From a virus, in IMG/VR virus record IMGVR_UViG_3300025102_000015, positions 1-64,000 of that record: a DNA stretch of 64,000 bases. One strand, written 5' to 3'. Numbering within the stretch: the first letter of the stretch is position 1; each line of letters starts with the position of its first letter. This document shows, one piece after another, positions 1 to 64,000 of the stretch. The notes under the pieces are model-generated. The model was not told where the DNA came from and searched no databases. It saw only the letters and a list, made by a program, of their open reading frames with translations. Position numbers and translations under genes: made by a program.

Positions 1-904
1 TATTTAAATTTTGCCCAAATCCCCATTCAAGCATATTGTTGACCATAGCTGCTGGAGGTTCATTAGGATCAGTCGCTTTTTTAATTCTCTTAAATCCCGC
101 AGGAGGCCAAATAGTTATCATGCGTTGCGCCGGTAGTATATTATTTGTAACAGCCCATTTTGGAGCTTGTAAAAAGATAGCAGAAGATGATATTAACGTA
201 TAGCTATGATCTGTATTGCCATCACCTACCTTCTTCCACCCTTCAGTTAAAGGAGGAAATTGTTGCTTTAAAGCATAATAATATCCTTCCCATTTGCCTT
301 CTCTCTGTATCCAAAATATATCACCCCTTGACTCATTTCCCTTTAACAGACCAGGTGAACTACTAATATTAGCTTCAGCAAAAGTAATGGGTACAGGAGT
401 TCCTCTGTTTATAAGAGTCCAATCCTTATTGGAAACAATATTATTATTTGCTCTATTTACGAAGCCTCCTATAGCTAATCCCCAATCTTCATTTCTTTTT
501 GATTCATAAAAGAATCCTCGTTTTACCATTGTTCCGGAGACGTCTTGGTCACCATAACCTACAGCTCTCCAGCCTCGAGTTATAGGAGGAAATACATCTC
601 CTCCCGGACTCCAAAAAATTTGTAACCATGTACCGTCATCCGTTGGTACCCATATAATGTCAGCATTTGCTGGGTTAGTATTACCTAGTACATAAGCAGC
701 AGAAGATGGTCCAAATATTTTACCTATTGATCTAGATACACTTCCGTTAGGATTGACTGATGTGTTAAGGCCTATAAGCGTTAGAGAGTTAGCTCTTATT
801 CTCTCAACTTGAAAACCTGCTAAGTTGGAGACGGTTTGGGCTCCTAAAGGGGATACTATTGCTAATAATAATATTAAGAGCCTTAGTATTTTTAAAGGCT
901 TCAT
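1..904 (-). CDS. Secreted protein, C-terminus beyond window edge
   Basis: An open frame runs from ATG at 904 to the left edge with no stop, giving at least 301 residues; the C-terminus is outside the window. Residues 1-23 are a typical signal peptide: Lys/Arg start, Leu/Ile-rich core, then Gly-Ala-Gln as a likely cleavage site. The mature part has alternating beta-type segments with repeated Trp/Gly blocks (GWRAVGYGDQD near residue 105 and GWKKVGDGNTD near 230), suggesting two copies of one fold. This layout recalls secreted paralogous families of Verrucomicrobiota, but that is recollection and not a match I could test. TAAATA lies 5 nt before the ATG, so it should be expressed late. Function unknown. 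Confidence 0.7.
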   Translation of the reverse strand, partial: MKPLKILRLLILLLAIVSPLGAQTVSNLAGFQVERIRANSLTLIGLNTSVNPNGSVSRSIGKIFGPSSAAYVLGNTNPANADIIWVPTDDGTWLQIFWSPGGDVFPPITRGWRAVGYGDQDVSGTMVKRGFFYESKRNEDWGLAIGGFVNRANNNIVSNKDWTLINRGTPVPITFAEANISSSPGLLKGNESRGDIFWIQREGKWEGYYYALKQQFPPLTEGWKKVGDGNTDHSYTLISSSAIFLQAPKWAVTNNILPAQRMITIWPPAGFKRIKKATDPNEPPAAMVNNMLEWGFGQNLN

Positions 905-909
905 GCATA

Positions 910-915
910 TATTTA
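910..915 (-). promoter_or_regulatory. Late-type promoter element TAAATA
   Basis: TAAATA on the minus strand, 5 nt before ATG 904. Same geometry as the late-type elements of the virion genes. Confidence 0.6.
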
Positions 916-928
916 TGCTAAAGCCTTG

Positions 929-2131
929 TTAATCAACGATGAAAAATTTAGATCTATATTCATACGTTGAACCTATTACGACAGTCCATGTCTTATTAAT
1001 AATTCCTACACCTACCCTATTAAGACGTTTTTCAAATAGCTTAGGTCTATTATCTTCACTCTTCCACCAAGCATCATAAACTGCTTTAGTACTTACTGAA
1101 CCAGCATATATAACTTCTGCCCATGGACCGCCATTCCAGTCTACATCTTGTGCACGTTGTTCGTAACCTTTACCGTCAGAACCAGTATGACTGAAGAACT
1201 TTCTTTCTACCATATCCTGTGAATGCTCTACGCATATCTTACACAAGAGAGGATCTAATTCTAAACACTCTAGCCCCATCATTAAACGGTTTTTATTTAA
1301 CAAAGAGACCATCTCACGTTGTTGATCTGAAGCCCAAGTTTGTTTAGCATTGAAAGATTCTGCATTAGCATAATTTTTAAACTGATTGTTAAAGCTATCA
1401 ATTCTATCTATAGTTTGCTTTAACTGGACTCCTCCCGGAACAGCACTAATCATTCTATAGATGGGTGTCTTTTCAAATTCCTTCTCACCATCACACCACG
1501 ATATCTCTTCTCTACACTCATTAATAGCTTCACAAGTATCGTAAAGAGCAGTTATATCATAGCTATCCTTTATCTTCTCCCAGCTCTTTGCTGCTTGTTC
1601 AAACAACGCGTTACATTGCGTTACCTCTTTTACCATTCCTTCAAATGAACCAGACTGCTGTACTCTCCTCCAATCAGTCTGTACCATCTCTTTTGCGTTT
1701 AACGCAGCTATAAACCATGCTCCATATAATCGATTAAACTGCTTAAATTTTGTAGGTGCATCTTCCGTTCTAAGGGCTGACGGGCTAGTGATATCCTCTA
1801 CATGATCCTTTAGCTCACCAAGATGGTAATCAGATGCTCTACCAATAAGAACTCTATACAGACGTCTGTCACTTGGTTTCAGCTCTCCCTTTTTAAATTT
1901 ATCTCTTACTGCTTTATAGCCAAGTAAACGACTATTTTTATTAGATGACTTAAACAAGCTTAATAGTTTATCTTGTACCCTAGGACTCTCCAAAGGGCTA
2001 GGCGCTGTTGTCTTAACAGGAATATCCATCTTTGGCTTAATAAGCATTCGTGAGTGTGGAGGGGGATTATTTCGCTGTGCCTCAACAAATGGCGTTAGTA
2101 CTAATGTAGTAAGTAATAAGTATTTTTTCAT
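929..2131 (-). CDS. Secreted CAP (SCP/PR-1)-domain protein
   Basis: A 400-residue protein with a signal peptide (MKKYLLLTTLVLTPFVEAQ). The N-terminal 270 residues are mostly helical and unrecognised. Residues about 275-400 are a CAP domain: a helix with LLNKNRLMMGLECLELD, then CVEHSQDM and FFSHTG carrying the two conserved histidines, a WAEVIYAG segment in place of the usual GENI motif, and a final segment ending in VGVGIINKTWTVVIGS. CAP domains are extracellular and some bind lipids or cell-wall components. It follows tRNA-Leu on the same strand and precedes another secreted protein, so the two may act together at the host envelope. No TAAATA element is seen at its start. Confidence 0.8.
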   Translation of the reverse strand: MKKYLLLTTLVLTPFVEAQRNNPPPHSRMLIKPKMDIPVKTTAPSPLESPRVQDKLLSLFKSSNKNSRLLGYKAVRDKFKKGELKPSDRRLYRVLIGRASDYHLGELKDHVEDITSPSALRTEDAPTKFKQFNRLYGAWFIAALNAKEMVQTDWRRVQQSGSFEGMVKEVTQCNALFEQAAKSWEKIKDSYDITALYDTCEAINECREEISWCDGEKEFEKTPIYRMISAVPGGVQLKQTIDRIDSFNNQFKNYANAESFNAKQTWASDQQREMVSLLNKNRLMMGLECLELDPLLCKICVEHSQDMVERKFFSHTGSDGKGYEQRAQDVDWNGGPWAEVIYAGSVSTKAVYDAWWKSEDNRPKLFEKRLNRVGVGIINKTWTVVIGSTYEYRSKFFIVD

Positions 2132-2141
2132 AATTGTAAAT

Positions 2142-2217
2142 TGGTAGGAGCGGTGGGATTCGAACCCACACTGTACGGATTTTAAGTCCGTTGTCTCTGC
2201 CGTTGGACTACGCTCCC
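2142..2217 (-). tRNA. tRNA-Leu(UAA), class I body, CCA encoded
   Basis: The minus strand folds into a cloverleaf: acceptor GGGAGCG/CGCTCCT (G1-U72 wobble), D arm GTCC..AGAC, anticodon stem ACGGA/TCCGT with loop CTTAAAA (anticodon UAA), 5-nt variable region ACAGT, T arm GTGGG/CCCAC with loop TTCGAAT, discriminator A and encoded CCA. Bacterial tRNA-Leu normally has a long variable arm; this one does not. Its first base is the last base of the TAG stop of the upstream gene. Confidence 0.9.
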
Positions 2218-2492
2218 TAGTTAGGATGTGGTTTCCCTTCTACGTCATCGGGGAAAGGTACGTAATCGTTTGGATGCTCGTGTTTTCCACAGAGCTGTAA
2301 TCTTTTCTTTCTAGTGTTCATTTCTTTATCAACCACTTCATCAATTATATTTGATGGCTTTAAGCCTTCAAGTACCTTTATTGCTTCTTTAGTTTTTTTA
2401 TGATCAATCCATTCTAAGTTAACACCGTTGGTCATAGTCAAAAAAGTTTCTGCTATTTCTACTACTATTTCTATTGCTTCGTCTGTATTCAT
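2217..2492 (-). CDS. Small protein of unknown function between two tRNAs
   Basis: A 91-residue acidic protein, helical in its first 60 residues (amphipathic start MNTDEAIEIVVEIAETF), with a polar C-terminus rich in His, Pro and Asp (KHEHPNDYVPFPDDVEGK). It is bracketed by tRNA-Met upstream and tRNA-Leu downstream, and its TAG stop shares one base with tRNA-Leu. No domain recognised. Confidence 0.6.
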   Translation of the reverse strand: MNTDEAIEIVVEIAETFLTMTNGVNLEWIDHKKTKEAIKVLEGLKPSNIIDEVVDKEMNTRKKRLQLCGKHEHPNDYVPFPDDVEGKPHPN

Positions 2493-2502
2493 GTTAAATT
2501 TT

Positions 2503-2578
2503 TGGTGCGCCCGCTGGGATTTGAACCCAGGACCTAACGATTATGAGTCGTGTGCTCTAACCACTGAGCTACAAGCGC
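2503..2578 (-). tRNA. tRNA-Met(CAU), CCA encoded
   Basis: Minus-strand cloverleaf: acceptor GCGCTTG pairs with CGGGCGC (G-U wobbles), anticodon loop CTCATAA (anticodon CAU), T loop TTCAAAT, 3' ACCA encoded. Watson-Crick start of the acceptor stem points to an elongator Met or, if C34 is lysidinylated, an Ile2 tRNA; these cannot be told apart here. Confidence 0.9.
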
Positions 2579-2582
2579 TAGT

Positions 2583-2909
2583 TTAAAATCCAGTATAAAT
2601 GACACCATTACCCTTATCACTACTACCTACTTTAGAACCAGTAGATATATCAAATGCTACAAGATCTTCATGATGCATTGAGTATTGTTCAATATAAGCT
2701 AGTGCTTGACCTAGAGTCTCTGTTAATTCTAGGCGCTCGTTTGTATGATCGTTGACAATTCGAACCTCAAATCCTTCGAGAACTTTTTCCTGTACAACTT
2801 GTACAACTTTTGCTTCTTCGTTTTTACTAACCATTACAGTATAGTTAACATACAGTAAGGTAATGATAAAACAGATAAAAATTCTAAGTTCAAAATATTC
2901 TTTCTTCAT
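2583..2909 (-). CDS. Single-pass membrane protein of unknown function
   Basis: 108 residues. One membrane segment at about 9-27 (RIFICFIITLLYVNYTVMV) is followed by a soluble domain with a heptad-like stretch (EEAKVVQVVQEKVLEGF) and a small alpha/beta region that resembles host-factor-like accessory domains but is not recognised. The start is fixed by a GGAAC-N5-TATAAT promoter ending 6 nt before the ATG, so the mRNA is probably leaderless. It lies between two tRNA genes. Confidence 0.6.
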   Translation of the reverse strand: MKKEYFELRIFICFIITLLYVNYTVMVSKNEEAKVVQVVQEKVLEGFEVRIVNDHTNERLELTETLGQALAYIEQYSMHHEDLVAFDISTGSKVGSSDKGNGVIYTGF

Positions 2910-2915
2910 GCTTTT

Positions 2916-2931
2916 ATTATATTGCGGTTCC
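2916..2931 (-). promoter_or_regulatory. GGAAC-N5-TATAAT promoter
   Basis: Minus strand: GGAAC (2927-2931), 5-nt spacer, TATAAT (2916-2921), then 6 nt to ATG 2909. One of five copies of this composite element in the window. Confidence 0.6.
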
Positions 2932-2932
2932 T

Positions 2933-3103
2933 TTATCCGATTGTAATAACATCTCCATTAGGGAGGTTATGCGTTGTTTTTAACCTAGAGGCCTGAGCTG
3001 GTATATAAATTACTGTCGTGTAACCATATGAAAAGGTCCCGCGTGTTGATGGCGGGTTAGTCCAATCAGAATAGTCTACGATGATTCCAGTACTCTCTTC
3101 CAT
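2933..3103 (-). CDS. Small hypothetical protein (56 aa)
   Basis: A short open frame running MEESTGIIVDYSDW to NGDVITIG, between tRNA-Arg and the 108-residue membrane protein. Composition is beta-rich with no membrane segment. A TATAAT sits a few bases upstream on the minus strand. Its stop is directly followed by the GGAAC element of the next gene. Coding potential rests on position and the tight fit only. Confidence 0.45.
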   Translation of the reverse strand: MEESTGIIVDYSDWTNPPSTRGTFSYGYTTVIYIPAQASRLKTTHNLPNGDVITIG

Positions 3104-3142
3104 TTGTTATATTATAGTGTCTGTTGTTTATCTTTCAACTAA

Positions 3143-3217
3143 TGGTACTCCTACCAAGACTCGAACTTGGATCTAAGCATTAGAAGTGCCTTGTTCTATC
3201 CGTTGAACTATAGGAGC
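3143..3217 (-). tRNA. tRNA-Arg(UCU), CCA encoded
   Basis: Minus-strand cloverleaf: acceptor GCTCCTA/TAGGAGT, anticodon stem AGGCA/TGCTT with loop CTTCTAA (anticodon UCU, codon AGA), T loop TTCGAGT, encoded CCA. AGA is heavily used in this AT-rich genome, which fits a phage tRNA that supplements the host. Confidence 0.92.
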
Positions 3218-3263
3218 GTTCTGTAATTATAGAGTGTTTTCTAGATTATCAATACGGTTGCAA

Positions 3264-3269
3264 TAAATA
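3264..3269 (+). promoter_or_regulatory. Late-type promoter element TAAATA
   Basis: TAAATA 8 nt before ATG 3278 of the UGA-interrupted gene. Confidence 0.55.
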
Positions 3270-3277
3270 ATATTACT

Positions 3278-3628
3278 ATGAGTGAATTTGATAAAGCAGC
3301 AAATGAAATCTTAAAAGGATTAAATGAAAATTTTATTAATAGCGCAGCAGATGCTATTCAACATACCTGAGCGAAGACAATTGCACACCCAGGTCTGGGT
3401 GAAGAAGATGAAGAGTTCGCAGTTGTTGATCATAGCTTAACAAGTGATGGAGTCATTGAAGAATATTATGTTCAGTATAAGGGTCAATTAGTCTCTGTAC
3501 CTGCTGATGAAGCTAGAGTTGTCGTCATTAAAGAGCATGATGAAGAGACTGCTCACGGAGCTAAAGCTAAGAAAAAAGTTAAGAAGCTTAGCTCTGACGA
3601 AGAAGACGAAGATAAAGACGACAAGTAA
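3278..3628 (+). CDS. Acidic protein gene with an in-frame UGA at codon 31
   Basis: ATG 3278 opens a frame that meets TGA at 3368-3370 (codon 31, context ACC TGA GCG) and then continues open for 85 codons to TAA at 3626-3628. The downstream part keeps clear protein character: an acidic-hydrophobic domain followed by a Lys-rich then Asp/Glu-rich tail (KKKVKKL, then DEEDEDKDDK). No start codon lies soon after the TGA, so independent initiation is unlikely. It may be a nonsense mutation (TGG to TGA), UGA readthrough as Trp, or a sequencing error. TGA is a normal stop elsewhere in this window (20999, 25033, 43430, 46351). The late-type promoter and the TAATG overlap with the next gene argue that the locus is maintained. 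Confidence 0.55.
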
Positions 3629-3786
3629 TGAGTCATGACGAGGCCAGGTGGACTCGTACAATCATAGGACTTGGCATACTGTTTTTTTGCATTAGCATAA
3701 TGGCTGAATTAGCCAAACATAAAGTCGAAACCAAAAAGAGCCTCGATAAAATCGAGGCTCTTCTTATGAGCAAACAGATCGACTAA
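3628..3786 (+). CDS. Small single-pass membrane protein (52 aa)
   Basis: ATG overlaps the TAA of the preceding gene (TAATG). Residues about 11-30 form a membrane helix (TIIGLGILFFCISIMAELA), followed by a charged helix. Its last 23 nt overlap the convergent zinc-ribbon gene, and a perfect hairpin terminator of the opposite strand lies inside its coding sequence. Could be a lysis accessory or a virion membrane peptide; function unknown. Confidence 0.5.
   Translation: MSHDEARWTRTIIGLGILFFCISIMAELAKHKVETKKSLDKIEALLMSKQID
3733..3762 (-). terminator. Rho-independent terminator for the 4-6 kb minus-strand genes
   Basis: A 12-bp perfect stem (3736-3747 with 3751-3762, loop AAA) is followed on the minus strand by TTTTT. 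It sits directly after the stop codon of the zinc-ribbon gene and inside the coding sequence of the convergent 52-residue protein. Confidence 0.8.
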
Positions 3787-4030
3787 AGTTCTTTACCGCC
3801 GATCTCGCACCATTCGGAATAAAATACTTTTTATTTTCATTCCAACTCTCCTCTGAAAGTATCTCAATCTCTGCACCGGTTTTATGGCTATATACCATCC
3901 TACCTTTCGGTCGAGGTACATCAGCGCCCGAATGCGCGCAAACCGAACAGTTTTTAAATCCAAATTCGACTCTCGCTTCTTCAACTTCTCTTCCACAATT
4001 TACACAATTTCTAATATTATCGTTTACCAT
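3764..4030 (-). CDS. Zinc-ribbon protein, DksA/TraR-like finger
   Basis: 88 residues. CVNCG (residues 9-13) and CSVCAH (28-33) form a four-Cys zinc ribbon of the kind seen in short TraR/DksA-like proteins, although the coiled coil of those proteins is absent. The remainder is basic and polar. It overlaps the upstream 62-residue gene by 7 nt (translational coupling) and is followed by a strong terminator, so it is the last gene of its operon. A nucleic-acid or RNA-polymerase partner is possible but unproven. Confidence 0.65.
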   Translation of the reverse strand: MVNDNIRNCVNCGREVEEARVEFGFKNCSVCAHSGADVPRPKGRMVYSHKTGAEIEILSEESWNENKKYFIPNGARSAVKNFSRSVCS

Positions 4031-4212
4031 GCTGCGTATATAGCTTGAGGTGAATTTTCAAAATCGATGCGCTCTTTCTCTTTCGTTTCGTAGAAAGTCC
4101 TCATCATTTCTTCTTCGCGAATCATATCTTCTTTGAAGTCTCGCATTTCTACGTACGTAAGACCATGCTGCTTAGCGTACTCCTTATCACTTTTCGTAAG
4201 ATTTACCGTCAT
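4024..4212 (-). CDS. Small charged helical protein (62 aa)
   Basis: Sequence is mainly Glu/Lys/Met-rich helix (VEMRDFKEDMIREEEMMR). It starts 6 nt after a TATAAT that belongs to a GGAAC-N5-TATAAT element and overlaps the zinc-ribbon gene at its 3' end. No domain recognised. Early expression is inferred from the promoter. Confidence 0.6.
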   Translation of the reverse strand: MTVNLTKSDKEYAKQHGLTYVEMRDFKEDMIREEEMMRTFYETKEKERIDFENSPQAIYAAW

Positions 4213-4218
4213 ATTATT

Positions 4219-4234
4219 ATTATAGCGTAGTTCC
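4219..4234 (-). promoter_or_regulatory. GGAAC-N5-TATAAT promoter
   Basis: GGAAC (4230-4234) directly follows the TAA stop of the upstream gene, then 5 nt and TATAAT (4219-4224), then 6 nt to ATG 4212. Confidence 0.65.
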
Positions 4235-4417
4235 TTATCGTTGCTCTACCTTTTTCGAATACCAATCCATTATTTCATAATGGAAAGTCTTTTCGTCAAT
4301 ATCTCGACCTACTGTAATGTACCAAGCTGGTTCTGTACCATCTCCATTTTGATATACAGCAATTCTGCTTAACTCACTATCTAATTCAAATGTAAATTCT
4401 CCGATTTTACCATTCAT
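4235..4417 (-). CDS. Small hypothetical protein (60 aa)
   Basis: A 60-residue protein with a short beta-type start (IGEFTFELDSELSRIAVYQ) and a polar C-terminus. It overlaps the upstream 79-residue gene by 11 nt, and its stop codon abuts the GGAAC element of the next promoter. Not recognised. Confidence 0.55.
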   Translation of the reverse strand: MNGKIGEFTFELDSELSRIAVYQNGDGTEPAWYITVGRDIDEKTFHYEIMDWYSKKVEQR

Positions 4418-4646
4418 TATTTATTTCACTTAACTCCTCTGTTACTAGCTTTGTAAGATAAAGGTGGCAAAATATATCCAAATCATCTGATATATCCTTA
4501 CCAACTACTTTATTATCTACATAATATACTCGCATCTTTGTTATGCAAGGAATATGTTTTTCAAATTCGTAGTATGTTTGAACTAACACCCCGGGTCCTA
4601 ATTCGGACTCCGGGATGTATGTTCTGTGAATATTTATCCGGCCCAC
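4407..4646 (-). CDS. Small hypothetical protein (79 aa)
   Basis: Begins with GTG 4646, overlapping the end of the DUF932-like gene by 13 nt. The core looks like a small alpha/beta fold (VLVQTYYEFEKHIPCITKM, then YYVDNKVVGKDI). The GTG is the only upstream start that keeps the compact operon spacing; a later start cannot be excluded. Function unknown. Confidence 0.5.
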   Translation of the reverse strand: MGRINIHRTYIPESELGPGVLVQTYYEFEKHIPCITKMRVYYVDNKVVGKDISDDLDIFCHLYLTKLVTEELSEINNEW

Positions 4647-5473
4647 TGGATCTTAGGCTCCTTCAGTACCCTAAGTGCTTTAGTTGAGAGCGTGTTACCC
4701 ATCAGGGACCTTACGAGCTTCTCAGGAGACTGCTTCCTGTTATGAGTTTCAAACTCAGTGAAAGCATTCAGAGCATCCCAACGAGACTCTCCAACATTAC
4801 CTCGACCACTTGCGTAGAGCTCTACGATTCCTTCTCGCTGATTAACCCTACGAGTAGACTCGTCCTTCTCAACCGGAATAAGCTTCTGAGTAAGCTTAAC
4901 CATCTGGTCACGTGAAAACTTATTGCTCTTCAAGAACTCAATAGTAGAGTTAAAGCCTTTGAAGTCTTCAATATTTTTAGCAATCCTATGAACCATACGT
5001 TCAACGTTTGCATCGAAGGTAGCTGAGTGACGGAGATTATCTCCACGGCGCTTCTCAATCAAGTGAAGAGCATTATCACAAGCAATCCTAGTAGTGGAAG
5101 GAGCACACTTGTTAGAACTCATTCCAGTATTGTCAATGATAGTGTAGAAGTAACCATCTACCTTATCACCTTCAACGTCAATCGGTTCGCCGAGCTTCGA
5201 CTGAACAACGACTCGTTTGCCTTCTCCAGCAAAGGTAAATCCTTTGTGCTCAATACCGCCTACCTTATCGCTGGCAGTATCCAAGATGTCAAACATCTCA
5301 TCCATCTGAATTGGACGATACTTTCTACCGCAACTACCAAGGTGTGCGCCGTTATCAGAGCGTTCAAGAGCGAATACTCCGTTATGTTCGCCGCGGTCAT
5401 TTTTAAGCGGCACTTTATTTACCTCAAAGCGAGGTACCTCTTCTAGTGTGTTGATTTCGGTTAAGAATCCCAT
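4634..5473 (-). CDS. DUF932-like phage/plasmid protein
   Basis: 279 residues with the layout of the DUF932 family common in phages and plasmids: YRPIQMDEMFDILDTA near residue 62, a beta-rich middle (KRVVVQSKLGEPIDV), NTGMSSNKCAPSTTRIACD near 115-133, and ALHLIEKRR followed by a helical C-terminal half. The biochemical role of the family is unknown to me; members often sit beside recombination or anti-restriction genes. A weak GGAAC-N5-TAAAAT element lies about 40 nt upstream, leaving an unusually long leader for this genome. Confidence 0.75.
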   Translation of the reverse strand: MGFLTEINTLEEVPRFEVNKVPLKNDRGEHNGVFALERSDNGAHLGSCGRKYRPIQMDEMFDILDTASDKVGGIEHKGFTFAGEGKRVVVQSKLGEPIDVEGDKVDGYFYTIIDNTGMSSNKCAPSTTRIACDNALHLIEKRRGDNLRHSATFDANVERMVHRIAKNIEDFKGFNSTIEFLKSNKFSRDQMVKLTQKLIPVEKDESTRRVNQREGIVELYASGRGNVGESRWDALNAFTEFETHNRKQSPEKLVRSLMGNTLSTKALRVLKEPKIQWAG

Positions 5474-5512
5474 TTTTTTATTTTGTTTTGGTTTGTTCTG
5501 TTCTACCCTTTT

Positions 5513-5528
5513 ATTTTAACCTAGTTCC
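5513..5528 (-). promoter_or_regulatory. Possible GGAAC-N5-TAAAAT promoter
   Basis: GGAAC (5524-5528), 5-nt spacer and TAAAAT (5513-5518) on the minus strand, overlapping the 3' end of the metallopeptidase gene. The start codon at 5473 is about 39 nt downstream, farther than in the other copies, so this is a weaker call. Confidence 0.35.
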
Positions 5529-5968
5529 TTTAGATTAAATCTTTCAAATTTTCTCTCAGCTTTCTTAAAATTATCATAAATCTTCATTACCTCAGTAGTC
5601 AACTTCTCTTGCTTTCTAGCATCTTTTTCTTCCTTAGAGTTGTAATAAGCATTATATGACGCAAATCTCGCAACAGCTGTAAAACGGAAAATATATTCCT
5701 GAAAGGCATGCCTCAATTCATGGAGAATACTCCCAAAGATATATCGTCTATTACCCTCAATATCTAAGTCCATTTTATAGTAACATATACTTCGTGAAGG
5801 TCGTTCCATAGTTGATTGTTCCTTAACTCTGCTCTTCCACACCCTACAGTATATGTTAATCTTTCTTCCAAATCCCTTTTCAAATATATCTGTACAAATG
5901 TTACTCAATAATTCAAAATCAATATCTGTTTCTTTCTGTATTCTTCTTGATGGAAATAATCTAATCAT
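5516..5968 (-). CDS. Putative zinc metallopeptidase (HExxH)
   Basis: 150 residues. The helix ILHELRHAFQEY (about residues 80-91) carries the HExxH zincin motif, with Glu residues of KEEKDARKQEK about 25 residues later as a possible third ligand. The N-terminal part is a small beta domain. Proportions resemble short SprT-like or plasmid/phage metallopeptidases. It overlaps the upstream 62-residue gene by 4 nt. The substrate is unknown; an early role in cleaving a host protein would fit its position. Confidence 0.6.
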   Translation of the reverse strand: MIRLFPSRRIQKETDIDFELLSNICTDIFEKGFGRKINIYCRVWKSRVKEQSTMERPSRSICYYKMDLDIEGNRRYIFGSILHELRHAFQEYIFRFTAVARFASYNAYYNSKEEKDARKQEKLTTEVMKIYDNFKKAERKFERFNLKELG

Positions 5969-6153
5969 CCGATTTTTTTAATAACTGGTTCGTAGTAACC
6001 TTCTCTCACGAGCTTTTCGCGAATTTTTTCAGCCTCTTTATAATTTTCAATGTGTTCCTTATAAAATCTAACCATACCACCTTTCTCTTCTCGATACTCG
6101 ACAAGATATTTTCCATAAACAAATGGTTTAATGGGTGGTCTACGTTTAGGCAT
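5965..6153 (-). CDS. Small basic protein (62 aa)
   Basis: Start chosen at ATG 6153 (MPKRRPPIKPFVYG) and not the ATG 33 nt upstream, because a GGAAC-N5-TATAAT promoter occupies 6163-6178 inside that extension. The protein is basic, with a beta-strand pair followed by a helix (NYKEAEKIREKLVREGYYEPVI) like small ribbon-helix folds. Overlaps the metallopeptidase gene by 4 nt. Function unknown. Confidence 0.55.
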   Translation of the reverse strand: MPKRRPPIKPFVYGKYLVEYREEKGGMVRFYKEHIENYKEAEKIREKLVREGYYEPVIKKIG

Positions 6154-6162
6154 TTCCTTCTT

Positions 6163-6178
6163 ATTATAAGCTGGTTCC
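6163..6178 (-). promoter_or_regulatory. GGAAC-N5-TATAAT promoter
   Basis: GGAAC (6174-6178), 5-nt spacer, TATAAT (6163-6168), then 9 nt (containing AAGGA, a possible ribosome site) to ATG 6153. Divergent from the late-type element at 6194. Confidence 0.6.
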
Positions 6179-6193
6179 TTATACATTGCAACA

Positions 6194-6199
6194 TAAATA
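6194..6199 (+). promoter_or_regulatory. Late-type promoter element TAAATA
   Basis: TAAATA 5 nt before GTG 6205; it decides the GTG start of the downstream gene. Confidence 0.65.
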
Positions 6200-6204
6200 A
6201 TTAT

Positions 6205-6693
6205 GTGTTAGAACAGATTATATTACAAAATAGCTCAGAGAAACAAGCTAAGCTTTTGGGTCCCGCGCAGCGCGCACATAAAAAGCCAGATATCGGCGTG
6301 GAGATTCAAAACAAATCAGCTTACTATGTTATCAGAGACTGCGCAATGATTACGCAAAAGTATCTTGTTCATCACATTTGGAGTGCATACCCAGATCCTT
6401 TTGAAGCTCTAAAAGGAAAGTTTACAAAAGATAATATAACTGACTTCTTAAAGAGAGCTGAAAAAGATAATGCTGTAAAGCAACTCAAGCATACCATTAT
6501 CGGTGATATCAGAGCAAAGTTTGATACAACCGTAGCAACGTCAACTAACTTCGACTATAGTATGGAAGAAGAAGATATCTACAAGTACTATAGCGATGCA
6601 GAAGAGACAGAAGATGAGACCGTTGTAGAGCAAGAAATGACTGAGGAGGAGATGCTCTTAAAGTTTTTTGACGTTGACCCTAATAAGCTTTAA
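6205..6693 (+). CDS. Late protein with acidic C-terminus, unknown function
   Basis: GTG 6205 is chosen because TAAATA sits 5 nt upstream and the longer frame would read through the divergent promoter of the next gene. The 162-residue product has a basic-helical first half (AQRAHKKPDIGVEI, YYVIRDCAMITQKYLVHHIW) and a very acidic C-terminus ending in EEEMLLKFFDVDPNKL. An acidic tail with a hydrophobic LLKFF patch resembles sliding-clamp-binding ends of T4 proteins, but this is speculation. The gene ends 4 nt into the convergent dehydratase gene. Confidence 0.7.
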   Translation: MLEQIILQNSSEKQAKLLGPAQRAHKKPDIGVEIQNKSAYYVIRDCAMITQKYLVHHIWSAYPDPFEALKGKFTKDNITDFLKRAEKDNAVKQLKHTIIGDIRAKFDTTVATSTNFDYSMEEEDIYKYYSDAEETEDETVVEQEMTEEEMLLKFFDVDPNKL

Positions 6694-7664
6694 GCTTTGT
6701 ATTGTTCAACATAGTACTTTATTGTTTCCTCAATAGAGAAGCTCTTCTGATCTTTTACAGCTTGTAAGTCGTGTTTAGTAGAGAGCTCATATTTAAAATC
6801 ATGCCCTGCTCTGTCTTTTACAAACTCAATATATTCTTTTTTCTCTCTCTTATATTCTGGATAAAAGAGCTCAAGCATCTGAATGATAATATTAATTAGC
6901 TTTACATTAGTATATGTACCGCTTCCAGGAATATTATATAGCTGTTCTTCTCCGGTGAGTAGTACTTCGATGATAGCCTTAGCATGATCTTCAGCATGAA
7001 TCCATTCTCTAATATTTTCTCCTGTACCATATACAGGAATTTTATCACCTTTGACAATTGATCTAATTACAGTAGGAATTAACTTCTCATCACCTTGTCG
7101 TGGTCCGTAGTTGTTACAGCATCTAGTGACAGAGGCATCGATACCAAATGTCTCAATATAAGATTGTACAAGAAGATCAGAACCAGCTTTAGTTGCTGAG
7201 TAAGGCGATCTAGGAGCAAGAGGACTTTCTTCAGTAAACGGAGGGTCGTCCCTTTCGAGATGACCATACACTTCATCAGTTGATACATGAACCATTCTAG
7301 CTTTATGTTTTCTTACTAACTCTAATACGTTAGCTGTACCTTTTAAATTAGAGTCAACAAACGATAATGGATTATCAATAGAACGATCAACATGAGATTC
7401 AGCAGCTAGGTGAATAACATAATCAACATCCGCGGATATAAAATCTAGAGGATCAGACATATGTAATCTCCACGCATCACCATTAGCAATATCCATAAAA
7501 TGATTTTCAACGCGTTTATCTTCTACAATATTTTCTTCTGAAGAGCCGATGCCCATCTTATCGATATTATATATAAAGAGATCTTTATCTTTACTTTTGA
7601 GAAGCTCCTTAATTACGTATGACCCAATGAAGCCACACCCTCCGGTTACAACATATGTACTCAT
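6690..7664 (-). CDS. rfbB: dTDP-glucose 4,6-dehydratase-like SDR enzyme
   Basis: 324 residues, an extended short-chain dehydrogenase. It has GGCGFIGSYV (residues 8-17, NAD-binding GxxGxxG), HLAAESHVDRSIDNP, VSTDEVYGHL and the catalytic YSATK, followed by NNYGPRQGDEKLIP. These are close to the RmlB/RfbB signature (TDEVYG, Tyr-x-x-x-Lys, NNYGPRQ). RmlB converts dTDP-glucose to dTDP-4-keto-6-deoxyglucose; related UDP-sugar dehydratases share the motifs, so the exact nucleotide sugar is not certain. It overlaps the upstream transferase gene by 4 nt and ends the operon. Confidence 0.85.
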   Translation of the reverse strand: MSTYVVTGGCGFIGSYVIKELLKSKDKDLFIYNIDKMGIGSSEENIVEDKRVENHFMDIANGDAWRLHMSDPLDFISADVDYVIHLAAESHVDRSIDNPLSFVDSNLKGTANVLELVRKHKARMVHVSTDEVYGHLERDDPPFTEESPLAPRSPYSATKAGSDLLVQSYIETFGIDASVTRCCNNYGPRQGDEKLIPTVIRSIVKGDKIPVYGTGENIREWIHAEDHAKAIIEVLLTGEEQLYNIPGSGTYTNVKLINIIIQMLELFYPEYKREKKEYIEFVKDRAGHDFKYELSTKHDLQAVKDQKSFSIEETIKYYVEQYKA

Positions 7665-8101
7665 TTCTTAAAAACGTCTGGATTCTGCTTGATAGTTTGT
7701 TTAGTGATAAGATCTTTTAACCGTGTAGTAGACCAGCCATGAGAGCGGGTAGTGTAGATTACCTTAGGAGGTAAATCATCTCCTGTAAAGGATTCTTTTT
7801 CGATATAATCTTCTCCTAAAATACGAATATCAGGCTTCCAAAATTTAATTAAATTATAAAGCTCTTCTTCTGTTTGATACGTATAGACATCGTCAATATA
7901 TCTAATAGCCATTAACGCTTCATATCTATTGTATAGAGATATTACAGGTTTATATTTACTCTTTCTATGTAAAGAAGGATCCTTTTGGAGAAAGACAATA
8001 AATTTATCACAATGTCTCTTAGCTTCTCTAAAACATCTAATGTAACCTGGATGAAGCAGATCAAAGTTACCTGCAGTGAATCCTAAAATTTCTTTACTCA
8101 T
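7661..8101 (-). CDS. Cytidylyltransferase-like nucleotidyltransferase
   Basis: 146 residues of the HxGH nucleotidyltransferase superfamily. FTAGNFDLLHPGYIRCFREA (about residues 8-27) carries the HPGY variant of the HxGH motif, and WSTTRLKDLI near residue 125 matches the second signature (ISTTxL). Length and motifs are close to glycerol-3-phosphate cytidylyltransferase (TagD) and the RfaE C-terminal domain, which activate a phospho-sugar or polyol with CTP or ATP. It overlaps both neighbours by 4 nt, so it belongs to the same sugar pathway. The substrate is not determined. Confidence 0.8.
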   Translation of the reverse strand: MSKEILGFTAGNFDLLHPGYIRCFREAKRHCDKFIVFLQKDPSLHRKSKYKPVISLYNRYEALMAIRYIDDVYTYQTEEELYNLIKFWKPDIRILGEDYIEKESFTGDDLPPKVIYTTRSHGWSTTRLKDLITKQTIKQNPDVFKK

Positions 8102-8970
8102 ACCGTTATTATATTATTCAGCGCGCTCTCAAGTGCAACTTTTTCATCCCATATCTCGAATCCGTATTCGTTTTCTAACTTATTAGTTGACATCACGCAG
8201 TTAGATCTATTGGCTGTTGTTTCAAGATCTTCAAAATTAACCCACTCCCAGTTAGGATTAGTAACATCAAAGTCATCCATTAACTTTGTTACCTTCTTAG
8301 TAGAGAGAGGCTCTGGGTTAACAAAATTTAAGATATCTTTTTCTTTAGCTTCGTATCCTCTACTAACAAAATGCTCAATAAAATCGAGAAGCTGTGGAAT
8401 ATACGTCTTAGAGTTGACTTTATCAATTAAATTATCGTACTTATATATCTTAGTAATGAAAGATCTCTCATGAAGTATATCACAGAATGGCATTCTAACT
8501 CTCAGTATTAATCCCCAATCGCATCCTAATTCAAATGCATGCTTACTCTTTGAGTATGTGGAAGAGTCCTCATCAAACAAACCAAAATTAGGTTCATCAT
8601 CTTCTTCCCAAGGCTTATCATAACCTGTATAAATGCACCCTGATGAAATATGAATATAATTAATGTTCTTTGTCTTGCATAGATTACTTACCCTCAACGG
8701 TCCAAATGTATTCAGCTCAAAGCAAAGCTCTTTTTTAAGCTCACCTTCATCAACATTAGGTCTTCCAGTAAACCCTGAGCAGTTAATAACATAATCAGGC
8801 TTCTCTTTATCTAGATATATTTCAAGACATTTAATGTCGTTATAGTTTAACAGCTTTCTCTTTTCGATTTTTACATCGTAGCTCTTTTTTTCTGGTCCAG
8901 GAAAGAGCAATCTATCATATAGATTCTTTCCTACGTATCCGTTTCCTAATATTACAATTTTTTTACTCAT
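8098..8970 (-). CDS. NAD-dependent sugar-nucleotide reductase/epimerase, RmlD-like
   Basis: 290 residues, SDR fold. GNGYVGKNLYDRL (residues 8-20) is the nucleotide-binding loop, DYVINCSGFTGRPNVDEGE corresponds to the NCAAxTxVDxAE motif of dTDP-4-dehydrorhamnose reductases, HISSGCIYTGY follows, and YSKSK is the Tyr-x-x-x-Lys catalytic pair. The closest functional type is RmlD or a related reductase, acting after the dehydratase encoded two genes downstream. Operon neighbours are GMP reductase upstream (2-nt gap) and the transferase downstream (overlap). Confidence 0.8.
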   Translation of the reverse strand: MSKKIVILGNGYVGKNLYDRLLFPGPEKKSYDVKIEKRKLLNYNDIKCLEIYLDKEKPDYVINCSGFTGRPNVDEGELKKELCFELNTFGPLRVSNLCKTKNINYIHISSGCIYTGYDKPWEEDDEPNFGLFDEDSSTYSKSKHAFELGCDWGLILRVRMPFCDILHERSFITKIYKYDNLIDKVNSKTYIPQLLDFIEHFVSRGYEAKEKDILNFVNPEPLSTKKVTKLMDDFDVTNPNWEWVNFEDLETTANRSNCVMSTNKLENEYGFEIWDEKVALESALNNIITV

Positions 8971-8972
8971 TT

Positions 8973-10013
8973 TTAAATCTCTAATGTGTTTGGCTCATAT
9001 ATTTTACTATGCGTCTTCGTACATCTAACAAACGTAGCGCACTTACTTAAATGCTTTAGCTTAGCAGCTCCTACATATGTACATGTACTTCTAATACCTC
9101 CTAAAATATCTTGAACAATATAACGCATAGACCCTTTGTACGGTAGAACTACTCTACGTCCTTCTGAAGTTCTATAGTCCTTTAAGCCTCCGTTATGCTT
9201 TTCGTTAGCCTTCTTACTGCTCATTCCATAGAACTCAACATACTCTTTATCATCGATAGTAATCTTTTCACCGCCTCCTTCTGTTGAACCAGCTAACATC
9301 GATCCAAGCATTACAAAATCAGCACCAGCACCAAATGCTTTAGCTACATCACCAGGCGTTGTACATCCCCCATCAGCAATAATATGGCCATCTAATCCAT
9401 GAGCAGCATCAGCACATTCAGCAATACAACTAAACTGAGGATAACCAACTCCTGTCTTAAGTCGAGTAGTACAAACACTTCCTGATCCAATACCAACTTT
9501 AATAATATCTGCTCCAGCTAGAAGTAGCTCTTCAACCATTTCACCTGTTACTACATTACCCGCTATAATTGTCCTCTGTGGAAACGTTCTTCTTACTACC
9601 TTTACAAAATCAACAAGTGCTTGTGTATAGCCATTTGCTACATCAATACAAATATTACGAACTGGAGCCTGCTTATTAATACGAGATAGTCTCTCGTAAT
9701 CGTTCTCGTTTCTACCTACAGTTACAGCTACATGTTTACCATGATTGTCTTTAAGCTCTTCAATAAGCTCCTTTTCATCAATATCCTTTTTATAACAAGT
9801 AAAGAGATCTAATTCACTTAAGGTTCTTCCTACCTCTAACGTGCCGACACCGTCCATGTTAGCAGCCATAATTGGTATACCGTGATATGAACCACCGTAT
9901 TTAAATCTAAACGTTCTAGTTAAATCAACCTCTTTTCGAGATGTTAATGTCGATCTTTTAGGTCGAATAAGAACATCATCAAAATCGTATTTTAGCTCTG
10001 TCTCTATACGCAT
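8973..10013 (-). CDS. guaC: GMP reductase
   Basis: 346 residues, the same length as bacterial GuaC. It has the TIM-barrel markers FDDVLIRPKRSTLTSR, PIMAANMDGVGT, the catalytic loop GIGSGSVCTTRLKTGVGYPQ (near residue 180; active-site Cys followed by TTR), HIIADGGCTTPGDVAKAFGA and FYGMSSKKA. The CTTR loop with KTGVGYPQ and lack of CBS domains favour GMP reductase over IMP dehydrogenase. It converts GMP to IMP with NADPH, so it can rebalance purine nucleotides during infection. First gene of the sugar operon; a -10 TATAAT lies 9 nt upstream. Confidence 0.9.
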   Translation of the reverse strand: MRIETELKYDFDDVLIRPKRSTLTSRKEVDLTRTFRFKYGGSYHGIPIMAANMDGVGTLEVGRTLSELDLFTCYKKDIDEKELIEELKDNHGKHVAVTVGRNENDYERLSRINKQAPVRNICIDVANGYTQALVDFVKVVRRTFPQRTIIAGNVVTGEMVEELLLAGADIIKVGIGSGSVCTTRLKTGVGYPQFSCIAECADAAHGLDGHIIADGGCTTPGDVAKAFGAGADFVMLGSMLAGSTEGGGEKITIDDKEYVEFYGMSSKKANEKHNGGLKDYRTSEGRRVVLPYKGSMRYIVQDILGGIRSTCTYVGAAKLKHLSKCATFVRCTKTHSKIYEPNTLEI

Positions 10014-10034
10014 GCCACTTATATTATATGTGGC
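10014..10034 (-). promoter_or_regulatory. guaC promoter region with flanking inverted repeat
   Basis: TATAAT (10023-10028, minus strand) lies 9 nt before ATG 10013 and is enclosed by GCCAC (10030-10034, minus sense) and GTGGC (10014-10018), a 5-bp inverted repeat that could be an operator or hairpin leader. Confidence 0.45.
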
Positions 10035-10045
10035 TTTCTATTAAA

Positions 10046-10249
10046 TCAACCTGATATTTGATCTCTAATATCTTCTATAGATATATCTCCTTCTTCCAGT
10101 GATTCGGCCATTTGATCTAAGAACCTTCCTCCCAACTCTGAAAGCTCATAATCATCAGTACTCTCTAATATATCTTTAGCCTTGTAGAGTGTATCCCATA
10201 AGTTTTCTATTTCCTTATCAAATTTTTTTAGAACAGAACTTCGTTTCAT
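10046..10249 (-). CDS. Small helical protein (67 aa), late-type promoter
   Basis: Mostly acidic helix (KKFDEKEIENLWDTLYKAKDI is typical of its content in shorter blocks such as EIENLWDTLYKAKDILE and FLDQMAESLEEGDISIEDI). The start has minus-strand TAAATA copies 5 and 9 nt upstream, divergent from the SOD promoter. Possibly a small virion or scaffold component; not recognised. Confidence 0.55.
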   Translation of the reverse strand: MKRSSVLKKFDKEIENLWDTLYKAKDILESTDDYELSELGGRFLDQMAESLEEGDISIEDIRDQISG

Positions 10250-10254
10250 ATCGC

Positions 10255-10271
10255 TATTTATTTATTAAATA
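10255..10271. promoter_or_regulatory. Divergent late-type promoters
   Basis: Minus-strand TAAATA at 10255-10260 and 10259-10264 serves the gene at 10249; plus-strand TAAATA at 10266-10271 lies 6 nt before ATG 10278 of the SOD gene. The two starts are only 28 nt apart. Confidence 0.6.
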
Positions 10272-10277
10272 TAATAA

Positions 10278-10904
10278 ATGTCATTTTCAACTGAAGTAAG
10301 CATAATTTTAGAAAAAGTTGGTTCATATAAACCTATCAATTTACCATACTCACTAAGTGCATTAGAGCCTGTAGTAAACAGACAGACAACTGATTTTCAC
10401 TACAACGACCATTATAAAGGATATGTTAAAAAATTAAATGCAGCTATGGTTAATAGAAAGAAGCCACCTCTTGTAGAACTAGTTAAAGATATTAAGAGCT
10501 ATAACGACCATATAAAAGACAACGCTGGAGGAGCATATAACCATCAGTTGTTTTTTAATATGATGAAACCTGGTGGTAGTGACTTTACAGGTGAGATTAA
10601 AGATAGAATATTAAAACGGTTTGGTACTTTCGGAAAGTTTAAAAAAGAATTTATTGAAAATGCTAAGGGTCAGTTTGGATCCGGATGGGGTTGGTTAGTA
10701 GAAAAGAATGGTAGATTGGATTTAGTAAGGACACCAAATCAAGATAACCCGTTAATGTTTGACTTAGGTAAGCCAGTTTTAGGAGTAGATGTATGGGAGC
10801 ATAGCTACTACCTTATGTATGGACCAAAAAGACAAGAATGGTTGCAGAACTTCTTTGATATTGTTAACTGGGACTTTTGCTCTGCTTTACTTCATACTAG
10901 CTAA
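10278..10904 (+). CDS. sodA: Mn-type superoxide dismutase
   Basis: 208 residues with the full Fe/Mn-SOD pattern: ALEPVVNRQT, metal ligands H41 (FHYNDHY), H89 (GGAYNHQLFF), D171 and H175 (LGVDVWEHSYYLMYG), the conserved H45, and GSGWGWLV. Gly at 85 and Gln at 155 (TPNQD) are the placement of the outer-sphere Gln in Mn-type enzymes; Fe enzymes carry Gln at the 85 position. It dismutates superoxide to oxygen and peroxide. An auxiliary metabolic gene in a phage; its late-type promoter, 6 nt from ATG, suggests production with virions. It overlaps the convergent nuclease by 18 nt. No signal peptide. Confidence 0.93.
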   Translation: MSFSTEVSIILEKVGSYKPINLPYSLSALEPVVNRQTTDFHYNDHYKGYVKKLNAAMVNRKKPPLVELVKDIKSYNDHIKDNAGGAYNHQLFFNMMKPGGSDFTGEIKDRILKRFGTFGKFKKEFIENAKGQFGSGWGWLVEKNGRLDLVRTPNQDNPLMFDLGKPVLGVDVWEHSYYLMYGPKRQEWLQNFFDIVNWDFCSALLHTS

Positions 10905-11567
10905 AAGAGCTTCTACTTCTGCTTTCATGTAGTTTACATGATAAGATAAAAACCTATCATCTTTTAGATAAAAGATAACACATTTTCTACATCTCTTTCC
11001 GGACATTTTTTCATACAGATAAGCATAAAGAGATAACTGTAAACCATATAGATTAAACTCACAGTTATGAAGATGGCTTACAGGGTCTTTTAAACGTTCT
11101 GAATATGGAGAACTAAATCTAAATCTCTTATTAGTTTTAAAATCACCAATCGTAAACTCATGCTTATGTTCATATATTAGATCAGCAGTTCCAGCTATAC
11201 AGTGGTCTTCATTATACAATAAATTCTCACACAGCACAGTACTAAATGAATCAATTGAGCGTTCTGCAGCCTTATCATACGACTTACATAACCACCCATA
11301 ATTATCTTCTACATCACCGTAACTAATATAATCCTCTAAAATCTTATGAATGTTAGTACCACGAGTACAGGCTCTAACCTTTTCCTTTTCCCACATCTCT
11401 AATACTAACTCCTGTGATACACCTTCTCTATCTGCTACTCGCTTCGAGTGACCATCTCTATCAAAGGGTTGCTTGTACTTACCGAGTAAAGTTGTTACCG
11501 ATATAAATTTTTCACCAGTATCTTTATGCGTATAGGTATGAGACGCTTCATCAAATTTTATCTTCAC
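10887..11567 (-). CDS. RecB/Cas4-like PD-(D/E)xK nuclease
   Basis: 226 residues, GTG start at 11567 after TATAAT and an AGAGG ribosome site. Motifs: RGTNIHKILEDYI (helix of motif I), GTADLIYEH (motif II Asp), IGDFKTNKR (motif III Asp-x-Lys) and YGLQLSLYAYLYEK (the QxxxY helix of the RecB family). The FISVTTLLGKY start is common in phage members of this family. Likely acts on DNA ends in replication, recombination or host DNA breakdown. No Cas4 iron-sulphur Cys cluster is evident. Convergent with the SOD gene. Confidence 0.8.
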   Translation of the reverse strand: MKIKFDEASHTYTHKDTGEKFISVTTLLGKYKQPFDRDGHSKRVADREGVSQELVLEMWEKEKVRACTRGTNIHKILEDYISYGDVEDNYGWLCKSYDKAAERSIDSFSTVLCENLLYNEDHCIAGTADLIYEHKHEFTIGDFKTNKRFRFSSPYSERLKDPVSHLHNCEFNLYGLQLSLYAYLYEKMSGKRCRKCVIFYLKDDRFLSYHVNYMKAEVEALLASMK

Positions 11568-11641
11568 TACCTCTTATTATACATACATTATCATAAAATC
11601 AATAATATTTGTACAACTCTATAGATCTACGTAGTTTTGTC

Positions 11642-11649
11642 TATAAATA
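11642..11649 (+). promoter_or_regulatory. Late promoter, perfect T4 consensus TATAAATA
   Basis: TATAAATA is identical to the T4 late consensus and lies 7 nt before ATG 11657. It decides that start and sits at the head of the holin-adhesin-glycosyltransferase segment. Confidence 0.8.
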
Positions 11650-11656
11650 TATTAAC

Positions 11657-11974
11657 ATGGAGCCGGAAAAATCCCTACTGAAAGAGTTCCTCCAAGGAGG
11701 CTGGGTCGTACCTTTAATCGGTGCCGGCGCAATGCTCGCCCGTTTATTGTCAGGTGAAAATAATTACACATGGTGGCAACAACTTAAAAAGATATTTACA
11801 GCAGGCCTCTCTGCTGGCATTGCATGGTTTATCTTAGAGCAAACAGATATATCTTCCCTCTATAAAGCTGTTACATATGGTATTATCGGTGTCATCTCAC
11901 CTGAAGTAATTGCTGGTATTGTTAAACTAGGTAAAAAATTCGCAGATAATCCTGAAAAGGTTCTCAAAAAATGA
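11657..11974 (+). CDS. Holin-like membrane protein
   Basis: Start ATG 11657 (MEPEKSLLKEF) is set by the perfect late promoter; an upstream ATG in the frame would read through it. The 105-residue product has three hydrophobic segments (WVVPLIGAGAMLARLL; FTAGLSAGIAWFILEQ; AVTYGIIGVISPEVIAGIV) and a basic C-terminus, the architecture of LydA/holin-3 type phage holins. Holins form the inner-membrane lesion that starts lysis. The next gene, another membrane protein, overlaps by 4 nt, as expected for a lysis cassette. No endolysin gene is adjacent. Confidence 0.65.
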   Translation: MEPEKSLLKEFLQGGWVVPLIGAGAMLARLLSGENNYTWWQQLKKIFTAGLSAGIAWFILEQTDISSLYKAVTYGIIGVISPEVIAGIVKLGKKFADNPEKVLKK

Positions 11975-12210
11975 AACCTAGATACCTAGTATACATACTA
12001 TCGGCTATTATATTAGCTTTTGTTGTTAGAGGTTATACTTGCGCAGAAGAAATGAAGCTTTCGTTAGATTCTATTCAAAATGGGGGAAGTAAAGCAGTTG
12101 ACTTTAAAGGTCTCTGTGCATCCGTTGATGGATTTAAGAGGCATTTATTGTTCTCTGGTGTTTTTGCAATAGTTATTGCTATTTGTTGCAGGTTAAAAGC
12201 GCCGAAGTAA
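11971..12210 (+). CDS. Small two-helix membrane protein beside holin
   Basis: 79 residues with a membrane segment at the N-terminus (YLVYILSAIILAFVV), a short soluble loop with two cysteines and a second membrane segment (LFSGVFAIVIAICC). It overlaps the holin-like gene (ATGA). It could be an antiholin, spanin-like or pinholin partner; nothing in the sequence decides this. Its TAA stop is part of the TAAATA of the adhesin promoter. Confidence 0.55.
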   Translation: MKPRYLVYILSAIILAFVVRGYTCAEEMKLSLDSIQNGGSKAVDFKGLCASVDGFKRHLLFSGVFAIVIAICCRLKAPK

Positions 12211-12217
12211 ATAAATA
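12208..12217 (+). promoter_or_regulatory. Late-type promoter TAAATAAATA overlapping a stop codon
   Basis: Two overlapping TAAATA copies (12208-12213, 12212-12217), the second 5 nt before ATG 12223. The first TAA is the stop of the upstream gene. Confidence 0.65.
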
Positions 12218-12222
12218 TACAT

Positions 12223-14625
12223 ATGGGTAAAAAGATTACTGAGCTCAACGAAGGCATCATACCATATACTGGAACTGAAGAAGTCGCATTAGTCGATGAA
12301 GCACAAACTCGGCGCGCATCACTGAGTTCGATCGCAAATTACCTGTCTGGAGCAAAGTATGGTACAGCGCAAGATAAACCTTTAGCAACTCCACTGGCTA
12401 ATAGTTTCTTTCAAACAAATCAATCTATAAAAGGTAACCTAAGTGCTAGCGGTAGTCTTGTTGTTGCAGCAGGAGCTGCTATCGCTGTAGGTTCTAACTC
12501 TTCTGTCGTTGGTGGTTGTAATAACTGTGCTTCAGGTACATGTAGTAATATTGGTGGTGGTTGCGCTAACTGCACCACTACTACATATACAGTAATTGGA
12601 GGTGGTCAGAGTAACTGCGCTACAGCTAATCACGGTACTGTTGCAGGTGGTACAGCCAACTGCGCTATAGCAACTTGTAGTACAGTTGGTGGTGGTGGAA
12701 CTAATGTAGCAAGCGCTATAAACAGCACCGTAGGGGGTGGTAGACAAAACTGTGCTAGCGGTAATTACGCTACAGTTGCTGGTGGTGATGATAATGCCGC
12801 AAGTGATGTTTACGCTACTATTGGTGGTGGTTTTTGTAATATTGCTTCAGCTGATGGTAGTACTATTCCTGGTGGATGCTGTAATACATCTACAGGTAAT
12901 TATAGCTCAATACCCGGAGGTCTTAAAAACACTGCTGCTGGAGATTATTCTGTCGTAGGCGGTTATAGCAATCAAACAACTACAGCAGGTGATTATGCAG
13001 GTGTAGTAGCTGGAGGTAATAATTGCGCGACCGGGTTAAGTGCTTTTATTGGTGCAGGTAATGCTAACGCTGCTTCTGGTAATTGTGGGTCGGTAGTTGT
13101 AGGCGGAATGTCAAATATATCCTCAGGCTTAAGTTCGTTTGTTGGTGGTGGTTGCGGTAATGATGCAACAGATGCGGGTAGTGTTGTTGTTGGGGGTCAT
13201 AATAATTGCGCTGCTTGTAAAGGTACATTTGTTGGTGGTGGTTCTAATAATAGTGCGCAGGGTGATTTTGCAACTATTGCTGGTGGTGTTAGCAATAGTT
13301 CATGTGGAAAATTTGGAGCTATAGGTGGTGGATGTAATCATGATTCACAAGATTGTTTTGGAACTATCGGAGGGGGACTTTGCAACTCCGTATCTAACTA
13401 CGGAACAGTAGGAGGAGGTGAATCAAACACCGCATGCGGCTGTTGTCATTCTACTGTGGGTGGGGGTAAAAGTAATAGGTCTACCGGTTGTGTCTCCACT
13501 ATAGCCGGAGGTAGAGGTAACTGCGCGCCAGCTTCCGGAGCGACCGTTGGGGGTGGTAAAGATAATATTGCCTGTGTTTGTTATGCAACTATTGGAGGCG
13601 GTGAAAGCAATAGTATAGACAGTGCAGCGTATGGAGCAATCGTTGGTGGAGCTCAAAACCAAGTCAGTTGCGGTGCTTGTGCATTTGTTGGCGGTGGTTA
13701 TTCTTTATCTGCTCATAATAATTTTGATACAATTGTAGGTGGTTGTAAAAACGATACATACTCTGCCAATGGTACTGGTAACTTTATTGGAGGCGGTCAA
13801 AACAATAAAGTCGCATGTGGTAAGCAAACAGTAATTGTCGGTGGTAGTAAAAACACTACTACGGGGGATGCTAGAAACGGAGTAATAGTTGGTGGTTATT
13901 CAAACGTGGTTGCAGCAAGCGCATTTACAGGTGGTGGTGTTTGTAACTGTGCATGTGGAACATCTAGTGTGATTGTAGGTGGTGCAAAAAATACAACCCA
14001 CGGAACATTTGCTAGTATTGTCGGTGGTTGCGTTAATACAGCACGTAACAGCTATTCAACAGTAGTGGGTGGAAATCAATTATCTGCTGCAGGTAATTGC
14101 TCATTCATAGGTGGTGGTAATGCTCACTGCACGACGACAAATCAGGCTGCAATTGTTGGTGGTTTTTGCAATGCTATTTTAAGGGGAGGTGAAGGTAGTA
14201 CAATAGCCGGTGGTAAAAATCACTTTATTTGCGGACCACATAGCATCATTGGCGGTGGTAGTTCAAATGTAATAAATGGCTGTGGGTGTTGCTCGGTAAT
14301 AGCCGGGGGCAACGCCAGTACCGTATGTACTAGTTTTAGTTTTATTGGTGCAGGTACAGGTAATACTGTTGGTGGTATTGGTTCGGTAGCTGGTCCTGCT
14401 CGTCCGGGCGGCTCTTCCGGAGCAGGCCGGGCCAATTTTTGTCATTCTTCAATATTAGGTTCTAATATTGCAGCGGTTTCTGGTCACATGCTTCATACAA
14501 ATAGATTATGGCTTAGTGCTGATACCGGTGGATGTGGTATACCAATATCAGATCCAAAGGTTGCAGGAGTGGTTTACCGTAATGGTGCTTGTGGTACCTG
14601 TTTGCTTATCTCACTTGGCCCATAA
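12223..14625 (+). CDS. Cys-rich YadA-like beta-roll fibre/adhesin
   Basis: 800 residues. The first 85 (MGKKITELNEGIIPYTGTEE...) look like the virion-anchoring start of marine phage fibre proteins. Residues about 90-745 are some 40 degenerate repeats of about 13-15 residues, pattern xVGGGxxNxAxGxxSxI, as in YadA-head left-handed beta-rolls of trimeric adhesins. About 48 cysteines fall in these repeats, often NNC or GCC, whereas most neighbouring proteins have few. The last 55 residues (RLWLSADTGGCGI to ACGTCLLISLGP) look like a trimerisation or tip segment. Probably a trimeric receptor-binding or head fibre. It follows a late-type promoter and precedes a GT9-like glycosyltransferase. Confidence 0.8.
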   Translation: MGKKITELNEGIIPYTGTEEVALVDEAQTRRASLSSIANYLSGAKYGTAQDKPLATPLANSFFQTNQSIKGNLSASGSLVVAAGAAIAVGSNSSVVGGCNNCASGTCSNIGGGCANCTTTTYTVIGGGQSNCATANHGTVAGGTANCAIATCSTVGGGGTNVASAINSTVGGGRQNCASGNYATVAGGDDNAASDVYATIGGGFCNIASADGSTIPGGCCNTSTGNYSSIPGGLKNTAAGDYSVVGGYSNQTTTAGDYAGVVAGGNNCATGLSAFIGAGNANAASGNCGSVVVGGMSNISSGLSSFVGGGCGNDATDAGSVVVGGHNNCAACKGTFVGGGSNNSAQGDFATIAGGVSNSSCGKFGAIGGGCNHDSQDCFGTIGGGLCNSVSNYGTVGGGESNTACGCCHSTVGGGKSNRSTGCVSTIAGGRGNCAPASGATVGGGKDNIACVCYATIGGGESNSIDSAAYGAIVGGAQNQVSCGACAFVGGGYSLSAHNNFDTIVGGCKNDTYSANGTGNFIGGGQNNKVACGKQTVIVGGSKNTTTGDARNGVIVGGYSNVVAASAFTGGGVCNCACGTSSVIVGGAKNTTHGTFASIVGGCVNTARNSYSTVVGGNQLSAAGNCSFIGGGNAHCTTTNQAAIVGGFCNAILRGGEGSTIAGGKNHFICGPHSIIGGGSSNVINGCGCCSVIAGGNASTVCTSFSFIGAGTGNTVGGIGSVAGPARPGGSSGAGRANFCHSSILGSNIAAVSGHMLHTNRLWLSADTGGCGIPISDPKVAGVVYRNGACGTCLLISLGP

Positions 14626-14664
14626 TAGTATTGATCTTTTACAGTAGCGTATTATATATGATAT

Positions 14665-15558
14665 ATGGCTACTACTGTATTTCACATCGAAGGGGGCATT
14701 GGTAAAAATGTCGCTGCAACAGCTGTAACAGCAGCGTATAAGAAGGCTAATCCTAAGCGAAAGATTATTGTTGTCTCTGCTTGGCCTGAAGTATGGGTTA
14801 AGAATAAGGACATTGCTAGATTCTATAGAATTGGTAACACGCCTTATTTTTATCAAGACGTTATTAAGGGTAAAGATGTTAAAATATTTGCTCAAGATCC
14901 ATATAAGCAAACTAGTCATATTACGAAAAAGTCACACTTAATTAAGACATGGTGTGATATGATTGGTACAAAGTATAATGGAGAAAAGCCTAATCTAAAT
15001 TTTAATTTTAGAGAGATAGAAGAAGCTCGAGCTTATATGAGTCAGTTTGCTGGTGATAACAGACCTTTATTAGCATTTCAACCATTTGGCGGACCTGGTC
15101 CAGATCATCAGCAACACCCTTACTCATGGACAAGAGATATGCACCCTTCTCAAGCACAGGAAGTAGTTGATGGTTTAGCTGAGAAATATAACATTGTGCA
15201 TATATGTTATGAATTTCATCCGAGGTTGAATAACTGTCATCGCTTTGATAAAACAATTGGTAAAAAGCCTCTCTTTGCTATGATTGCTCACGCTGAGAAG
15301 AGATTGTTTATTGATTCATCTCTACAGCATGCTGCTGTACCGCTTCAATTACCATCTGTTGTTGTGTGGGTTAATACACAGCCTAAAGTATTTGGATATG
15401 AAATGCATACTAACATTGTACCTAAGGTAGCGCGTGATGAAGGTACAGTTGATTCATATCTTTACGATTATGACTTCCAGGGTGTCATTCATCAATGCCC
15501 TTATGATAGTGTGGATGAGTTACACGATGTACAAGCTATTATTAAGGCTGTTGGCTAA
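14665..15558 (+). CDS. GT9-like (heptosyltransferase-type) glycosyltransferase
   Basis: 297 residues. The N-terminal IEGGIGKNVAATAVTAAYKK resembles the GxGD start of GT-B heptosyltransferase-like enzymes, and the C-terminal half has FIDSSLQHAAVPLQLPSVVV followed by VNTQPKVFGYEMHTNI, the acceptor/donor loop typical of GT9 and its relatives. No membrane segment. It directly follows the Cys-rich adhesin, so it could glycosylate that protein or the host lipopolysaccharide. It overlaps the convergent neck gene by 4 nt. Donor and acceptor cannot be read from sequence. Confidence 0.7.
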   Translation: MATTVFHIEGGIGKNVAATAVTAAYKKANPKRKIIVVSAWPEVWVKNKDIARFYRIGNTPYFYQDVIKGKDVKIFAQDPYKQTSHITKKSHLIKTWCDMIGTKYNGEKPNLNFNFREIEEARAYMSQFAGDNRPLLAFQPFGGPGPDHQQHPYSWTRDMHPSQAQEVVDGLAEKYNIVHICYEFHPRLNNCHRFDKTIGKKPLFAMIAHAEKRLFIDSSLQHAAVPLQLPSVVVWVNTQPKVFGYEMHTNIVPKVARDEGTVDSYLYDYDFQGVIHQCPYDSVDELHDVQAIIKAVG

Positions 15559-16376
15559 TAATACGAGCCATAGATGTCTGTATCATTGACATCCATATCC
15601 ATTACTTGTGTCTTTGATACATCGTTAATATCATAAGGATCGTGCTCATTAGGATAAGTCTTACCTTCAGATGCTGACTGGTCAAAGAGATCAGTAGATA
15701 GTATACCACTCTTTGTACTATCATAGACTTGCTCATTAACAGGTTCGCTTGATAGCCCTGATTCAAACGAGTAATTAAATCTCTTACCTCTAAGTCTATA
15801 AATGTAATGACCGAGTACAGGGTTCAATACAGCTAAGTCTTGATCCATTCTCTCTGTTACCTGAAACATAACTGAACCTCTTTGATTTGGTCTATCACAT
15901 CCCAACACTTTAAGGTCAATTACATCACCCGCTTTTGGTTCAATTGCTTGAGCAACAGCTGTATAATCAAAATATGCTGATGCTGTAGATTGGAAAGAGC
16001 TTATATGCACAAAGGCTGTAAACTCATCATCAGGATCAAAACCAAACTTAGATAGATTAATAGCGTCATCAGATAGCTCAACGTACATTTGCATACCTGA
16101 TAACGGGCCTTGGAATTGTCTTCTGTTAGTTTCGTTACCAAAGTCTTCACCATATAATAAATCAGCAGCAGAGAGATTAAAAGTGTTAATGTAGTAATCT
16201 ACCGGTATGCCAAAGTTGTTAATTAAATCGTTAAATGCCTGATCAAATACTAACTGCTCAGCTTGTAAGTTATATGGACTAACAAGCTGACCACAAGAAG
16301 GTATAGCAGTTGCTGCTAAAACTTCCTCTGGAAGGCAGTTTAATCTATTTTGATTACATGGAGGCGTTGATGGCAT
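15555..16376 (-). CDS. Neck protein, gp14-like
   Basis: 273 residues; T4 gp14 is about 256. Features of the gp14 type are visible: an N-terminal helix (FDQAFNDLINNFGIPVDYYI), a middle segment INLSKFGFDPDDEFTAFVHI and then AGDVIDLKVLG, MFQVTERMDQ and VLGHYIYRLRGKRFNYSFESG, matching the order of a beta-barrel neck protein that joins head and tail. The Asp-rich C-terminal 40 residues are extra. It is encoded on the minus strand, opposite to terminase and tail genes. It starts 1 nt after the nucleotidyltransferase stop. Confidence 0.7.
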   Translation of the reverse strand: MPSTPPCNQNRLNCLPEEVLAATAIPSCGQLVSPYNLQAEQLVFDQAFNDLINNFGIPVDYYINTFNLSAADLLYGEDFGNETNRRQFQGPLSGMQMYVELSDDAINLSKFGFDPDDEFTAFVHISSFQSTASAYFDYTAVAQAIEPKAGDVIDLKVLGCDRPNQRGSVMFQVTERMDQDLAVLNPVLGHYIYRLRGKRFNYSFESGLSSEPVNEQVYDSTKSGILSTDLFDQSASEGKTYPNEHDPYDINDVSKTQVMDMDVNDTDIYGSYY

Positions 16377-16377
16377 T

Positions 16378-17412
16378 TTACTTCTTCTTTAACATTCCAC
16401 ATGGGGTTCCTTCGTTATCTTCAAACATTTGTACTTCTACACCAGAGTTACCTAGGGTATTTGTTACACCTGGCTTATAGTCGACAGCATAAGCTGCAAG
16501 AGTGTCTAGTAGTGGTCGACCCATTAATTTAATTTGACTAGCAGATCCATTAACGAGATTTGATACATGTGGACATTTATGCTGGTACTGCTTTGGTAAA
16601 GTATTCAGATGCTTTTTTGATAATCCAACTCTATTAACATTTTTACCATTTCTCATATGAGGATTCATGATAGGATCTCCTTGAAAATATTCAGAGAAAG
16701 TTTTAAATCTTTCAGTATAAATTTTATCATACGATGATGATATTAAATCTATAAGATCACCGATAGCTTCTGTATTACGTAACACTTTGAATGCTAAATT
16801 TTCAATACTAAATTCACCTTCACGAGCTAATCCACGCTTTCGCATCTTTGATATTTTATCTTTTAATTCCTTACCACACTCATGTAATTTCTTAGCTTCA
16901 TCGCCATCAGCTCTACTTAACTCTTCCTTTAAAATCTCTATCTCCGTTTCAATAGCTTTAGCTTTTTTAAATACATCATTAACATCTATTGATGGTGGAT
17001 CAAAAGATGGTTCAGTAATCCATTTATCATCTTTTAACGAATAAAGACCAGAAGCGACATGCGGCTCATCTTTATCTTGCATATACATTTCAACATCATG
17101 ACCTTTAAGATTTACATTATGTCTAAGATTCCATACAAACCGAGGACCATCGAGAGATCTCTTAACTAAATCTTCATCCTCATTAATATCTTTAAAGTCA
17201 ATTAATACATGTACATCGAGATCAGAGTGCTCATTGTAATTGTAATTACTATTACTACCAGTTAAGGTAATATCATGTATATCCACTCCTTGAAGATCTA
17301 AACTCTCAACAAAATCATCAGTTATAGCTAAAAGCTTCTTTCTTATGTCAGGGTCGAATTTATTATCCTCCGACCAAAACTTTTGATTGAGTGTGTTATT
17401 GTAGAACCTCAC
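16378..17412 (-). CDS. Pol-beta-type nucleotidyltransferase with C-terminal extension
   Basis: GTG 17412 is chosen: TAAATA lies 5 nt upstream, while the longer ATG start at 17451 falls inside a terminator hairpin. The 344-residue product (after the initiator) has LTGSNSNYNYNEHSDLDVHV near residue 50, the G-S-x(8)-D-x-D signature of pol-beta-type nucleotidyltransferases, with a third Asp (HDVEMYMQD) near residue 105. The middle is charged helix; the last 70 residues form a separate small domain. Such enzymes transfer nucleotides to tRNA, antibiotics or proteins. The placement between neck and head-type genes and the late-type promoter suggest a virion role, which is unusual. Confidence 0.75.
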   Translation of the reverse strand: MRFYNNTLNQKFWSEDNKFDPDIRKKLLAITDDFVESLDLQGVDIHDITLTGSNSNYNYNEHSDLDVHVLIDFKDINEDEDLVKRSLDGPRFVWNLRHNVNLKGHDVEMYMQDKDEPHVASGLYSLKDDKWITEPSFDPPSIDVNDVFKKAKAIETEIEILKEELSRADGDEAKKLHECGKELKDKISKMRKRGLAREGEFSIENLAFKVLRNTEAIGDLIDLISSSYDKIYTERFKTFSEYFQGDPIMNPHMRNGKNVNRVGLSKKHLNTLPKQYQHKCPHVSNLVNGSASQIKLMGRPLLDTLAAYAVDYKPGVTNTLGNSGVEVQMFEDNEGTPCGMLKKK

Positions 17413-17417
17413 AATTA

Positions 17418-17423
17418 TATTTA
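17418..17423 (-). promoter_or_regulatory. Late-type promoter element TAAATA
   Basis: Minus-strand TAAATA 5 nt before GTG 17412; directly downstream of the terminator at 17425-17461. Confidence 0.65.
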
Positions 17424-17424
17424 T

Positions 17425-17461
17425 TAAAAAAGCCCGAAGAGGGGTACTCAACGGGCTTTTT
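17425..17461. terminator. Bidirectional rho-independent terminator
   Basis: GCCCG/CGGGC stem flanked by A6 and T5 runs, so it can act on both strands. It ends the acidic head-type gene and insulates the nucleotidyltransferase promoter. Confidence 0.7.
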
Positions 17462-17484
17462 ATTATTGTTTAATTTTTGAGCGA

Positions 17485-18633
17485 TTAACCTTCGAAAGCG
17501 TTTCTACCTACTGGTAACTTACCTACCTTGTTTTTCCCACCTTTACCATCATTAACAGTATGGTTGAGAGTAGAACCAGCATCTAAGCCGTAACCTCCAC
17601 CGTCTTTCATCTTAGCAGCACCAGTTGGTCTTAAGTTACTAACTTTGTTCTTACCACCATGGCCATAGTTAACTTCATGCTTGAGAGTAGAACCAGCATC
17701 TAAGCCATAACCTCCACCGTCTTTCATTGCTGCCTCTTCATCCTCTTCATAATCTCTAACTTCACTCTTACGACCGGTCTTTTTATTAAACCTACGAGGA
17801 TGATCTCCTTTGTTACCACCATATGTTTTCTGTCTAGCTGTTTCAGCGTCCTCTTCAAATTCTGTGTCAGTAACATCTGTAACATCAACATCAACTTCAA
17901 CTTCAGTTTCTTGTTGTGCTAAGGCAGTTTGTAGAATGTCACAAAGACTTTGTGCTAGTTCACCAGGAATGGAAACTGTGATCTCTTCTGGAACTTCATC
18001 TTCAACATCAAAGTCAGTTTCAGTTTCAATTCCTAAAGCCTCAAGTTCAGTTACATCTTCAGCATCTTCGCCAAAGCTCTCGCTAACCATTACCTTATTA
18101 TAAAGTTTATCAAATACGGATTTGCTCATAAAATTATTTAGGCCAGCGCGTGCAATTTTCTCGTGTTCTTCCAAAAATTCTTCATCTTCTTCATCATTAT
18201 CATGTTTTTTACCCTTTTTCTTATCCTTGAGGGCTTTCTCCATAGACTCATCTGTATCGCCATCATCGTCAACATCCGGATAGTCTGGCCTTTTGCCTTT
18301 TTCTTCTTCATCTTCTTCAGGTCCTACTATACCTGAATAAGGCACTTGATTATATTCCGGGCCTGTTGGATCTGGTTGATCAGTATTACCAGGATTATTA
18401 CCATCACCGTATGTATAACCTTTAATATTGTAGATGTTGTCTTTCTTGTCCTTTTCTGACATCTTTGTAATGTCAACTAGAGGCTCTCTGAAACCGCCTT
18501 CTTTTTGTGGACCTCCGGTTTCAAGTGGAGCTTCTCCAACCGTACCTGCAGGCACATCTTCGTTAACAACTACATTCTTGAAGACATCTTTGTATGCTTC
18601 ACCTAATGATATCCAGTCTTTACTTTTTGACAT
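17485..18633 (-). CDS. Acidic head/scaffold-type protein with C-terminal repeats
   Basis: Start ATG 18633 (MSKSKDWISLGEAYKDVF) lies 5 nt after minus-strand TAAATA; a longer ATG would cover it. The 382-residue protein is highly acidic, with Pro/Asp-rich segments (DYPDVDDDGDTDESMEKAL) typical of internal head or prohead-core proteins of marine myoviruses. A helical block (VFDKLYNKVMVSESFGED) follows. The C-terminus has two 39-residue repeats, each with MKDGGGYGLDAGSTL and GGKNKV. Probably a prohead core or head completion component, inferred from composition and from lying between terminase and neck genes. Confidence 0.6.
   Translation of the reverse strand: MSKSKDWISLGEAYKDVFKNVVVNEDVPAGTVGEAPLETGGPQKEGGFREPLVDITKMSEKDKKDNIYNIKGYTYGDGNNPGNTDQPDPTGPEYNQVPYSGIVGPEEDEEEKGKRPDYPDVDDDGDTDESMEKALKDKKKGKKHDNDEEDEEFLEEHEKIARAGLNNFMSKSVFDKLYNKVMVSESFGEDAEDVTELEALGIETETDFDVEDEVPEEITVSIPGELAQSLCDILQTALAQQETEVEVDVDVTDVTDTEFEEDAETARQKTYGGNKGDHPRRFNKKTGRKSEVRDYEEDEEAAMKDGGGYGLDAGSTLKHEVNYGHGGKNKVSNLRPTGAAKMKDGGGYGLDAGSTLNHTVNDGKGGKNKVGKLPVGRNAFEG
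17564..17727. repeat. Two direct repeats of 47 nt, 117 nt apart
   Basis: Copies at 17564-17610 and 17681-17727 differ by one base in the part compared; the 117-nt period equals 39 codons and duplicates the MKDGGGYGLDAGSTL block. Confidence 0.85.
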
Positions 18634-18638
18634 GTAAT

Positions 18639-18660
18639 TATTTATGCTATGCATTAAATA
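18639..18660. promoter_or_regulatory. Divergent late-type promoters, head protein and terminase
   Basis: Minus-strand TAAATA at 18639-18644 is 5 nt before ATG 18633; plus-strand TAAATA at 18655-18660 is 5 nt before GTG 18666. The intergenic region is fully explained by the two elements. Confidence 0.65.
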
Positions 18661-18665
18661 TTTCT

Positions 18666-20402
18666 GTGGCTAGACAGGATAATATGTTTTATATGGGTAA
18701 TAAGAACTTACCCAACGTTAACTGGAAGGGTGAATACACTAAAGAGCAGGTAAAGAACCTTAAAAAGGCTAGTAGTAATATACTATATTTTGCTGAGAAC
18801 TTCTTTCATATTGTTAACTTAGATAGAGGTAAAGAAAATATACAGTTGTATAAGCCTCAAAAAAGAGCATTAAGAAAGATGAGAGATAATCGATTCTTTT
18901 GTTTGTTAGCTTCTAGACAGATTGGTAAATCGACAATGATGACCATATACATTTTATGGCAAGCATGTTTTAATAATGATCAGCGTATCCTATTAGTGGC
19001 AAACAAAGAGGCAACTGCTATTGAAATCTTTCAAAGAGTGAGGATGGCTTATGAAGAGTTACCTAACTGGTTAAAACCACCGGTGAAGGAGTATGCTAAA
19101 ACTTCTATGACGTTAGAGAATGGTAGTAGAATAGGTATCACAACTACTACCGGTACTGCTGCTCGAGGACAATCTGTTAACTGTCTTGTTATTGATGAGA
19201 TGGCTTTTATTGAGCCGCATTTAGTAGAAGAGTTTTGGAAGTCGGTCTTCCCAATTATTACTTCTTCTAAAAAATCTAAAGTATTTGTATGCTCCACAGC
19301 TAATGGTACTGATAATTTGTTTTATAAATTATATCACGGAGCTATAGAAGGTGAGAATGGATGGGCACATGATAAGATAAAATGGAGCGAGATACCAGGT
19401 CGTGATGAAGCTTGGGCTCAAGCTACTAAAACAGCTATTGGTTCTGCTGATGCTTGGTTACAGGAATTTGAATGCGAGTTTATACATTCTGGCGAATCAA
19501 CATTAGATGATGAATTATTTGAAGAAATGATGTCAAAGGTATCTGACCCTAAAATTATTCTAGATGAGGGTCACTATAAGCTGTGGGAAGAGCCTGATGA
19601 ATCTAAACTTTATGTCGCGGGGGTAGATATATCAGAAGGTGTAGGTGTTGATTCTTCCGTTATTCAAATATTAGATATAACAGATATAAAAGAAATAAAA
19701 CAAGTAGCAGTATATAGAAACAATAAGATACCACCGTTGGAATTTACTAATAGATTATATAAGATTTTACGTAACTGGGGGTCTCCCTTAGCTCTCATAG
19801 AGAGAAACAATTGTGGAGCGCAGGTAGTGGATAGGTTAGCAGTAGATTTAGGATATGAAAAAATAGTATCATATGGTAATGCTAATGCACACCGCCGTAA
19901 TGTTATGAGGGGTATGATAGCTCACACCAATACTAAGTATAAGGGAGTCCTCAACATGAGATACTTCATGAACGAGATAAGAGTCGTCAACATTAATGAA
20001 GAAGAAACTGTAGCTGAGTTAAGAAATTTTGTAAGGTATCCAAACGGTACTTGGAAAGCGCGTGGTGGTTTTCATGATGATAGAGTAATGGCTATGTTAT
20101 ATGGTCTCTTTATATTAGAGAAAGAAATAACAGAAAGATTTTTTGAAATCGTAGAAGTTGATGATATGGGTAAACCTTCTGTTATAGAGCCTATGGACTT
20201 TGGTGTACAATATTTTGAAGATCCAACCTCTATATATCTAGATAATGAAATAGTAGGTGGGTATAATCATGAAATGAATGCTCTTGTATGGGGGATGGGC
20301 GATGAGGTTATATCAGATATGGATGAATTACAAACATTTGGATATCAGTTATTAGGTGAAAAACCACCTCCCAACTGGACTGGTGAGAGTGTTAAGAGAT
20401 AA
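18666..20402 (+). CDS. 17: Terminase large subunit, gp17-like
   Basis: GTG 18666 fits the TAAATA + 5 nt rule; product 578 residues (T4 gp17 is 610). ATPase domain: Walker A ASRQIGKST (K88), Walker B CLVIDEMAF (D177, E178) and the coupling VFVCSTANGT. Nuclease domain: AGVDISEGVGVDSS (D321) with the later acidic pair in FHDDRVMAML (D471, D472). It packages DNA into the prohead by ATP-driven translocation and cuts the concatemer. The adjacent gene on the other strand is the head-type protein; a likely small subunit lies at 32993. Confidence 0.95.
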   Translation: MARQDNMFYMGNKNLPNVNWKGEYTKEQVKNLKKASSNILYFAENFFHIVNLDRGKENIQLYKPQKRALRKMRDNRFFCLLASRQIGKSTMMTIYILWQACFNNDQRILLVANKEATAIEIFQRVRMAYEELPNWLKPPVKEYAKTSMTLENGSRIGITTTTGTAARGQSVNCLVIDEMAFIEPHLVEEFWKSVFPIITSSKKSKVFVCSTANGTDNLFYKLYHGAIEGENGWAHDKIKWSEIPGRDEAWAQATKTAIGSADAWLQEFECEFIHSGESTLDDELFEEMMSKVSDPKIILDEGHYKLWEEPDESKLYVAGVDISEGVGVDSSVIQILDITDIKEIKQVAVYRNNKIPPLEFTNRLYKILRNWGSPLALIERNNCGAQVVDRLAVDLGYEKIVSYGNANAHRRNVMRGMIAHTNTKYKGVLNMRYFMNEIRVVNINEEETVAELRNFVRYPNGTWKARGGFHDDRVMAMLYGLFILEKEITERFFEIVEVDDMGKPSVIEPMDFGVQYFEDPTSIYLDNEIVGGYNHEMNALVWGMGDEVISDMDELQTFGYQLLGEKPPPNWTGESVKR

Positions 20403-20405
20403 ATA
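20400..20405 (+). promoter_or_regulatory. Late-type TAAATA sharing the gp17 stop codon
   Basis: The TAA stop of the terminase gene (20400-20402) is the start of TAAATA, 6 nt before ATG 20412. Confidence 0.6.
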
Positions 20406-20411
20406 TATTAT

Positions 20412-20999
20412 ATGGCCTATAACACCATGCAGCAATCCATGCTCAACAAGTCAAGAGCTGATAAGTTCTTACTTGTTTTTGATATACCCCCTATACTAAG
20501 AGAGTTTAATAAGAAATTTAATCAAGATAATACGTCTATTATTAGTGACTCGGTACAATTTTCTATATTCGGTACAGCTGTACCTGAAATTACAGTACCA
20601 GCTACAGAAACAAGATACGCAGGAAGCACGCTATATGTTACATCCCATAGTAAGAATCCCTATCCACCTGTTAGTGTTCAGTTTAAAGTTGATAATGAAT
20701 ATAAAAACTACTGGGTAATATATCAATGGCTTAACTTATTACACGACCAATATACCGGTACATACAACGCCCGGGAAATAAACGCTGCTGATCCAGATGA
20801 AAATTTTAAAGACTATCAGACAAATTTAACCATTTATGGTAAAGATGAATTTAATAATAATAGAATAAAATTTACCTATACAAAGGCATTTCCTACCACT
20901 GTTGATAAGATAGACTATAACTACCAAACGGCGGATGAGATTACATCCGGGTTTACCTTCGTTTATTCACAATTACATACTGAAGTTATGGATTTTTGA
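20412..20999 (+). CDS. Tail-tube-fold structural protein (195 aa)
   Basis: A tail-tube-like protein: SDSVQFSIFGTAVPEITVPATE and YAGSTLYVTSHSK near the start, a strand-rich middle (PVSVQFKVDNEYKNYWVIYQW), a helix-loop and KFTYTKAFPTTVDKIDYNY near the end, in the same order as gp19 and the tube-initiating proteins. Located between gp17 and the sheath. It could be a tube terminator (gp3/gp15 role), a tube-initiator (gp54) or an extra tube subunit. Stops with TGA. Confidence 0.6.
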   Translation: MAYNTMQQSMLNKSRADKFLLVFDIPPILREFNKKFNQDNTSIISDSVQFSIFGTAVPEITVPATETRYAGSTLYVTSHSKNPYPPVSVQFKVDNEYKNYWVIYQWLNLLHDQYTGTYNAREINAADPDENFKDYQTNLTIYGKDEFNNNRIKFTYTKAFPTTVDKIDYNYQTADEITSGFTFVYSQLHTEVMDF

Positions 21000-21020
21000 A
21001 TATAATTGTCATGAAATAGA

Positions 21021-21026
21021 TAAATA
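21021..21026 (+). promoter_or_regulatory. Late-type promoter element TAAATA
   Basis: TAAATA, 5 nt before ATG 21032 of the sheath gene. Confidence 0.65.
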
Positions 21027-21031
21027 ATTTT

Positions 21032-23806
21032 ATGGCACAGCGTACGATTAACTCTCCCGGAGTAGAAATTAGAGAATCTGATCTTTCACTCACCGCCCCG
21101 TTAAATGTCGGAACTAATGTATATGTTACAGGTTTTGCACAGCAAGGGCCTCTAGATGAAGTTCTTAAGATTACAACTAAACAAGAGCTAAACAATATAT
21201 TTGGTCCTCCTACTAACTCAGCAGAACGGTACTTTTACTACACTTTAAACGAGTTGTTAAATTCACCATCTAATGTATATGCTAGTAGATTGCCATATGG
21301 TCATGGTACTGGAGATGGGTTTGGATCTAAATATTCAGCTTTAGTATATCCAGTACGTAACGTTACTGGTAACACTACATCCGGAACAGTAAGTGCGTAC
21401 AGCTTAAACTTTGGAAACTGGAATAAACTTAATTATACGGATGCTCTTTCAGGTGTTGAGCTTCAAATTCAATCTGGTAGCGGTGTACTAAGCTCTCTAA
21501 TATGGGGATTTGGTACTCAGTTTGCTAGAACATCATCAGTTAGCCGAAGTGATGGCGGTACTACAAATGCTGTATTGTTATGCGCGAGTCCCACCGGTGG
21601 TAATACAGTTAAATCGATTTATCAAGAAATTACCTCTAAGATCAATAGTAAAAAATCTGCCGGTGATACATATAGTTTTAACAACACTATAGGACCTTCT
21701 TACGGTAACTTAAACATCGTTCTTACTGGATTTGCTACGCTTAATACTGTTGGTGTTGTTAAACCTTCAGTAATCGGTGGTTTTGATTCTGCTGGTGATA
21801 CATTTACTTTATCTGCACAATCTATACAGCAAATTTCAACTAACTTAGATACAGCTTCAGCGGTATATGTGTTAGGTCAACCTACTCACATAGAACTTAC
21901 TGAATCACAATATCTTAGCGCTTTAGAAGATACAGCGTTTACATGGTCTGCAACGGCAGGTGCTAAAGATTCGTTTGCTACTATTGCTAACGCTGGTGGA
22001 GCTGGAGCGGTTATATTAAACAAGTCAACATCAACTATTAATAACCAGTTTGAAGGTTATTATGTTGGACTTGCTGATAATACAAACACAACTCCAGGTA
22101 GTAACTTTAACAATATTTTAACAACTAAAACGCTTACGCAATCAGCTGCGGCAACGGGTATAAGCCCAACGTTTACGACAATACCAGCTGGTACGCAAGT
22201 GTTTAAACTATCAGCTAACTTCCAAACAGGTACAACTAATTCAGTATCTGAGGTAATGGAAAATCTTACTGATTTTGAGATTGACGGTAGAGATGACGAT
22301 GATGTGTTAAGCTTAGGTGTATTTAAACTGCGTAAGTCAATTTACGCCAATGAAGCGTTTAAGCTTGATTATGTGTTAGAAGATGGAATAGCAGGATCTA
22401 TTAACTACTATAGAACAAAGCTTAATCCAGCTGGTGGCTTAGATGTACCGTTCTTTGTTGAGAGTCGCGATGATTCGTCACGAAACGTGGTTGTAAAAGT
22501 TAATGATTATGTCTCTAATAGACTTAGAGGTACAAATGCCTTAGATGCTGCCGGTAATGTTAATAAGAGAGTTAGAGTATTAACAACTCAACTAGCTACT
22601 AATACTGATGCGGCTGGAGTAGCAAAAACTGGAATCGACGGAGGTTTATATACAGGTCTAGATACAGCATTAGGTAAAGCTGAAAGTATATATGGGCTTG
22701 GTGCTTATACTGAAGCAACTGTTAAGGGTAAGGAATTAGGTGATATACCTAGTAAGCTTGAAAGAGCTCTTGACGGTGTTAAAAATGATGACATCTACGA
22801 TATTGATGTTGTTGTTGAAGGTGGCTTAGGAACAATCTATGCAATTGCTAGCGCAGACAGTACAACGTACTATGATGAATATTCCTCAACATCTGCTGCG
22901 GCTGTTAATGGATTAAGAACTTCTAATGATATTACTGGAGATGCTTTAACTCTTAGAAATAACTACTCTACTATCTTTAATAAGTTTGAGCAATTCTGCT
23001 CACCGCCTTATCTTGGTGGAGGTAGAGGTGATTGTATCTTTATTGCTGATCCATTACGTCAGATCTTCATACAGGGTTCTGGTGGTAGAGTGTTAGATGA
23101 TAAGAATAAAAACTTCCAAACTGACATTTACTGGCCTATAAGACATCAGTTCGCAAATGAGAATACATCTTACGCTACTGTATATGGTAACTGGGCATTA
23201 GTTTATGATAGCTACTCAGGACGTCAAGTTTACGTTCCATTCTCTGGCTTTGCTGGAGCTACAATGGCAAGAACAGATGCAGCAACCTTCCCATGGTTTG
23301 CACCAGCTGGCTTTACTAGAGGGCTTGTAACATTTGCAAATGATATTGCAGTTAATCCAAATCAGAAGCAAAGAGATGAGCTTTATAAAGCTAATATTAA
23401 CCCTGTAGCACAATTCCCATCACAGGGATTAGTAATATTTGGTCAGAAGACACTTTCAAAGAAATCGAGCGCATTCGACAGAATTAATGTTAGAAGGCTG
23501 TTCTTAAGCTTAGAGAGACCAACTAAGAAAGTTTCTAGATTCTTCGTATTTGAACAGAATACAGAGTTTACTAGAACCAGAATTGTTAACACACTTACCC
23601 CGATCTTTGAAAGGGCTAAGAATAATGAAGGTCTGTTTGACTACTTGATTGTTTGTGATGAAAGAAACAACACTCCGCAAGTTATCGATGCTAATGAGTT
23701 GGTAGTTGATATTTACATCAAGCCGACAAGAACAGCAGAGTTTATATTAGTTAACTTCTACGCTACTAGAACAGATGCTAATTTTGAAGAATTAATCGGT
23801 GGTTAA
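21032..23806 (+). CDS. 18: Tail sheath protein, gp18-like
   Basis: 924 residues, much longer than T4 gp18 (659). The start INSPGVEIRESDLSLTAP is the sheath hallmark, followed by VYVTGFAQQGPLDE. The C-terminal part has QVIDANELVVDIYIKPTRTA and FILVNFYATRTDANFEELIGG, the typical sheath end. Residues about 100-560 are beta-rich Ser/Thr/Asn-heavy sequence that likely forms the surface-exposed inserted domains. The protein polymerises around the tube and contracts on infection. Confidence 0.93.
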   Translation: MAQRTINSPGVEIRESDLSLTAPLNVGTNVYVTGFAQQGPLDEVLKITTKQELNNIFGPPTNSAERYFYYTLNELLNSPSNVYASRLPYGHGTGDGFGSKYSALVYPVRNVTGNTTSGTVSAYSLNFGNWNKLNYTDALSGVELQIQSGSGVLSSLIWGFGTQFARTSSVSRSDGGTTNAVLLCASPTGGNTVKSIYQEITSKINSKKSAGDTYSFNNTIGPSYGNLNIVLTGFATLNTVGVVKPSVIGGFDSAGDTFTLSAQSIQQISTNLDTASAVYVLGQPTHIELTESQYLSALEDTAFTWSATAGAKDSFATIANAGGAGAVILNKSTSTINNQFEGYYVGLADNTNTTPGSNFNNILTTKTLTQSAAATGISPTFTTIPAGTQVFKLSANFQTGTTNSVSEVMENLTDFEIDGRDDDDVLSLGVFKLRKSIYANEAFKLDYVLEDGIAGSINYYRTKLNPAGGLDVPFFVESRDDSSRNVVVKVNDYVSNRLRGTNALDAAGNVNKRVRVLTTQLATNTDAAGVAKTGIDGGLYTGLDTALGKAESIYGLGAYTEATVKGKELGDIPSKLERALDGVKNDDIYDIDVVVEGGLGTIYAIASADSTTYYDEYSSTSAAAVNGLRTSNDITGDALTLRNNYSTIFNKFEQFCSPPYLGGGRGDCIFIADPLRQIFIQGSGGRVLDDKNKNFQTDIYWPIRHQFANENTSYATVYGNWALVYDSYSGRQVYVPFSGFAGATMARTDAATFPWFAPAGFTRGLVTFANDIAVNPNQKQRDELYKANINPVAQFPSQGLVIFGQKTLSKKSSAFDRINVRRLFLSLERPTKKVSRFFVFEQNTEFTRTRIVNTLTPIFERAKNNEGLFDYLIVCDERNNTPQVIDANELVVDIYIKPTRTAEFILVNFYATRTDANFEELIGG

Positions 23807-23818
23807 TGAACTAAACAA

Positions 23819-23824
23819 TAAATA
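23819..23824 (+). promoter_or_regulatory. Late-type promoter element TAAATA
   Basis: TAAATA 5 nt before ATG 23830. Confidence 0.6.
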
Positions 23825-23829
23825 ATATT

Positions 23830-24366
23830 ATGGCAACAACTATTCAAAACTTCTTTACCAGAGCTGCAGAAAAGCAATTTTCCCGTGACTTTCTATTTCG
23901 AGTAAGGCAAATAGACTTAATCGGTGGAATTAGTTTTAACGGGGAAGATGACCTAGTTTACGCTAGGACTGCAAACTTACCAGGAAGAAACATAACTAAC
24001 CAAACTGTTAACTATTTCGGTCAACAGTTTCAAGTACCTGGAAGGTCAACATATGCTAACGCTGAAGGTTATTCAATTGAGTTCTATCACGATGAAGATT
24101 GTGAACTAAGAACGAAAATGGAGCAAGCTTCAAGAGCAGTGTTTAATAATGAAACATCTCTCGGTTCATATGGTATGCCTGGTGAAGAGTCAAGAATTAA
24201 CTTAGTTCAAATTGATAAAGGTCTGAACGATGTTAGAAACATTGAGCTTGTTGGAGCATCAATTAGAGAGATTGGAGACATTGAATACTCTATTGCTGAA
24301 GGTGAAGGAGCCATTTTAAACTTCTCTACTACATTCGCTTACCACTTCTACAGAGATTTTAGTTAA
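23830..24366 (+). CDS. 19: Tail tube protein, gp19-like
   Basis: 178 residues (T4 gp19 is 163), directly after the sheath gene as in T4. The gp19 pattern is visible: DDLVYARTANLPGRNITNQTV, GQQFQVPGRSTYANAEGYSIEFYHDE, a helix of charged residues, then IELVGASIREIGDIEYSI and a final strand ILNFSTTFAYHFYRDF. It forms hexameric rings stacked into the inner tube through which DNA passes. Confidence 0.85.
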   Translation: MATTIQNFFTRAAEKQFSRDFLFRVRQIDLIGGISFNGEDDLVYARTANLPGRNITNQTVNYFGQQFQVPGRSTYANAEGYSIEFYHDEDCELRTKMEQASRAVFNNETSLGSYGMPGEESRINLVQIDKGLNDVRNIELVGASIREIGDIEYSIAEGEGAILNFSTTFAYHFYRDFS

Positions 24367-24391
24367 CTGTATCTTTAGCAGGTTTGCCGAT

Positions 24392-24397
24392 TAAATA
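24392..24397 (+). promoter_or_regulatory. Late-type promoter element TAAATA
   Basis: TAAATA 6 nt before ATG 24404. Confidence 0.6.
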
Positions 24398-24403
24398 TTA
24401 TTA

Positions 24404-25033
24404 ATGGCAAGAGAACAATATGACTTTCTCAGTAACTATAGCGTTGGTGGTCCTCCAAAGTTCTATCTCTCTTTACCATCTCTATGGAAAATAGAATTCT
24501 CTAATGCAAGCTCGGTAGTTGGTCAAGTCGACCAGGCATTATCAAAAGCTCGTGAGCGGTGGAGAGTTAAAAATACACCAGAGGAGTTTGTATCTAATGG
24601 TAACACTATGGTAGCTCGTGAAGTAACTGTTCCAGGTGAAACAACAGAGTTTCTTGAAGCAGGAGGAGATATAAACAAAGGTGGATTCTTACCAGCATTT
24701 GGTGTAGAAAAGAGACAAGGGTTCTTAAATAGAAATCTTACAGTAAATGTATTTGATACAAATGAAGATTTAGAGCATAACTTTTTTAGACCGTGGATGA
24801 TAGCAATAGGTATTGATGGTTTAATAAATAGAGGGCTGCTATGTCCTAATGTTGTTTTAAGACAATATAATAACAAAGGTGAAATTCGTAAAGGTTATAT
24901 TTTTACTGATGTATTTCCTACTAACATAGAAGGTTATACAATTGATTATGATAATGAATCGTTTTTAGAAAAAAGCATTACGTTTGCATTTAGAAACTAC
25001 GAACCTATCGATACAAATCAGTCTCCTTCTTGA
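24404..25033 (+). CDS. Second tail-tube-fold protein (209 aa)
   Basis: Shows tube features: VSNGNTMVAREVTVPGETT, FLPAFGVEKRQGFLNRNLTVN, a middle helix around LEHNFFRPWMIAIGIDGL, and FTDVFPTNIEGYTIDYDNESF near the C-terminus, in the order of the gp19/gp54 fold. Likely a tube-initiator such as gp54 or another baseplate-tube junction protein. It follows gp19 and precedes hub genes. Ends in TGA. Confidence 0.6.
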   Translation: MAREQYDFLSNYSVGGPPKFYLSLPSLWKIEFSNASSVVGQVDQALSKARERWRVKNTPEEFVSNGNTMVAREVTVPGETTEFLEAGGDINKGGFLPAFGVEKRQGFLNRNLTVNVFDTNEDLEHNFFRPWMIAIGIDGLINRGLLCPNVVLRQYNNKGEIRKGYIFTDVFPTNIEGYTIDYDNESFLEKSITFAFRNYEPIDTNQSPS

Positions 25034-25061
25034 CAATTTATTTTGCGCTATAATTAATAAT

Positions 25062-25856
25062 ATGGATCTCTCCTTTACCCTTCCTAATAAAAAGGAAGTT
25101 GTAGTAAAAGAAATATTATACAAGGATCTACGAAAGATGGCTTTGTATAATGACTCTTCTCGCTCTAATATAATTAAATTTCTGGAATCATTTATTGTAA
25201 CAAAAGGTCTAAATGTAGTAGAAAAATTATTTACATTCTTTATTTTAAGAGAAAAATGTATTGGTGAACAAGTTGCTGTCGGATCTAAAAAAGGTAATGT
25301 CAATATTGACTTACAACTCTTTAGAAAAAATATTGGCTCTTTTGATGATATAAGACAGGAAATAGATGTTGAGGGAATTAAATGCGTTCTAAACTACCCC
25401 TCAAGGTTTTATGTTGGTGATACTGATTTTATTTTTTCACTTATTGAGAGTTTGGAAATTGATAATGAAAAGATAATATTGTCTTCATTATCTGAAGAAG
25501 ACTACACAAATGTTGTCGGTAGGTTACCTGACACTATCTTTAACTATATCGAAAAGTTTGTAAAAAGTAATGCACCGCATTTTAGTATGATTGTCTATAA
25601 CGGTAAAGAGAGTATGGAGATAGATGAAATCAAACTTAACATGTTAGATGGATCTCTTGTTGCTTTTATCGTCAAATTATTTGACTGTATAGGTGATACA
25701 GACTATAGGGAAATGTTATTCGTCTTAAGCAAAAGGATTCCGGATGTACTATTTCTTACAAACTGTACATATCTTGAACTTTTTGATTACTATAAATTAT
25801 ATCAAGATGAGGTCGAGAAACAAAACCAAGACTTGCAAAATCAAAGTGCTAGCTAA
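25062..25856 (+). CDS. Baseplate hub/assembly protein, gp26/gp51-like
   Basis: ATG 25062 (MDLSFTLPNKKEVVVKEILYKDLRKM) follows TAATTA by 5 nt, a variant of the late motif; the earlier ATG overlaps the previous gene. 264 residues, helical, with a start typical of the T4 gp26/gp51 baseplate family: short strands then a helix with KDLRKMALYND. The downstream gene looks like a second member. In T4 these proteins act in hub assembly. The match is by pattern and position. Confidence 0.5.
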   Translation: MDLSFTLPNKKEVVVKEILYKDLRKMALYNDSSRSNIIKFLESFIVTKGLNVVEKLFTFFILREKCIGEQVAVGSKKGNVNIDLQLFRKNIGSFDDIRQEIDVEGIKCVLNYPSRFYVGDTDFIFSLIESLEIDNEKIILSSLSEEDYTNVVGRLPDTIFNYIEKFVKSNAPHFSMIVYNGKESMEIDEIKLNMLDGSLVAFIVKLFDCIGDTDYREMLFVLSKRIPDVLFLTNCTYLELFDYYKLYQDEVEKQNQDLQNQSAS

Positions 25857-25859
25857 ATA
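25854..25859 (+). promoter_or_regulatory. Late-type TAAATA sharing an upstream stop codon
   Basis: The TAA stop of the upstream gene (25854-25856) opens TAAATA, 5 nt before ATG 25865. Confidence 0.6.
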
Positions 25860-25864
25860 TATGT

Positions 25865-26593
25865 ATGAGTAAAAATGTCTCGTCCTTTTTAAATAAATTA
25901 GATAAACTTAATGACGTAACTATTGAAGTTTTTGTACCATCGTTAAAAAAGAAGGTACCTACAAAGCCTTTAAACTTAAAGCAACAAAAAGATTTAATCT
26001 CTTCTGCACTTGACGGTCTTAAAGGTACATTAGATTTTAACAGAACACTTAATAAAATTATCATTGAAAACTCTGGGTTATCAGATTTAAAGATATATGA
26101 TAAGCTTCCTTTTATTGTTGCATTAAGAAAGCATGCTCTAGGTAATAAAGTAGGTAAGATTGAACTACAGGGCGTTCTTAACAACATTAAAAATATTCCA
26201 CTAAACGTTAAAAATGAATCAACTATTAAGCAGGATACTTTAAAACTGACACTTAAGATACCTACTTTACGAGAGGAAAACATGCTACTTAATAAGTGTG
26301 AGCAGGAAATTAATACTGAGCAAGAGTTACTTAAAGAAGGTATTGGAAAATTGTACATTTATGAAATACTCAAGCATATCAATACAATCCAGGTTGATGA
26401 TGATGTAATCGATTTAGACGATATACGAATTCACGAGCGTGTAAAGCTTGTTGAAAAACTTCCTCTCAGCGTCTATTCTAAAATTTCAGATTTTATTGAA
26501 ACTATTAATAAGTATAATACTGATATACTTACAGTTGATGAGACAGAGTTAGCAATTGATGCTGAATTCTTCGATACTTCAGGGAGCGATTAA
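25865..26593 (+). CDS. Baseplate hub/assembly protein, gp51/gp26-like
   Basis: 242 residues (T4 gp51 is 249, gp26 is 208). It starts with a short helix then VTIEVFVPSLKKKVPTKPLN, a block in which strand, Lys-rich loop and QQKDLISSALDG helix are laid out like the gp26/gp51 family. The rest is amphipathic helix. It sits between a paralogue-like gene and the tape-measure candidate, the usual hub location. Confidence 0.5.
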   Translation: MSKNVSSFLNKLDKLNDVTIEVFVPSLKKKVPTKPLNLKQQKDLISSALDGLKGTLDFNRTLNKIIIENSGLSDLKIYDKLPFIVALRKHALGNKVGKIELQGVLNNIKNIPLNVKNESTIKQDTLKLTLKIPTLREENMLLNKCEQEINTEQELLKEGIGKLYIYEILKHINTIQVDDDVIDLDDIRIHERVKLVEKLPLSVYSKISDFIETINKYNTDILTVDETELAIDAEFFDTSGSD

Positions 26594-26596
26594 ATA
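26591..26596 (+). promoter_or_regulatory. Late-type TAAATA sharing an upstream stop codon
   Basis: The TAA stop of the upstream gene is the first half of TAAATA; it lies 5 nt before GTG 26602, which selects this GTG. Confidence 0.65.
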
Positions 26597-26601
26597 TTTA
26601 G

Positions 26602-28719
26602 GTGGCAGGACCTGATGATATAATTGCTTTAACTGATGCGACAGAGAAACTGGCTGCTATGCAGGAGTCAGAGGCTCAAGCAGCAGGTGACTATGATGCT
26701 ATTGACAGCATCGGTAAAAATGTTACCAATTCATCTTTATACGGTGTTAAAAAGGGACCAAAAGTAAAAGCTAATTTAACTTCTCCTGAAAAGTCTCGTC
26801 TTAAAAATAAGATGAGTATTGTTTTTAAACAATGGTTTCTGGAAAAGAGTAAGTATGACAAGGATGACAAGCCTGATACAGTTATAAAGAGAAAAAAAGA
26901 CCAAGTTAAAAAGAGCGGTGATGATCGATTAACGGCGGAAGAAGGTGAAGAAGATGGTCAGGGTCTTCTAGATTGGATATCGGGCATGCTTGGCATACTA
27001 GGTATTGGTGGGTTTGCCGGTCGAAGAGGGTTAATGAGGATGCTTGGTGGGTGGATATGGAAAGGTGTAAAATGGGCTGGTGGTAAAATATGGGGTGCTC
27101 TTAAAGGTGTGGGCCGAGCCGCATGGGGAGCAATTAAAGCTGGTTTTAGAGGAGTAGGAAATTTCTTTAGTGGGTTATGGCAAGGGTTTAAAGGATCAGG
27201 GTTTTGGAAAGGATTCACCGGTGCTCTGAGCAGTGGAGTTAATGCTGCAAAAGGTATGTTAAGCTCTGCAAAAGGCGCTTTAACAAGCGCTTTATCAAGT
27301 ATTGGTAATGCTACTAGGTCTGCGTTTGAAGCCGGTAAAGGCGCTTTGAAAAGTGTCGGTCAGAAAGTTGCTGAAAAAGGAGGAGGATTTGGAAATTGGC
27401 TGGGTGGTAAGCTCAAAGGGGGATTCCAAGCAGCTAAAGATTTTGGAGGGAAAGCTATACAAAAAACTGGAGCAGCACTAAAAGCAGGTAAAGATGTAGC
27501 TGTAGATCTTGGAAGTAAAGCGATCCAAAAAACCGGAACAGCACTAAAAACAGTTAAAGATGTGGCTGTAAAGGGAGTACAAGCCGGATACCAAGGTGTG
27601 AAGGCAGCGGGGGGCGCTGTTTACAATGTAGCTAAGAAAGGAGTTGCATTAGTAGGTAAGCCGTTAAAAATGGCCTGGGATGGAGCAAAAAATTATATGA
27701 TTAAGGGCGGTGGTAGTAAAGCATTACAGGGTGTTTTAAAGAGAATACCTTTTATTGGTGCAGCTATTGAAGGTGCTTTTGCTGCTTATGATATTAATAA
27801 ATTTTCTAAGAATCCGGAATCATCAATGGAAGAGTTAGAGCAAAATATAGGTAAGCGTGTTGCAGAAGGTTTAGGTGGTGTAGTGTTGGGTGCAGCGTTA
27901 GGAGCGGCGTTATCTGGTCCTCCACCATTTGGATTAGGACCGGTCGGTACCTTCTTAGGGTTTATGGCCGGTGATTGGGTTGGTAGAAAAATAGGGGGAA
28001 TGTTATCAGATCATTTTGGAGCTAGACCGCTAGGACGTATGATAATGTCATTCTTCCCTGGTTTAACAGAAAATAGAACACAAGCAATTCAGGCTGCTGC
28101 AGGTGGAGATGAAGAGGCAAAGGCTAATTTGAAGAAAAAGAACCCTGAGTATCAAAAAGATCCAGAATTTAATGACTTTATTTGGAGACCTGGAGCTAAA
28201 CGTCCTGTTTCATTTAGCCGGAGTGATATTGTAATGGGAATGAAACGTGGTGGTCCTATAGGGGAAATGGTTGGAAGATCAGAAAGTATTGTTGATAAAT
28301 TATTAGGCAATACCAGTAAAACTGTAAAGAGCCTATTTGGTAAAACTCAAGACGCATTGAAGAGCTTAACGAGTCGTTCAGAACAACCAAAGCAATATAC
28401 AACTGTAAATCAAATATTAAGTGATCCATTTTTATCAGCTGAAGGCAATGAAAGTGAACAGTCTGGAAGAATAGCAAGTCTTCAATTAAAAGCTATAGGA
28501 GTATCTAATACGTACTTAGCGCAACTAGTACAACTTACACAGGCATTAGTTAAAAAACCAACCGGGGGTGGTAGTGGTGGTAACGTAGTAAGTGTATCAC
28601 CGCCTAGCAACTCTATTGCTGGGACACAAGGAGATCCATCTGGTCCACAAATGGGTGATAGTAGAGTAGAATTTTATAATTCGCCTTATAGTATGCATAC
28701 CCCAGGTACGCTTACATAA
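26602..28719 (+). CDS. Tape-measure candidate (705 aa)
   Basis: GTG start fixed by TAAATA. The N-terminal 110 residues are charged helix. Residues 115-360 are Gly/Ala/Lys-rich amphipathic repeats such as GGWIWKGVKWAGGKIWGALK and KGALKSVGQKVAEKGGG, a pattern of tail tape-measure proteins that may insert in membrane. Another hydrophobic block follows (VLGAALGAALSGPPPFG) and the C-terminal third is polar with a QLVQLTQALVKKP helix. Tape measures set tail length and pass through the tube; 705 residues would fit a tail of roughly 100 nm. T4 gp29 fills this role in the same gene neighbourhood. Confidence 0.6.
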   Translation: MAGPDDIIALTDATEKLAAMQESEAQAAGDYDAIDSIGKNVTNSSLYGVKKGPKVKANLTSPEKSRLKNKMSIVFKQWFLEKSKYDKDDKPDTVIKRKKDQVKKSGDDRLTAEEGEEDGQGLLDWISGMLGILGIGGFAGRRGLMRMLGGWIWKGVKWAGGKIWGALKGVGRAAWGAIKAGFRGVGNFFSGLWQGFKGSGFWKGFTGALSSGVNAAKGMLSSAKGALTSALSSIGNATRSAFEAGKGALKSVGQKVAEKGGGFGNWLGGKLKGGFQAAKDFGGKAIQKTGAALKAGKDVAVDLGSKAIQKTGTALKTVKDVAVKGVQAGYQGVKAAGGAVYNVAKKGVALVGKPLKMAWDGAKNYMIKGGGSKALQGVLKRIPFIGAAIEGAFAAYDINKFSKNPESSMEELEQNIGKRVAEGLGGVVLGAALGAALSGPPPFGLGPVGTFLGFMAGDWVGRKIGGMLSDHFGARPLGRMIMSFFPGLTENRTQAIQAAAGGDEEAKANLKKKNPEYQKDPEFNDFIWRPGAKRPVSFSRSDIVMGMKRGGPIGEMVGRSESIVDKLLGNTSKTVKSLFGKTQDALKSLTSRSEQPKQYTTVNQILSDPFLSAEGNESEQSGRIASLQLKAIGVSNTYLAQLVQLTQALVKKPTGGGSGGNVVSVSPPSNSIAGTQGDPSGPQMGDSRVEFYNSPYSMHTPGTLT

Positions 28720-28722
28720 ATA
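28717..28722 (+). promoter_or_regulatory. Late-type TAAATA sharing an upstream stop codon
   Basis: The TAA stop (28717-28719) is the beginning of TAAATA, 5 nt before ATG 28728. Confidence 0.6.
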
Positions 28723-28727
28723 TTATT

Positions 28728-29873
28728 ATGGCCGATACGGACATAGTTAGAAATTATGACTGGACCTCAGTTCCCAGAAACTCACCTTTAAGGGAAGAGG
28801 CTCCACAGGCTATTTGCACGGCACATGATCTCGATTCTAACCAGCTTCAGCAATTTGTTAATGGTTATCTGAATACTGTACGACCGGCATCTAAAGAGGG
28901 CAGTGGAATTGATGACGGTATTGCATTTTATAGAGGTCTTTACGAGGGTGGTAAACAACTTGGTACTTATTTCTTTCCCTTCTTTACTGATGATTATCGA
29001 TCATTTAGCAACGAATATGCTGACTCTTTTTCTCCGATAAGTCAGAGAGGTGCACAAATGATAGGGGCAGAGGTAATTGAAAACTTAGCAGGTGCTGGTG
29101 AGAAGCTTATTGGTGGTGGTACAGCGTTGGGTAAAGGTCTGCTATCGGTTGGTAGTAGCTTAGTAGATGGTGTAAAGGCAATGGGGGATCCTAAAGCAGA
29201 GGGTGGTGGTGGTACTGAGGCAGGTTTTAAAGGAATAATAGATAAGATCGGTAAAGGGGCTAGGACAATGCAAGGCAGCATGGCAGGTACGAAAACAGTA
29301 GGTTCCCCGGGTAGTTTTATTGAAACGCCTAAATTTTATCAGTATGCCAATACCGATCAAGGGTTACAGTTATCTTTTGCTTTATCTAATACTCTCAATG
29401 ACGACGCTATAGTTAAAAATGCTGAGTTTATAAAGGAATTTACTATGATAAACAGACCTACACGTGAAGGTGCTCTTGGTATGACCTTCCCAGCAATCTA
29501 TCATATTGAAGTGCCTGGTTTGAGATATATAGAATGGGCTTCATTAGATAACTTTAGTATTTCAATGCAAGGTCAAAGAAGAAGAATAGGTGGATCTATT
29601 GTCCCGGAAGCCTATATAGTAAATCTAACCTTTACATCGCTCACAATCGAGCCAGCTAACTTTATGAAGATGGTGAAGACACCGGGACAGAGTCCAGCAG
29701 AATATGAATATAAACGTTCAGAAGCTCTCGGGCTACTGAGAACACAGGCTGCGAGAACAGGGAGCTTCTTTAACGCGTTTGAGCAGGTTTCTTTAGATTT
29801 AGCGGCGGATGCAGCGAATGCTGAGTTGAATGCTGCTAGAAGATCGACAGGGCAAGCAACAACAAATGAATAA
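28728..29873 (+). CDS. 48: Baseplate tube-cap protein, gp48-like
   Basis: 381 residues (T4 gp48 is 364). Residues 1-110 are polar; a Gly/Ala-rich linker is followed by the gp48-type C-terminal domain: FALSNTLNDDAIVKNAEFI, TFPAIYHIEVPGLRYIEWASL and VPEAYIVNLTFTSLTIEPANF. gp48 caps the baseplate hub and starts tube growth. It is followed by gp53, as expected from the T4 late region. Confidence 0.8.
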   Translation: MADTDIVRNYDWTSVPRNSPLREEAPQAICTAHDLDSNQLQQFVNGYLNTVRPASKEGSGIDDGIAFYRGLYEGGKQLGTYFFPFFTDDYRSFSNEYADSFSPISQRGAQMIGAEVIENLAGAGEKLIGGGTALGKGLLSVGSSLVDGVKAMGDPKAEGGGGTEAGFKGIIDKIGKGARTMQGSMAGTKTVGSPGSFIETPKFYQYANTDQGLQLSFALSNTLNDDAIVKNAEFIKEFTMINRPTREGALGMTFPAIYHIEVPGLRYIEWASLDNFSISMQGQRRRIGGSIVPEAYIVNLTFTSLTIEPANFMKMVKTPGQSPAEYEYKRSEALGLLRTQAARTGSFFNAFEQVSLDLAADAANAELNAARRSTGQATTNE

Positions 29874-29874
29874 A

Positions 29875-30282
29875 ATGAGTTTAACAGGCACAACAGGAAA
29901 ATACCAAAACGATATCGAAGCGCTTGATAGGCTTCCATTAACTCGTTACGAGAGAATATTTCGTATATACACAGAAGGAAAGAGTGATAAGCAGTTTTAT
30001 TTTTATAATATTCTCAATAAGATAGAATTTCCTAATAATATAGATCCTGAATTACTTGAAACTTATATAGTTAAATCACGTGAACCTTTAACTACTACTT
30101 CACATAATATATATGATGATATTGATAGTTGGTGGATTATATATTTACTAAACAAGCCTCTTCTTAATAACTTATTTTACGCTGAAGGAGGTATGCAGCT
30201 AAAGTATATTAAGAAAAATGAAAGGGGTTTAATCTATCAACAGATTACCGAGACAACTGCCTTTAGTAACAGACACTTCTAA
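29875..30282 (+). CDS. 53: Baseplate wedge protein, gp53-like
   Basis: About 135 residues; start at ATG 29875 or the in-frame ATG 9 nt upstream. The end HNIYDDIDSWWIIYLLNK is the gp53 signature (Asp-x-x-Trp-W, then Leu and Asn-Lys), preceded by YERIFRIYTEGKSDKQFYFY. gp53 completes the wedge and cements neighbours in the baseplate. It overlaps the next hub gene by one base. Confidence 0.75.
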   Translation: MSLTGTTGKYQNDIEALDRLPLTRYERIFRIYTEGKSDKQFYFYNILNKIEFPNNIDPELLETYIVKSREPLTTTSHNIYDDIDSWWIIYLLNKPLLNNLFYAEGGMQLKYIKKNERGLIYQQITETTAFSNRHF

Positions 30283-31670
30283 TGAAGCCAGGTAAAGACA
30301 TCTATCCAATTAACGGTAGTGAGTTTTTCTGTAAGTTTAATCTCACCGGACCGGGTACCGGTGGTGGTCCAGCTGAAATTAACTTTACAAAATCGGCAGT
30401 TGTTACATTTGAGTTAGAAGAAAACTTTTTTGAGCCATTCGCTAGTGCAAGTGTAACCGTTAACAACCCATTTGATTTTATTGAAAACACTGTATTTACA
30501 AGAGGAGATGGTAGAGATAAATTTAAAATTACCCTCTTTAATAACTTAGATACGAGACCGAAAGATGAAATAAAATTAGAATATGACTTTGTTATAGCTA
30601 ATGAAAGCAACAGTGTCTCAAAAACAGATCGATCAAATAATTTTAAAACATATACATTAATAGAAGAAAATTATTTTAAGTTAAATGAAAAAATTCCTTA
30701 TGGGAAGAGGTATGGTGGTGGCGGTCGAGGAGGACCTGCTGTTGCAATTGGTGATATAATTCAAGAAATTTTAGAAGAGGTTATTGGACCAGGTTGTATT
30801 GATGAGGAAAACTGGGAGCCAGGTGATATGGTTATAGATAATTTTCCAGAGTATATTATACCGCCTATATCATTTAGATATTCTGATTTAATAAAGTATT
30901 TACTTAGAATATATTACTTTATTGACGGCGATTTATCATGTCAAGGGTTTCTTACCTTTGATAGAGTAAATAAAAAATATCAATTACGACCCATAAGTAA
31001 AATATTTGGTGAAAATTCTAAGTTAACACAAGAGACTTTTGGTGTAGGTGACTTAACTAATATGAAAAATCTTGGAGATTCTCCAGATAACCCAATTGAT
31101 GAAAAGATTCCTACTAACGAATACACTAACGCGTTAAAGAGTACAAACTTTACTACACCTATGGTAACATACAGTAATGAATTTTTTACTAATTATTCTA
31201 TTGCTACAACTGATAGAGAGTTAGGGATAGAAGTTAAAAAGCTAATGACAATTAAAGACGTGAAGGAAGCATGGACAAAATCATTTGTTGATGTTTTTAA
31301 GTATGTCGGTGGTAAGCCTGAACCTTTCTTACCTTTAAATCAGGCAAAAAGCGAGATATTTAAACCCTTTATTCTACCATATAAGAAAGAGCATGTTAAG
31401 CATATTGCTAAAGCTCAAATGGTATCTAACTTAACATTTTTTAATCTTCAACTAGCTATCGATAATATTGGTGATACAGCGAGAAAGCCTGGTAAGTTTA
31501 TAGATGTATTTAAAAGAAATAAAGAAGAAGAGATTGTAGATAAAAAGTTATTAGGTAGATGGTTTGTTACTAAAGTGAGACATCTATTCAATAAGGATAA
31601 GTACTATAACGTAATATCATGTATTAAGACATGTACGGGGCCTGGAATGAAAGTTAAAGATGTAAATTAA
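30282..31670 (+). CDS. Baseplate hub subunit, gp27-like
   Basis: 462 residues. Hub-type beta-barrel content is visible: AEINFTKSAVVTFELEENFFEPFASASV near the start, then PKDEIKLEYDFVIANES and a late DTARKPGKFIDVF with RWFVTKVRHLFNKDKYYN, a pattern of gp27/VgrG-type hub proteins ending in a barrel that contacts membrane or tube. T4 gp27 is 391. Length, position after gp53 and before a Cys-rich hub protein support this, but the spike/lysozyme gp5 is not seen next to it. Confidence 0.55.
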   Translation: MKPGKDIYPINGSEFFCKFNLTGPGTGGGPAEINFTKSAVVTFELEENFFEPFASASVTVNNPFDFIENTVFTRGDGRDKFKITLFNNLDTRPKDEIKLEYDFVIANESNSVSKTDRSNNFKTYTLIEENYFKLNEKIPYGKRYGGGGRGGPAVAIGDIIQEILEEVIGPGCIDEENWEPGDMVIDNFPEYIIPPISFRYSDLIKYLLRIYYFIDGDLSCQGFLTFDRVNKKYQLRPISKIFGENSKLTQETFGVGDLTNMKNLGDSPDNPIDEKIPTNEYTNALKSTNFTTPMVTYSNEFFTNYSIATTDRELGIEVKKLMTIKDVKEAWTKSFVDVFKYVGGKPEPFLPLNQAKSEIFKPFILPYKKEHVKHIAKAQMVSNLTFFNLQLAIDNIGDTARKPGKFIDVFKRNKEEEIVDKKLLGRWFVTKVRHLFNKDKYYNVISCIKTCTGPGMKVKDVN

Positions 31671-32996
31671 ATGGCAATATGTAATAAAAGTGTAGAAACG
31701 TTAAGAGCTTTAGAATTAACTAAAGATCAGTTTGTATCTGTCATAGAGACAGATTGTAAGGATCAAAGTAAAGGTCCAATATTAGGTTATACATTTACAA
31801 ATAAAGACAAAGAGCTTTGTGAGTCATTTAAGAAAGTATATCAGCTAGGATTTAACCAACTACAGATTTTTGTTGACGATCTCATAAAAGGTAACCCTGA
31901 AATAGATGAACAAGCTGCTCTATATTATATAAGACAACTATACAATGGTCCGTTTACTAACCAAGTAGCTATATATGCTCAAAATCCTTATAGAGGTAGA
32001 GGGAGAGAACAAAACTGTTTTTTCCCATCACCTGATATATTAGGTTGTCTTGCAAATACAGCTCAGCAAAATGCCGGTACAGCAATTTATTATGGCGAAT
32101 CAAACGACATATCCTTAAATCTAGTTAAAAAGACTCCAGCATTTATTCGCAGAAATCTTAGTAACTGTCAAAGAACTTGCGCGCAAGTCATTCAATATAA
32201 TACTGAGAGTACTGTTTATAGTGATAACACACTTCCATATATTGATAAACGCTCTGTTGAACGTGTTAACACAGAATATTTAGGTAGGTATACAGCCTCT
32301 ACAATTGCTGTAGGTAACCTCATGCTGAAGGATATTAATTTTAGTAATATTTTACGCGGAATTGCTAATACCATTATTGGTATAATTGAAGATTACCTAG
32401 GAGTAGATGCATTTAGATTATTTGAGTATAAGAGAAATATAAACTTCTTTGACCCAGAACAAAATATATCAAAAACAGAAAACGGTCAAGTATGTAAATC
32501 GTTTTTAATTTTGAAGAAAGCTTTTGATGAGCAAGGAAATGAGTATATTGATGAAGAGTGTGTTGAAGTGTGTTGCAGTTGTTGCTGTGGACCATCAATA
32601 CCTAATTTCGGACTTACACTTTCCACTAGTAGTGGTTCTTTTGATTTATACACTGTCGCCGGTCAAGGTGGTGCTAGAAGTGGGGGTGGTAGACCTCGGG
32701 AAAATCCTAATATAGGCGGGACTCAATTAACACCTGAACAAACAGCTATCGATAGACTCGGTACTTTTCCAGGTGTGTTAAATGTTACAACCTTTACAAG
32801 CCCACAAAGCGCTTCAAATAAGACACTTGAATTGACTAACGGTGCTTTGTCTGGTTCACACTCCCACCCAACAAGTACAGGTGAGACGGTATGGATGCCA
32901 TTCCCGACAATGAAAGAGTTTGAAAATTACCTAGCTCAAACTAAAGAAAAGGATATTTGTGTTAGTGAGGATAGTTGCGATAATCTTAAGTTTTAA
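31671..32996 (+). CDS. Hub-associated protein with a seven-Cys cluster, unknown
   Basis: 441 residues. The first 110 residues are helical; the middle is beta-rich (FNQLQIFVDDLIKGNP, YIRQLYNGPFTNQVAIYAQ). Near residue 300 lies CVEVCCSCCCGPS, six or seven cysteines in 13 residues, which suggests a disulphide or metal site. A GGARSGGGRPRENP loop and a His-rich stretch (GSHSHPTSTG) follow. It could be a spike-tip or PAAR-like point protein, but no PAAR pattern is clear. It directly follows the gp27-like gene and is convergent with the small-terminase candidate. Confidence 0.5.
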   Translation: MAICNKSVETLRALELTKDQFVSVIETDCKDQSKGPILGYTFTNKDKELCESFKKVYQLGFNQLQIFVDDLIKGNPEIDEQAALYYIRQLYNGPFTNQVAIYAQNPYRGRGREQNCFFPSPDILGCLANTAQQNAGTAIYYGESNDISLNLVKKTPAFIRRNLSNCQRTCAQVIQYNTESTVYSDNTLPYIDKRSVERVNTEYLGRYTASTIAVGNLMLKDINFSNILRGIANTIIGIIEDYLGVDAFRLFEYKRNINFFDPEQNISKTENGQVCKSFLILKKAFDEQGNEYIDEECVEVCCSCCCGPSIPNFGLTLSTSSGSFDLYTVAGQGGARSGGGRPRENPNIGGTQLTPEQTAIDRLGTFPGVLNVTTFTSPQSASNKTLELTNGALSGSHSHPTSTGETVWMPFPTMKEFENYLAQTKEKDICVSEDSCDNLKF

Positions 32997-33436
32997 ACGT
33001 CTATAACATCCTCATCCTTTTCGACTAAAGCCTTCATTATATCGTCTCTAGATAATAACATTTTAGTTTGATTGTCAGCAATGTTTAATCTCTCTTTAGA
33101 TTCTACATCCATTCGCTTAACTTCTTTTTGCGTTTCATTTCTCTCATTTGAGCTATGAAGCTTTTGTAGTGTATCTATTGAACCAGCTGTTGCTTTTATT
33201 ACTTCAGCTAAGGCTGCAACATCTCTATTTTCCGGAGCTGATGAAATATAATCATTTACATTATCAACAATTTCAAGGGATTTAGCAACTAATTTACCTG
33301 AGGACTTCATGATAAACTCTTCGAGATTATCTTTATCGATAGTTACATCTTGCTTTTTTTCGCGTACAGTATTATTATTGCCCTTTATTTGGGCAATAAT
33401 ATCGTTAACCGCTTCATCTAGCTCTTCTTCAGCCAT
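32993..33436 (-). CDS. Terminase small subunit candidate, gp16-like
   Basis: 147 residues, mostly helix. The middle runs KSSGKLVAKSLEIVDNVND then YISSAPENRDVAALAEVIKA and SIDTLQKLHSSNERNET, which parallels the gp16 helices of T4-like phages (helical wheel with SPR-like turn, then a Leu-x-Leu-His-Lys type segment). Charged N- and C-terminal arms. Start ATG 33436 has TAAATA 8 nt upstream. It is on the minus strand, far from gp17. No Walker motifs, as expected for a small subunit. Confidence 0.55.
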   Translation of the reverse strand: MAEEELDEAVNDIIAQIKGNNNTVREKKQDVTIDKDNLEEFIMKSSGKLVAKSLEIVDNVNDYISSAPENRDVAALAEVIKATAGSIDTLQKLHSSNERNETQKEVKRMDVESKERLNIADNQTKMLLSRDDIMKALVEKDEDVIDV

Positions 33437-33444
33437 TACATATA

Positions 33445-33450
33445 TATTTA
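33445..33450 (-). promoter_or_regulatory. Late-type promoter element TAAATA
   Basis: Minus-strand TAAATA, 8 nt before ATG 33436. Confidence 0.5.
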
Positions 33451-33492
33451 ATCCATACTTGAATTTTTTACAATATATCTTATCATAAGTAT

Positions 33493-33915
33493 ATGATATT
33501 GAAATTTAAGAAGATTAGTGAGAACGCGGTTCTCCCTTCAAAAAACCATAAGGACGACACAGGGCTAGATGTTACGTGTGTGGAGGATAAAACTATTCCT
33601 GCAAAAGGATCTGCTGTTATTGATGTGGGGTTAAAGTTCGCTTATATTCAGCCGGGGTATTGGGTAAGAATTGAAGGTAGATCGGGTCTAGGATTTAAAC
33701 ACGGTATTTTACCTCATCCAGGTATTATTGATAGTGGTTATAGAGGTAGTGCTGGAATTAAGCTGTATAACCTAACAGATAAAGATTATGAAATCAAAGC
33801 TGGTGATAGAATAGCGCAGTTTGTAGTTTATAATAATCACGATGTTAACGTTATTGAGGGTGAAATTGAACAATCTTCTCGTGGTGAAAAAGGCTTTGGT
33901 TCATCTGGTAAGTAA
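33493..33915 (+). CDS. dut: dUTPase
   Basis: 140 residues with the trimeric dUTPase motifs in order: KDDTGLDVTC (motif 1), GRSGLG (motif 2), HPGIIDSGYRGSAG (motif 3, catalytic Asp), GDRIAQFVV (motif 4) and RGEKGFGSSGK (motif 5). It hydrolyses dUTP to dUMP and pyrophosphate, keeping uracil out of DNA and feeding dTMP synthesis. Two bases separate it from the clamp-loader gene. Full length. Confidence 0.93.
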   Translation: MILKFKKISENAVLPSKNHKDDTGLDVTCVEDKTIPAKGSAVIDVGLKFAYIQPGYWVRIEGRSGLGFKHGILPHPGIIDSGYRGSAGIKLYNLTDKDYEIKAGDRIAQFVVYNNHDVNVIEGEIEQSSRGEKGFGSSGK

Positions 33916-33917
33916 TT

Positions 33918-34838
33918 ATGATTGATTTTGATAAAATTTGGGTTGAAAAATATCGACCACAAACGCTGAATGATGTTATTTTAGATAATGAGACATTACG
34001 CGTTGTCGAAGAATATACGAATGAAATACCTAATCTTCTTTTTGTTGGTAATCCTGGTACTGGTAAGACCACCCTTGCTAGAGTTATTGTTAACGATATT
34101 CTCGGATGTAATTACCTTTATATTAATGCTTCTGATGAGTCTGGTATTGATACTATTCGACATAATATCACTAATTTTGCACAAACTAAGTCTTTTGATG
34201 GCGGGGTTAAGGTCGTTATTCTAGATGAGGCTGATGGTCTCACTTCACAGGCGCAAGCTGCTTTGCGTAATACTATGGAGACGTATGCTAAGTACTGTCG
34301 GTTTATCCTTACTGCAAATTACAAACATAAAATTATACCAGCTCTACAATCAAGATGTCAATCACTAACTATTAAACCTGTTGTTGAATTAGCAGTTAAA
34401 AGATGTTATAATATTCTTAAAGATGAAAATGTTAAAGTACCGGAAGAGCAAAAGAAGAAGTTTGTCCAACTTGTCAAGCGTCACTTCCCCGATTTACGGA
34501 AAACGATCAACGAGCTACAGAAGAACGTCATTGATTCAGAGTTGTGTATTACTAGCGTTGTTAGTGATAACGAGCTGCTCGAAGCCGTTTTCAAAAAAAT
34601 AGCTTCTAAGCAATGTTTAGAAGCAAGAAGGTATCTAATTGAAAACGAAGACAGATTTCAAGGTGATTATGATACTTTATTAAGTAACTATCTAAATTTT
34701 ATCTACTCTGCTAATATCGATGATATCAAAAAGAAAGAGATGATTGCTATTATTGCAGATCATCTCTATAAAAGTGCGTTTGTAGTAGATAAAGAGATTA
34801 ACGCCTTTGCTTGTTTAGTTAACCTAGAAAGAGTTTAA
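33918..34838 (+). CDS. 44: Clamp-loader ATPase, gp44-like
   Basis: 306 residues (T4 gp44 is 319), RFC-small-type AAA+ ATPase. Walker A LFVGNPGTGKTTLAR (K50), Walker B VVILDEADGL near residue 99, QAALRNTMETYA, sensor ILTANYKHKIIPALQSRCQ with the SRC arginine-finger motif, and a helical C-terminal collar. With gp62 it loads the sliding clamp, which in T4 also activates late promoters, so it ties replication to late transcription. Its partner gp62 is not in this window. Confidence 0.92.
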   Translation: MIDFDKIWVEKYRPQTLNDVILDNETLRVVEEYTNEIPNLLFVGNPGTGKTTLARVIVNDILGCNYLYINASDESGIDTIRHNITNFAQTKSFDGGVKVVILDEADGLTSQAQAALRNTMETYAKYCRFILTANYKHKIIPALQSRCQSLTIKPVVELAVKRCYNILKDENVKVPEEQKKKFVQLVKRHFPDLRKTINELQKNVIDSELCITSVVSDNELLEAVFKKIASKQCLEARRYLIENEDRFQGDYDTLLSNYLNFIYSANIDDIKKKEMIAIIADHLYKSAFVVDKEINAFACLVNLERV

Positions 34839-34845
34839 GCTCCTT

Positions 34846-35436
34846 TTATTTTAAGTCAGAAAGATACTGTTTTGTATATGTCGCAGCTTCTGGAGAAGGT
34901 GTAGCTGGCTCGCTTGGAATTACCGTATTTTGTTTCGGTAAAGATCTTTCCGTTGGAGTGAGACCATGTGGCTCAGTACCACCTCTATCAGTTCTATTTG
35001 AAATTTGCTCTTCATCCTCAACATATTCTTCTGGTTTAATGTTTACCTTATCTTTTCTTCTTATAGCATCAGGAATAGGTAAGAGATTTGGAGCATATTG
35101 TACAGCGTGTCCGAGTAGACCGGGTACTGTAACATGGTATGAATATCTACCACCACCTTCATCTAGAGCGAGATTTAAATTTACATCTAAGGAAGACTGT
35201 TGCGAACTAGCAGGGTAACGAGTAGGTGATGTATCTTTAATACCGGTAACTCTAATATGAAGACCGGATTCTTTCATTTTAGTTAAAAGATCTTTTGTAG
35301 CTTTTGGAAGTTCTTTATAACAATCAGTTGATTCATAGTCATCATTAAACTCAAAAACGTCACCAACGAGGAAGCCCCCACGCTCGTATCTTCTCATATA
35401 AGATTCATGCAAGTTTACAAACTTTTTATCTGCCAT
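34846..35436 (-). CDS. Virion-type protein of unknown function (196 aa)
   Basis: Start ATG 35436 (MADKKFVNLHESYMRRYERG) is fixed by minus-strand TAAATA 5 nt upstream; the longer ATG would lie beyond it. Contents: a short helix, a beta-rich middle (GFLVGDVFEFNDDYE, SSLDVNLNLALDEGG) and a disordered C-terminal third rich in Pro, Glu and Thr. Late-type promoter and composition suggest a head or neck component. No domain recognised. Confidence 0.55.
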   Translation of the reverse strand: MADKKFVNLHESYMRRYERGGFLVGDVFEFNDDYESTDCYKELPKATKDLLTKMKESGLHIRVTGIKDTSPTRYPASSQQSSLDVNLNLALDEGGGRYSYHVTVPGLLGHAVQYAPNLLPIPDAIRRKDKVNIKPEEYVEDEEQISNRTDRGGTEPHGLTPTERSLPKQNTVIPSEPATPSPEAATYTKQYLSDLK

Positions 35437-35441
35437 AATAT

Positions 35442-35447
35442 TATTTA
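35442..35447 (-). promoter_or_regulatory. Late-type promoter element TAAATA
   Basis: Minus-strand TAAATA, 5 nt before ATG 35436. Confidence 0.6.
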
Positions 35448-35483
35448 TGCAGACCTGCAAATAATCACACGGTATAGGGTAAC

Positions 35484-35750
35484 TTAATCTCTAAGAAATT
35501 CTGCTATAGTATGAAACGCTGTAAAAACGTCAGTATCGTCTTCTATAGCAAGACCTAGATCTTCTTCAATTTCGAAAGAGTGTGTTGTATATACGGACTT
35601 TTCATGAACAAATCGACCGTCTTTAATATACACCCGCCCTTCTCTAGGTTTAGGAAGATTTAAGGCTGCATAAACTTCTTCTTTAAGAGCAGATACTAGT
35701 TCTGACACTGTTATCTCTACATCTACTTCGGTCTTTCCTTTAACACGCAT
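35484..35750 (-). CDS. Small hypothetical protein (88 aa)
   Basis: A small alpha/beta protein with VDVEITVSELVSALKEEVYA near its start and an acidic helix IEEDLGLAIEDDTDVFTAFH near its end. Its start lies 6 nt after the TATAAT of a GGAAC-N5-TATAAT promoter, so it is in the early-type class although it lies among late genes. Not recognised. Confidence 0.55.
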   Translation of the reverse strand: MRVKGKTEVDVEITVSELVSALKEEVYAALNLPKPREGRVYIKDGRFVHEKSVYTTHSFEIEEDLGLAIEDDTDVFTAFHTIAEFLRD

Positions 35751-35756
35751 ACTATA

Positions 35757-35772
35757 ATTATATTATAGTTCC
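35757..35772 (-). promoter_or_regulatory. GGAAC-N5-TATAAT promoter
   Basis: GGAAC (35768-35772), 5-nt spacer, TATAAT (35757-35762), then 6 nt to ATG 35750. Confidence 0.65.
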
Positions 35773-35798
35773 TTAATTTCGATTTACCACTAAGGTAT

Positions 35799-35804
35799 TA
35801 AATA
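35799..35804 (+). promoter_or_regulatory. Late-type promoter element TAAATA
   Basis: TAAATA 6 nt before ATG 35811 of gp25. Together with the divergent GGAAC element it fills the intergenic gap. Confidence 0.6.
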
Positions 35805-35810
35805 TTATAA

Positions 35811-36299
35811 ATGGCTCTAATTAAGATAAAGGACGTATCAATAGACAAAGGTGGCGAAGCAGCCTTAGAAGGAGGCTATCTTTACAAGGATCTCTTTTTA
35901 GACCTTGTACCTGAAGTATATTATAATAAACAGCTTAAGAAAAATGTAATTTTAAAAGATGTTCAAGGGTCGTATGATTTACAAGCCATTAAAAATAGTA
36001 TTATAAATATATTTTTAACTTCACCTGGTCAAAAAATCTTAAATCCAGAATTTGGTTTAGATTTGAGAAGATATCTATTTGATCCTGTAAATAGCTCCAC
36101 TGCTTATAAAATTAAATATGATATTGATACCTTACTACCTTCACAAGAACCACGTATACAACTAGAAAATGTTAATGTAGATGCTATTACAGACGCACAA
36201 GAATATTATATTGAAATGCAAATAAACATTCCCTCATTAGATGCTTATGGGATAACTCTCAAATCATTATTAAATAGTAACGGATACTACGTATTATAG
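35811..36299 (+). CDS. 25: Baseplate wedge protein, gp25-like
   Basis: 162 residues. The gp25/lysozyme-like baseplate core is clear: DLQAIKNSIINIFLTSPGQK, ILNPEFGLDLRRYLFDP, and a pair of strands (IQLENVNVDAITDAQEYYIEM). T4 gp25 is 132. It is the conserved wedge core and is followed immediately by gp6, the classical gp25-gp6 pair of contractile tails. Confidence 0.87.
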   Translation: MALIKIKDVSIDKGGEAALEGGYLYKDLFLDLVPEVYYNKQLKKNVILKDVQGSYDLQAIKNSIINIFLTSPGQKILNPEFGLDLRRYLFDPVNSSTAYKIKYDIDTLLPSQEPRIQLENVNVDAITDAQEYYIEMQINIPSLDAYGITLKSLLNSNGYYVL

Positions 36300-36301
36300 C
36301 C

Positions 36302-38146
36302 ATGCCAACTAACACAAACGAGACATCAAATAAGTTTTTAGATTTTAATCTTCCGCAGGACGCGTATGTTGCGTTTGATGCTGTAAGTTTAAAAGACTAT
36401 ATCATTAACCGGTTAGACGAGAATCAAAAATTTACAGATCAAAACTACGAAGGTAGTAACTTAGCAGCAGTTATTGATATAATTGCTTATTCGTATCATG
36501 TTCTTCTATTCTACTTAAACAATACAGCAGCTGAAGTAAATTTTGATCAAGCTACTCTATACGAGAACATGAATAAGATTGTTAAGTTGATTGGTTATAA
36601 ACCAGCTGGTAAACAAACTTCAATCGTGCCTATAAACGCCGTCGCATCTGCTTCACTACCTATAGGCAATTACACTATTCGTAAATATTCGTATTTTTTA
36701 GCTGATGGGGTACAGTATAATTTTAACAAAGATATATCTTTTAATAAATCAACTAATGGTGTAGAGACATTACAAAGTGTAAATGATGAAACAATATTAT
36801 ACCAAGGTACAATAAAAGAGTATCCAGATTACACTGCTCAAGGAGAAGAGTTTGAAATTCTACCTGTTGTGGTTGATAACATTGTTGATAGTAATAGTGA
36901 TAAATTTATTGCTGATGGTACATTGAGCGTTTATGTTAAAGAAACGAGTAACAACACATATTATGAGTATGAAGTTATAGAAAGCTTATACCTTACAAAG
37001 TCAGTTGATAGAGTTTGTGAGTTGAGATTAAACGAATACGGTCACTACGAAGTAAAATTTGGAAATGGTGTGTTTGGTAAGAAGCTTGATGAGGGAGATA
37101 TAGTATCAGTAAACTATATACAATCTGATAATACCGCTGGTGTTATTAGTAAGAATATTATCAACGGTAATAAGCTGTTTGTTTATGACTCTACAAGACA
37201 GCGTGAATTGTTTCAAGACTTATATCCAAACAAAGATGAAACTACCTTTTTAAATATTACTAATAGTCCAAAAATTACATTTAATAACCCACTCAACTCT
37301 TCTGCGCTATCTACAGAAGAAACAGTAGAGCAGATTAGACAAAATGCTCCAAAAATGTTTTCTTCGCAACTAAGATTGGTTACGGAGGGTGATTATCAAT
37401 CATTTTTACAAAAAAATCTAGCCAACATTGTCTCTAGTACAAAAGTTGTTAGTAATGATAGTTATATTAATGAATATATACAATATTTTTACGACATATG
37501 TGTCGATCCAAATAAAGTTAATAGAGTAATAATTAATCAAGTTAATTTCGCTGATTCATGTGACTTTAATAACATAAATGTTTTTGTCGTACCTAAATTT
37601 AAAATAACAGAGGATAAATCTTACCCGCCTTTTTTGAGTAACTCGTTTAAAAATTATATTGTTACTCAAACGCAAGATAGAAAAATGTTATCGAATACTG
37701 TTGTACCGCGAGATCCTATTTACATGGCTTTTGGATTAGGTATAGGCGATGCATCAGATTTAACATTGGATATACTTGATCAAACAAAATTATATGCTGT
37801 AAGAGAGACAAATAATAAAATTAATAAGACAACTTTAAAGACAAGAATTGGTAGTTTGATTAAAAAGTTTTTTAATCCTGATGATAATGTGTTAGGTGGT
37901 AATTTAAAATTAATAAATCTTGCTAATGATATACTTTCTTTAGAGGGAATAAAACGAATCGAAACTAGGAATGAATCAACAGGAGAAATCTTTACCGGTG
38001 GTGTTTCGTTTTTATCATTCAATCCACAGTATCCAGATAGTGACATAGAATTAGTGAATCAAGATAAGACATTACCGTTTTTTAAGTTTCCATATTTATA
38101 TTCGCCACTATCTGTAGCTGATCGCATTGTTATAACAGATGAGTAA
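36302..38146 (+). CDS. 6: Baseplate wedge protein, gp6-like
   Basis: 614 residues (T4 gp6 is 660), 2 nt after gp25. The gp6/BaseplateJ pattern is visible: NLAAVIDIIAYSYHVLLFYLNNTAAEVNFDQA as shorter blocks (YHVLLFYLNNTAAEVNFD), LYENMNKIVKLIGYKP, the jelly-roll strands RVCELRLNEYGHYEVKFGNG and a C-terminal SFNPQYPDSD. gp6 dimers form the iris of the baseplate that opens on contraction. It overlaps the next gene by 8 nt. Confidence 0.85.
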   Translation: MPTNTNETSNKFLDFNLPQDAYVAFDAVSLKDYIINRLDENQKFTDQNYEGSNLAAVIDIIAYSYHVLLFYLNNTAAEVNFDQATLYENMNKIVKLIGYKPAGKQTSIVPINAVASASLPIGNYTIRKYSYFLADGVQYNFNKDISFNKSTNGVETLQSVNDETILYQGTIKEYPDYTAQGEEFEILPVVVDNIVDSNSDKFIADGTLSVYVKETSNNTYYEYEVIESLYLTKSVDRVCELRLNEYGHYEVKFGNGVFGKKLDEGDIVSVNYIQSDNTAGVISKNIINGNKLFVYDSTRQRELFQDLYPNKDETTFLNITNSPKITFNNPLNSSALSTEETVEQIRQNAPKMFSSQLRLVTEGDYQSFLQKNLANIVSSTKVVSNDSYINEYIQYFYDICVDPNKVNRVIINQVNFADSCDFNNINVFVVPKFKITEDKSYPPFLSNSFKNYIVTQTQDRKMLSNTVVPRDPIYMAFGLGIGDASDLTLDILDQTKLYAVRETNNKINKTTLKTRIGSLIKKFFNPDDNVLGGNLKLINLANDILSLEGIKRIETRNESTGEIFTGGVSFLSFNPQYPDSDIELVNQDKTLPFFKFPYLYSPLSVADRIVITDE

Positions 38147-40421
38147 TATACAAGTTAATTATGCAACCTTTGATGTAGAAGATTATAAGCGTGAAGCTAA
38201 ATTATCTTCATACAATCTACCCTTTACACCGCTTACATTTAAAGCGCGTATACCTAGCTCTCTAGGCGGTGAAGCTGTAACTACACAATATAATACTCTT
38301 AAAGCAACCTTCGACTTTGGTGATGGTACCTACGGTAACACACTAACAAGTATACACGCATACCAATATCCAGGCGTATACAATGTTCGAATGATTTTAC
38401 GGGATTGTGATAACAATAGTATATTAGCGTCATATAGTACTAATGTCACAATACATGATTATATTACTAATACTTTTACTTTAACAGCAGGTCCGACTAA
38501 ATCTAATATATTAGAATTATCAGCAGGTGAATTTTCTAACCCAATAACAATTAATTCCCAGACGCCCTTTTATCAAGATTTTCAAGATATCTATTTTTCT
38601 GTATCAGGGTGTGATGTACCTAACTTTTTTAATCTAAAACCAAATAAATTTAATAACCTTAGAGCATTTCACTCGTTTTATAAGAAAAACTACATTGACA
38701 CGCTATCGGGATTTGAATATGAAGAGATAAAGAAAATGTCTTTATCATCTACAAACATATATATACGTTTAAGTGGAAACAATCATACATCAGGTAAAGG
38801 ACCAACAGCTTTCTCTATAGTTAACACTATTAGTTCACATATTTCAAGCTTTCACGCTGGTAGCTCTGGTAAAGATATATTTTATTTTAAAACTGACAAA
38901 CAAAAACAACCCTATAGACCTATTAACATATCTCTCTTTAAAGATAGAGATAATATTTTTTCAGATACTACATCTGGGTTTAAGAATAACGATTATTCAA
39001 ATAACTTTACTATTGCTCTCTCTTCTTTAGTTGGAACGGTTTCTTCGCAAACTATTAGTAGTATAGCAATCACATCAAATGGTATACCTGGTGAAGGTGA
39101 CAGTGTCACAACTTTTGAAGTTTCACCAGTTCAATTTAAAGGGTTAGGTATCCCGTTTATTTTATCACCAAAGAACACAGGTTATTATACAATGAAGTCG
39201 TTGTCAAGTAACACAACACCTACATTCGAATTGTTATCTGGAACATCACCAGAAATTATACCTGGAGTCAGTGGTGTTGTTGTATCCACAACTCATTATG
39301 ATATACAGAGTTTAAGTGGCGCGCCTTTATCTGCTTTTGATACAAGATTTTGGTATAGAGGTTTGTTAACATTTAATGACAAGACCTTAGCGACACTTTC
39401 TGGTAAACCATCTGTATTAACTTTAAGCGCCAAATGTTTATATGAAGATACTGCTACGAGCCCAACGTTAAAAAATACTGTAACTGGTTTTGCTCCATTT
39501 ACCTGTTACCCTAAAAATTATTATGAAGCTTATAAACAAAATGAAAATTTTGATTTTGAGCAAACAATAAAAGATTTAAGATTTCAAGAAATATTATTAG
39601 ATAAAGATATACTATTTACGGATTTTATAGGTACTATATTTGGTAGTGTTAGTAGCGATTATACTGTTCTTGGTAAAAAGTTATGGTCAAAGATACAAAA
39701 CTTTACATCAAATACTAATGATATAGATTATTGTGATATAACATCTCTTATTAATTTAGCTAGTTTAACAGATGATGATGGTATAGTATTTGATAGAGCT
39801 TTGGCCCAGCAACCGGAGATGGTAGATAGGTTAATGAGTGTCTTAAGTGTTAACTATAATAAATTTAGAGGTACACAAAATAAATTTGATGAAAATTATA
39901 ACCCTCAAGGACATACGACAAAAGCCACATATGGTAAAAATTTAGATGGGTTGTTAAATACATCAACATATGAAGTATCTGCCGGTACAGATATAGTAGC
40001 TTATGAAAAATTTAGTGAAACGTATACAAGGTTAAATACATATCAACCTCTATGTGCACTAAGTGGTGGGTCTGGTGAGTTTGGCGCAGCATATTCACGT
40101 TCACGTAATACAAATACATATATGTTAAGTGATTTTAGTACAACCGTACCTACAGGATCTGCTATAACGAGTAGTGGCTCGTATTGGGGGTGGCCTTTAG
40201 TATTACCAACGTCGTATGATACAACAGAAGTAGATAAATTTTATAAATTTTACAGTCTATCTGCTGGGTTTGATAATACTATAGAAGGAGGGTTAATTGA
40301 TTATAAAAATGGCTTAACAACACTCGATTATAGTACACCACTCAGTTCACTAGAGGGTGATAACAATGTATTTGATGTTATGATTCGAAACTCCTTATTT
40401 AGTAGTCTATCTCTGTTCTAG
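38139..40421 (+). CDS. Large baseplate-region protein with PKD-like domain
   Basis: 760 residues. Residues about 40-120 have a PKD-like beta-sandwich signature: ATFDFGDGTYGNTL, HAYQYPGVYNVRMIL. The rest is beta-rich with repeated NTSTYE- and SSLS-type strands, then a helical segment (IKDLRFQEILLDKDILFTDF). No T4 homologue is recognised. It overlaps gp6 by 8 nt and leads a run of five unrecognised large genes, so a baseplate wedge extension is likely. Confidence 0.65.
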   Translation: MSNIQVNYATFDVEDYKREAKLSSYNLPFTPLTFKARIPSSLGGEAVTTQYNTLKATFDFGDGTYGNTLTSIHAYQYPGVYNVRMILRDCDNNSILASYSTNVTIHDYITNTFTLTAGPTKSNILELSAGEFSNPITINSQTPFYQDFQDIYFSVSGCDVPNFFNLKPNKFNNLRAFHSFYKKNYIDTLSGFEYEEIKKMSLSSTNIYIRLSGNNHTSGKGPTAFSIVNTISSHISSFHAGSSGKDIFYFKTDKQKQPYRPINISLFKDRDNIFSDTTSGFKNNDYSNNFTIALSSLVGTVSSQTISSIAITSNGIPGEGDSVTTFEVSPVQFKGLGIPFILSPKNTGYYTMKSLSSNTTPTFELLSGTSPEIIPGVSGVVVSTTHYDIQSLSGAPLSAFDTRFWYRGLLTFNDKTLATLSGKPSVLTLSAKCLYEDTATSPTLKNTVTGFAPFTCYPKNYYEAYKQNENFDFEQTIKDLRFQEILLDKDILFTDFIGTIFGSVSSDYTVLGKKLWSKIQNFTSNTNDIDYCDITSLINLASLTDDDGIVFDRALAQQPEMVDRLMSVLSVNYNKFRGTQNKFDENYNPQGHTTKATYGKNLDGLLNTSTYEVSAGTDIVAYEKFSETYTRLNTYQPLCALSGGSGEFGAAYSRSRNTNTYMLSDFSTTVPTGSAITSSGSYWGWPLVLPTSYDTTEVDKFYKFYSLSAGFDNTIEGGLIDYKNGLTTLDYSTPLSSLEGDNNVFDVMIRNSLFSSLSLF

Positions 40422-40424
40422 AGA

Positions 40425-40430
40425 TAAATA
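40425..40430 (+). promoter_or_regulatory. Late-type promoter element TAAATA
   Basis: TAAATA 6 nt before ATG 40437. Confidence 0.55.
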
Positions 40431-40436
40431 TGTTTA

Positions 40437-43430
40437 ATGGATACTATTGTTACAGGCTACCCTGAAGTAGATTTATCTATAACTAATCCTAATGTAAAGC
40501 GTGATGATGCATTAGATAGGTTTACTCCATTTTCTTTTGTTCAGTTTATAGAAACTGTAACTGAGCAATATAATCCGGATACACTAACTGGATTTTATAA
40601 TACGTATATTAGTAGATGGAATACACAAATTGAAGGTAAAGATAGTGATAATAAAGATATAATAATTGAACGATATCGTGACTTCTTAAAAGATATTACT
40701 TTAAATTTTTCTACTAATGCAGAGCGAAGATATCTTACACAGTTAGATTTTTCAGACGCGCATGATTTAGAAGTAGCGATGTCTTTTTACAGTAAAAAGA
40801 TACGAAGTATTATATCATACTACAAAAGCAAAAGACAGAAGCTACATTACGCATCTACAAAAGCAAAAGTAAAAGGTAGTACATTAGGCGCAGAGCAGGC
40901 TGCTATAGATCTTATTTTAGAATTTTTAGAAAATCGAAGTACAGCTGCTAAGGACTACGATATAGATAAAATTAAAGAAAAGTTATCAATATCTATGACA
41001 GAGTATTTCGATAACTTCGCACAATACTTTAATAGGGATCCTAACGCGTCATCTTATGGTGAAACTTTTAAAGGTTACGATCCTTTACAAACACCACGGG
41101 ATAATATATTTTTATCAGATGATGAGTCTCTTATACAACAAGTTTTTGCTAATGTCGCGAGTGATTTAATTGAGCTTAAAGAAGCTCAGCAAACTTTAAA
41201 TTTTAACATAAAAGAAGATTCATTATTCAATAATAAAAGAAAGCTTACAGAAAAGTTTATGGGGGCTGACTTCTATTATATTGCAACAGATGACGATGGA
41301 CATCCGGAGCTAGATGAAAACAACAATATAAAAATGTTGTTTAAAGCTGAAAAACCATATGCTAATTTCTTAAATCAAGATTTTCCATCAACTGCGTCAG
41401 TTTTTTCTAATGATATAATTAGTAAGCGAGATCTAGGATTTTTTAGACCGCAAAATTCTGCAATTGTAGTTATCGAGGGTAAGAGATTACAATTTTTTAC
41501 AAGAAAAAAATACCCACCAAATCAATTATATATTTTTCCTGATCCTAGTTTATTTACAAATACAGAAAATGTTCTTACATTTATTATTGATACATCACGC
41601 GCCATTAATAACGCAAGTAAGGGTATTGCAGTTAATCAGCCCAACACAGATAGAGACAGTACCGCTTTTATAGGTTATAATTCTGAAATGGGGCAGGATA
41701 GAAACTTAAATACTGATCTATCTTATCTATTCGATGAAGGTTATATTTATGATGGTAAAAAGGATCTCATCGGTAATATATTTGGGTTAGTAAAGGACTC
41801 AAATTACTATAGAAATAATGTAACACTTGAAACGCGTAAACAGGTTAAGAGTCTGTTAATGAATGGTTATCAGTTTTTTGATGATCTATACGGTGAAGGA
41901 TATAAATTTTCTTATAAAACAGCTGACTCGTCTACATTTTCTGAAACTATAAGATCCGGATTATCTACATTCACTAATGGGTTTACAGGTAGAGGGCCTG
42001 CTGACTTATTACCTGATACGCCTGGTAGCTGGACGAGCTTCCCAACTTCTGCTTATAATATATTTTACAGATATTTTAACCCATATCAAGGGCTAAAAGA
42101 GCCATCTAATTACTTAGAAGTTGACTATAAGAGACCGGAGGGCTTAGTCATAGATGCAGATGTAAAGGAGGGAGCATATTTTGCCTTTTCAGATACAGAA
42201 GCTCTCGTAGACCCAACAAGTGCAACTGATATAGGTGTGTCAAATGTTTCAGATTTAAGCTCCTACGCTACAAGCACTGCACAATTTTATTTTTCAGAAC
42301 TAGCTGAAGCGGGTATCGGGTTGTTTAACTCAAATCCGCCGTACCCTGCTTCGTTTCCTAATAAGACTATCTTCACAGCGTTATGTGATCCAACTGATGC
42401 TTTTACTAAAAGTCTTGTAGGTAACTTTAGTTACAATGTACGTTTATCTGGTGGGTCTGGAAACTCAGGGAATGATGTTAAAAATTATGACGGTGGGTTG
42501 TTTACAGATAATATAATATTCAATTATTCACAAAATAGAGAGACATTTGATTATAATACTGACGTCTTTGCAAAGACGTCTATTGCAGATGTAACATCAG
42601 CGACTTCAAGATTTTTTAATAAGAGAGAGCATTTAGGTAAAATATATGTTAAAAATATAAACAAAGCGTGGAACGCGCCAGCGGTACAAGAGCTTACAGA
42701 AACACTACCATATCTCTCCACTAAATATAACAAAGCGGTTTGTAATGAATTATCTACAGCTGTGGTTAATTTTGATATCTTCTATAATACACTTTTTATT
42801 GAGACAAGTAGTTATGTAGTTATTGAAAGAACTAACTATGACAAAGATACGTTTGAAACACCAAACACATTTACCAATTCTTTAACAATAAATACAAACT
42901 TTTTTGATAAAGCTAGTAATAGATTAAAAGTTGAGGATAATGTTTTTTATTGTCGAATGGCGAGGCAGCAAGTAAATTATAAAGGTGATAATTTTTACCC
43001 AGAAATTTACAGATATAATTATACAAAAGATAGTAGCGAACAAATATACCCAACAGCTGGTAACTCTGTTCTTTCGTCAGCAGCATATTTTGCATTAACG
43101 GCTGATGATTCTGTATACATTGAATGTAGTCGCCCGCAACTAACCTATAGCAGTGATAATAATCAATTTAATCTCGCTGTAATCTTAAAGGATCAGAATA
43201 AAGGCCCAGTTTTATTAAATTATCTCTTTGAGTATGTTGATGACATTAAGTTTTTAAATACAGAGGCGTATGTATGTAATAATAGTAGATTTACCTTTAA
43301 CTTTACTCAATCTGCAAAAAATATACGTAATTTAAATAATATTAATTTTGTACTATCGTCTATCGTACCTACACTTACAACAACATACGTTACCCCTTCA
43401 CCTTTATCCGGAGCAGCTTTAATACTATGA
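40437..43430 (+). CDS. Large baseplate protein (997 aa), gp7-like by position
   Basis: 997 residues, close in length to T4 gp7 (1032) and located after gp6 as in T4, but no conserved motif was recognised. The N-terminal 230 residues are mixed helix (FSFVQFIETVTEQYNPDTL, YNTYISRWN) and the rest is beta-rich, Asp/Asn/Tyr-heavy. A 20-bp perfect palindrome lies inside at 42561-42580. Could be a wedge or a T4-unlike baseplate ring. The next gene starts on its stop (ATGA). Confidence 0.5.
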   Translation: MDTIVTGYPEVDLSITNPNVKRDDALDRFTPFSFVQFIETVTEQYNPDTLTGFYNTYISRWNTQIEGKDSDNKDIIIERYRDFLKDITLNFSTNAERRYLTQLDFSDAHDLEVAMSFYSKKIRSIISYYKSKRQKLHYASTKAKVKGSTLGAEQAAIDLILEFLENRSTAAKDYDIDKIKEKLSISMTEYFDNFAQYFNRDPNASSYGETFKGYDPLQTPRDNIFLSDDESLIQQVFANVASDLIELKEAQQTLNFNIKEDSLFNNKRKLTEKFMGADFYYIATDDDGHPELDENNNIKMLFKAEKPYANFLNQDFPSTASVFSNDIISKRDLGFFRPQNSAIVVIEGKRLQFFTRKKYPPNQLYIFPDPSLFTNTENVLTFIIDTSRAINNASKGIAVNQPNTDRDSTAFIGYNSEMGQDRNLNTDLSYLFDEGYIYDGKKDLIGNIFGLVKDSNYYRNNVTLETRKQVKSLLMNGYQFFDDLYGEGYKFSYKTADSSTFSETIRSGLSTFTNGFTGRGPADLLPDTPGSWTSFPTSAYNIFYRYFNPYQGLKEPSNYLEVDYKRPEGLVIDADVKEGAYFAFSDTEALVDPTSATDIGVSNVSDLSSYATSTAQFYFSELAEAGIGLFNSNPPYPASFPNKTIFTALCDPTDAFTKSLVGNFSYNVRLSGGSGNSGNDVKNYDGGLFTDNIIFNYSQNRETFDYNTDVFAKTSIADVTSATSRFFNKREHLGKIYVKNINKAWNAPAVQELTETLPYLSTKYNKAVCNELSTAVVNFDIFYNTLFIETSSYVVIERTNYDKDTFETPNTFTNSLTINTNFFDKASNRLKVEDNVFYCRMARQQVNYKGDNFYPEIYRYNYTKDSSEQIYPTAGNSVLSSAAYFALTADDSVYIECSRPQLTYSSDNNQFNLAVILKDQNKGPVLLNYLFEYVDDIKFLNTEAYVCNNSRFTFNFTQSAKNIRNLNNINFVLSSIVPTLTTTYVTPSPLSGAALIL

Positions 43431-43963
43431 ATACTTTTACTCTCTCTTTATCTACAACACAAGCTGGTGATTCTACACTCTATGAAACTATTGATCTTTT
43501 CGATGTTACTAGCTTTAATATAAATTTGGTAGATATATTTACCGATACATTTCCAAATTATCTAGCAATTGATTGGGGCGACGGTACACCTGTACTAGAG
43601 CCCAATGTTACTATTTTTCGCGACTATTTAAAGGATTCAATATATCCTGAAGTAAATAGAGGTATTGCACCAAAATATCTATCAGATCTATATAATCATA
43701 TATACGAGCCGTCTAATTATGCGCTTAACAAGTCTGTAGTATTAAAAATTAATGTGGGGTATGTTACAGGTGAAACGACGCAATTAAGCGCACCTATAAA
43801 TATACGAACGGGCGGTTATTATCAAACTGTTGAAGATATTGACTTAGTAGGGCTGGATCTCTTAAACAAAAGCTATAATAGCTCTAGATTTACATTTCTT
43901 ACTAAAAAAGATAATTATATAGTTCAATTGGATAACGAATCTTATAAAGAAGACACAGCATAA
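43427..43963 (+). CDS. PKD-like baseplate protein (178 aa)
   Basis: A beta-sandwich protein whose YLAIDWGDGTPVLEP loop is the PKD-type turn, followed by LYNHIYEPSNYALNKSVVLKIN, the typical second half of that fold. Short relative of the domain in the 38139 gene. Its TAA stop starts the TAAATA of the next gene. Role unknown, possibly a wedge-bridging or glycan-binding part. Confidence 0.55.
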   Translation: MNTFTLSLSTTQAGDSTLYETIDLFDVTSFNINLVDIFTDTFPNYLAIDWGDGTPVLEPNVTIFRDYLKDSIYPEVNRGIAPKYLSDLYNHIYEPSNYALNKSVVLKINVGYVTGETTQLSAPINIRTGGYYQTVEDIDLVGLDLLNKSYNSSRFTFLTKKDNYIVQLDNESYKEDTA

Positions 43964-43966
43964 ATA
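43961..43966 (+). promoter_or_regulatory. Late-type TAAATA sharing an upstream stop codon
   Basis: The TAA stop (43961-43963) opens TAAATA, 6 nt before ATG 43973. Confidence 0.6.
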
Positions 43967-43972
43967 TTGTTA

Positions 43973-46351
43973 ATGGGATCTTTAGTAAAATCTAGTCTAA
44001 GTGCACTTAGCTCAGCAGAGGCTAGCTTTTGTCCGATGAATATTGAATTAGATCAATTTCCACGGACATTTAATGGCGGCTTTAAGATAAATTTTATTCA
44101 AGCTCTCTCTAGCTCACAAAGCTTTAAAAATTTAAATTATACTAACTTTTATCTTACTAATAATGTTTTATTAGATAGCGTTACAACATATAACGCACCA
44201 AAAATAAAGCCGAAAAAATATACATCGACGTTAAATTTTGGAATTAGCGCTACGGCTTTTTGTACCTTCAAACAAGCTTCCTTAAGCACGTTTAAAATAC
44301 AAAATAATATTTACGAAGCAGAAAATTATGGGACAACATCAATTAGCTCTGAGAAGGGTGATGTTTTTGAAATTGAATTAGTGGATGATTTCAATTGTAG
44401 AGTTGCAACACGTGTTAACAATATTCGATATTTTCTTGTTGTAGAAGATGATAACACTAGCGAGTTTAAAGATACACGTGAAGTATTATTTGTTGCAGAA
44501 AGTCAGTTACCTTTATCAGGCTTTAATCTAAACTACAACTTATGTAAATATACATCAATAAGCTATATTAATTTATATTCAACAAAAGCTAAATCTGGTA
44601 CCCGGACGGTTTACGCCCTAACGAGTGATGGAAATAAGGTTGTAGCTACAAGATTAAATCCAATAAATCAATATAATGAACTTGCAGTTACAGCTTTTAG
44701 TATAAGACTGGATCAGGAATTAAATTTAACTCTACCGTCTCCGTATAATACATCATATATAACATATGATAATTCCGGTAAGGTTAAAAATGCAGCAAGC
44801 GATTTTAATTTACCCTCTAACTACTTATTTTATAGTTCGAGTAACAACGATAAGCAGGTTTTTAATTTTTTAACTTTAAAAAATATAGTAAATACACAAG
44901 ATTCATTTACATCATCAAATAACCTCCTATCTACATCTGAAACTACTACCTTTGCGCAAAATTTAAGAAACTATACTAGTATTTTTTCTGACGTAGATAG
45001 TGAAGAAAATGAAACATTAGCATTAAACTATATTTACAATAATTATGATATAGTTATTAGGTCAGGCACGACACGCTTTACAACACCATCTTCACTTCAA
45101 CCCTTTGATAAGATTAATATCAATGATACAAAATTTGCAGATTGTGGTTCTTTTTCATTCGTTACGCCAGATTTATCAGATAGGGTATACAGTTTAGATG
45201 ATAACTCTATTAAAGGTGAAAATGTAACCTACTTATGTACGTGGTTATCTGGTGGTATAGGTAAACGCGGAACGTGGGTAGATAGATATTTTTATCCTGA
45301 TTTAGTCACAAAAGAAGAAGCTTTAGGCGGAGTTGGATCATTTAATGTAACTTATGATCAAGCTGTTGAAAACTTAATTATGACTAATTCAGATCTTAAG
45401 ACGTCGGTAACTGAAAAATATTATTTTGATAAAAAGAGTGATTTAGTTTTTGAACCATCAAAAAGATACAAATATGTGAGAATTGCAAAACAAGATTTTA
45501 CTAAAAAATCTCCGACAAATTTTTGCGAAACTTCGGTTGTAAATAGAAAGGTTAATAATTACTTTTCTAATATAAATGAAAATGGTGGTTTTGGATTAGG
45601 ATTTACAATACAAAACGATACAAATGATTTTTATATAGAGTCGGAATATAATTCAATTGACGGTGGTATTTGTTTTAAGAAAAATGGAAAAACTTGTAAG
45701 TTTACCTATAAGTTATTTGATAATAGCACCGAAGGTTTAAGTTTATCAGCTAGGATTGCGCAAACAACGTATGAGTATGAATTTGATATTGATTTATTTG
45801 AACAAAATAATGTTTTCTTATCTTTTGATGCTGTATTAGGTGAGTTTAAATTATATTTAAATTCAATTGAGTTGTATACATTTGAAATTAACGCTTTTCA
45901 AATGTATACTAAACGACTTCTATTTGGTGATATTTTCATATATTATATGAATGAGGATAATGAGCAACAAAGTATAGAAATATTACGTAATGCTGCTAGC
46001 GACCCGGAAGATAGAATAGCTATTGATAATCTATATCTCTCCCTCGAACCTCTTAATGAGAATGAACGATTAGCTTTCTTGTTTAATTCCAGTCTTAATA
46101 ATATACAAGATATTACTATATCTCTACCGTGTGGTCAGAGAAATTTAACAGACAACATACAATTAGTAAACTCGATTAATACAAATCTCAAACATAAGAG
46201 TAATGCGGTGGATATTAACATTAAGAATTTAAATATAACAGACAGTAGTATTCGCGATGAGGTTAAAAATATTATTTTAACAAACATTAAAAACTCTATT
46301 CCTAAAACAACTAATATTAACGAGGTTAAATTTATAAACTATAAAAAATGA
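43973..46351 (+). CDS. Large beta-rich baseplate protein, unknown (792 aa)
   Basis: Start ATG 43973 (MGSLVKSSLSALSSAEASF) is set by TAAATA. It is beta-rich with many Asn, Asp, Phe and Tyr, and has a late helix-strand block (ESIEILRNAASDPEDRIAID-like content). A long stretch resembles a lectin or concanavalin-type sandwich (GGICFKKNGKTCKFTYKLFD, DLFEQNNVFLSFDAVLGEF, FKLYLNSIELYTFEIN). The next gene starts on its stop codon (ATGA). No T4 homologue recognised. Confidence 0.55.
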   Translation: MGSLVKSSLSALSSAEASFCPMNIELDQFPRTFNGGFKINFIQALSSSQSFKNLNYTNFYLTNNVLLDSVTTYNAPKIKPKKYTSTLNFGISATAFCTFKQASLSTFKIQNNIYEAENYGTTSISSEKGDVFEIELVDDFNCRVATRVNNIRYFLVVEDDNTSEFKDTREVLFVAESQLPLSGFNLNYNLCKYTSISYINLYSTKAKSGTRTVYALTSDGNKVVATRLNPINQYNELAVTAFSIRLDQELNLTLPSPYNTSYITYDNSGKVKNAASDFNLPSNYLFYSSSNNDKQVFNFLTLKNIVNTQDSFTSSNNLLSTSETTTFAQNLRNYTSIFSDVDSEENETLALNYIYNNYDIVIRSGTTRFTTPSSLQPFDKININDTKFADCGSFSFVTPDLSDRVYSLDDNSIKGENVTYLCTWLSGGIGKRGTWVDRYFYPDLVTKEEALGGVGSFNVTYDQAVENLIMTNSDLKTSVTEKYYFDKKSDLVFEPSKRYKYVRIAKQDFTKKSPTNFCETSVVNRKVNNYFSNINENGGFGLGFTIQNDTNDFYIESEYNSIDGGICFKKNGKTCKFTYKLFDNSTEGLSLSARIAQTTYEYEFDIDLFEQNNVFLSFDAVLGEFKLYLNSIELYTFEINAFQMYTKRLLFGDIFIYYMNEDNEQQSIEILRNAASDPEDRIAIDNLYLSLEPLNENERLAFLFNSSLNNIQDITISLPCGQRNLTDNIQLVNSINTNLKHKSNAVDINIKNLNITDSSIRDEVKNIILTNIKNSIPKTTNINEVKFINYKK

Positions 46352-48312
46352 TTGAATATTTTAAATATGCTGCTACTGGTAGTTTTACCTTAAGTGGTGC
46401 ACCATATACGGGATTTGTTAACGTAAGAGATGGTGTAGCTTATACCGGTAAATCACTTACTCAGTCTTCACAAATTTTACAATCTACTGATACTTTTTTC
46501 GCAAATAGTATTTTACATGAATTAGAGTTTGATAGAACAACAACACCTACTGTAGAGTCCGACATACTAACTAGACCTGTTATATCTCCGAGAAGTGTAA
46601 TTGATCAATCTTTTATTGATACAAATTTAGGTATTTTAAATCAAAACAATCTTAATTTATATGCATTAAATATAACATCGCGAAATGATTTGCTTAACTT
46701 TAAAAATTCTGCAAAAAATGGAAATGCATACTTTTTGGGGCTATCGAGTGGTAAAAATGATACACGTAATGATGATACAAAACTAGCTAAAGATAATCAA
46801 TTTCCTATACAAATAGACCCGTTTAGTTTTATTGATAAAATACAAGGTGTAAGTGTATTGGATGATACTATCGATAGCACTCTTTTTGTTTATAATAATG
46901 AAACGTATTTTTATTTTACGACAACCTCTTCATCATCGCACACCTTTTCAGGTAGTTTTGTTAAGAACAGTACTCTAGTGCCTATTACACCTGATGAGGA
47001 TACAGGTGAAACTTTATTTAAAGGTGGTACTAGGTTTACATATGACAATTCAACGGATATATTATATAGCTTGTCTGCTGGTTCTGCAGAAATAAATCTT
47101 AATTTATACGATAATAGCTTTGTTAATCCTTGCGGTAAGTTAAAATTAGTAGATAAAATATCCTTACGAGAAAATATTATTGATGAAACAGTTAAAATAG
47201 GAAATAATTTATTAGGGTATAGATACCGGGAGGACGGGGAAGAGAATAATACAATTGCTATTTCTATTAGGAATAAGTACTCGAATAAATTAATTGCAAC
47301 AATCACAGCCGAGGAAGATGAAAGTATAGTTTCTTTTGATATAAGAGACTCGGATGATTCTATTTTAATTTTAACCGAGCCGGGTCAGGTACCACCAGAA
47401 GTTAGTGAAAAAGACACTAGCGGTGAAGGTGTATTTTACCTATATCAATTAGACGCTGAAAAAATAACTAATCTAAGTTCGAGTTTAAATCCAAAATGTG
47501 TATTTAGACATAGACCAACATATGAGTTTTCTGCAGTTGAGGGAGATGATATTAATATATTTTTCTCTCAAAACGATTCAAACGTCTTTATAATAAATGA
47601 TAGGGGATTTATAACAACAAGATTTATATCGAATCCTGAAGAAGTTTCTGGCTTTGCAGATCCAGATAATTTACAATATCTCCCCGATATGTATTTTGAT
47701 AACACAGGGGAGAGATTTAATTTAATTGAAAAGAAGTTTAATTCTAATACACTTAGATCAAACTACTTTAATTACATAAATTATATAGTATCAAAAAATG
47801 AAACTGATCTATTTTTTCTTCTACATAATATAGGCCGTATATATTTGTTTAAAGAAAGCAATTTATTGTATCAAAATTTTGTACCACTCGATCTTAAGAA
47901 TTTGTATGAAAAAATTACTAGTTGTGAGTCCAGTTTAGGAAGTACATTGAATAGTGAGATACAAAACATTATTAAAGATACGGTAAATATCTTTTTAAGC
48001 CTTAGTCTTATACCAGCTGCAACAATATCAGCTGGTATACCTATACTAAGAGATTATATAACATATAAAGGGTTAGACATTAATTTTAGAGATATCGAGT
48101 TTCATGAAAACGAAGCAGTAGATTATAATGTTGTTTCTCGTGTAATCAATCAACTTTTTGAGCTACAGCAACAAGTTTTAAATAGTATAATAGATAAAAC
48201 AGAATTATTAGAAGAACCGGAGGAGGACTTTTTCGGTGAAATTGTAATCGGTGAGACTGAATTTGATGAAATAAACCCAGGTAGTACTGATAGTGGTTCT
48301 CCTAATTACTAA
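46348..48312 (+). CDS. Large baseplate-region protein, unknown (654 aa)
   Basis: 654 residues. Beta-rich with several strand pairs such as DTIDSTLFVYNNETYFYFTT and LFFLLHNIGRIYLFKESN, like a short beta-propeller (FYLYQLDAEKITNLSS is typical content), then a C-terminal helix block VVSRVINQLFELQQQVLNSI. It starts on the stop of the upstream gene and precedes the fibre array. Possible adaptor between baseplate and fibres; function unknown. Confidence 0.5.
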   Translation: MIEYFKYAATGSFTLSGAPYTGFVNVRDGVAYTGKSLTQSSQILQSTDTFFANSILHELEFDRTTTPTVESDILTRPVISPRSVIDQSFIDTNLGILNQNNLNLYALNITSRNDLLNFKNSAKNGNAYFLGLSSGKNDTRNDDTKLAKDNQFPIQIDPFSFIDKIQGVSVLDDTIDSTLFVYNNETYFYFTTTSSSSHTFSGSFVKNSTLVPITPDEDTGETLFKGGTRFTYDNSTDILYSLSAGSAEINLNLYDNSFVNPCGKLKLVDKISLRENIIDETVKIGNNLLGYRYREDGEENNTIAISIRNKYSNKLIATITAEEDESIVSFDIRDSDDSILILTEPGQVPPEVSEKDTSGEGVFYLYQLDAEKITNLSSSLNPKCVFRHRPTYEFSAVEGDDINIFFSQNDSNVFIINDRGFITTRFISNPEEVSGFADPDNLQYLPDMYFDNTGERFNLIEKKFNSNTLRSNYFNYINYIVSKNETDLFFLLHNIGRIYLFKESNLLYQNFVPLDLKNLYEKITSCESSLGSTLNSEIQNIIKDTVNIFLSLSLIPAATISAGIPILRDYITYKGLDINFRDIEFHENEAVDYNVVSRVINQLFELQQQVLNSIIDKTELLEEPEEDFFGEIVIGETEFDEINPGSTDSGSPNY

Positions 48313-48314
48313 GA

Positions 48315-48320
48315 TAAATA
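48315..48320 (+). promoter_or_regulatory. Late-type promoter element TAAATA
   Basis: TAAATA 6 nt before ATG 48327. Confidence 0.6.
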
Positions 48321-48326
48321 TAGATA

Positions 48327-51116
48327 ATGCCAGAGAGTCTTTCACAACAACGTATATCAGATCAATACACATCTCTATTACATATAAGCGGTGGTAGTAT
48401 TGCTTCTTGGGATAGGCGTAGCGCTGGAGAACATCCAGCTAAAGTGGCAAAAGTATACGACGGTGCTGGAAATGTTACTGGTATTTCTTTAAGTTCAGCA
48501 GACGATAGATTTATTATTAATAACTTCACTAAGCCTATAGGCTGGTCCTATCAAAAAGAGTGGTTGGATGCTTTTTTTCCTATTAATGTTATAATAATGA
48601 CAACAAATTTTGTAAACCCAGGAACGAGAATAATGGGTACAAGATGGGTTCTGCAATCAGAAGGATTATTTACAGTTGGTGCTGGAACGTATACTGATAA
48701 AAATAACGATACTTTTACTTTTACTGCAGGAAATAATAAGCAAAGAAATGGTAATAATCTTCAACAGGGTGATATAGCTGGTGAGTATAGAGCCCCTGTA
48801 TTATTAGAAGATCTACCAAACCATACCCACACAACTAATACTAGGACAGAGATAGTTCCAGCTGGTAAACAAGGTGAAGGTACAAATGTTGGTTTTATAT
48901 ATTACTTCGGAGATACTATTAACCCGAAACAATTAACTGGTGAGGATGAGCGTTATCTAGATAGTGATGCTATTGTAGCATTTCAAAATAATACCGAATA
49001 CAACGATCAATTAAATTACCGTGATTATTTAATTAAAACTCGTCATGAGCAGGGTAGAACATATACTGATGCAGATTTTGATCCACAATATTCAAATCAA
49101 TCACTGAGAGGCTGGGCGCAGCCATCTGCTGGTGGCCCTGGTTGGGGTGGTATGTTAAATACAACAGGTAAATTTATTGGCAATAGTCCAAGACCAATTG
49201 ATGTAAGATGGACATTTCAAGGTACAGAGTATTTTATTGCTAGACCTATATTTGATCCTCGTACACAGAGTAGAGTGCATCCAGGTAGATTTACAAATGC
49301 AGATTTACTTAAAGCACGTGATTTTATCATCGGTGTTCTCGGGGTAAAAGAAGCACAAAAAGCGTTAGCGGGTGTTAATAGATTGATAGAGTTAAACGAA
49401 TTACCGGAGCAAGCACGTTTTGGTGAAAATTTATATTATGGATTAGTTCCAGGTTCAAGAGTTGTTGAATCCACAACTACTGGTCAGTGTATAGGTCATA
49501 ATAATATACCACCAAATTACCCAGTATATTTTTGGAGACGTGTACCTCTTGATTCTGTTGATAATATACCTCCAGCTGAACGACCAAGAGAAAACTTACC
49601 ATTTGAGCTTATTATCGATAGTAATCAAAAGTCTACTAAAGGGAATGTATTTAATTTAAATAGGTGGGCAGTAGATAATGGTTGGAATGGTCAAGCTGCT
49701 TGTCGAATTATTATTGACACTGGCGTTTACATTTACTCTGATGATCCAAATGATGATAAGGTACCAGGGATGATTATAGATGATTTTCCTGGTGGTTTAA
49801 CCTTAATAAACAAGGGATTTATTATGGGTAGAGGCGGTAACGGCGGTAGTTTTTATTCTGACGCGCAAAATGGTGGAGATGCTATACATGTTATTGGAAA
49901 CTCTGAAATTACTATCGATAATACTGCTGGTGGTATTGGTGGTGGAGGTGGCGGTGGTTCTGCTTCTCTAGAAGGGGAATCAGGAGGCGGCGGTGGCGCC
50001 GGTGGTGGTTGGGGCGGTACGTCTACAATATTTCAATATCCAGGGTGGGATTTCGGTGATGGGGATGGTGGTCTAGTAGATATATCTACAGTAAGAGGTG
50101 CAAGGAATGATTTATGGAAAACTACTGCTGCTGGTGGAGCAGGTGGCGCGCCTGGTGAACTTGGCAGTAACGGTCGGTGGTATAATAAGTTTACTAGTCA
50201 GTATTCATTACAATTATTTAAATCTAGAGGTGATATTGTAACAATTGGCTGGGGACCATTGTGGCCTGCATTACCAGGTGTAGGTGGACAAGCCGGGGGG
50301 AGCGGTGCTCATGGAAGAAGAAGAAAAGGCTACGATGATCAAGGGACTGGTGGTGGAGGTGGCCGTATACTAACAGCTACTGCTTATGGTGGCGGGACAG
50401 GCGGTATTCCTGGAGCACGTTTCGGTGCTATAGATGCTGATGGTAACTTAAAAACTGATGGCCCGGAGTGGAGTAATACAGCACCGCGTAATAACGGATC
50501 AGTTAATGTACAGGTAATACCTAGGCCAGGTAGATCAAGAGATAAAGTAATTGAAACATATGTAACAGCTTATAATAGAAGTCAACCATATCGTGGTTGG
50601 AACTCTGGTTATACGTTAAGACAAGCAAGAGGATTTGGTGCTGGTCGAAACTGGGCAGTAGGTCCTCACTGGAGAGCTGATCAGGTTAATAATAATACAC
50701 CTGGACTTCCTTATATTGTAGCTGGTGTAAATAAACCAGGTAGGGGATCTCATACAGAGTTTGGTACTACAACAACTTTAAATTATAATGGATTTTCATA
50801 CTTATCACCAACCGGTTGGGATGGTTATAACCATAGATCTGCTTTAGTACGTGGTGGCAGTACTAATCAACCTGGTGTATATGAGATTGCACCAGTTCGT
50901 AGAATAGGTGGGCAAGATCTTTGGGCTGCGCGATGGACTGAATATGTTAGTGCAGGTGGCGGTGGCTGGGGAGCAGCTGGAGGCCAGTCATGGGCTTCTA
51001 CTAATCCAAGAAAACCTGGAAATGGTGGATTTACAGTAAAAGCTACGGCTGGTACTGTTACTATAATAGGTGGTTTAGTATATGGTGAAACTCAAGGAAA
51101 TGTCAACATTAGATAG
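48327..51116 (+). CDS. Glycine-rich receptor-binding protein with gp10-C/collar module
   Basis: 929 residues. The start MPESLSQQRISDQYTSLLHI is shared with the next gene. Residues about 70-400 contain an EWLDAFFPINVIIMTT block, the collar-type LPNHTHTTN and GHNNIPPNYPVYFWRRV, the end of gp10-C-type domains. Beyond residue 430 comes a separate glycine-rich domain: GGGGGGGSASLEGESGGGGG near residues 540-560 and later GGGGWGAAGGQSW, a polyglycine fold of the type seen in phage adhesins and Gly_rich domains. Probably host-range determining. The His motif may bind metal, as in T4 gp12. Confidence 0.75.
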   Translation: MPESLSQQRISDQYTSLLHISGGSIASWDRRSAGEHPAKVAKVYDGAGNVTGISLSSADDRFIINNFTKPIGWSYQKEWLDAFFPINVIIMTTNFVNPGTRIMGTRWVLQSEGLFTVGAGTYTDKNNDTFTFTAGNNKQRNGNNLQQGDIAGEYRAPVLLEDLPNHTHTTNTRTEIVPAGKQGEGTNVGFIYYFGDTINPKQLTGEDERYLDSDAIVAFQNNTEYNDQLNYRDYLIKTRHEQGRTYTDADFDPQYSNQSLRGWAQPSAGGPGWGGMLNTTGKFIGNSPRPIDVRWTFQGTEYFIARPIFDPRTQSRVHPGRFTNADLLKARDFIIGVLGVKEAQKALAGVNRLIELNELPEQARFGENLYYGLVPGSRVVESTTTGQCIGHNNIPPNYPVYFWRRVPLDSVDNIPPAERPRENLPFELIIDSNQKSTKGNVFNLNRWAVDNGWNGQAACRIIIDTGVYIYSDDPNDDKVPGMIIDDFPGGLTLINKGFIMGRGGNGGSFYSDAQNGGDAIHVIGNSEITIDNTAGGIGGGGGGGSASLEGESGGGGGAGGGWGGTSTIFQYPGWDFGDGDGGLVDISTVRGARNDLWKTTAAGGAGGAPGELGSNGRWYNKFTSQYSLQLFKSRGDIVTIGWGPLWPALPGVGGQAGGSGAHGRRRKGYDDQGTGGGGGRILTATAYGGGTGGIPGARFGAIDADGNLKTDGPEWSNTAPRNNGSVNVQVIPRPGRSRDKVIETYVTAYNRSQPYRGWNSGYTLRQARGFGAGRNWAVGPHWRADQVNNNTPGLPYIVAGVNKPGRGSHTEFGTTTTLNYNGFSYLSPTGWDGYNHRSALVRGGSTNQPGVYEIAPVRRIGGQDLWAARWTEYVSAGGGGWGAAGGQSWASTNPRKPGNGGFTVKATAGTVTIIGGLVYGETQGNVNIR

Positions 51117-51134
51117 TATTTTCAAATTGTGACA

Positions 51135-51140
51135 TAAATA
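51135..51140 (+). promoter_or_regulatory. Late-type promoter element TAAATA
   Basis: TAAATA 8 nt before ATG 51149. Confidence 0.55.
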
Positions 51141-51148
51141 ATAGTAGT

Positions 51149-52228
51149 ATGCCAGAAAGTTTAACAAATCAATTTATATCTGATTTTTACACTTCTTTGC
51201 TCCATTTAAGTGGTGCGGAGTTAGGGGATACTTTAAATAAAGTTTTTGATGGTGCTGGTAATTCTACAGGACTTGCGTTAAGTGGTGATAGAGTTATAAT
51301 TAATAATTATATATACCCTGAAGGACCTCTATCTGAACCAATAGAATGGTTAGATGCGTTTTTCCCTGTTGGTTGTCTCCAATTAACTTTTGATAATATA
51401 AACCCTCAAACAAGAATAGCTGGAACTACTTGGGAGATAGCTGCAGAAGGAAGGTTTTTAGTGGGTGTTGGTGGTCATACAGATAAAAACACCGATTATA
51501 GAAAATTTTGTGAAGATGGCTTACCTCCTGAGTCTGGTAACAGAGCAGGTGAATATATGACAGAGCTTAATGTTGGTAACATGCCAGCACATACACATAC
51601 AACTAATGTTGGTTCTAATGATGTATTTGTATCTACCGGTACAAGTGTTGCTAATGGCCAGCCCTTTGTTGCAACAGGGGTAGGTGTGACAAATTCAACA
51701 CAAGCATGGCAAGAGCAGCAACGGGCAAGAAACGCGTTAGGAGCAGCGAGTGGATGGAATTGGAATAATCAGTTTGGAAACAGAACAGCAAATAATGATG
51801 ATCCACAAGATATTGTAAGAAGATCACTTGATCTTAATTTTCAATTAGGTTCTGCTGCAAACTATGATCCGGATATAAGAAGCAGATATCTAAGTAATAC
51901 ACAGTTTCAATATAAAGAAGTAATCGGACTATGGAATGGTGAAACGCGATTTGTAGCGAGTAAATCGCCTTTAGGTAATGGATCGCAGTGGGACTTTAAT
52001 GCTTATAGTTGGTGTATCGAGAAGGGTGCTGTGGATGTAGGGTCAGCACAAGCTGGAGAGCTAGCTAATAATGCTAGCCGTGCAAGTGTTGTAACAAGAG
52101 ATAATCAGCAAGTTAATTTTAATGAAGGATCTGAGAGCATTAGACAATCTACGTCTGTAGGTGAAGGTAAAAAACATAATAACATTCCTCCATCATATGG
52201 AGCATATGTATGGAGAAGAATAGCATAA
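51149..52228 (+). CDS. Short fibre with gp10-C-type domain, paralogue of upstream gene
   Basis: 359 residues. The start MPESLTNQFISDFYTSLLHL parallels the upstream protein; then FFPVGCLQLTFDNINPQTRI, GTTWEIAAEGRFLVGVGG, MPAHTHTTN and a C-terminal HNNIPPSYGAYVWRRIA. This is a full gp10-C/short-tail-fibre domain without the glycine-rich extension. The paired genes look like a duplication with one copy extended into an adhesin. Confidence 0.78.
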   Translation: MPESLTNQFISDFYTSLLHLSGAELGDTLNKVFDGAGNSTGLALSGDRVIINNYIYPEGPLSEPIEWLDAFFPVGCLQLTFDNINPQTRIAGTTWEIAAEGRFLVGVGGHTDKNTDYRKFCEDGLPPESGNRAGEYMTELNVGNMPAHTHTTNVGSNDVFVSTGTSVANGQPFVATGVGVTNSTQAWQEQQRARNALGAASGWNWNNQFGNRTANNDDPQDIVRRSLDLNFQLGSAANYDPDIRSRYLSNTQFQYKEVIGLWNGETRFVASKSPLGNGSQWDFNAYSWCIEKGAVDVGSAQAGELANNASRASVVTRDNQQVNFNEGSESIRQSTSVGEGKKHNNIPPSYGAYVWRRIA

Positions 52229-52234
52229 AAAATC

Positions 52235-53785
52235 ATGGCAAATATTACTATAGTAAAATTAAAAGTTAGAAGAGGTACTGATAGTCAGCGTCAAGACATT
52301 GTATTAGATCAAGGAGAGGTTGGTTATACTCTTGATTCTAAGAGATTATTTGTTGGTGACGGAGCAACTTACGGTGGTACTGTTGCTGGTAATAAAGCAG
52401 TAGGCCCATTTGCATCAGTTGCTAGTTTAGGTCCAGGTGCTGGGGAATCTCCTTACTTACAAATCGGTGACCTTGGATATGCAGATAGTCGGTTATATAT
52501 TTTAACTGGAGCTAGCTCGACTGGTAAAGCATATACTAATGCTTTGTCAGGATGGGCATATATAGGCAATATACCTGATGATACATCTATCGAATTTGAT
52601 AGTAATAATAAGCTTTCTGTTAAAAACCAAGGTTTAGATTCGCAAAATATAGGTACAACATTTTTTGGAGATGGTTTATTATCATCTAATACAGAGGCTG
52701 GGCAAGCAAGTGTAGCATTCAATACAGACTTTTTAGAGTTATCAAGTGCTGCTGGAGTAAAAGGGAGGCTAACACCTAAGCAGAATTCTATAACAAAGCG
52801 AGAAATAAAGGCTTTATTTCCATCTGCAAGTGGTTTAAAAGGCGGGGACGGTGAAGAGTTATCTCTCAGCGTTAATGAAGATCAATTTAAGTTTGATGTT
52901 AATAATAAGTTAGAACTTAAGAGTGTTGGATCATTATCATTTCCTATATCTACATGGGCTGGACCAGGCGATGGAACATCCTCAACAGAGGGTAGATTAG
53001 GTGGTGGTTTAACTGTAAATACAGCATCTAATAGACTCGAAACAACATTACAATCTGTTGACGGAGCACTTTTAATAAATGATAACGGCGTTGTAACATT
53101 AAATGGATCTACTTCAGCATTTCAAGAAATGCCTTATGTTAATGTAGAAAAGGGGTTAGTCACTGACGTACAAAGCTCTATATTTGATGTTGTAACAGCT
53201 ACTGGGTTATCTGGTGCAGGTGCTGGTGATGGTGTGCCAATTGGTTCTATTTTACCACATGCGCAAGCGTTTAGCACCCCTCCCGCAGGTTATCTATTGT
53301 GTGATGGTCATGCATATGATGCAAATACTGATCCGAAGTATAGACAGCTTTTTGATAAGATAGGTACTGTATATGGAGGTACAGGAATGTCTCTCTTTAG
53401 AGTACCGAGTTTAACTGGTGGTGACGTTATGCTTTACGGTGCAGATGGTGCTATTACAGCAAGTACAAAAACACTATTCTTAAGTGCTACTGATGATGAT
53501 CCTAACGGACTGCAGCAAAATAATTTAAGCGCCTTTGGTGTTAACTTTATTATTAAATATGCTGAAGATCCTGTTTTAAACATCTTTAATGGCGCTCCTA
53601 ATCAGGTGAGTCAGGGATTTTTAGGTAAATATGCACAGCAAGTATGTAACGGATTAGATTCAGGTGGAGGTGCAGTATCTTTAAGTTCTGCTGGATTTAT
53701 TACCATGGCTTTATCCGGTGCTGTGCGTAATAGCGGTAGTAATGAAACATTTGATAGATTTGCAATACCGGTTTATAGCTATTAA
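52235..53785 (+). CDS. Mtd_N-type and collar-domain tail fibre
   Basis: 516 residues. Residues 1-50 (VKLKVRRGTDSQRQDIVLDQ, GEVGYTLDSKRLFVGDG) match the N-terminal module of the Bordetella phage major tropism determinant. The C-terminal third has a tail-collar domain: VPIGSILPHAQAFSTPPAGY, LLCDGHAYDAN and FRVPSLTGGD. A Ser/Asn-rich middle links them. Likely a tail fibre or tip. It is followed by a second copy of this layout. No reverse transcriptase is seen, so a diversity-generating system is not supported here. Confidence 0.8.
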   Translation: MANITIVKLKVRRGTDSQRQDIVLDQGEVGYTLDSKRLFVGDGATYGGTVAGNKAVGPFASVASLGPGAGESPYLQIGDLGYADSRLYILTGASSTGKAYTNALSGWAYIGNIPDDTSIEFDSNNKLSVKNQGLDSQNIGTTFFGDGLLSSNTEAGQASVAFNTDFLELSSAAGVKGRLTPKQNSITKREIKALFPSASGLKGGDGEELSLSVNEDQFKFDVNNKLELKSVGSLSFPISTWAGPGDGTSSTEGRLGGGLTVNTASNRLETTLQSVDGALLINDNGVVTLNGSTSAFQEMPYVNVEKGLVTDVQSSIFDVVTATGLSGAGAGDGVPIGSILPHAQAFSTPPAGYLLCDGHAYDANTDPKYRQLFDKIGTVYGGTGMSLFRVPSLTGGDVMLYGADGAITASTKTLFLSATDDDPNGLQQNNLSAFGVNFIIKYAEDPVLNIFNGAPNQVSQGFLGKYAQQVCNGLDSGGGAVSLSSAGFITMALSGAVRNSGSNETFDRFAIPVYSY

Positions 53786-53788
53786 ATA
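53783..53788 (+). promoter_or_regulatory. Late-type TAAATA sharing an upstream stop codon
   Basis: The TAA stop (53783-53785) opens TAAATA, 9 nt before ATG 53798. Confidence 0.5.
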
Positions 53789-53797
53789 TTTTAACAC

Positions 53798-55459
53798 ATG
53801 TCCATACAAATTTTAGAAAACACATTATTAAAACTTCTTGTTAGGAGAGGTACGAATTTTGATCGACAGCAAATAACATTAGAAACTGGCGAATTAGGTT
53901 ACACAACTGATACAAAGAGATTATATATTGGTGATGGTACAACTAAGGGTGGTATTATAGTTGGAAATAAATGGGCAGGTGAAGCAGCTGATCTAACATC
54001 ATTAGCACCTGTAGCGAGTGGTGATTATGCATATGATACAGATAATCGTGAATTTAAAATTCTAGTTAAAGGTACAGGAAGCGTAGCAGCTGATTGGGTA
54101 ACTGTTGCAACATATTTAAGTGCATTTAACCCATCTATTAATATTGACGCCAATAATAGGATATCAGTTGGTACATTATCAGCTGGTAATTTTTCTTTAA
54201 ATGCAATAGGAAATTCCTTAACAATCGATGGATCAGAAAAATTAGCGTTAAGTTCTACTATAAGTATAGACAAGATTACACAGAATAGTACGGGCTTAAC
54301 TGATTATCTTACTCTACCATCAAAAGTAGATGTAGGTGGTGTACCATATACTTTTCCTACTACAGGTCCGCAAAAAGAGGACTTTTTGGCTTTCGAAAAG
54401 AGTAATGGCGCTGGGGGATCTCAACTTGCTTGGAAAGTACCCAAAGAAGTTTTAACAGCTGTTGCACCAACCACAGCTGCTTTAATTCCGGTTGGTTCTA
54501 TTCAAACATATGCCGGTCCATTGACAAGTGCACCATATGGTTGGTTGAATTGTAACGGGCAAGCTGTTAATGCTGTAACATATTCTGAGCTTCTCACTGC
54601 TCTTAATGGACAATATGGGCGTAATTTTACAGATAATACTTTCAATGTTCCAAATTTAAGTTCTACATTTATACATGGCTTTGATTCAACAACCAACAGT
54701 CTAGGAGCTCAATTCCCTTCTCGTGGAGTAGGATTATCGGCTCAAAAAACAACACTTTCAGCTGTTGGTATGAATTTTATTATCAAAGCTTTTGGCGGTG
54801 TAACTAATCCAACATATACCATTGGTAAAAACTTATCTGCTACTATTACTTCAGGATCAGGTGTTACACAAAATGTAACCGATACAGCCTTTAACCCACT
54901 TAGTGGTGAAGTAAGAATAACAAGACCACAGCCTGGTATGCAAATATACGATACACCGAATATAGAACATACCTTTAAAATGCCAGGTGGTGTATCGTAT
55001 GTTAAGTTTTACGTAACCGGGTCAGGATCTCCCGGTGATAAGCAATCGGGTAACGCCGGTGCTACAGCTATTGGATATCTTTCTGCAAAACCCGGAACAG
55101 AGTTTCCAGTTATTGTTGGAGCCGCTCCAATTGGACTTACTAGCGGACAAACTAGTTACATATATGAACCTAAAGCAGATGGTAATGATCCAATAGTTAC
55201 AGCGCCAGGTGGCGCGTTTGGTTCAATAGACGCTGCGTCTCCAACAATTGCTGAAAGTGGATATTTACCGACAGGTACATTAAGGATTTTAGGTGGGGTT
55301 GGATTTATCGATACAGACGATGGTGGAGATGAAGAAGATGTTGGTGGAGCTGGATTTTATGGACACTCACCTGCATATGGCGGGGGTGGAGGGTCACATG
55401 CTGATAAACCCGCAAGTGCTGCCGTTGCAACTGGTGTTGTTGTGTTTGAATGGAACTAG
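53798..55459 (+). CDS. Mtd_N-type and collar-domain tail fibre with Gly-rich tail
   Basis: 553 residues. Mtd_N module: LLKLLVRRGTNFDRQQITLE and GELGYTTDTKRLYIGDGTT. Collar: IPVGSIQTYAGPLTSAPYGW, LNCNGQAVNAVTYSELL and FNVPNLSSTFIHGFD. The C-terminal 170 residues hold a beta-type sandwich followed by GGAGFYGHSPAYGGGGGSH, again glycine-rich. Paralogous to the upstream gene. Candidate receptor-binding protein. Confidence 0.8.
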   Translation: MSIQILENTLLKLLVRRGTNFDRQQITLETGELGYTTDTKRLYIGDGTTKGGIIVGNKWAGEAADLTSLAPVASGDYAYDTDNREFKILVKGTGSVAADWVTVATYLSAFNPSINIDANNRISVGTLSAGNFSLNAIGNSLTIDGSEKLALSSTISIDKITQNSTGLTDYLTLPSKVDVGGVPYTFPTTGPQKEDFLAFEKSNGAGGSQLAWKVPKEVLTAVAPTTAALIPVGSIQTYAGPLTSAPYGWLNCNGQAVNAVTYSELLTALNGQYGRNFTDNTFNVPNLSSTFIHGFDSTTNSLGAQFPSRGVGLSAQKTTLSAVGMNFIIKAFGGVTNPTYTIGKNLSATITSGSGVTQNVTDTAFNPLSGEVRITRPQPGMQIYDTPNIEHTFKMPGGVSYVKFYVTGSGSPGDKQSGNAGATAIGYLSAKPGTEFPVIVGAAPIGLTSGQTSYIYEPKADGNDPIVTAPGGAFGSIDAASPTIAESGYLPTGTLRILGGVGFIDTDDGGDEEDVGGAGFYGHSPAYGGGGGSHADKPASAAVATGVVVFEWN

Positions 55460-55491
55460 TTGCTTTATAGCGTAGAGAAAATAACTACAAT

Positions 55492-55659
55492 ATGGAAGAA
55501 GTTATAGTTGAAGGTCTCGATTTTGAAGACTTTGTAACTCTAAAACAAATTTTAGCTAATAACACTAGCTTTAGATATGGTGAAAGTCAACTGCATGCTG
55601 ACACCAGTATTTTAATTGAAAAGATAGATAAAATTCTTCAAGTCTTTGATGAAGAATAA
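55492..55659 (+). CDS. Small acidic protein (55 aa)
   Basis: MEEVIVEGLDFEDFVTLKQI begins a mostly helical, acidic peptide with a second helix SILIEKIDKILQVFDEE. Located between the fibre genes and a 70-residue gene; its TAA stop is part of the next late-type promoter. Possibly a fibre chaperone or small structural peptide. Not recognised. Confidence 0.5.
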   Translation: MEEVIVEGLDFEDFVTLKQILANNTSFRYGESQLHADTSILIEKIDKILQVFDEE

Positions 55660-55662
55660 ATA
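55657..55662 (+). promoter_or_regulatory. Late-type TAAATA sharing an upstream stop codon
   Basis: The TAA stop of the 55-residue gene (55657-55659) opens TAAATA, 5 nt before ATG 55668. Confidence 0.6.
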
Positions 55663-55667
55663 CTTGT

Positions 55668-55880
55668 ATGAATACAAGTGTTTGCAGAGCTAATGCACTC
55701 TGCGAAGAATTTTCCGACTACGTTATATATGATAACGAGTCTGAAAGTATCCTTGTCAATATACCATTCGAGCACTTTAAAACGGTACATTTAGAGTTAT
55801 CAAAGTTAGGTTACATGTTAGTGTTTAAAACACAAATCAAAAAAACAAAATCTCTAACCTGTACTTTTATAAAGGAATGA
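55668..55880 (+). CDS. Small hypothetical protein (70 aa)
   Basis: A small alpha/beta protein (EFSDYVIYDNESESILVNIP, then a helix FKTVHLELSKLGYMLVFK). Late-type promoter 5 nt upstream. Not recognised; perhaps a small structural or assembly protein for the neighbouring fibres. Confidence 0.55.
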   Translation: MNTSVCRANALCEEFSDYVIYDNESESILVNIPFEHFKTVHLELSKLGYMLVFKTQIKKTKSLTCTFIKE

Positions 55881-55885
55881 GTAAT

Positions 55886-55891
55886 TAAATA
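55886..55891 (+). promoter_or_regulatory. Late-type promoter element TAAATA
   Basis: TAAATA 5 nt before ATG 55897. Confidence 0.6.
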
Positions 55892-55896
55892 TATAT

Positions 55897-56823
55897 ATGG
55901 CAGCATTAGCAGGATTTCCAACAGATATATCATTACCCGCGGAGGCAAGATATTATACCTTCGTCGAAGTTGGTAAATCTTTTAATTCAAATTATGATAT
56001 TACGTGGTCTTTTCAATATAAGCTACCGAGTACTAGTTTTGGTACAACAGCTAAATCTCATAATTATGAATTAGGTTTTTCAACGTTTTTAACTAATTTA
56101 CCTAAACCTCTATCTTGTCTACCTGGACAATATATTGGTGATCAAGACCCAGAATTTGTATTATCAGCAAATGCACTGCTGACGGAAGGATATACCGCCG
56201 CAGGTGTTTTATCCTCTTCTGAACCTTTAAAAACAGAAGGCGCTTCTACAGTTTTACTCCAAGGGGCTGTACTTAGTGGTATGTTAGTTAAAGTAGCGTT
56301 TGATTCTACTGGTAAATACGCGTTAACAGGTAGAGATGATCGACCCGGGGTAAAGCCTCACCAAGTATTAAGAGAATCAATTATAACACGAGACTTTTTA
56401 CATAATGTAGTTGTTAATAACCACCTTTCTTCCATTTCTACTACATTTAGTACTATATCTACAGATACATATAGAACTTTAAGATTTAGGTATGTTGATC
56501 TTGGACGAACCCTGTATGTTGATTCACGAGAGAGTGATACTACAACATATACTTTACTAACAGCTATTAACCTCGGTACAAGATATAGTACTCTTTCTAA
56601 TATAGAAAACATTTATTGCGGGTTTGCCTTCTCTACTCCAATTTCAGCGAATTATGCAGCAACTGCTGCTGCTTATCAATTAAGTGCAAAAGACTTTTTC
56701 TTAAGAAACTTTCATGTTGAAGGGTATGAAGGAAGTGAGGTACTTACTGAAACTATACGTACACCTCGTTTAAGTTCAGTGCCTAGTACTCCATTTACAA
56801 CTGTTACTAACATTACTGCATAA
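55897..56823 (+). CDS. Lectin-like (concanavalin-type) tail protein
   Basis: 308 residues. A beta-sandwich pattern resembling concanavalin/LamG lectins: ITWSFQYKLPSTSFGTTA, GVLSSSEPLKTEGASTVLLQ, GMLVKVAFDSTGKYAL, and a C-terminal YRTLRFRYVDLGRTLYVDSR and AKDFFLRNFHVEGYEGSEV. These are features of glycan-binding domains in tail fibres, recognised by pattern only. Its ATG lies in a fibre cluster; the 1176-residue protein begins at the last base of this gene. Confidence 0.6.
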   Translation: MAALAGFPTDISLPAEARYYTFVEVGKSFNSNYDITWSFQYKLPSTSFGTTAKSHNYELGFSTFLTNLPKPLSCLPGQYIGDQDPEFVLSANALLTEGYTAAGVLSSSEPLKTEGASTVLLQGAVLSGMLVKVAFDSTGKYALTGRDDRPGVKPHQVLRESIITRDFLHNVVVNNHLSSISTTFSTISTDTYRTLRFRYVDLGRTLYVDSRESDTTTYTLLTAINLGTRYSTLSNIENIYCGFAFSTPISANYAATAAAYQLSAKDFFLRNFHVEGYEGSEVLTETIRTPRLSSVPSTPFTTVTNITA

Positions 56824-59800
56824 TGGAAACGCCAGCACCAGATTTTTCTAATACACCACCACCTGATCCATATGGAGTACCATCTGGAACACCGGCGCCG
56901 GCTGCTGTACATTTAGGAAGCCCAGATGTAGAGATACAGGATATTTTTGTAACTGTTATATCTTACCCACAACTCGGTGCAGGTGGTGTTGAGGGTTCAT
57001 TTGATAACACTAGAGGTAGTGTTAATGTTGATTACGTTTCTTTAAGTAGGGGGTTTGATGGTGAAGTAGAATATTTTGTTGAAGATTTTAACAATAAGGA
57101 AGAACTTGAGGATGGTGTTTCAGCAGTATCACCTGGTACTGCGCAAATAACTATAAATGCTGCTAACTTAACTTTAGGTGCTGATGAAGTCTCTAGAGAC
57201 GGCAGCATGGATGTTACTATATCTCTTCAGCAAATTGTAGATGGTAGACCATATGTTAAATCTCAAACTTTAAACATACCTAACCCTAATTACGATCCTT
57301 CAACACCTGGTGTTACTCCACCACCGGAACGAGAGAGTGAGGGGGTAAATGTAAGGGAAGTAGAGATTATTACGGATGTTTTGGAATCAGAACCATCACG
57401 TCCTACTATTGTTGAAGACACGGGCGTTACACAACCGCCTGATGAAGCTACACCTCCTCCTACTGTTACAGATGCTGACCCCACACCTGAATTAACTTAT
57501 ACAGATGACAGCGGGTTAAGTGATCAGACTGAAGATTTTGAATCAGCTCCGGAGACGGAAACTGTTACGATTAGTAAGAGTGATATTGTTGATACAATAC
57601 GTGATCCGTTAGCAGCAGCAGCTAAGTTAGCTGAAGAATCAGTTACTGCTGCTGAAAATACAATTGGAAATGGTCGTCCAGGAGGTCGTGGTTACGCGCC
57701 CGGTACACTTGGCTTATCATTAAGAGTACAAAATAGAAGGCCTAATGAATTTCCGCAAAGTTTTGTAACTCGAGTTGCAAATCTAAATGACATGGCTGAA
57801 AGCGCCCGAGACTCAGCGAACTTAGCAAATGGAAAGGTTGCTATGGCTTTGATGAGTGTTAACCAATGGTTAAATACAGCTAATAATTTTGATGTATTAT
57901 CTAATACATCGATAACAGACGTTTATAATAATATTGACAGTGCTGCAATAGCTATAAACGCAGCAGCTGGTGATGCAGAGGAAACATATCGAATTGGCCA
58001 AGCTGGGAAGCAGCATGCTGCTTGGCAAATTACATCTAGAACAAGTGCTAGTAAAACTACAGCTCTTAACCTTGCGGGAGCTTTTATTAGCATACTTGCA
58101 AAAATAGAATCTCTTAAAGAAGCAGTGGATGCAGCGCAGCTAGCTGCTGATAGGGCTTCAGCAGATGCTGCTGCACGAATTGCAGCAGAAAGGCTTGAAA
58201 GACTTAATGCAATAAAAGACCGGGCGATAAGTTCATTAGGCGAGGATGTTATACCTTATTATAGAAAGCAAGAGTATATTGATCAAATTAATTCGTTAGG
58301 TACAACAACAGTATTAATAAATCAGTTTTTATTTAATGCAGCTCAAGCTCGACAACAAGCTATTCAGCAAGTTAGTGATGATAAAGTAAAGGAAGCAGAA
58401 GCTCGTGCTGAAGCGAAAAGACAAGAAGAAGAGGATCGAACAGCGCAGGCTGAACTAGAATATGAAGCTCAGAGACAACAAGGTATAGATCGAGCGGCTA
58501 GACTTGAAGAAATTGCTGCTAAACGCTTCGAGGCTCGTGAACGAAGCCTAAACAGTCGATTAGAGTTATTAACCTGGACAGAAATAACTGAACTGGCTGA
58601 GGAAATATACGCAAAGTACGTAGAAGTCCGAGATAGTAATCTGCCGGCGGATGCTAAGCTTATACAGATGCGTTTTCTAGACGATGATCTCGGTATTATT
58701 CAAAAGTTTTTAGATGATAATCCAGAGTTAGTATTTGAAGACCCAACGACCATAGAGTCGCAGCTAGCTGCGCGAGAGCTATCACAAACAGCTAAGAATA
58801 TAAATAAGGTTCTTTTAGATGCAATGCCTATTAACTTTGGTACTGGGCTATCAAAAGTAGATTTTTCCGGAGTTAATGAGGCTGGTGCAGAAAACTGGTC
58901 TCCACAAAATCAAAATGATAGACCACCTCCATGGAGAAAGGCAGCTACATTAATAACCCCGCAGCATGTCGTCCTATCAAAACATTGGCCTGTTTTATAT
59001 GGTCCTAATGATCCATTTGGCGGTGAAGTAGTTTTTGTAGATAAAAATGGAAATAGAATTACTAGAAGGATAGTTTTAACGCAAAATCTAGATCGGGAAG
59101 TCGGAGGTAATAGTAAGTATGATGTAACTGTTGGTTTACTCAATGAACCGGTTGATAATGTAACAATTTACTCACTACCTCAACCTAAGAGTTTCACTGA
59201 ATATTCAGAAATTCTAAAAGGTAGTCATTTTGTACGCACGGATCAAGAAAGAAAAGCGCTTATTGTAAAATATGGAGGGGGATCTAATAATGGTGTTAAT
59301 ATTACATTTCCACCACACACTAATGTTGACGAGGAATATCGAGAGTCTGATAATTACATCAATGAACCATTAGAAAGAGGCGATAGTAGTTCCCCTACTT
59401 TTATATATACAAATAATACACCGATTCTAATTGAAACTCATTTTACTACTAGCGGTGGTCCTTTCTACGGTACACTTGCGATACAGGAGCTTATAAACAA
59501 AGCAATAACTAAACTAGCAGGTGAAACGATGGGTGTGTATGGTGGTAATTATACACCTAACACAGTTGATATTGATGAAGAACTTTTAAAAGGTATTTCA
59601 TCAAGTGATGATGATAGTTATGGTGTTGTACGTACAACACCACCGCCGGATGAAACCACTCCTCCACCACCTCCAGTAACCCAACCTCCGTGTCCTGAAG
59701 GTAAGGAAAGAGTTAACGGTGAATGTGTAGATGTTTGTCCTGACGGTTGGAGGCGTAATGAACAGGGTATATGCTATGATCCGTATCCTGAGCCGGTTGA

Positions 59801-60353
59801 TGAATCGGATGGTTCATTAAACGGTAGCCCGATCATAAGAACACCAGATTTACCCGGATTAATATTTTCTGATCCAACCGACGGTAGTAGTAGTGATTTT
59901 AGGATATATGAAGATCCTACTACTGAGCCACCGTATAGAACTACACCACCGTATACTACGCCACCTTATACGACTACACCGACGTATACCACACCGACGT
60001 ATACCACACCGGTATATACTACCCCACCGCCGCCATGTACAACTATTCCACCACATATTGTACCACCGGGAGAGAGCTTTCCTCCAGATCCTAGAACCCC
60101 AATAATTACTCTACCTCCTGAACCACCAGAGCCGCCGGAGCTACCGGAAACACCTGAGACTCAAGAGGTGCCGATATTTTTATATCCGGCTCCTATTTTA
60201 CCGTTACAAACACCGTTCATAATGGACGAGGTTACAACTACGACTACTACAACTACTACAACTACTACTACGACAACGACAGTTCCTCCTGTATTAACGG
60301 TGACTACAACTATTTGTCCGGAGGATGAAGATTGCAATAACCTACAGTTTTAG
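56823..60353 (+). CDS. Modular tail protein with trypsin-like domain and Thr/Pro-rich end
   Basis: 1176 residues in blocks. Residues 1-250: Pro/Glu/Thr-rich linkers with a small beta domain. 260-640: coiled coil (AEARAEAKRQEEEDRTAQAE is typical). 690-895: trypsin-like domain with H721 in VVLSKHWP, D767 in KYDVTVGLL and S855 in RGDSSSPTF, spacing 46 and 88 as in chymotrypsin-fold peptidases. 957-985: EGF-like Cys block (CPEGKERVNGEC). 1033-1073: mucin-like TTPPYTT repeats. 1138-1153: sixteen Thr in mixed ACN codons. C-terminal CPEDEDC. The next gene is a GT27-like glycosyltransferase. Likely an extracellular fibre or appendage that may cut or be cut. Confidence 0.75.
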   Translation: METPAPDFSNTPPPDPYGVPSGTPAPAAVHLGSPDVEIQDIFVTVISYPQLGAGGVEGSFDNTRGSVNVDYVSLSRGFDGEVEYFVEDFNNKEELEDGVSAVSPGTAQITINAANLTLGADEVSRDGSMDVTISLQQIVDGRPYVKSQTLNIPNPNYDPSTPGVTPPPERESEGVNVREVEIITDVLESEPSRPTIVEDTGVTQPPDEATPPPTVTDADPTPELTYTDDSGLSDQTEDFESAPETETVTISKSDIVDTIRDPLAAAAKLAEESVTAAENTIGNGRPGGRGYAPGTLGLSLRVQNRRPNEFPQSFVTRVANLNDMAESARDSANLANGKVAMALMSVNQWLNTANNFDVLSNTSITDVYNNIDSAAIAINAAAGDAEETYRIGQAGKQHAAWQITSRTSASKTTALNLAGAFISILAKIESLKEAVDAAQLAADRASADAAARIAAERLERLNAIKDRAISSLGEDVIPYYRKQEYIDQINSLGTTTVLINQFLFNAAQARQQAIQQVSDDKVKEAEARAEAKRQEEEDRTAQAELEYEAQRQQGIDRAARLEEIAAKRFEARERSLNSRLELLTWTEITELAEEIYAKYVEVRDSNLPADAKLIQMRFLDDDLGIIQKFLDDNPELVFEDPTTIESQLAARELSQTAKNINKVLLDAMPINFGTGLSKVDFSGVNEAGAENWSPQNQNDRPPPWRKAATLITPQHVVLSKHWPVLYGPNDPFGGEVVFVDKNGNRITRRIVLTQNLDREVGGNSKYDVTVGLLNEPVDNVTIYSLPQPKSFTEYSEILKGSHFVRTDQERKALIVKYGGGSNNGVNITFPPHTNVDEEYRESDNYINEPLERGDSSSPTFIYTNNTPILIETHFTTSGGPFYGTLAIQELINKAITKLAGETMGVYGGNYTPNTVDIDEELLKGISSSDDDSYGVVRTTPPPDETTPPPPPVTQPPCPEGKERVNGECVDVCPDGWRRNEQGICYDPYPEPVDESDGSLNGSPIIRTPDLPGLIFSDPTDGSSSDFRIYEDPTTEPPYRTTPPYTTPPYTTTPTYTTPTYTTPVYTTPPPPCTTIPPHIVPPGESFPPDPRTPIITLPPEPPEPPELPETPETQEVPIFLYPAPILPLQTPFIMDEVTTTTTTTTTTTTTTTTVPPVLTVTTTICPEDEDCNNLQF

Positions 60354-60364
60354 TAATTATTAAT

Positions 60365-61192
60365 GTGGGAAAGCTAACTATCGGAACTTGCGTTTATGAT
60401 GACTATGAAGGTCTCTATTTTACTATTCAATCCTTAAGATTACATCATAAAGAGGTATTAGATAGGCTAGAATTTGTTATCATTAATAACAACCCAAAAT
60501 CAGCACAAGGAAGAGAGATCCGTAAGTTTGTCGACTGGCTTAAAGAGCCTGTAACATATGTTGAGTTTGATGGTTTCTCAGCAACCTCACTAAGAGATAA
60601 AATATTTGGTTTAGCTAACACTGAATACGTATTAGTATTAGATTGTCATGTATTATTAGATCCTGGTAGCTTAAAGAAGCTTTTAGATTTTTATGATGCA
60701 GGTAAAGATCATCAAAACTTATTACAAGGGCCGTTAATATATGATGATATGAAGAATGTAAGCACCCATTTTAATCTCGATAAGTGGGGTAGTGATATGT
60801 GGGGCGTTTGGGATACAGATAAACGAGGTAAAGATCCTAATAATAAACCATTTGAAATACCAGCACAAGGTTTAGGTTTATTTACATGTAGAAAAGATAG
60901 CTGGTTAGGCTTTAATAAAAAGTTTAGAGGATTTGGTGGTGAAGAGGGCTATATTCATGAAAAATATAGATTAGCTGGGCGAAAGGCTGTTTGTTTACCG
61001 TTTCTTCGATGGTTACATCGCTTCGGTAGACCTGCTGGTGTTCCTTATCGCCCAACTAAAGAGGATAGATTCCGTAATTATATGATTGGATTCCAAGAAA
61101 TTGGAAAAGATACTAATGAAATAATCGAAAGATTTAAAGGTAAAGTATCAACAGAATATATCCAAGCCGTTAAAGAAGAATTAGGTTTATAA
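60365..61192 (+). CDS. Glycosyltransferase with polypeptide GalNAc-transferase-like motifs
   Basis: 275 residues, GT-A fold. GTG 60365 follows TAATTA by 5 nt. Motifs: IGTCVYDDYEGLYFTIQSL (donor-binding start), D93-C-H95 (VLVLDCHVLLDPGSL), where GT27 enzymes have Asp-x-His and most GT2 enzymes Asp-x-Asp, GGEE (191-194), and HRFGRPAGVPY with H218, matching the third metal ligand and HxF/PY pattern of GT27. It is soluble and lacks a lectin domain. GT27 enzymes attach GalNAc to Ser/Thr of mucin-like chains; the adjacent protein has such chains. The sugar here is not proven. Confidence 0.7.
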   Translation: MGKLTIGTCVYDDYEGLYFTIQSLRLHHKEVLDRLEFVIINNNPKSAQGREIRKFVDWLKEPVTYVEFDGFSATSLRDKIFGLANTEYVLVLDCHVLLDPGSLKKLLDFYDAGKDHQNLLQGPLIYDDMKNVSTHFNLDKWGSDMWGVWDTDKRGKDPNNKPFEIPAQGLGLFTCRKDSWLGFNKKFRGFGGEEGYIHEKYRLAGRKAVCLPFLRWLHRFGRPAGVPYRPTKEDRFRNYMIGFQEIGKDTNEIIERFKGKVSTEYIQAVKEELGL

Positions 61193-61420
61193 GTTACCTA
61201 AAGTAGCTTCTACCTTGAGATCATGCTTCATTGAATGAAATCTCTCATCAATATACTTTTGAAAAGCGAGAGGCTTAATCCAGTTATTACTTTCAATATC
61301 GATATCTTCTCTACCACCTACTACTTCAAGCGCTTCAATTAGACAAGCCCAACGAACTAGTTCATCAAAGTCCATCGTCTTCGTTGTACCGTCTTTTAGT
61401 TTAAATTCATGTTTATTCAT
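61187..61420 (-). CDS. Small hypothetical protein (77 aa)
   Basis: A helical protein with an acidic start (FKLKDGTTKTMDFDELVRWA) and a charged helix. It is the last gene of a minus-strand run; its stop overlaps the end of the glycosyltransferase gene by 6 nt. The start is 6 nt after the TATAAT of a GGAAC promoter. Not recognised. Confidence 0.55.
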   Translation of the reverse strand: MNKHEFKLKDGTTKTMDFDELVRWACLIEALEVVGGREDIDIESNNWIKPLAFQKYIDERFHSMKHDLKVEATLGNL

Positions 61421-61426
61421 AATATA

Positions 61427-61442
61427 ATTATATTATAGTTCC
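61427..61442 (-). promoter_or_regulatory. GGAAC-N5-TATAAT promoter inside an upstream gene end
   Basis: GGAAC (61438-61442), 5-nt spacer that includes the TAA stop of the upstream gene (61433-61435), TATAAT (61427-61432), then 6 nt to ATG 61420. Confidence 0.65.
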
Positions 61443-61888
61443 GTTCCTGGCTTATAGTCAGATGTTATTTTTATATCCTGGCTTTCGCTTACTTCTTTCG
61501 CTAAGTCAGAGAATGTCTTATTAACATCGAGAGTTTCGGTTAGGAGCGTTGGTACTAGATTTATATCTACTCTATATGTATTGTTACACTTATCACATGT
61601 AAATGTATTATCCATATTTACAAATACATTCTGCTGAAAAGTATTATTATTACATGGGCATACAATTGTCGCTTCATTAAGATCGAGAAGTTGTTGTAAT
61701 TCTCCTTCAAACTCTGCAGTAAGATTATCTACTTTATTAATCTTGAGAGATGAAACAATAAAAGCAATTAAAAACTGACAAACAAAAACGAGAACTGTAG
61801 TCTCCCAAAATCCAAATATATTGCGTAATCCAAAACCAATAGCAAGAGATACAAGTATAGTAATAAAAAACGACCTTAAGATAGTCAT
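61433..61888 (-). CDS. Membrane protein with zinc-ribbon domain
   Basis: 151 residues. Two membrane segments near the start (SFFITILVSLAIGFGL and TTVLVFVCQFLIAFIVSSL), then an acidic helix (LTAEFEGELQQLLDLNE), then a Cys4 ribbon (CPCNNNTF ... CDKCNNTY, residues about 98-123). The C-terminal region is polar. A membrane-anchored zinc-ribbon could tether a replication or lysis factor; not recognised. It overlaps the 108-residue gene by 4 nt. Confidence 0.6.
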   Translation of the reverse strand: MTILRSFFITILVSLAIGFGLRNIFGFWETTVLVFVCQFLIAFIVSSLKINKVDNLTAEFEGELQQLLDLNEATIVCPCNNNTFQQNVFVNMDNTFTCDKCNNTYRVDINLVPTLLTETLDVNKTFSDLAKEVSESQDIKITSDYKPGTEL

Positions 61889-62211
61889 ATAGCTATTTTA
61901 GCCATATCCTCTGGAATATCAAGTAGTAGTTCGTTAATTTGATCAATTTTATTGTTAATTTGATCAATAACACCACCAGCAATATTTTCATTAGATTTTG
62001 CTGCTGCTAACATATTTCTTACTTCAACTAAATTTGTAAACGTGTCTCCTAGGAGCTGATTCATTTGCTGTAAGTGATATGGTAAGATAGGCGGCGCTTT
62101 TTGGTGTTTTTCATTATCCTTATACATACCCATTTGATCTGAAGCATTCATATGAAAGTTGATAGGCTTATCTTCTGGGCCTACGCTGTAAGGAAATTCT
62201 GGTCCATCCAT
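61885..62211 (-). CDS. Late-type structural protein candidate (108 aa)
   Basis: 108 residues: a Pro/Gly-rich start and a coiled-coil-type C-terminal half (LLGDTFTNLVEVRNMLAAAK, GVIDQINNKIDQINELLLDI). Start ATG 62211 has TAAATA 5 nt upstream, and it is divergent from the scaffold-like gene. Probably a virion or assembly factor. Confidence 0.55.
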   Translation of the reverse strand: MDGPEFPYSVGPEDKPINFHMNASDQMGMYKDNEKHQKAPPILPYHLQQMNQLLGDTFTNLVEVRNMLAAAKSNENIAGGVIDQINNKIDQINELLLDIPEDMAKIAI

Positions 62212-62216
62212 GTAAT

Positions 62217-62238
62217 TATTTATGCTAGAGACTAAATA
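62217..62238. promoter_or_regulatory. Divergent late-type promoters
   Basis: Minus-strand TAAATA 62217-62222, 5 nt before ATG 62211; plus-strand TAAATA 62233-62238, 5 nt before ATG 62244. This architecture recurs at 10255-10271 and 18639-18660. Confidence 0.65.
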
Positions 62239-62243
62239 ATTTT

Positions 62244-62681
62244 ATGACCAAATTTGAAAACCGTTTTTTTAAATCTCTTAATGAACAAGCTGAAGAGGAG
62301 AGAGCAGCTTTTGAAGCAGAATTAGAGGATAATACCGAGGCTGGTGATTTTGACGTAGATGTTGAAGTAGATGAAGTTGCTGTTGATGAAGATCCAAATG
62401 TAAAGGCTGCACAAGCTGTTAGCGAGCGCAACGCGGCTATGAGAACTAAGCTTGAAGGTTGGGTTGGTGAAATTGAACAGTTTTTAGAGTACTTAAATGG
62501 TTCATCTCCAGATTCAATTCAAACTCTACTAGCTAATGCTGAGCCTGATACAATCTTTGATCGTATGAAAGCTTCTGAACAGCGTAAAATTGCTAGAGTT
62601 GCTACAGAGCTAGCTGCTCTAAACGAGTCGTTTAAAGGTTATATTGCCCAGACCGGAAATGCTCAGTTTAAATACGTTTGA
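62244..62681 (+). CDS. Acidic prohead-core/scaffold-type protein (145 aa)
   Basis: 145 residues. The start TKFENRFFKSLNEQAEEERA recalls the short amphipathic helices of myovirus internal head proteins. The middle is very acidic (DFDVDVEVDEVAVDED), then a helical C-terminus KIARVATELAALNESFKGY. T4 gp67/gp68 prohead-core proteins have similar size and acidity. Late-type promoter 5 nt upstream; a strong terminator follows inside the convergent primase gene. Confidence 0.5.
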   Translation: MTKFENRFFKSLNEQAEEERAAFEAELEDNTEAGDFDVDVEVDEVAVDEDPNVKAAQAVSERNAAMRTKLEGWVGEIEQFLEYLNGSSPDSIQTLLANAEPDTIFDRMKASEQRKIARVATELAALNESFKGYIAQTGNAQFKYV

Positions 62682-63724
62682 TTTCGATATTTTTTAATCT
62701 CAGATAATCTCACAATACCTTCGATTCCATCGAAGGTATTTTTTTCTATAAAGCTCCACTTTATTTCATCTATCTTACAAGCAATTGCAATATCATTAAA
62801 GTCTTTAAATCTCTTGCCAAACTTCTCCGGCCATATAAACACTCTCTCTCCTTGTTTGAGTAGTACTTCAGACTTTACTAAGGATGCCTGATCAACCCAC
62901 TGTGAATCAAGGATCCACGTTTTATCATACCATTTAAGCGTTGTATTTAACTGCTCTTCTTGCCGTTGTGTAAACGATTTACCACGTTCAGTAATACCTG
63001 CTACAGCAATTGAATTTTTCGTAAAGAAAGCATTAATTGGCCCCTCAAAAATATAAACACAATCATGATCACTACTTACACGATTAATATTAAAGAGCGT
63101 TTTTTCAGCATTTACCTTTCCTAAATATTTCGGTTTAACTTTATTATCTTTGTTTAGGACGGTCCTTGTTTGATAGAACTCTATTTCATCACGCTCATTA
63201 AAAAAAGGTATAACGAGTCTATTTTTATGTACCATATCAGTTAATGATACATATAACGATGAAGGTTTGTTTATCGCGGTATCTAATCGCCGCTCTTTAA
63301 TTAAATGTCTAACAGCTGTAACAACGTTACTACTATTATAAAAGTTAAGCTGAAGCTCGTCAGACAAATTAATACTATCCTTAGGTAAGGTAGCGACTTT
63401 AAAGTTTGGTTTAGTATCTTCACTTCTTTCAACAATATCTTCAGCATCTGGAACATGATCTTTTAATTCTTTAATTATATCTTTATCCGTAGTACCTGAT
63501 ACTTCTTTTATCCATCTTAACGGTTTACCAGACCACCCACAGTTATGACAAAATATATTTTCATTTTTAGGTATGTAATAACATCGTCTTTTTTTACCTA
63601 ATGACTTACCCTCTCTGCAGATAGGACAACTACATTGATAAACGTTATTAAATTTGTTATACTTAGGATAAAAACCTAGCTCAAAGAATTTTAGTATAAC
63701 AAAATCTTCAGGAAGCGATATCAT
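62663..63724 (-). CDS. 61: DnaG-type DNA primase, gp61-like
   Basis: 353 residues (T4 gp61 is 342). A zinc ribbon (C33, C36, C59, C62: CPICREG, FCHNCGW), a helical linker with RHLIKERRL, and a TOPRIM part with CVYIFEGPINAFF (catalytic Glu), TWILDSQWVDQASL (Asp-x-x-x-Asp) and EKFGKRFKDFNDIAI. It makes RNA primers for the lagging strand with the replicative helicase. It overlaps the next upstream gene by 17 nt and the scaffold-like gene by 19 nt at the other end. Confidence 0.87.
   Translation of the reverse strand: MISLPEDFVILKFFELGFYPKYNKFNNVYQCSCPICREGKSLGKKRRCYYIPKNENIFCHNCGWSGKPLRWIKEVSGTTDKDIIKELKDHVPDAEDIVERSEDTKPNFKVATLPKDSINLSDELQLNFYNSSNVVTAVRHLIKERRLDTAINKPSSLYVSLTDMVHKNRLVIPFFNERDEIEFYQTRTVLNKDNKVKPKYLGKVNAEKTLFNINRVSSDHDCVYIFEGPINAFFTKNSIAVAGITERGKSFTQRQEEQLNTTLKWYDKTWILDSQWVDQASLVKSEVLLKQGERVFIWPEKFGKRFKDFNDIAIACKIDEIKWSFIEKNTFDGIEGIVRLSEIKKYRNQTYLN
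62714..62745 (+). terminator. Rho-independent terminator within the convergent primase gene
   Basis: A perfect 12-bp stem (62714-62725 with 62729-62740, loop TCC) followed by T7. It ends transcription of the 62244 gene and lies 33 nt past its stop, inside the C-terminal coding part of the primase on the other strand. Confidence 0.8.
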
Positions 63725-64000
63725 TTAACTTATTATATAAGTTTTTCATAAAAAACAAATTATGCCAATCTTCTTTTTTATCTAAAATTCTCTTAAAGGA
63801 ATATTCCTCGCAATATTCAAGAAATACCTTATATGAAGGATCAACTTTAACAGCTAATTGATCTTTATAGTATTGTGCTTCATCAGGTAGAGACTCATAC
63901 TTATCTAAACAAAATATATCTACGTTTCGTTTGAATATTTCGCGTTGAGAATCATCTAGCATAAATCCAGGATCTTCAAAATATTTTTTAACTGAAGCTT
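63708..64000 (-). CDS. C-terminal end of an unknown protein, runs off the window
   Basis: The frame remains open past an internal ATG at 63962 to the right edge (KKYFEDPGFMLDDSQREIF), so the gene probably starts outside the window and only about the last 97 codons are seen. The visible part is charged helix. It overlaps primase, so a replication gene such as the helicase is possible by position only. Not recognised. Confidence 0.55.
   Translation of the reverse strand, partial: ASVKKYFEDPGFMLDDSQREIFKRNVDIFCLDKYESLPDEAQYYKDQLAVKVDPSYKVFLEYCEEYSFKRILDKKEDWHNLFFMKNLYNKLNDIAS

Follow-up and report, generated by a model that had tools for sequence, protein, structure and literature searches.

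A 275-aa glycosyltransferase (GT) encoded directly behind a 1176-aa protein with a mucin-like C-terminus has, in its predicted structure, a catalytic GT-A domain that is nearest to the GT27 polypeptide GalNAc-transferases. We found this gene pair in the window, a stretch of 64,000 bases taken from an 85,634-base viral record, and an ORF check confirmed both genes on the same strand, with a GTG start for the GT. We propose, at a probability of about 0.72, that this GT27-like, cytoplasmic and lectin-less enzyme glycosylates Thr residues of its neighbour's mucin-like C-terminal domain, with GalNAc as a first guess for the sugar. Since the paired locus occurs in many uncultured phages and the GT has cousins in bacteria, our results suggest that mucin-style sugar coating of proteins may exist in phages and bacteria too.

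Table. Features of the window discussed in the text.
Feature	Position	Strand	Remarks
NDP-sugar 4,6-dehydratase-like, nucleotidyltransferase-like and RmlD-like reductase genes (sugar-nucleotide genes)	6690..8970	-	
441-aa protein with a similar tag, CVSEDSCDNLKF, and without Thr block	31671..32996	+	in tail-gene block
Co-oriented 308-aa ORF	55897..56823	+	one-base overlap with the mucin-like ORF
Proposed acceptor, 1176 aa, mucin-like C-terminus	56823..60353	+	like gene directly 5' of the GT in most lineages
Trypsin-like (chymotrypsin-fold) region	58740..59642	+	conserved H, D and GDSS positions in an alignment of 7
TTPxYTT-type Thr/Pro repeats	59919..60041	+	residues about 1033-1073
16-Thr run, mixed codons	60234..60281	+	residues 1138-1153
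C-terminal tag CPEDEDCNNLQF	60315..60350	+	instance of C-x(2-9)-C-[NK]-x-L-x-[FYW]
GT27-like GT-A glycosyltransferase, 275 aa, GTG start	60365..61192	+	Pfam PF00535, AF2 fold, conserved motifs

The GT matched Pfam PF00535 (Glycos_transf_2) with an E-value of 3e-9 and 37.4 bits, above the gathering cut-off of 23.3. In a profile search against PDB chains, three hits had E-values of up to 1, none of them from GT27; NCBIfam returned nothing, and PHROGs and single-sequence PDB searches returned nothing informative. Profile comparison with GT2 and GT27 placed the enzyme in Pfam GT2 alone, and the motif trio that the first-pass annotation had taken to set GT27 apart from GT2 does not make this distinction by itself, as sequence searches returned only the broad GT2 family. 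The suggested structural resemblance to a GalNAc-transferase was borne out by the AlphaFold2 model (pLDDT 93.7). All 50 PDB rows among the Foldseek matches listed were GalNAc-transferases, and the first 29 of the 50 entries listed by VIA-align belonged to GT27 (Z 19.7-23.6), the lowest of them less than one Z unit above the next entry, chondroitin polymerase K4CP (Z 18.8). In the model, about 250 residues align with GalNAc-T2 at about 2.8 Å. We call the enzyme GT27-like rather than a proven GT27 because by sequence it matches Pfam GT2 alone and because it has no lectin domain.

GT27 enzymes are characterized by D-x-H, GGE(N/E) and a later His, and usually, though not universally, carry a C-terminal ricin-type lectin domain. 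The phage GT resembles them in its D93-x-H95, G191-G192-E193-E194 and H218-R-F motifs and in the Thr/Pro-rich nature of its proposed acceptor; furthermore, its E193-H218 spacing of 25 equals that of E334-H359 in GalNAc-T2. The Asp-x-His and GGEE motifs named in the first-pass annotation were confirmed, as D93, H95, G191, E193, E194, H218 and F220 show no variation across an alignment of 32 relatives and, of 81 sequences, at least 98% retain D93, H95, E193, E194 and H218. The third motif, HRF...VPY, held in part: besides H218 and F220, Y228 reaches a conservation of at least 90%, whereas V226 and P227 are neither invariant nor nearly so. By their GT27-type motif, D93, H95 and H218 are candidate metal- or donor-site residues. 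In contrast to eukaryotic GT27 enzymes, the phage GT is a 275-aa product of a phage gene, is proposed to act in the cytoplasm, shares about 15% identity with no sequence-level match, and lacks the ricin-type lectin domain, the alignment reaching residues 135-412 of GalNAc-T2 only. The closest viral model, A0A6J7WYC1 of an uncultured Caudovirales phage (BFVD; TM 0.88 on the query, 30% identity), is annotated merely as a GTA-type domain protein.

The Thr/Pro-rich C-terminus of the 1176-aa protein is present as described, residues 1020-1176 containing 28% Thr and 24% Pro. The block of TTPPYTT repeats exists as well, but that exact copy occurs once (residue 1040), two others reading TTPTYTT and TTPVYTT. 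The T16 run is the only place in the 85,634-base record with at least six consecutive Thr codons. These are a mixture of ACA, ACT and ACG whose order is shuffled among close relatives, which supports the earlier claim that the run is conserved as protein and rules out DNA slippage as its origin. A pure ACT run was found in one of the ten proteins compared (L064) and could have arisen by slippage.

Matches to terminase, tail-sheath and baseplate-wedge proteins in the record indicate a contractile-tailed phage. The record derives from a marine virus infecting bacteria. Four of the genes scanned 5' of the 1176-aa ORF encode Collar/Mtd_N or Gp10_C proteins. The label of tail protein previously given to the 1176-aa product agrees with these neighbours but has position as its only basis, from which the product would be a tail or structural protein. 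The spacing between its stop codon and the GT is 11 bases (60354-60364), not the twelve first given. PHROGs, NCBIfam and tblastn searches against phages with the 1176-aa protein, megablast of 30-54 kb and tblastn of a 462-aa tail protein returned nothing informative. The T4 late promoter sequence, TATAAATA, had 5 matches against 13.5 expected, and we drew no signal from this count.

To describe how often the pair recurs, we grouped 81 loci (the best 80 of 262 confirmed relatives, plus the window) into 32 GT lineages by clustering at 80% identity; a further search took the best 80 of 322 confirmed relatives. The GT frame was missed in the first annotation of L037, L038, L040-L043 and L045 and was later placed by match-to-stop extension. 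A Thr-dense ORF, defined by 12 or more Thr within 30 aa, was found within the locus in 24 of the 32 lineages and directly upstream on the same strand in 21. When each lineage was represented by a single locus, 23 of the 58 frames adjacent to the GT on its upstream side were Thr-dense, compared to 8 of 1137 frames elsewhere. In 26 virus records totalling 2.66 Mb, many of them closely related, 293 of 296 poly-Thr matches fell inside the fetched GT loci and 225 in the 2 kb 5' of the GT, which make up 2% of the sequence. The expected co-occurrence was frequent but not general, as three lineages comprising 11 of the 81 loci (the L026 group of six, L029, and the L034 group of four) had no Thr-dense ORF in the fetched locus. 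In L029 and L034 the GT lies directly behind a homologue (46% identical) of the 308-aa ORF. Two other lineages lie too near a contig end to be scored, and L057 falls marginally below the Thr threshold.

Transferase matches above Pfam cut-offs were obtained for four of ten genes scanned 3' of the GT in relatives, namely GT6 in L015 and L016, GT2 in L014 and several transferases in L024. Using the window GT, tblastn at an E-value of 0.001 had no match among 50,697 GenBank phage records, and the GT may have escaped isolate work for this reason; the GT of the L071 relative gave a single phage match, at 22%. A search of the open-licence literature by title or abstract start found no paper on this GT/mucin-like pair.

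Furthermore, most of the upstream proteins end in a common tag, C-x(2-9)-C-[NK]-x-L-x-[FYW]. Its strict form was found on the upstream neighbour, i.e. a frame ending between 350 bases before and 150 after the start of the GT open frame, in 50 of 73 loci. Redundancy among these loci was removed by GT frame; some lie at contig ends, and as many as five had been located by their poly-Thr (L231, L233 and L298 among them, with the tag in one of these three). Six further loci had the wider pattern only: L022, L023, L024, L033, L078 and L077 (single Cys). The residue following the last Cys was N in 46, K in 11 and L in one of 58 tagged neighbours. When every ORF of 60 aa or longer in these loci was considered, the strict tag occurred in 66 of 2848, the majority being GT upstream neighbours. 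Comparison by N-terminal part divided 32 longer tagged proteins into six groups, mutually unrelated at an E-value of 1e-5, to which Thr/Pro C-termini and the tag are common, and several loci carry two or three tagged Thr/Pro proteins in tandem. Among 15 records without a strict tag, 14 were shorter than 45 kb and 11 had no 6-Thr run; none was found in the 80-kb record of L027. The tag is not an exclusive mark of the GT partner, as the 441-aa protein of the tail-gene block has a similar one. It may serve for docking of the GT or for attachment to the virion.

In this setting, the earlier proposal that the phage O-glycosylates its own appendage is partly supported by the GT27-nearest predicted fold, the recurrent pair and the peptide-recognition context in bacteria, although the pair is not universal. 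Several other explanations were weighed. A donor other than UDP-GalNAc, such as a 6-deoxysugar from the phage's own sugar-nucleotide genes, used on a tail or fibre target, is possible but on balance doubtful. The window does encode 4,6-dehydratase-like, nucleotidyltransferase-like and RmlD-like proteins, which could possibly supply the GT with its donor, and the fold list continues below GT27 with chondroitin polymerase, GlfT2 and RmlT, whose donors differ from that of GalNAc-transferases. A fold does not reveal donor specificity, yet the nearest 29 entries listed are all GalNAc-transferases, the best at Z 23.6 against 18.8 for the next family. It is rather unlikely that the Thr/Pro blocks serve as flexible linkers that stay unmodified and that the GT acts elsewhere. 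Viral poly-Thr does not imply this GT, which was present in just five of 120 viral poly-Thr loci and absent from 115, and some GT lineages miss the Thr block, but Thr runs are denser beside the GT than in the remainder of the same records.

Modification of host surface glycans is presumed for many phage GT2 enzymes and would here mean serotype conversion or phage exclusion, the tail-gene setting being due to chance or late expression. The adjacent GT8 and GT1 genes of L071 fit such a role; the repeated position of the GT directly behind Thr-rich, commonly tagged proteins and the RRE and precursor surroundings of many bacterial relatives make it improbable. Glycosylation of hypermodified phage DNA is more remote still. 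Two lineages, L058/L060 and L076, do place the GT in a replication module with DNA polymerase B and RecA genes, as scanned by domain in L058 and judged from equal gene lengths in L060 and L076, but a Thr-dense ORF precedes the GT in most lineages and the nearest folds are polypeptide transferases.

Under the preferred reading, in which the upstream protein is the acceptor, the GT would place a sugar, GalNAc as first guess, onto Thr of the mucin-like domain during synthesis of the acceptor or its assembly into the virion. The outcome would be a stalk or fringe that is stiff and densely O-glycosylated, and the further transferases of some relatives could lengthen the glycan. The sequences, the order of the genes with its recurrence, the common tag and the predicted fold are established here; the neighbour as acceptor, the identity of the sugar, the Thr sites, the location in the virion and the role of the tag are inferred. 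If true, phages make mucin-like O-glycosylated appendages with a GT27-like enzyme of their own, and the view of virion surfaces, glycan adhesion and escape from defence in aquatic phages would change. With its 275 aa and no lectin domain, the GT would also be a candidate polypeptide O-glycosyltransferase for expression in bacteria.

Virion protein glycosylation is reportedly known from mycobacteriophages, on capsid and tail-tube subunits (work attributed to Freeman et al., 2023). A mycobacteriophage virion structural protein is described as glycosylated at its C-terminus (PMC12619734), and the modification proposed here would likewise be C-terminal. The mycobacteriophage targets are capsid and tail-tube proteins, whereas here a GT27-like enzyme would act on a mucin-like Thr/Pro domain that carries a C-terminal tag. 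The phage GT is like K4CP in belonging to Pfam GT2 and in its fold score, but K4CP falls below every listed GT27 entry and, unlike the K4CP setting, the genes scanned before the phage GT are tail genes or unassigned rather than polysaccharide genes.

Bacterial relatives of the GT are often fused to, or close to, PqqD-like (RiPP-recognition) domains, with Thr-rich precursor-like proteins nearby. In 65 bacterial loci, we found a PqqD-like domain in 40, an HprK-like kinase in 39 and a precursor-like protein family in 26, the last by profiles built by iteration inside the same loci; a strict leader pattern recovered 16 of 62 loci (L101 looks spurious). W-x-x-[PLIV] was present in all 37 homologous precursor-like proteins, and a similar motif has been reported for RREs (PMC12710340). 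RRE-Finder flags RRE-glycosyltransferase fusions (PMC7470986), for which PF00535 is the Pfam family named (PMC12710340). The bacterial relatives resemble such fusions; the passages of these two papers on the fusions do not mention Thr-rich precursors or a GT27-like fold, and the phage GT, a GT domain alone, has no RRE.

A prokaryotic counterpart of mucin-type O-glycosylation, in which one GT family works with an RRE and a W-x-x-P leader in bacteria and on tag-marked stalks in phages, is a tentative extension that we hold at somewhat below even odds. Bacterial acceptors would be small, export-signal-like, Thr-rich proteins whose W-x-x-P leader is read by the PqqD-like RRE. In phages, a single GT clade would work without RRE on mucin-like stalk proteins, the tag replacing the recognition or docking signal. 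If true, the bacterial family would allow RRE-guided glycosylation of Thr-rich proteins to be tested. Our quick tree comprised 32 phage and 62 bacterial rows; L141, L144 and L146 were omitted because their matches were partial or broken, and three rows with long branches were kept.

A clean enrichment of bacterial poly-Thr at the GT was refuted by a search for 8-Thr runs, which covered 34 of the 65 loci at the genome level. No run was found in 19 of these genomes, and nine of the 15 with runs had them outside the GT locus only (L086, L097, L100 with 93, L107, L112, L126, L128, L133 and L143). All matches lay within the GT locus in L085, L091, L096 and L113, as did two of four in L115 and seven of 61 in L134.

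Finally, the trypsin-like region of the 1176-aa protein was modelled with AF2 (pLDDT 62, pTM 0.67). By title, all 50 rows among the Foldseek matches listed were chymotrypsin-fold chains, with a best Z of 12.6.

The window belongs to a virus record of 85,634 bases. Matches to terminase, tail-sheath and baseplate-wedge proteins mark this record as a contractile-tailed phage, whose gene set we take to be of T4 type. Genes for Collar/Mtd_N and Gp10_C proteins precede three consecutive ORFs of 308, 1176 and 275 aa, the last two being separated by an 11-base gap, and opposite-strand ORFs come after. The likeliest reading of this arrangement, with a probability of about 0.7 in our estimate, is that the 275-aa glycosyltransferase (GT) would O-glycosylate the mucin-like domain of the neighbouring 1176-aa protein.

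Features of the window and their coordinates
Feature	Positions	Remarks
Phage protein with CAP (cysteine-rich secretory protein) domain	929-2131	
Sugar-nucleotide genes	6690-8970	
These sugar-nucleotide genes (4,6-dehydratase-like, nucleotidyltransferase-like and RmlD-like) with the GMP reductase gene	6690-10013	one strand; GMP reductase gene adjoins
Superoxide dismutase (Fe/Mn type) gene of the phage	10278-10904	
441-aa protein of tail-gene block	31671-32996	C-terminal end CVSEDSCDNLKF, no Thr block
308-aa ORF	55897-56823	same strand as 1176-aa and 275-aa ORFs
1176-aa ORF	56823-60353	Thr/Pro-rich C-terminal domain; same strand as 308-aa and 275-aa ORFs
Trypsin-like (chymotrypsin-fold) region inside the mucin-like protein	58740-59642	
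275-aa ORF	60365-61192	GTG start; same strand as 308-aa and 1176-aa ORFs

Residues 1020-1176 of the 1176-aa protein contain 28% Thr and 24% Pro, with TTPxYTT repeats and an uninterrupted run of 16 Thr (residues 1138-1153). The first-pass annotation held that this run is maintained at the protein level, and this was borne out because its codons are mixed and their order varies among close relatives. Elsewhere in the protein, the trypsin-like region has H82, D128, G214, D215, S216 and S217 invariant in an alignment of 7 sequences and might cleave its own protein or one on the host surface.

Searching IMG/VR with a single query confirmed 262 relatives of the enzyme, and searching it with an alignment confirmed 322; the best 80 loci of each set were retrieved. 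Clustering the best 80 of the 262 together with the window at 80% identity yielded 32 GT lineages. In 24 of them, the fetched locus included an ORF with 12 or more Thr in a stretch of 30 residues. The Thr-dense ORF was directly upstream on the same strand in 21 lineages; the proposed pair thus recurs but is not universal. When each lineage was represented once, the Thr threshold was passed by 23 of the 58 upstream frames adjacent to the GT, compared to 6/148 control frames farther upstream, 0/344 downstream and 2/645 on the other strand. Across 26 virus records (2.66 Mb), 225 of 296 overlapping six-Thr-codon matches fell, on the GT strand, in the 2 kb preceding the enzyme gene, which make up 2% of the sequence, and 293 were inside fetched loci, counts that are not independent because many of these records are close relatives. 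Such a match was present in 24 of the 26 records, and in the 2 kb upstream of the GT in 21. The converse fails, as the enzyme was present in only 5 of 120 viral loci with 12 consecutive Thr codons. Poly-Thr runs of this length or longer are frequent in viral contigs; in 115 of the 120 loci, the fetched stretch did not contain this GT.

Three lineages lack any ORF passing the Thr threshold in the fetched loci: the six loci of the L026 group, the four of the L034 group, and L029. For both L029 and L034, the gene directly before the GT encodes a homologue (46% identical) of the 308-aa protein from the window, a layout that loss of the mucin gene would produce. The GT may have a different target in L058, L060 and L076, where it is part of a replication module: L058 gave matches to DNA polymerase B and RecA, and the other two have genes of equal lengths. 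The tagged partner in L057 reaches 10 Thr per 30 residues, and L056 and L080 were too close to a contig end to be judged. A 6-Thr run occurred in 4 of 15 records without a strict tag or clear Thr partner; GTs without a Thr-dense partner may act on other Ser/Thr-rich fibres or on other targets.

Most Thr-rich proteins upstream of the GT terminate in C-x(2-9)-C-[NK]-x-L-x-[FYW] followed by the stop codon, as does the 1176-aa protein (CPEDEDCNNLQF). Of 73 non-redundant GT loci, 50 have an upstream neighbour that fits the strict pattern, and 6 more fit a wider one; among all ORFs of 60 aa or longer in these loci, the strict pattern occurs in 66 of 2848. Comparison of the N-terminal regions of 32 longer tagged proteins gave six groups, unrelated at E 1e-5 and with up to 21 members, and several loci encode two or three tandem Thr-rich proteins, each separately tagged. 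The tag could serve for docking of the enzyme. C-termini were read for 15 of the 17 loci found for the 441-aa tail-block protein: in 9 the tag is clearly recognizable, its last Cys being followed by D or N, and in 6 (L314-L319, CDDKDTCDDALDF) it is off by one residue. Since this protein lacks Thr blocks, the tag may be more than a docking signal, and it is no less likely to attach its proteins to a common site on the virion.

At the sequence level, the 275-aa protein could be placed solely in the broad Pfam GT2 family (E 3e-9); PHROGs, NCBIfam and single-sequence PDB searches gave nothing useful and a profile built from 32 relatives matched no GT27 (polypeptide GalNAc-transferase) chain in PDB. 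An AlphaFold2 model computed from the 32 relatives (mean pLDDT 93.7, pTM 0.91) nevertheless resembled this family. All 50 matches listed by Foldseek were polypeptide GalNAc-transferases, and GT27 enzymes were the first 29 entries among those listed by VIA-align (Z 23.6 to 19.7; best 6nqt_F, 252 residues at 2.8 A), ahead of chondroitin polymerase K4CP (Z 18.8) and GlfT2 (Z 18.1). The best GT27 entry exceeds K4CP by nearly 5 Z units, the lowest listed one by less than 1. The closest viral model was an uncultured-phage protein with 30% identity. D93, H95, G191, E193, E194, H218 and F220 are invariant in the 32 aligned relatives, and D93, H95, E193, E194 and H218 are conserved in at least 98% of 81 sequences; a metal site like that of GT27 is putative, and the E193-H218 spacing equals that of E334-H359 in GalNAc-T2. 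The model aligns to the catalytic domain of GalNAc-T2 (residues 135-412), whose lectin domain is absent from the phage enzyme. The GT27 likeness initially proposed stands for the predicted fold; sequence-level similarity and a lectin domain were both looked for and not found, so the enzyme, which may work like a GT27 enzyme, should not be filed under that family.

Sugar-nucleotide genes in the window imply that the donor need not be UDP-GalNAc, and GalNAc as the transferred sugar is a tentative assignment, somewhat short of an even chance. Some viral relatives have an extra gene behind the GT. Transferase matches exceeded Pfam cut-offs in 4 of 10 scanned, namely GT6 in L015 (E 3e-22) and L016 (E 6e-22), GT2 in L014 and several in L024. 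Matches were slightly below cut-off in L022 (polysialyltransferase-like) and L021 (GT2), and 4 of the 10 had no transferase-type Pfam match. Glycan elongation would be expected to look like this. The window has no further transferase gene behind the GT. In L024 (6830-9601), a 923-aa protein with several transferase matches follows the GT and combines GT2-like, capsular-synthesis-like and methyltransferase-like regions.

A scan of 84,980 species genomes revealed 65 bacterial loci with relatives of 39-54% identity; in the 62 loci analysed for this, the GT domain is mostly within larger proteins. Iterative profiles within these loci identified a PqqD-like (RiPP-recognition, RRE) domain in 40, an HprK-like kinase in 39, an NTP_transf_5 protein and a GT25-like domain in 28 each, and a precursor-like protein family in 26. 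Members of this family (e.g., L113:3639-4905, L112:4162-4980, L085:6951-7881) are small, occasionally two or three in tandem, and their genes lie near PqqD-like, HprK-like and NTP_transf_5 genes. Thr/Pro or Thr/Ser tracts form the end of many members, and some have longer tails that are not Thr-dense; the bacterial poly-Thr statistic was mixed. Those of L113 and L103 had no NCBIfam match over cut-off, and those of L113, L103 and L115 no Pfam match. A leader, RR...W-x-x-P...PAHA, is common to 37 precursor-like proteins, and W-x-x-[PLIV] in 37/37 counts as one observation because they are homologous. This leader also resembles a signal peptide of the Tat type, with AHA as cleavage site, which makes export an equal reading; the NCBIfam Tat model matched L103 below its cut-off. 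Two articles report W/Y/L-x-x-P/L/I recognition sequences for RREs (PMC12710340) and flag RRE-glycosyltransferase fusions (PMC7470986). RRE recognition and export of the leader are equal and mutually compatible readings, and the bacterial context favours a ribosomally made polypeptide as the acceptor.

Freeman et al. reportedly studied glycosylation of mycobacteriophage virion proteins. Glycans on such proteins are known (PMC12619734). The apparent novelty lies in the mucin-type acceptor and its conserved tag, in the fold resembling GT27 and in the link to bacterial systems associated with RREs; no description of a mucin-type acceptor paired with a GT27-like enzyme was found in the open-licence literature searched. 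A quick tree placed all 32 phage GT sequences in a single group (SH-aLRT 96), nearest to L108, a contig-end locus in which no PqqD-like domain was detected, followed by L083, L090, L088, L092 and L143 (support 88), the first three of which carry a fused PqqD-like domain.
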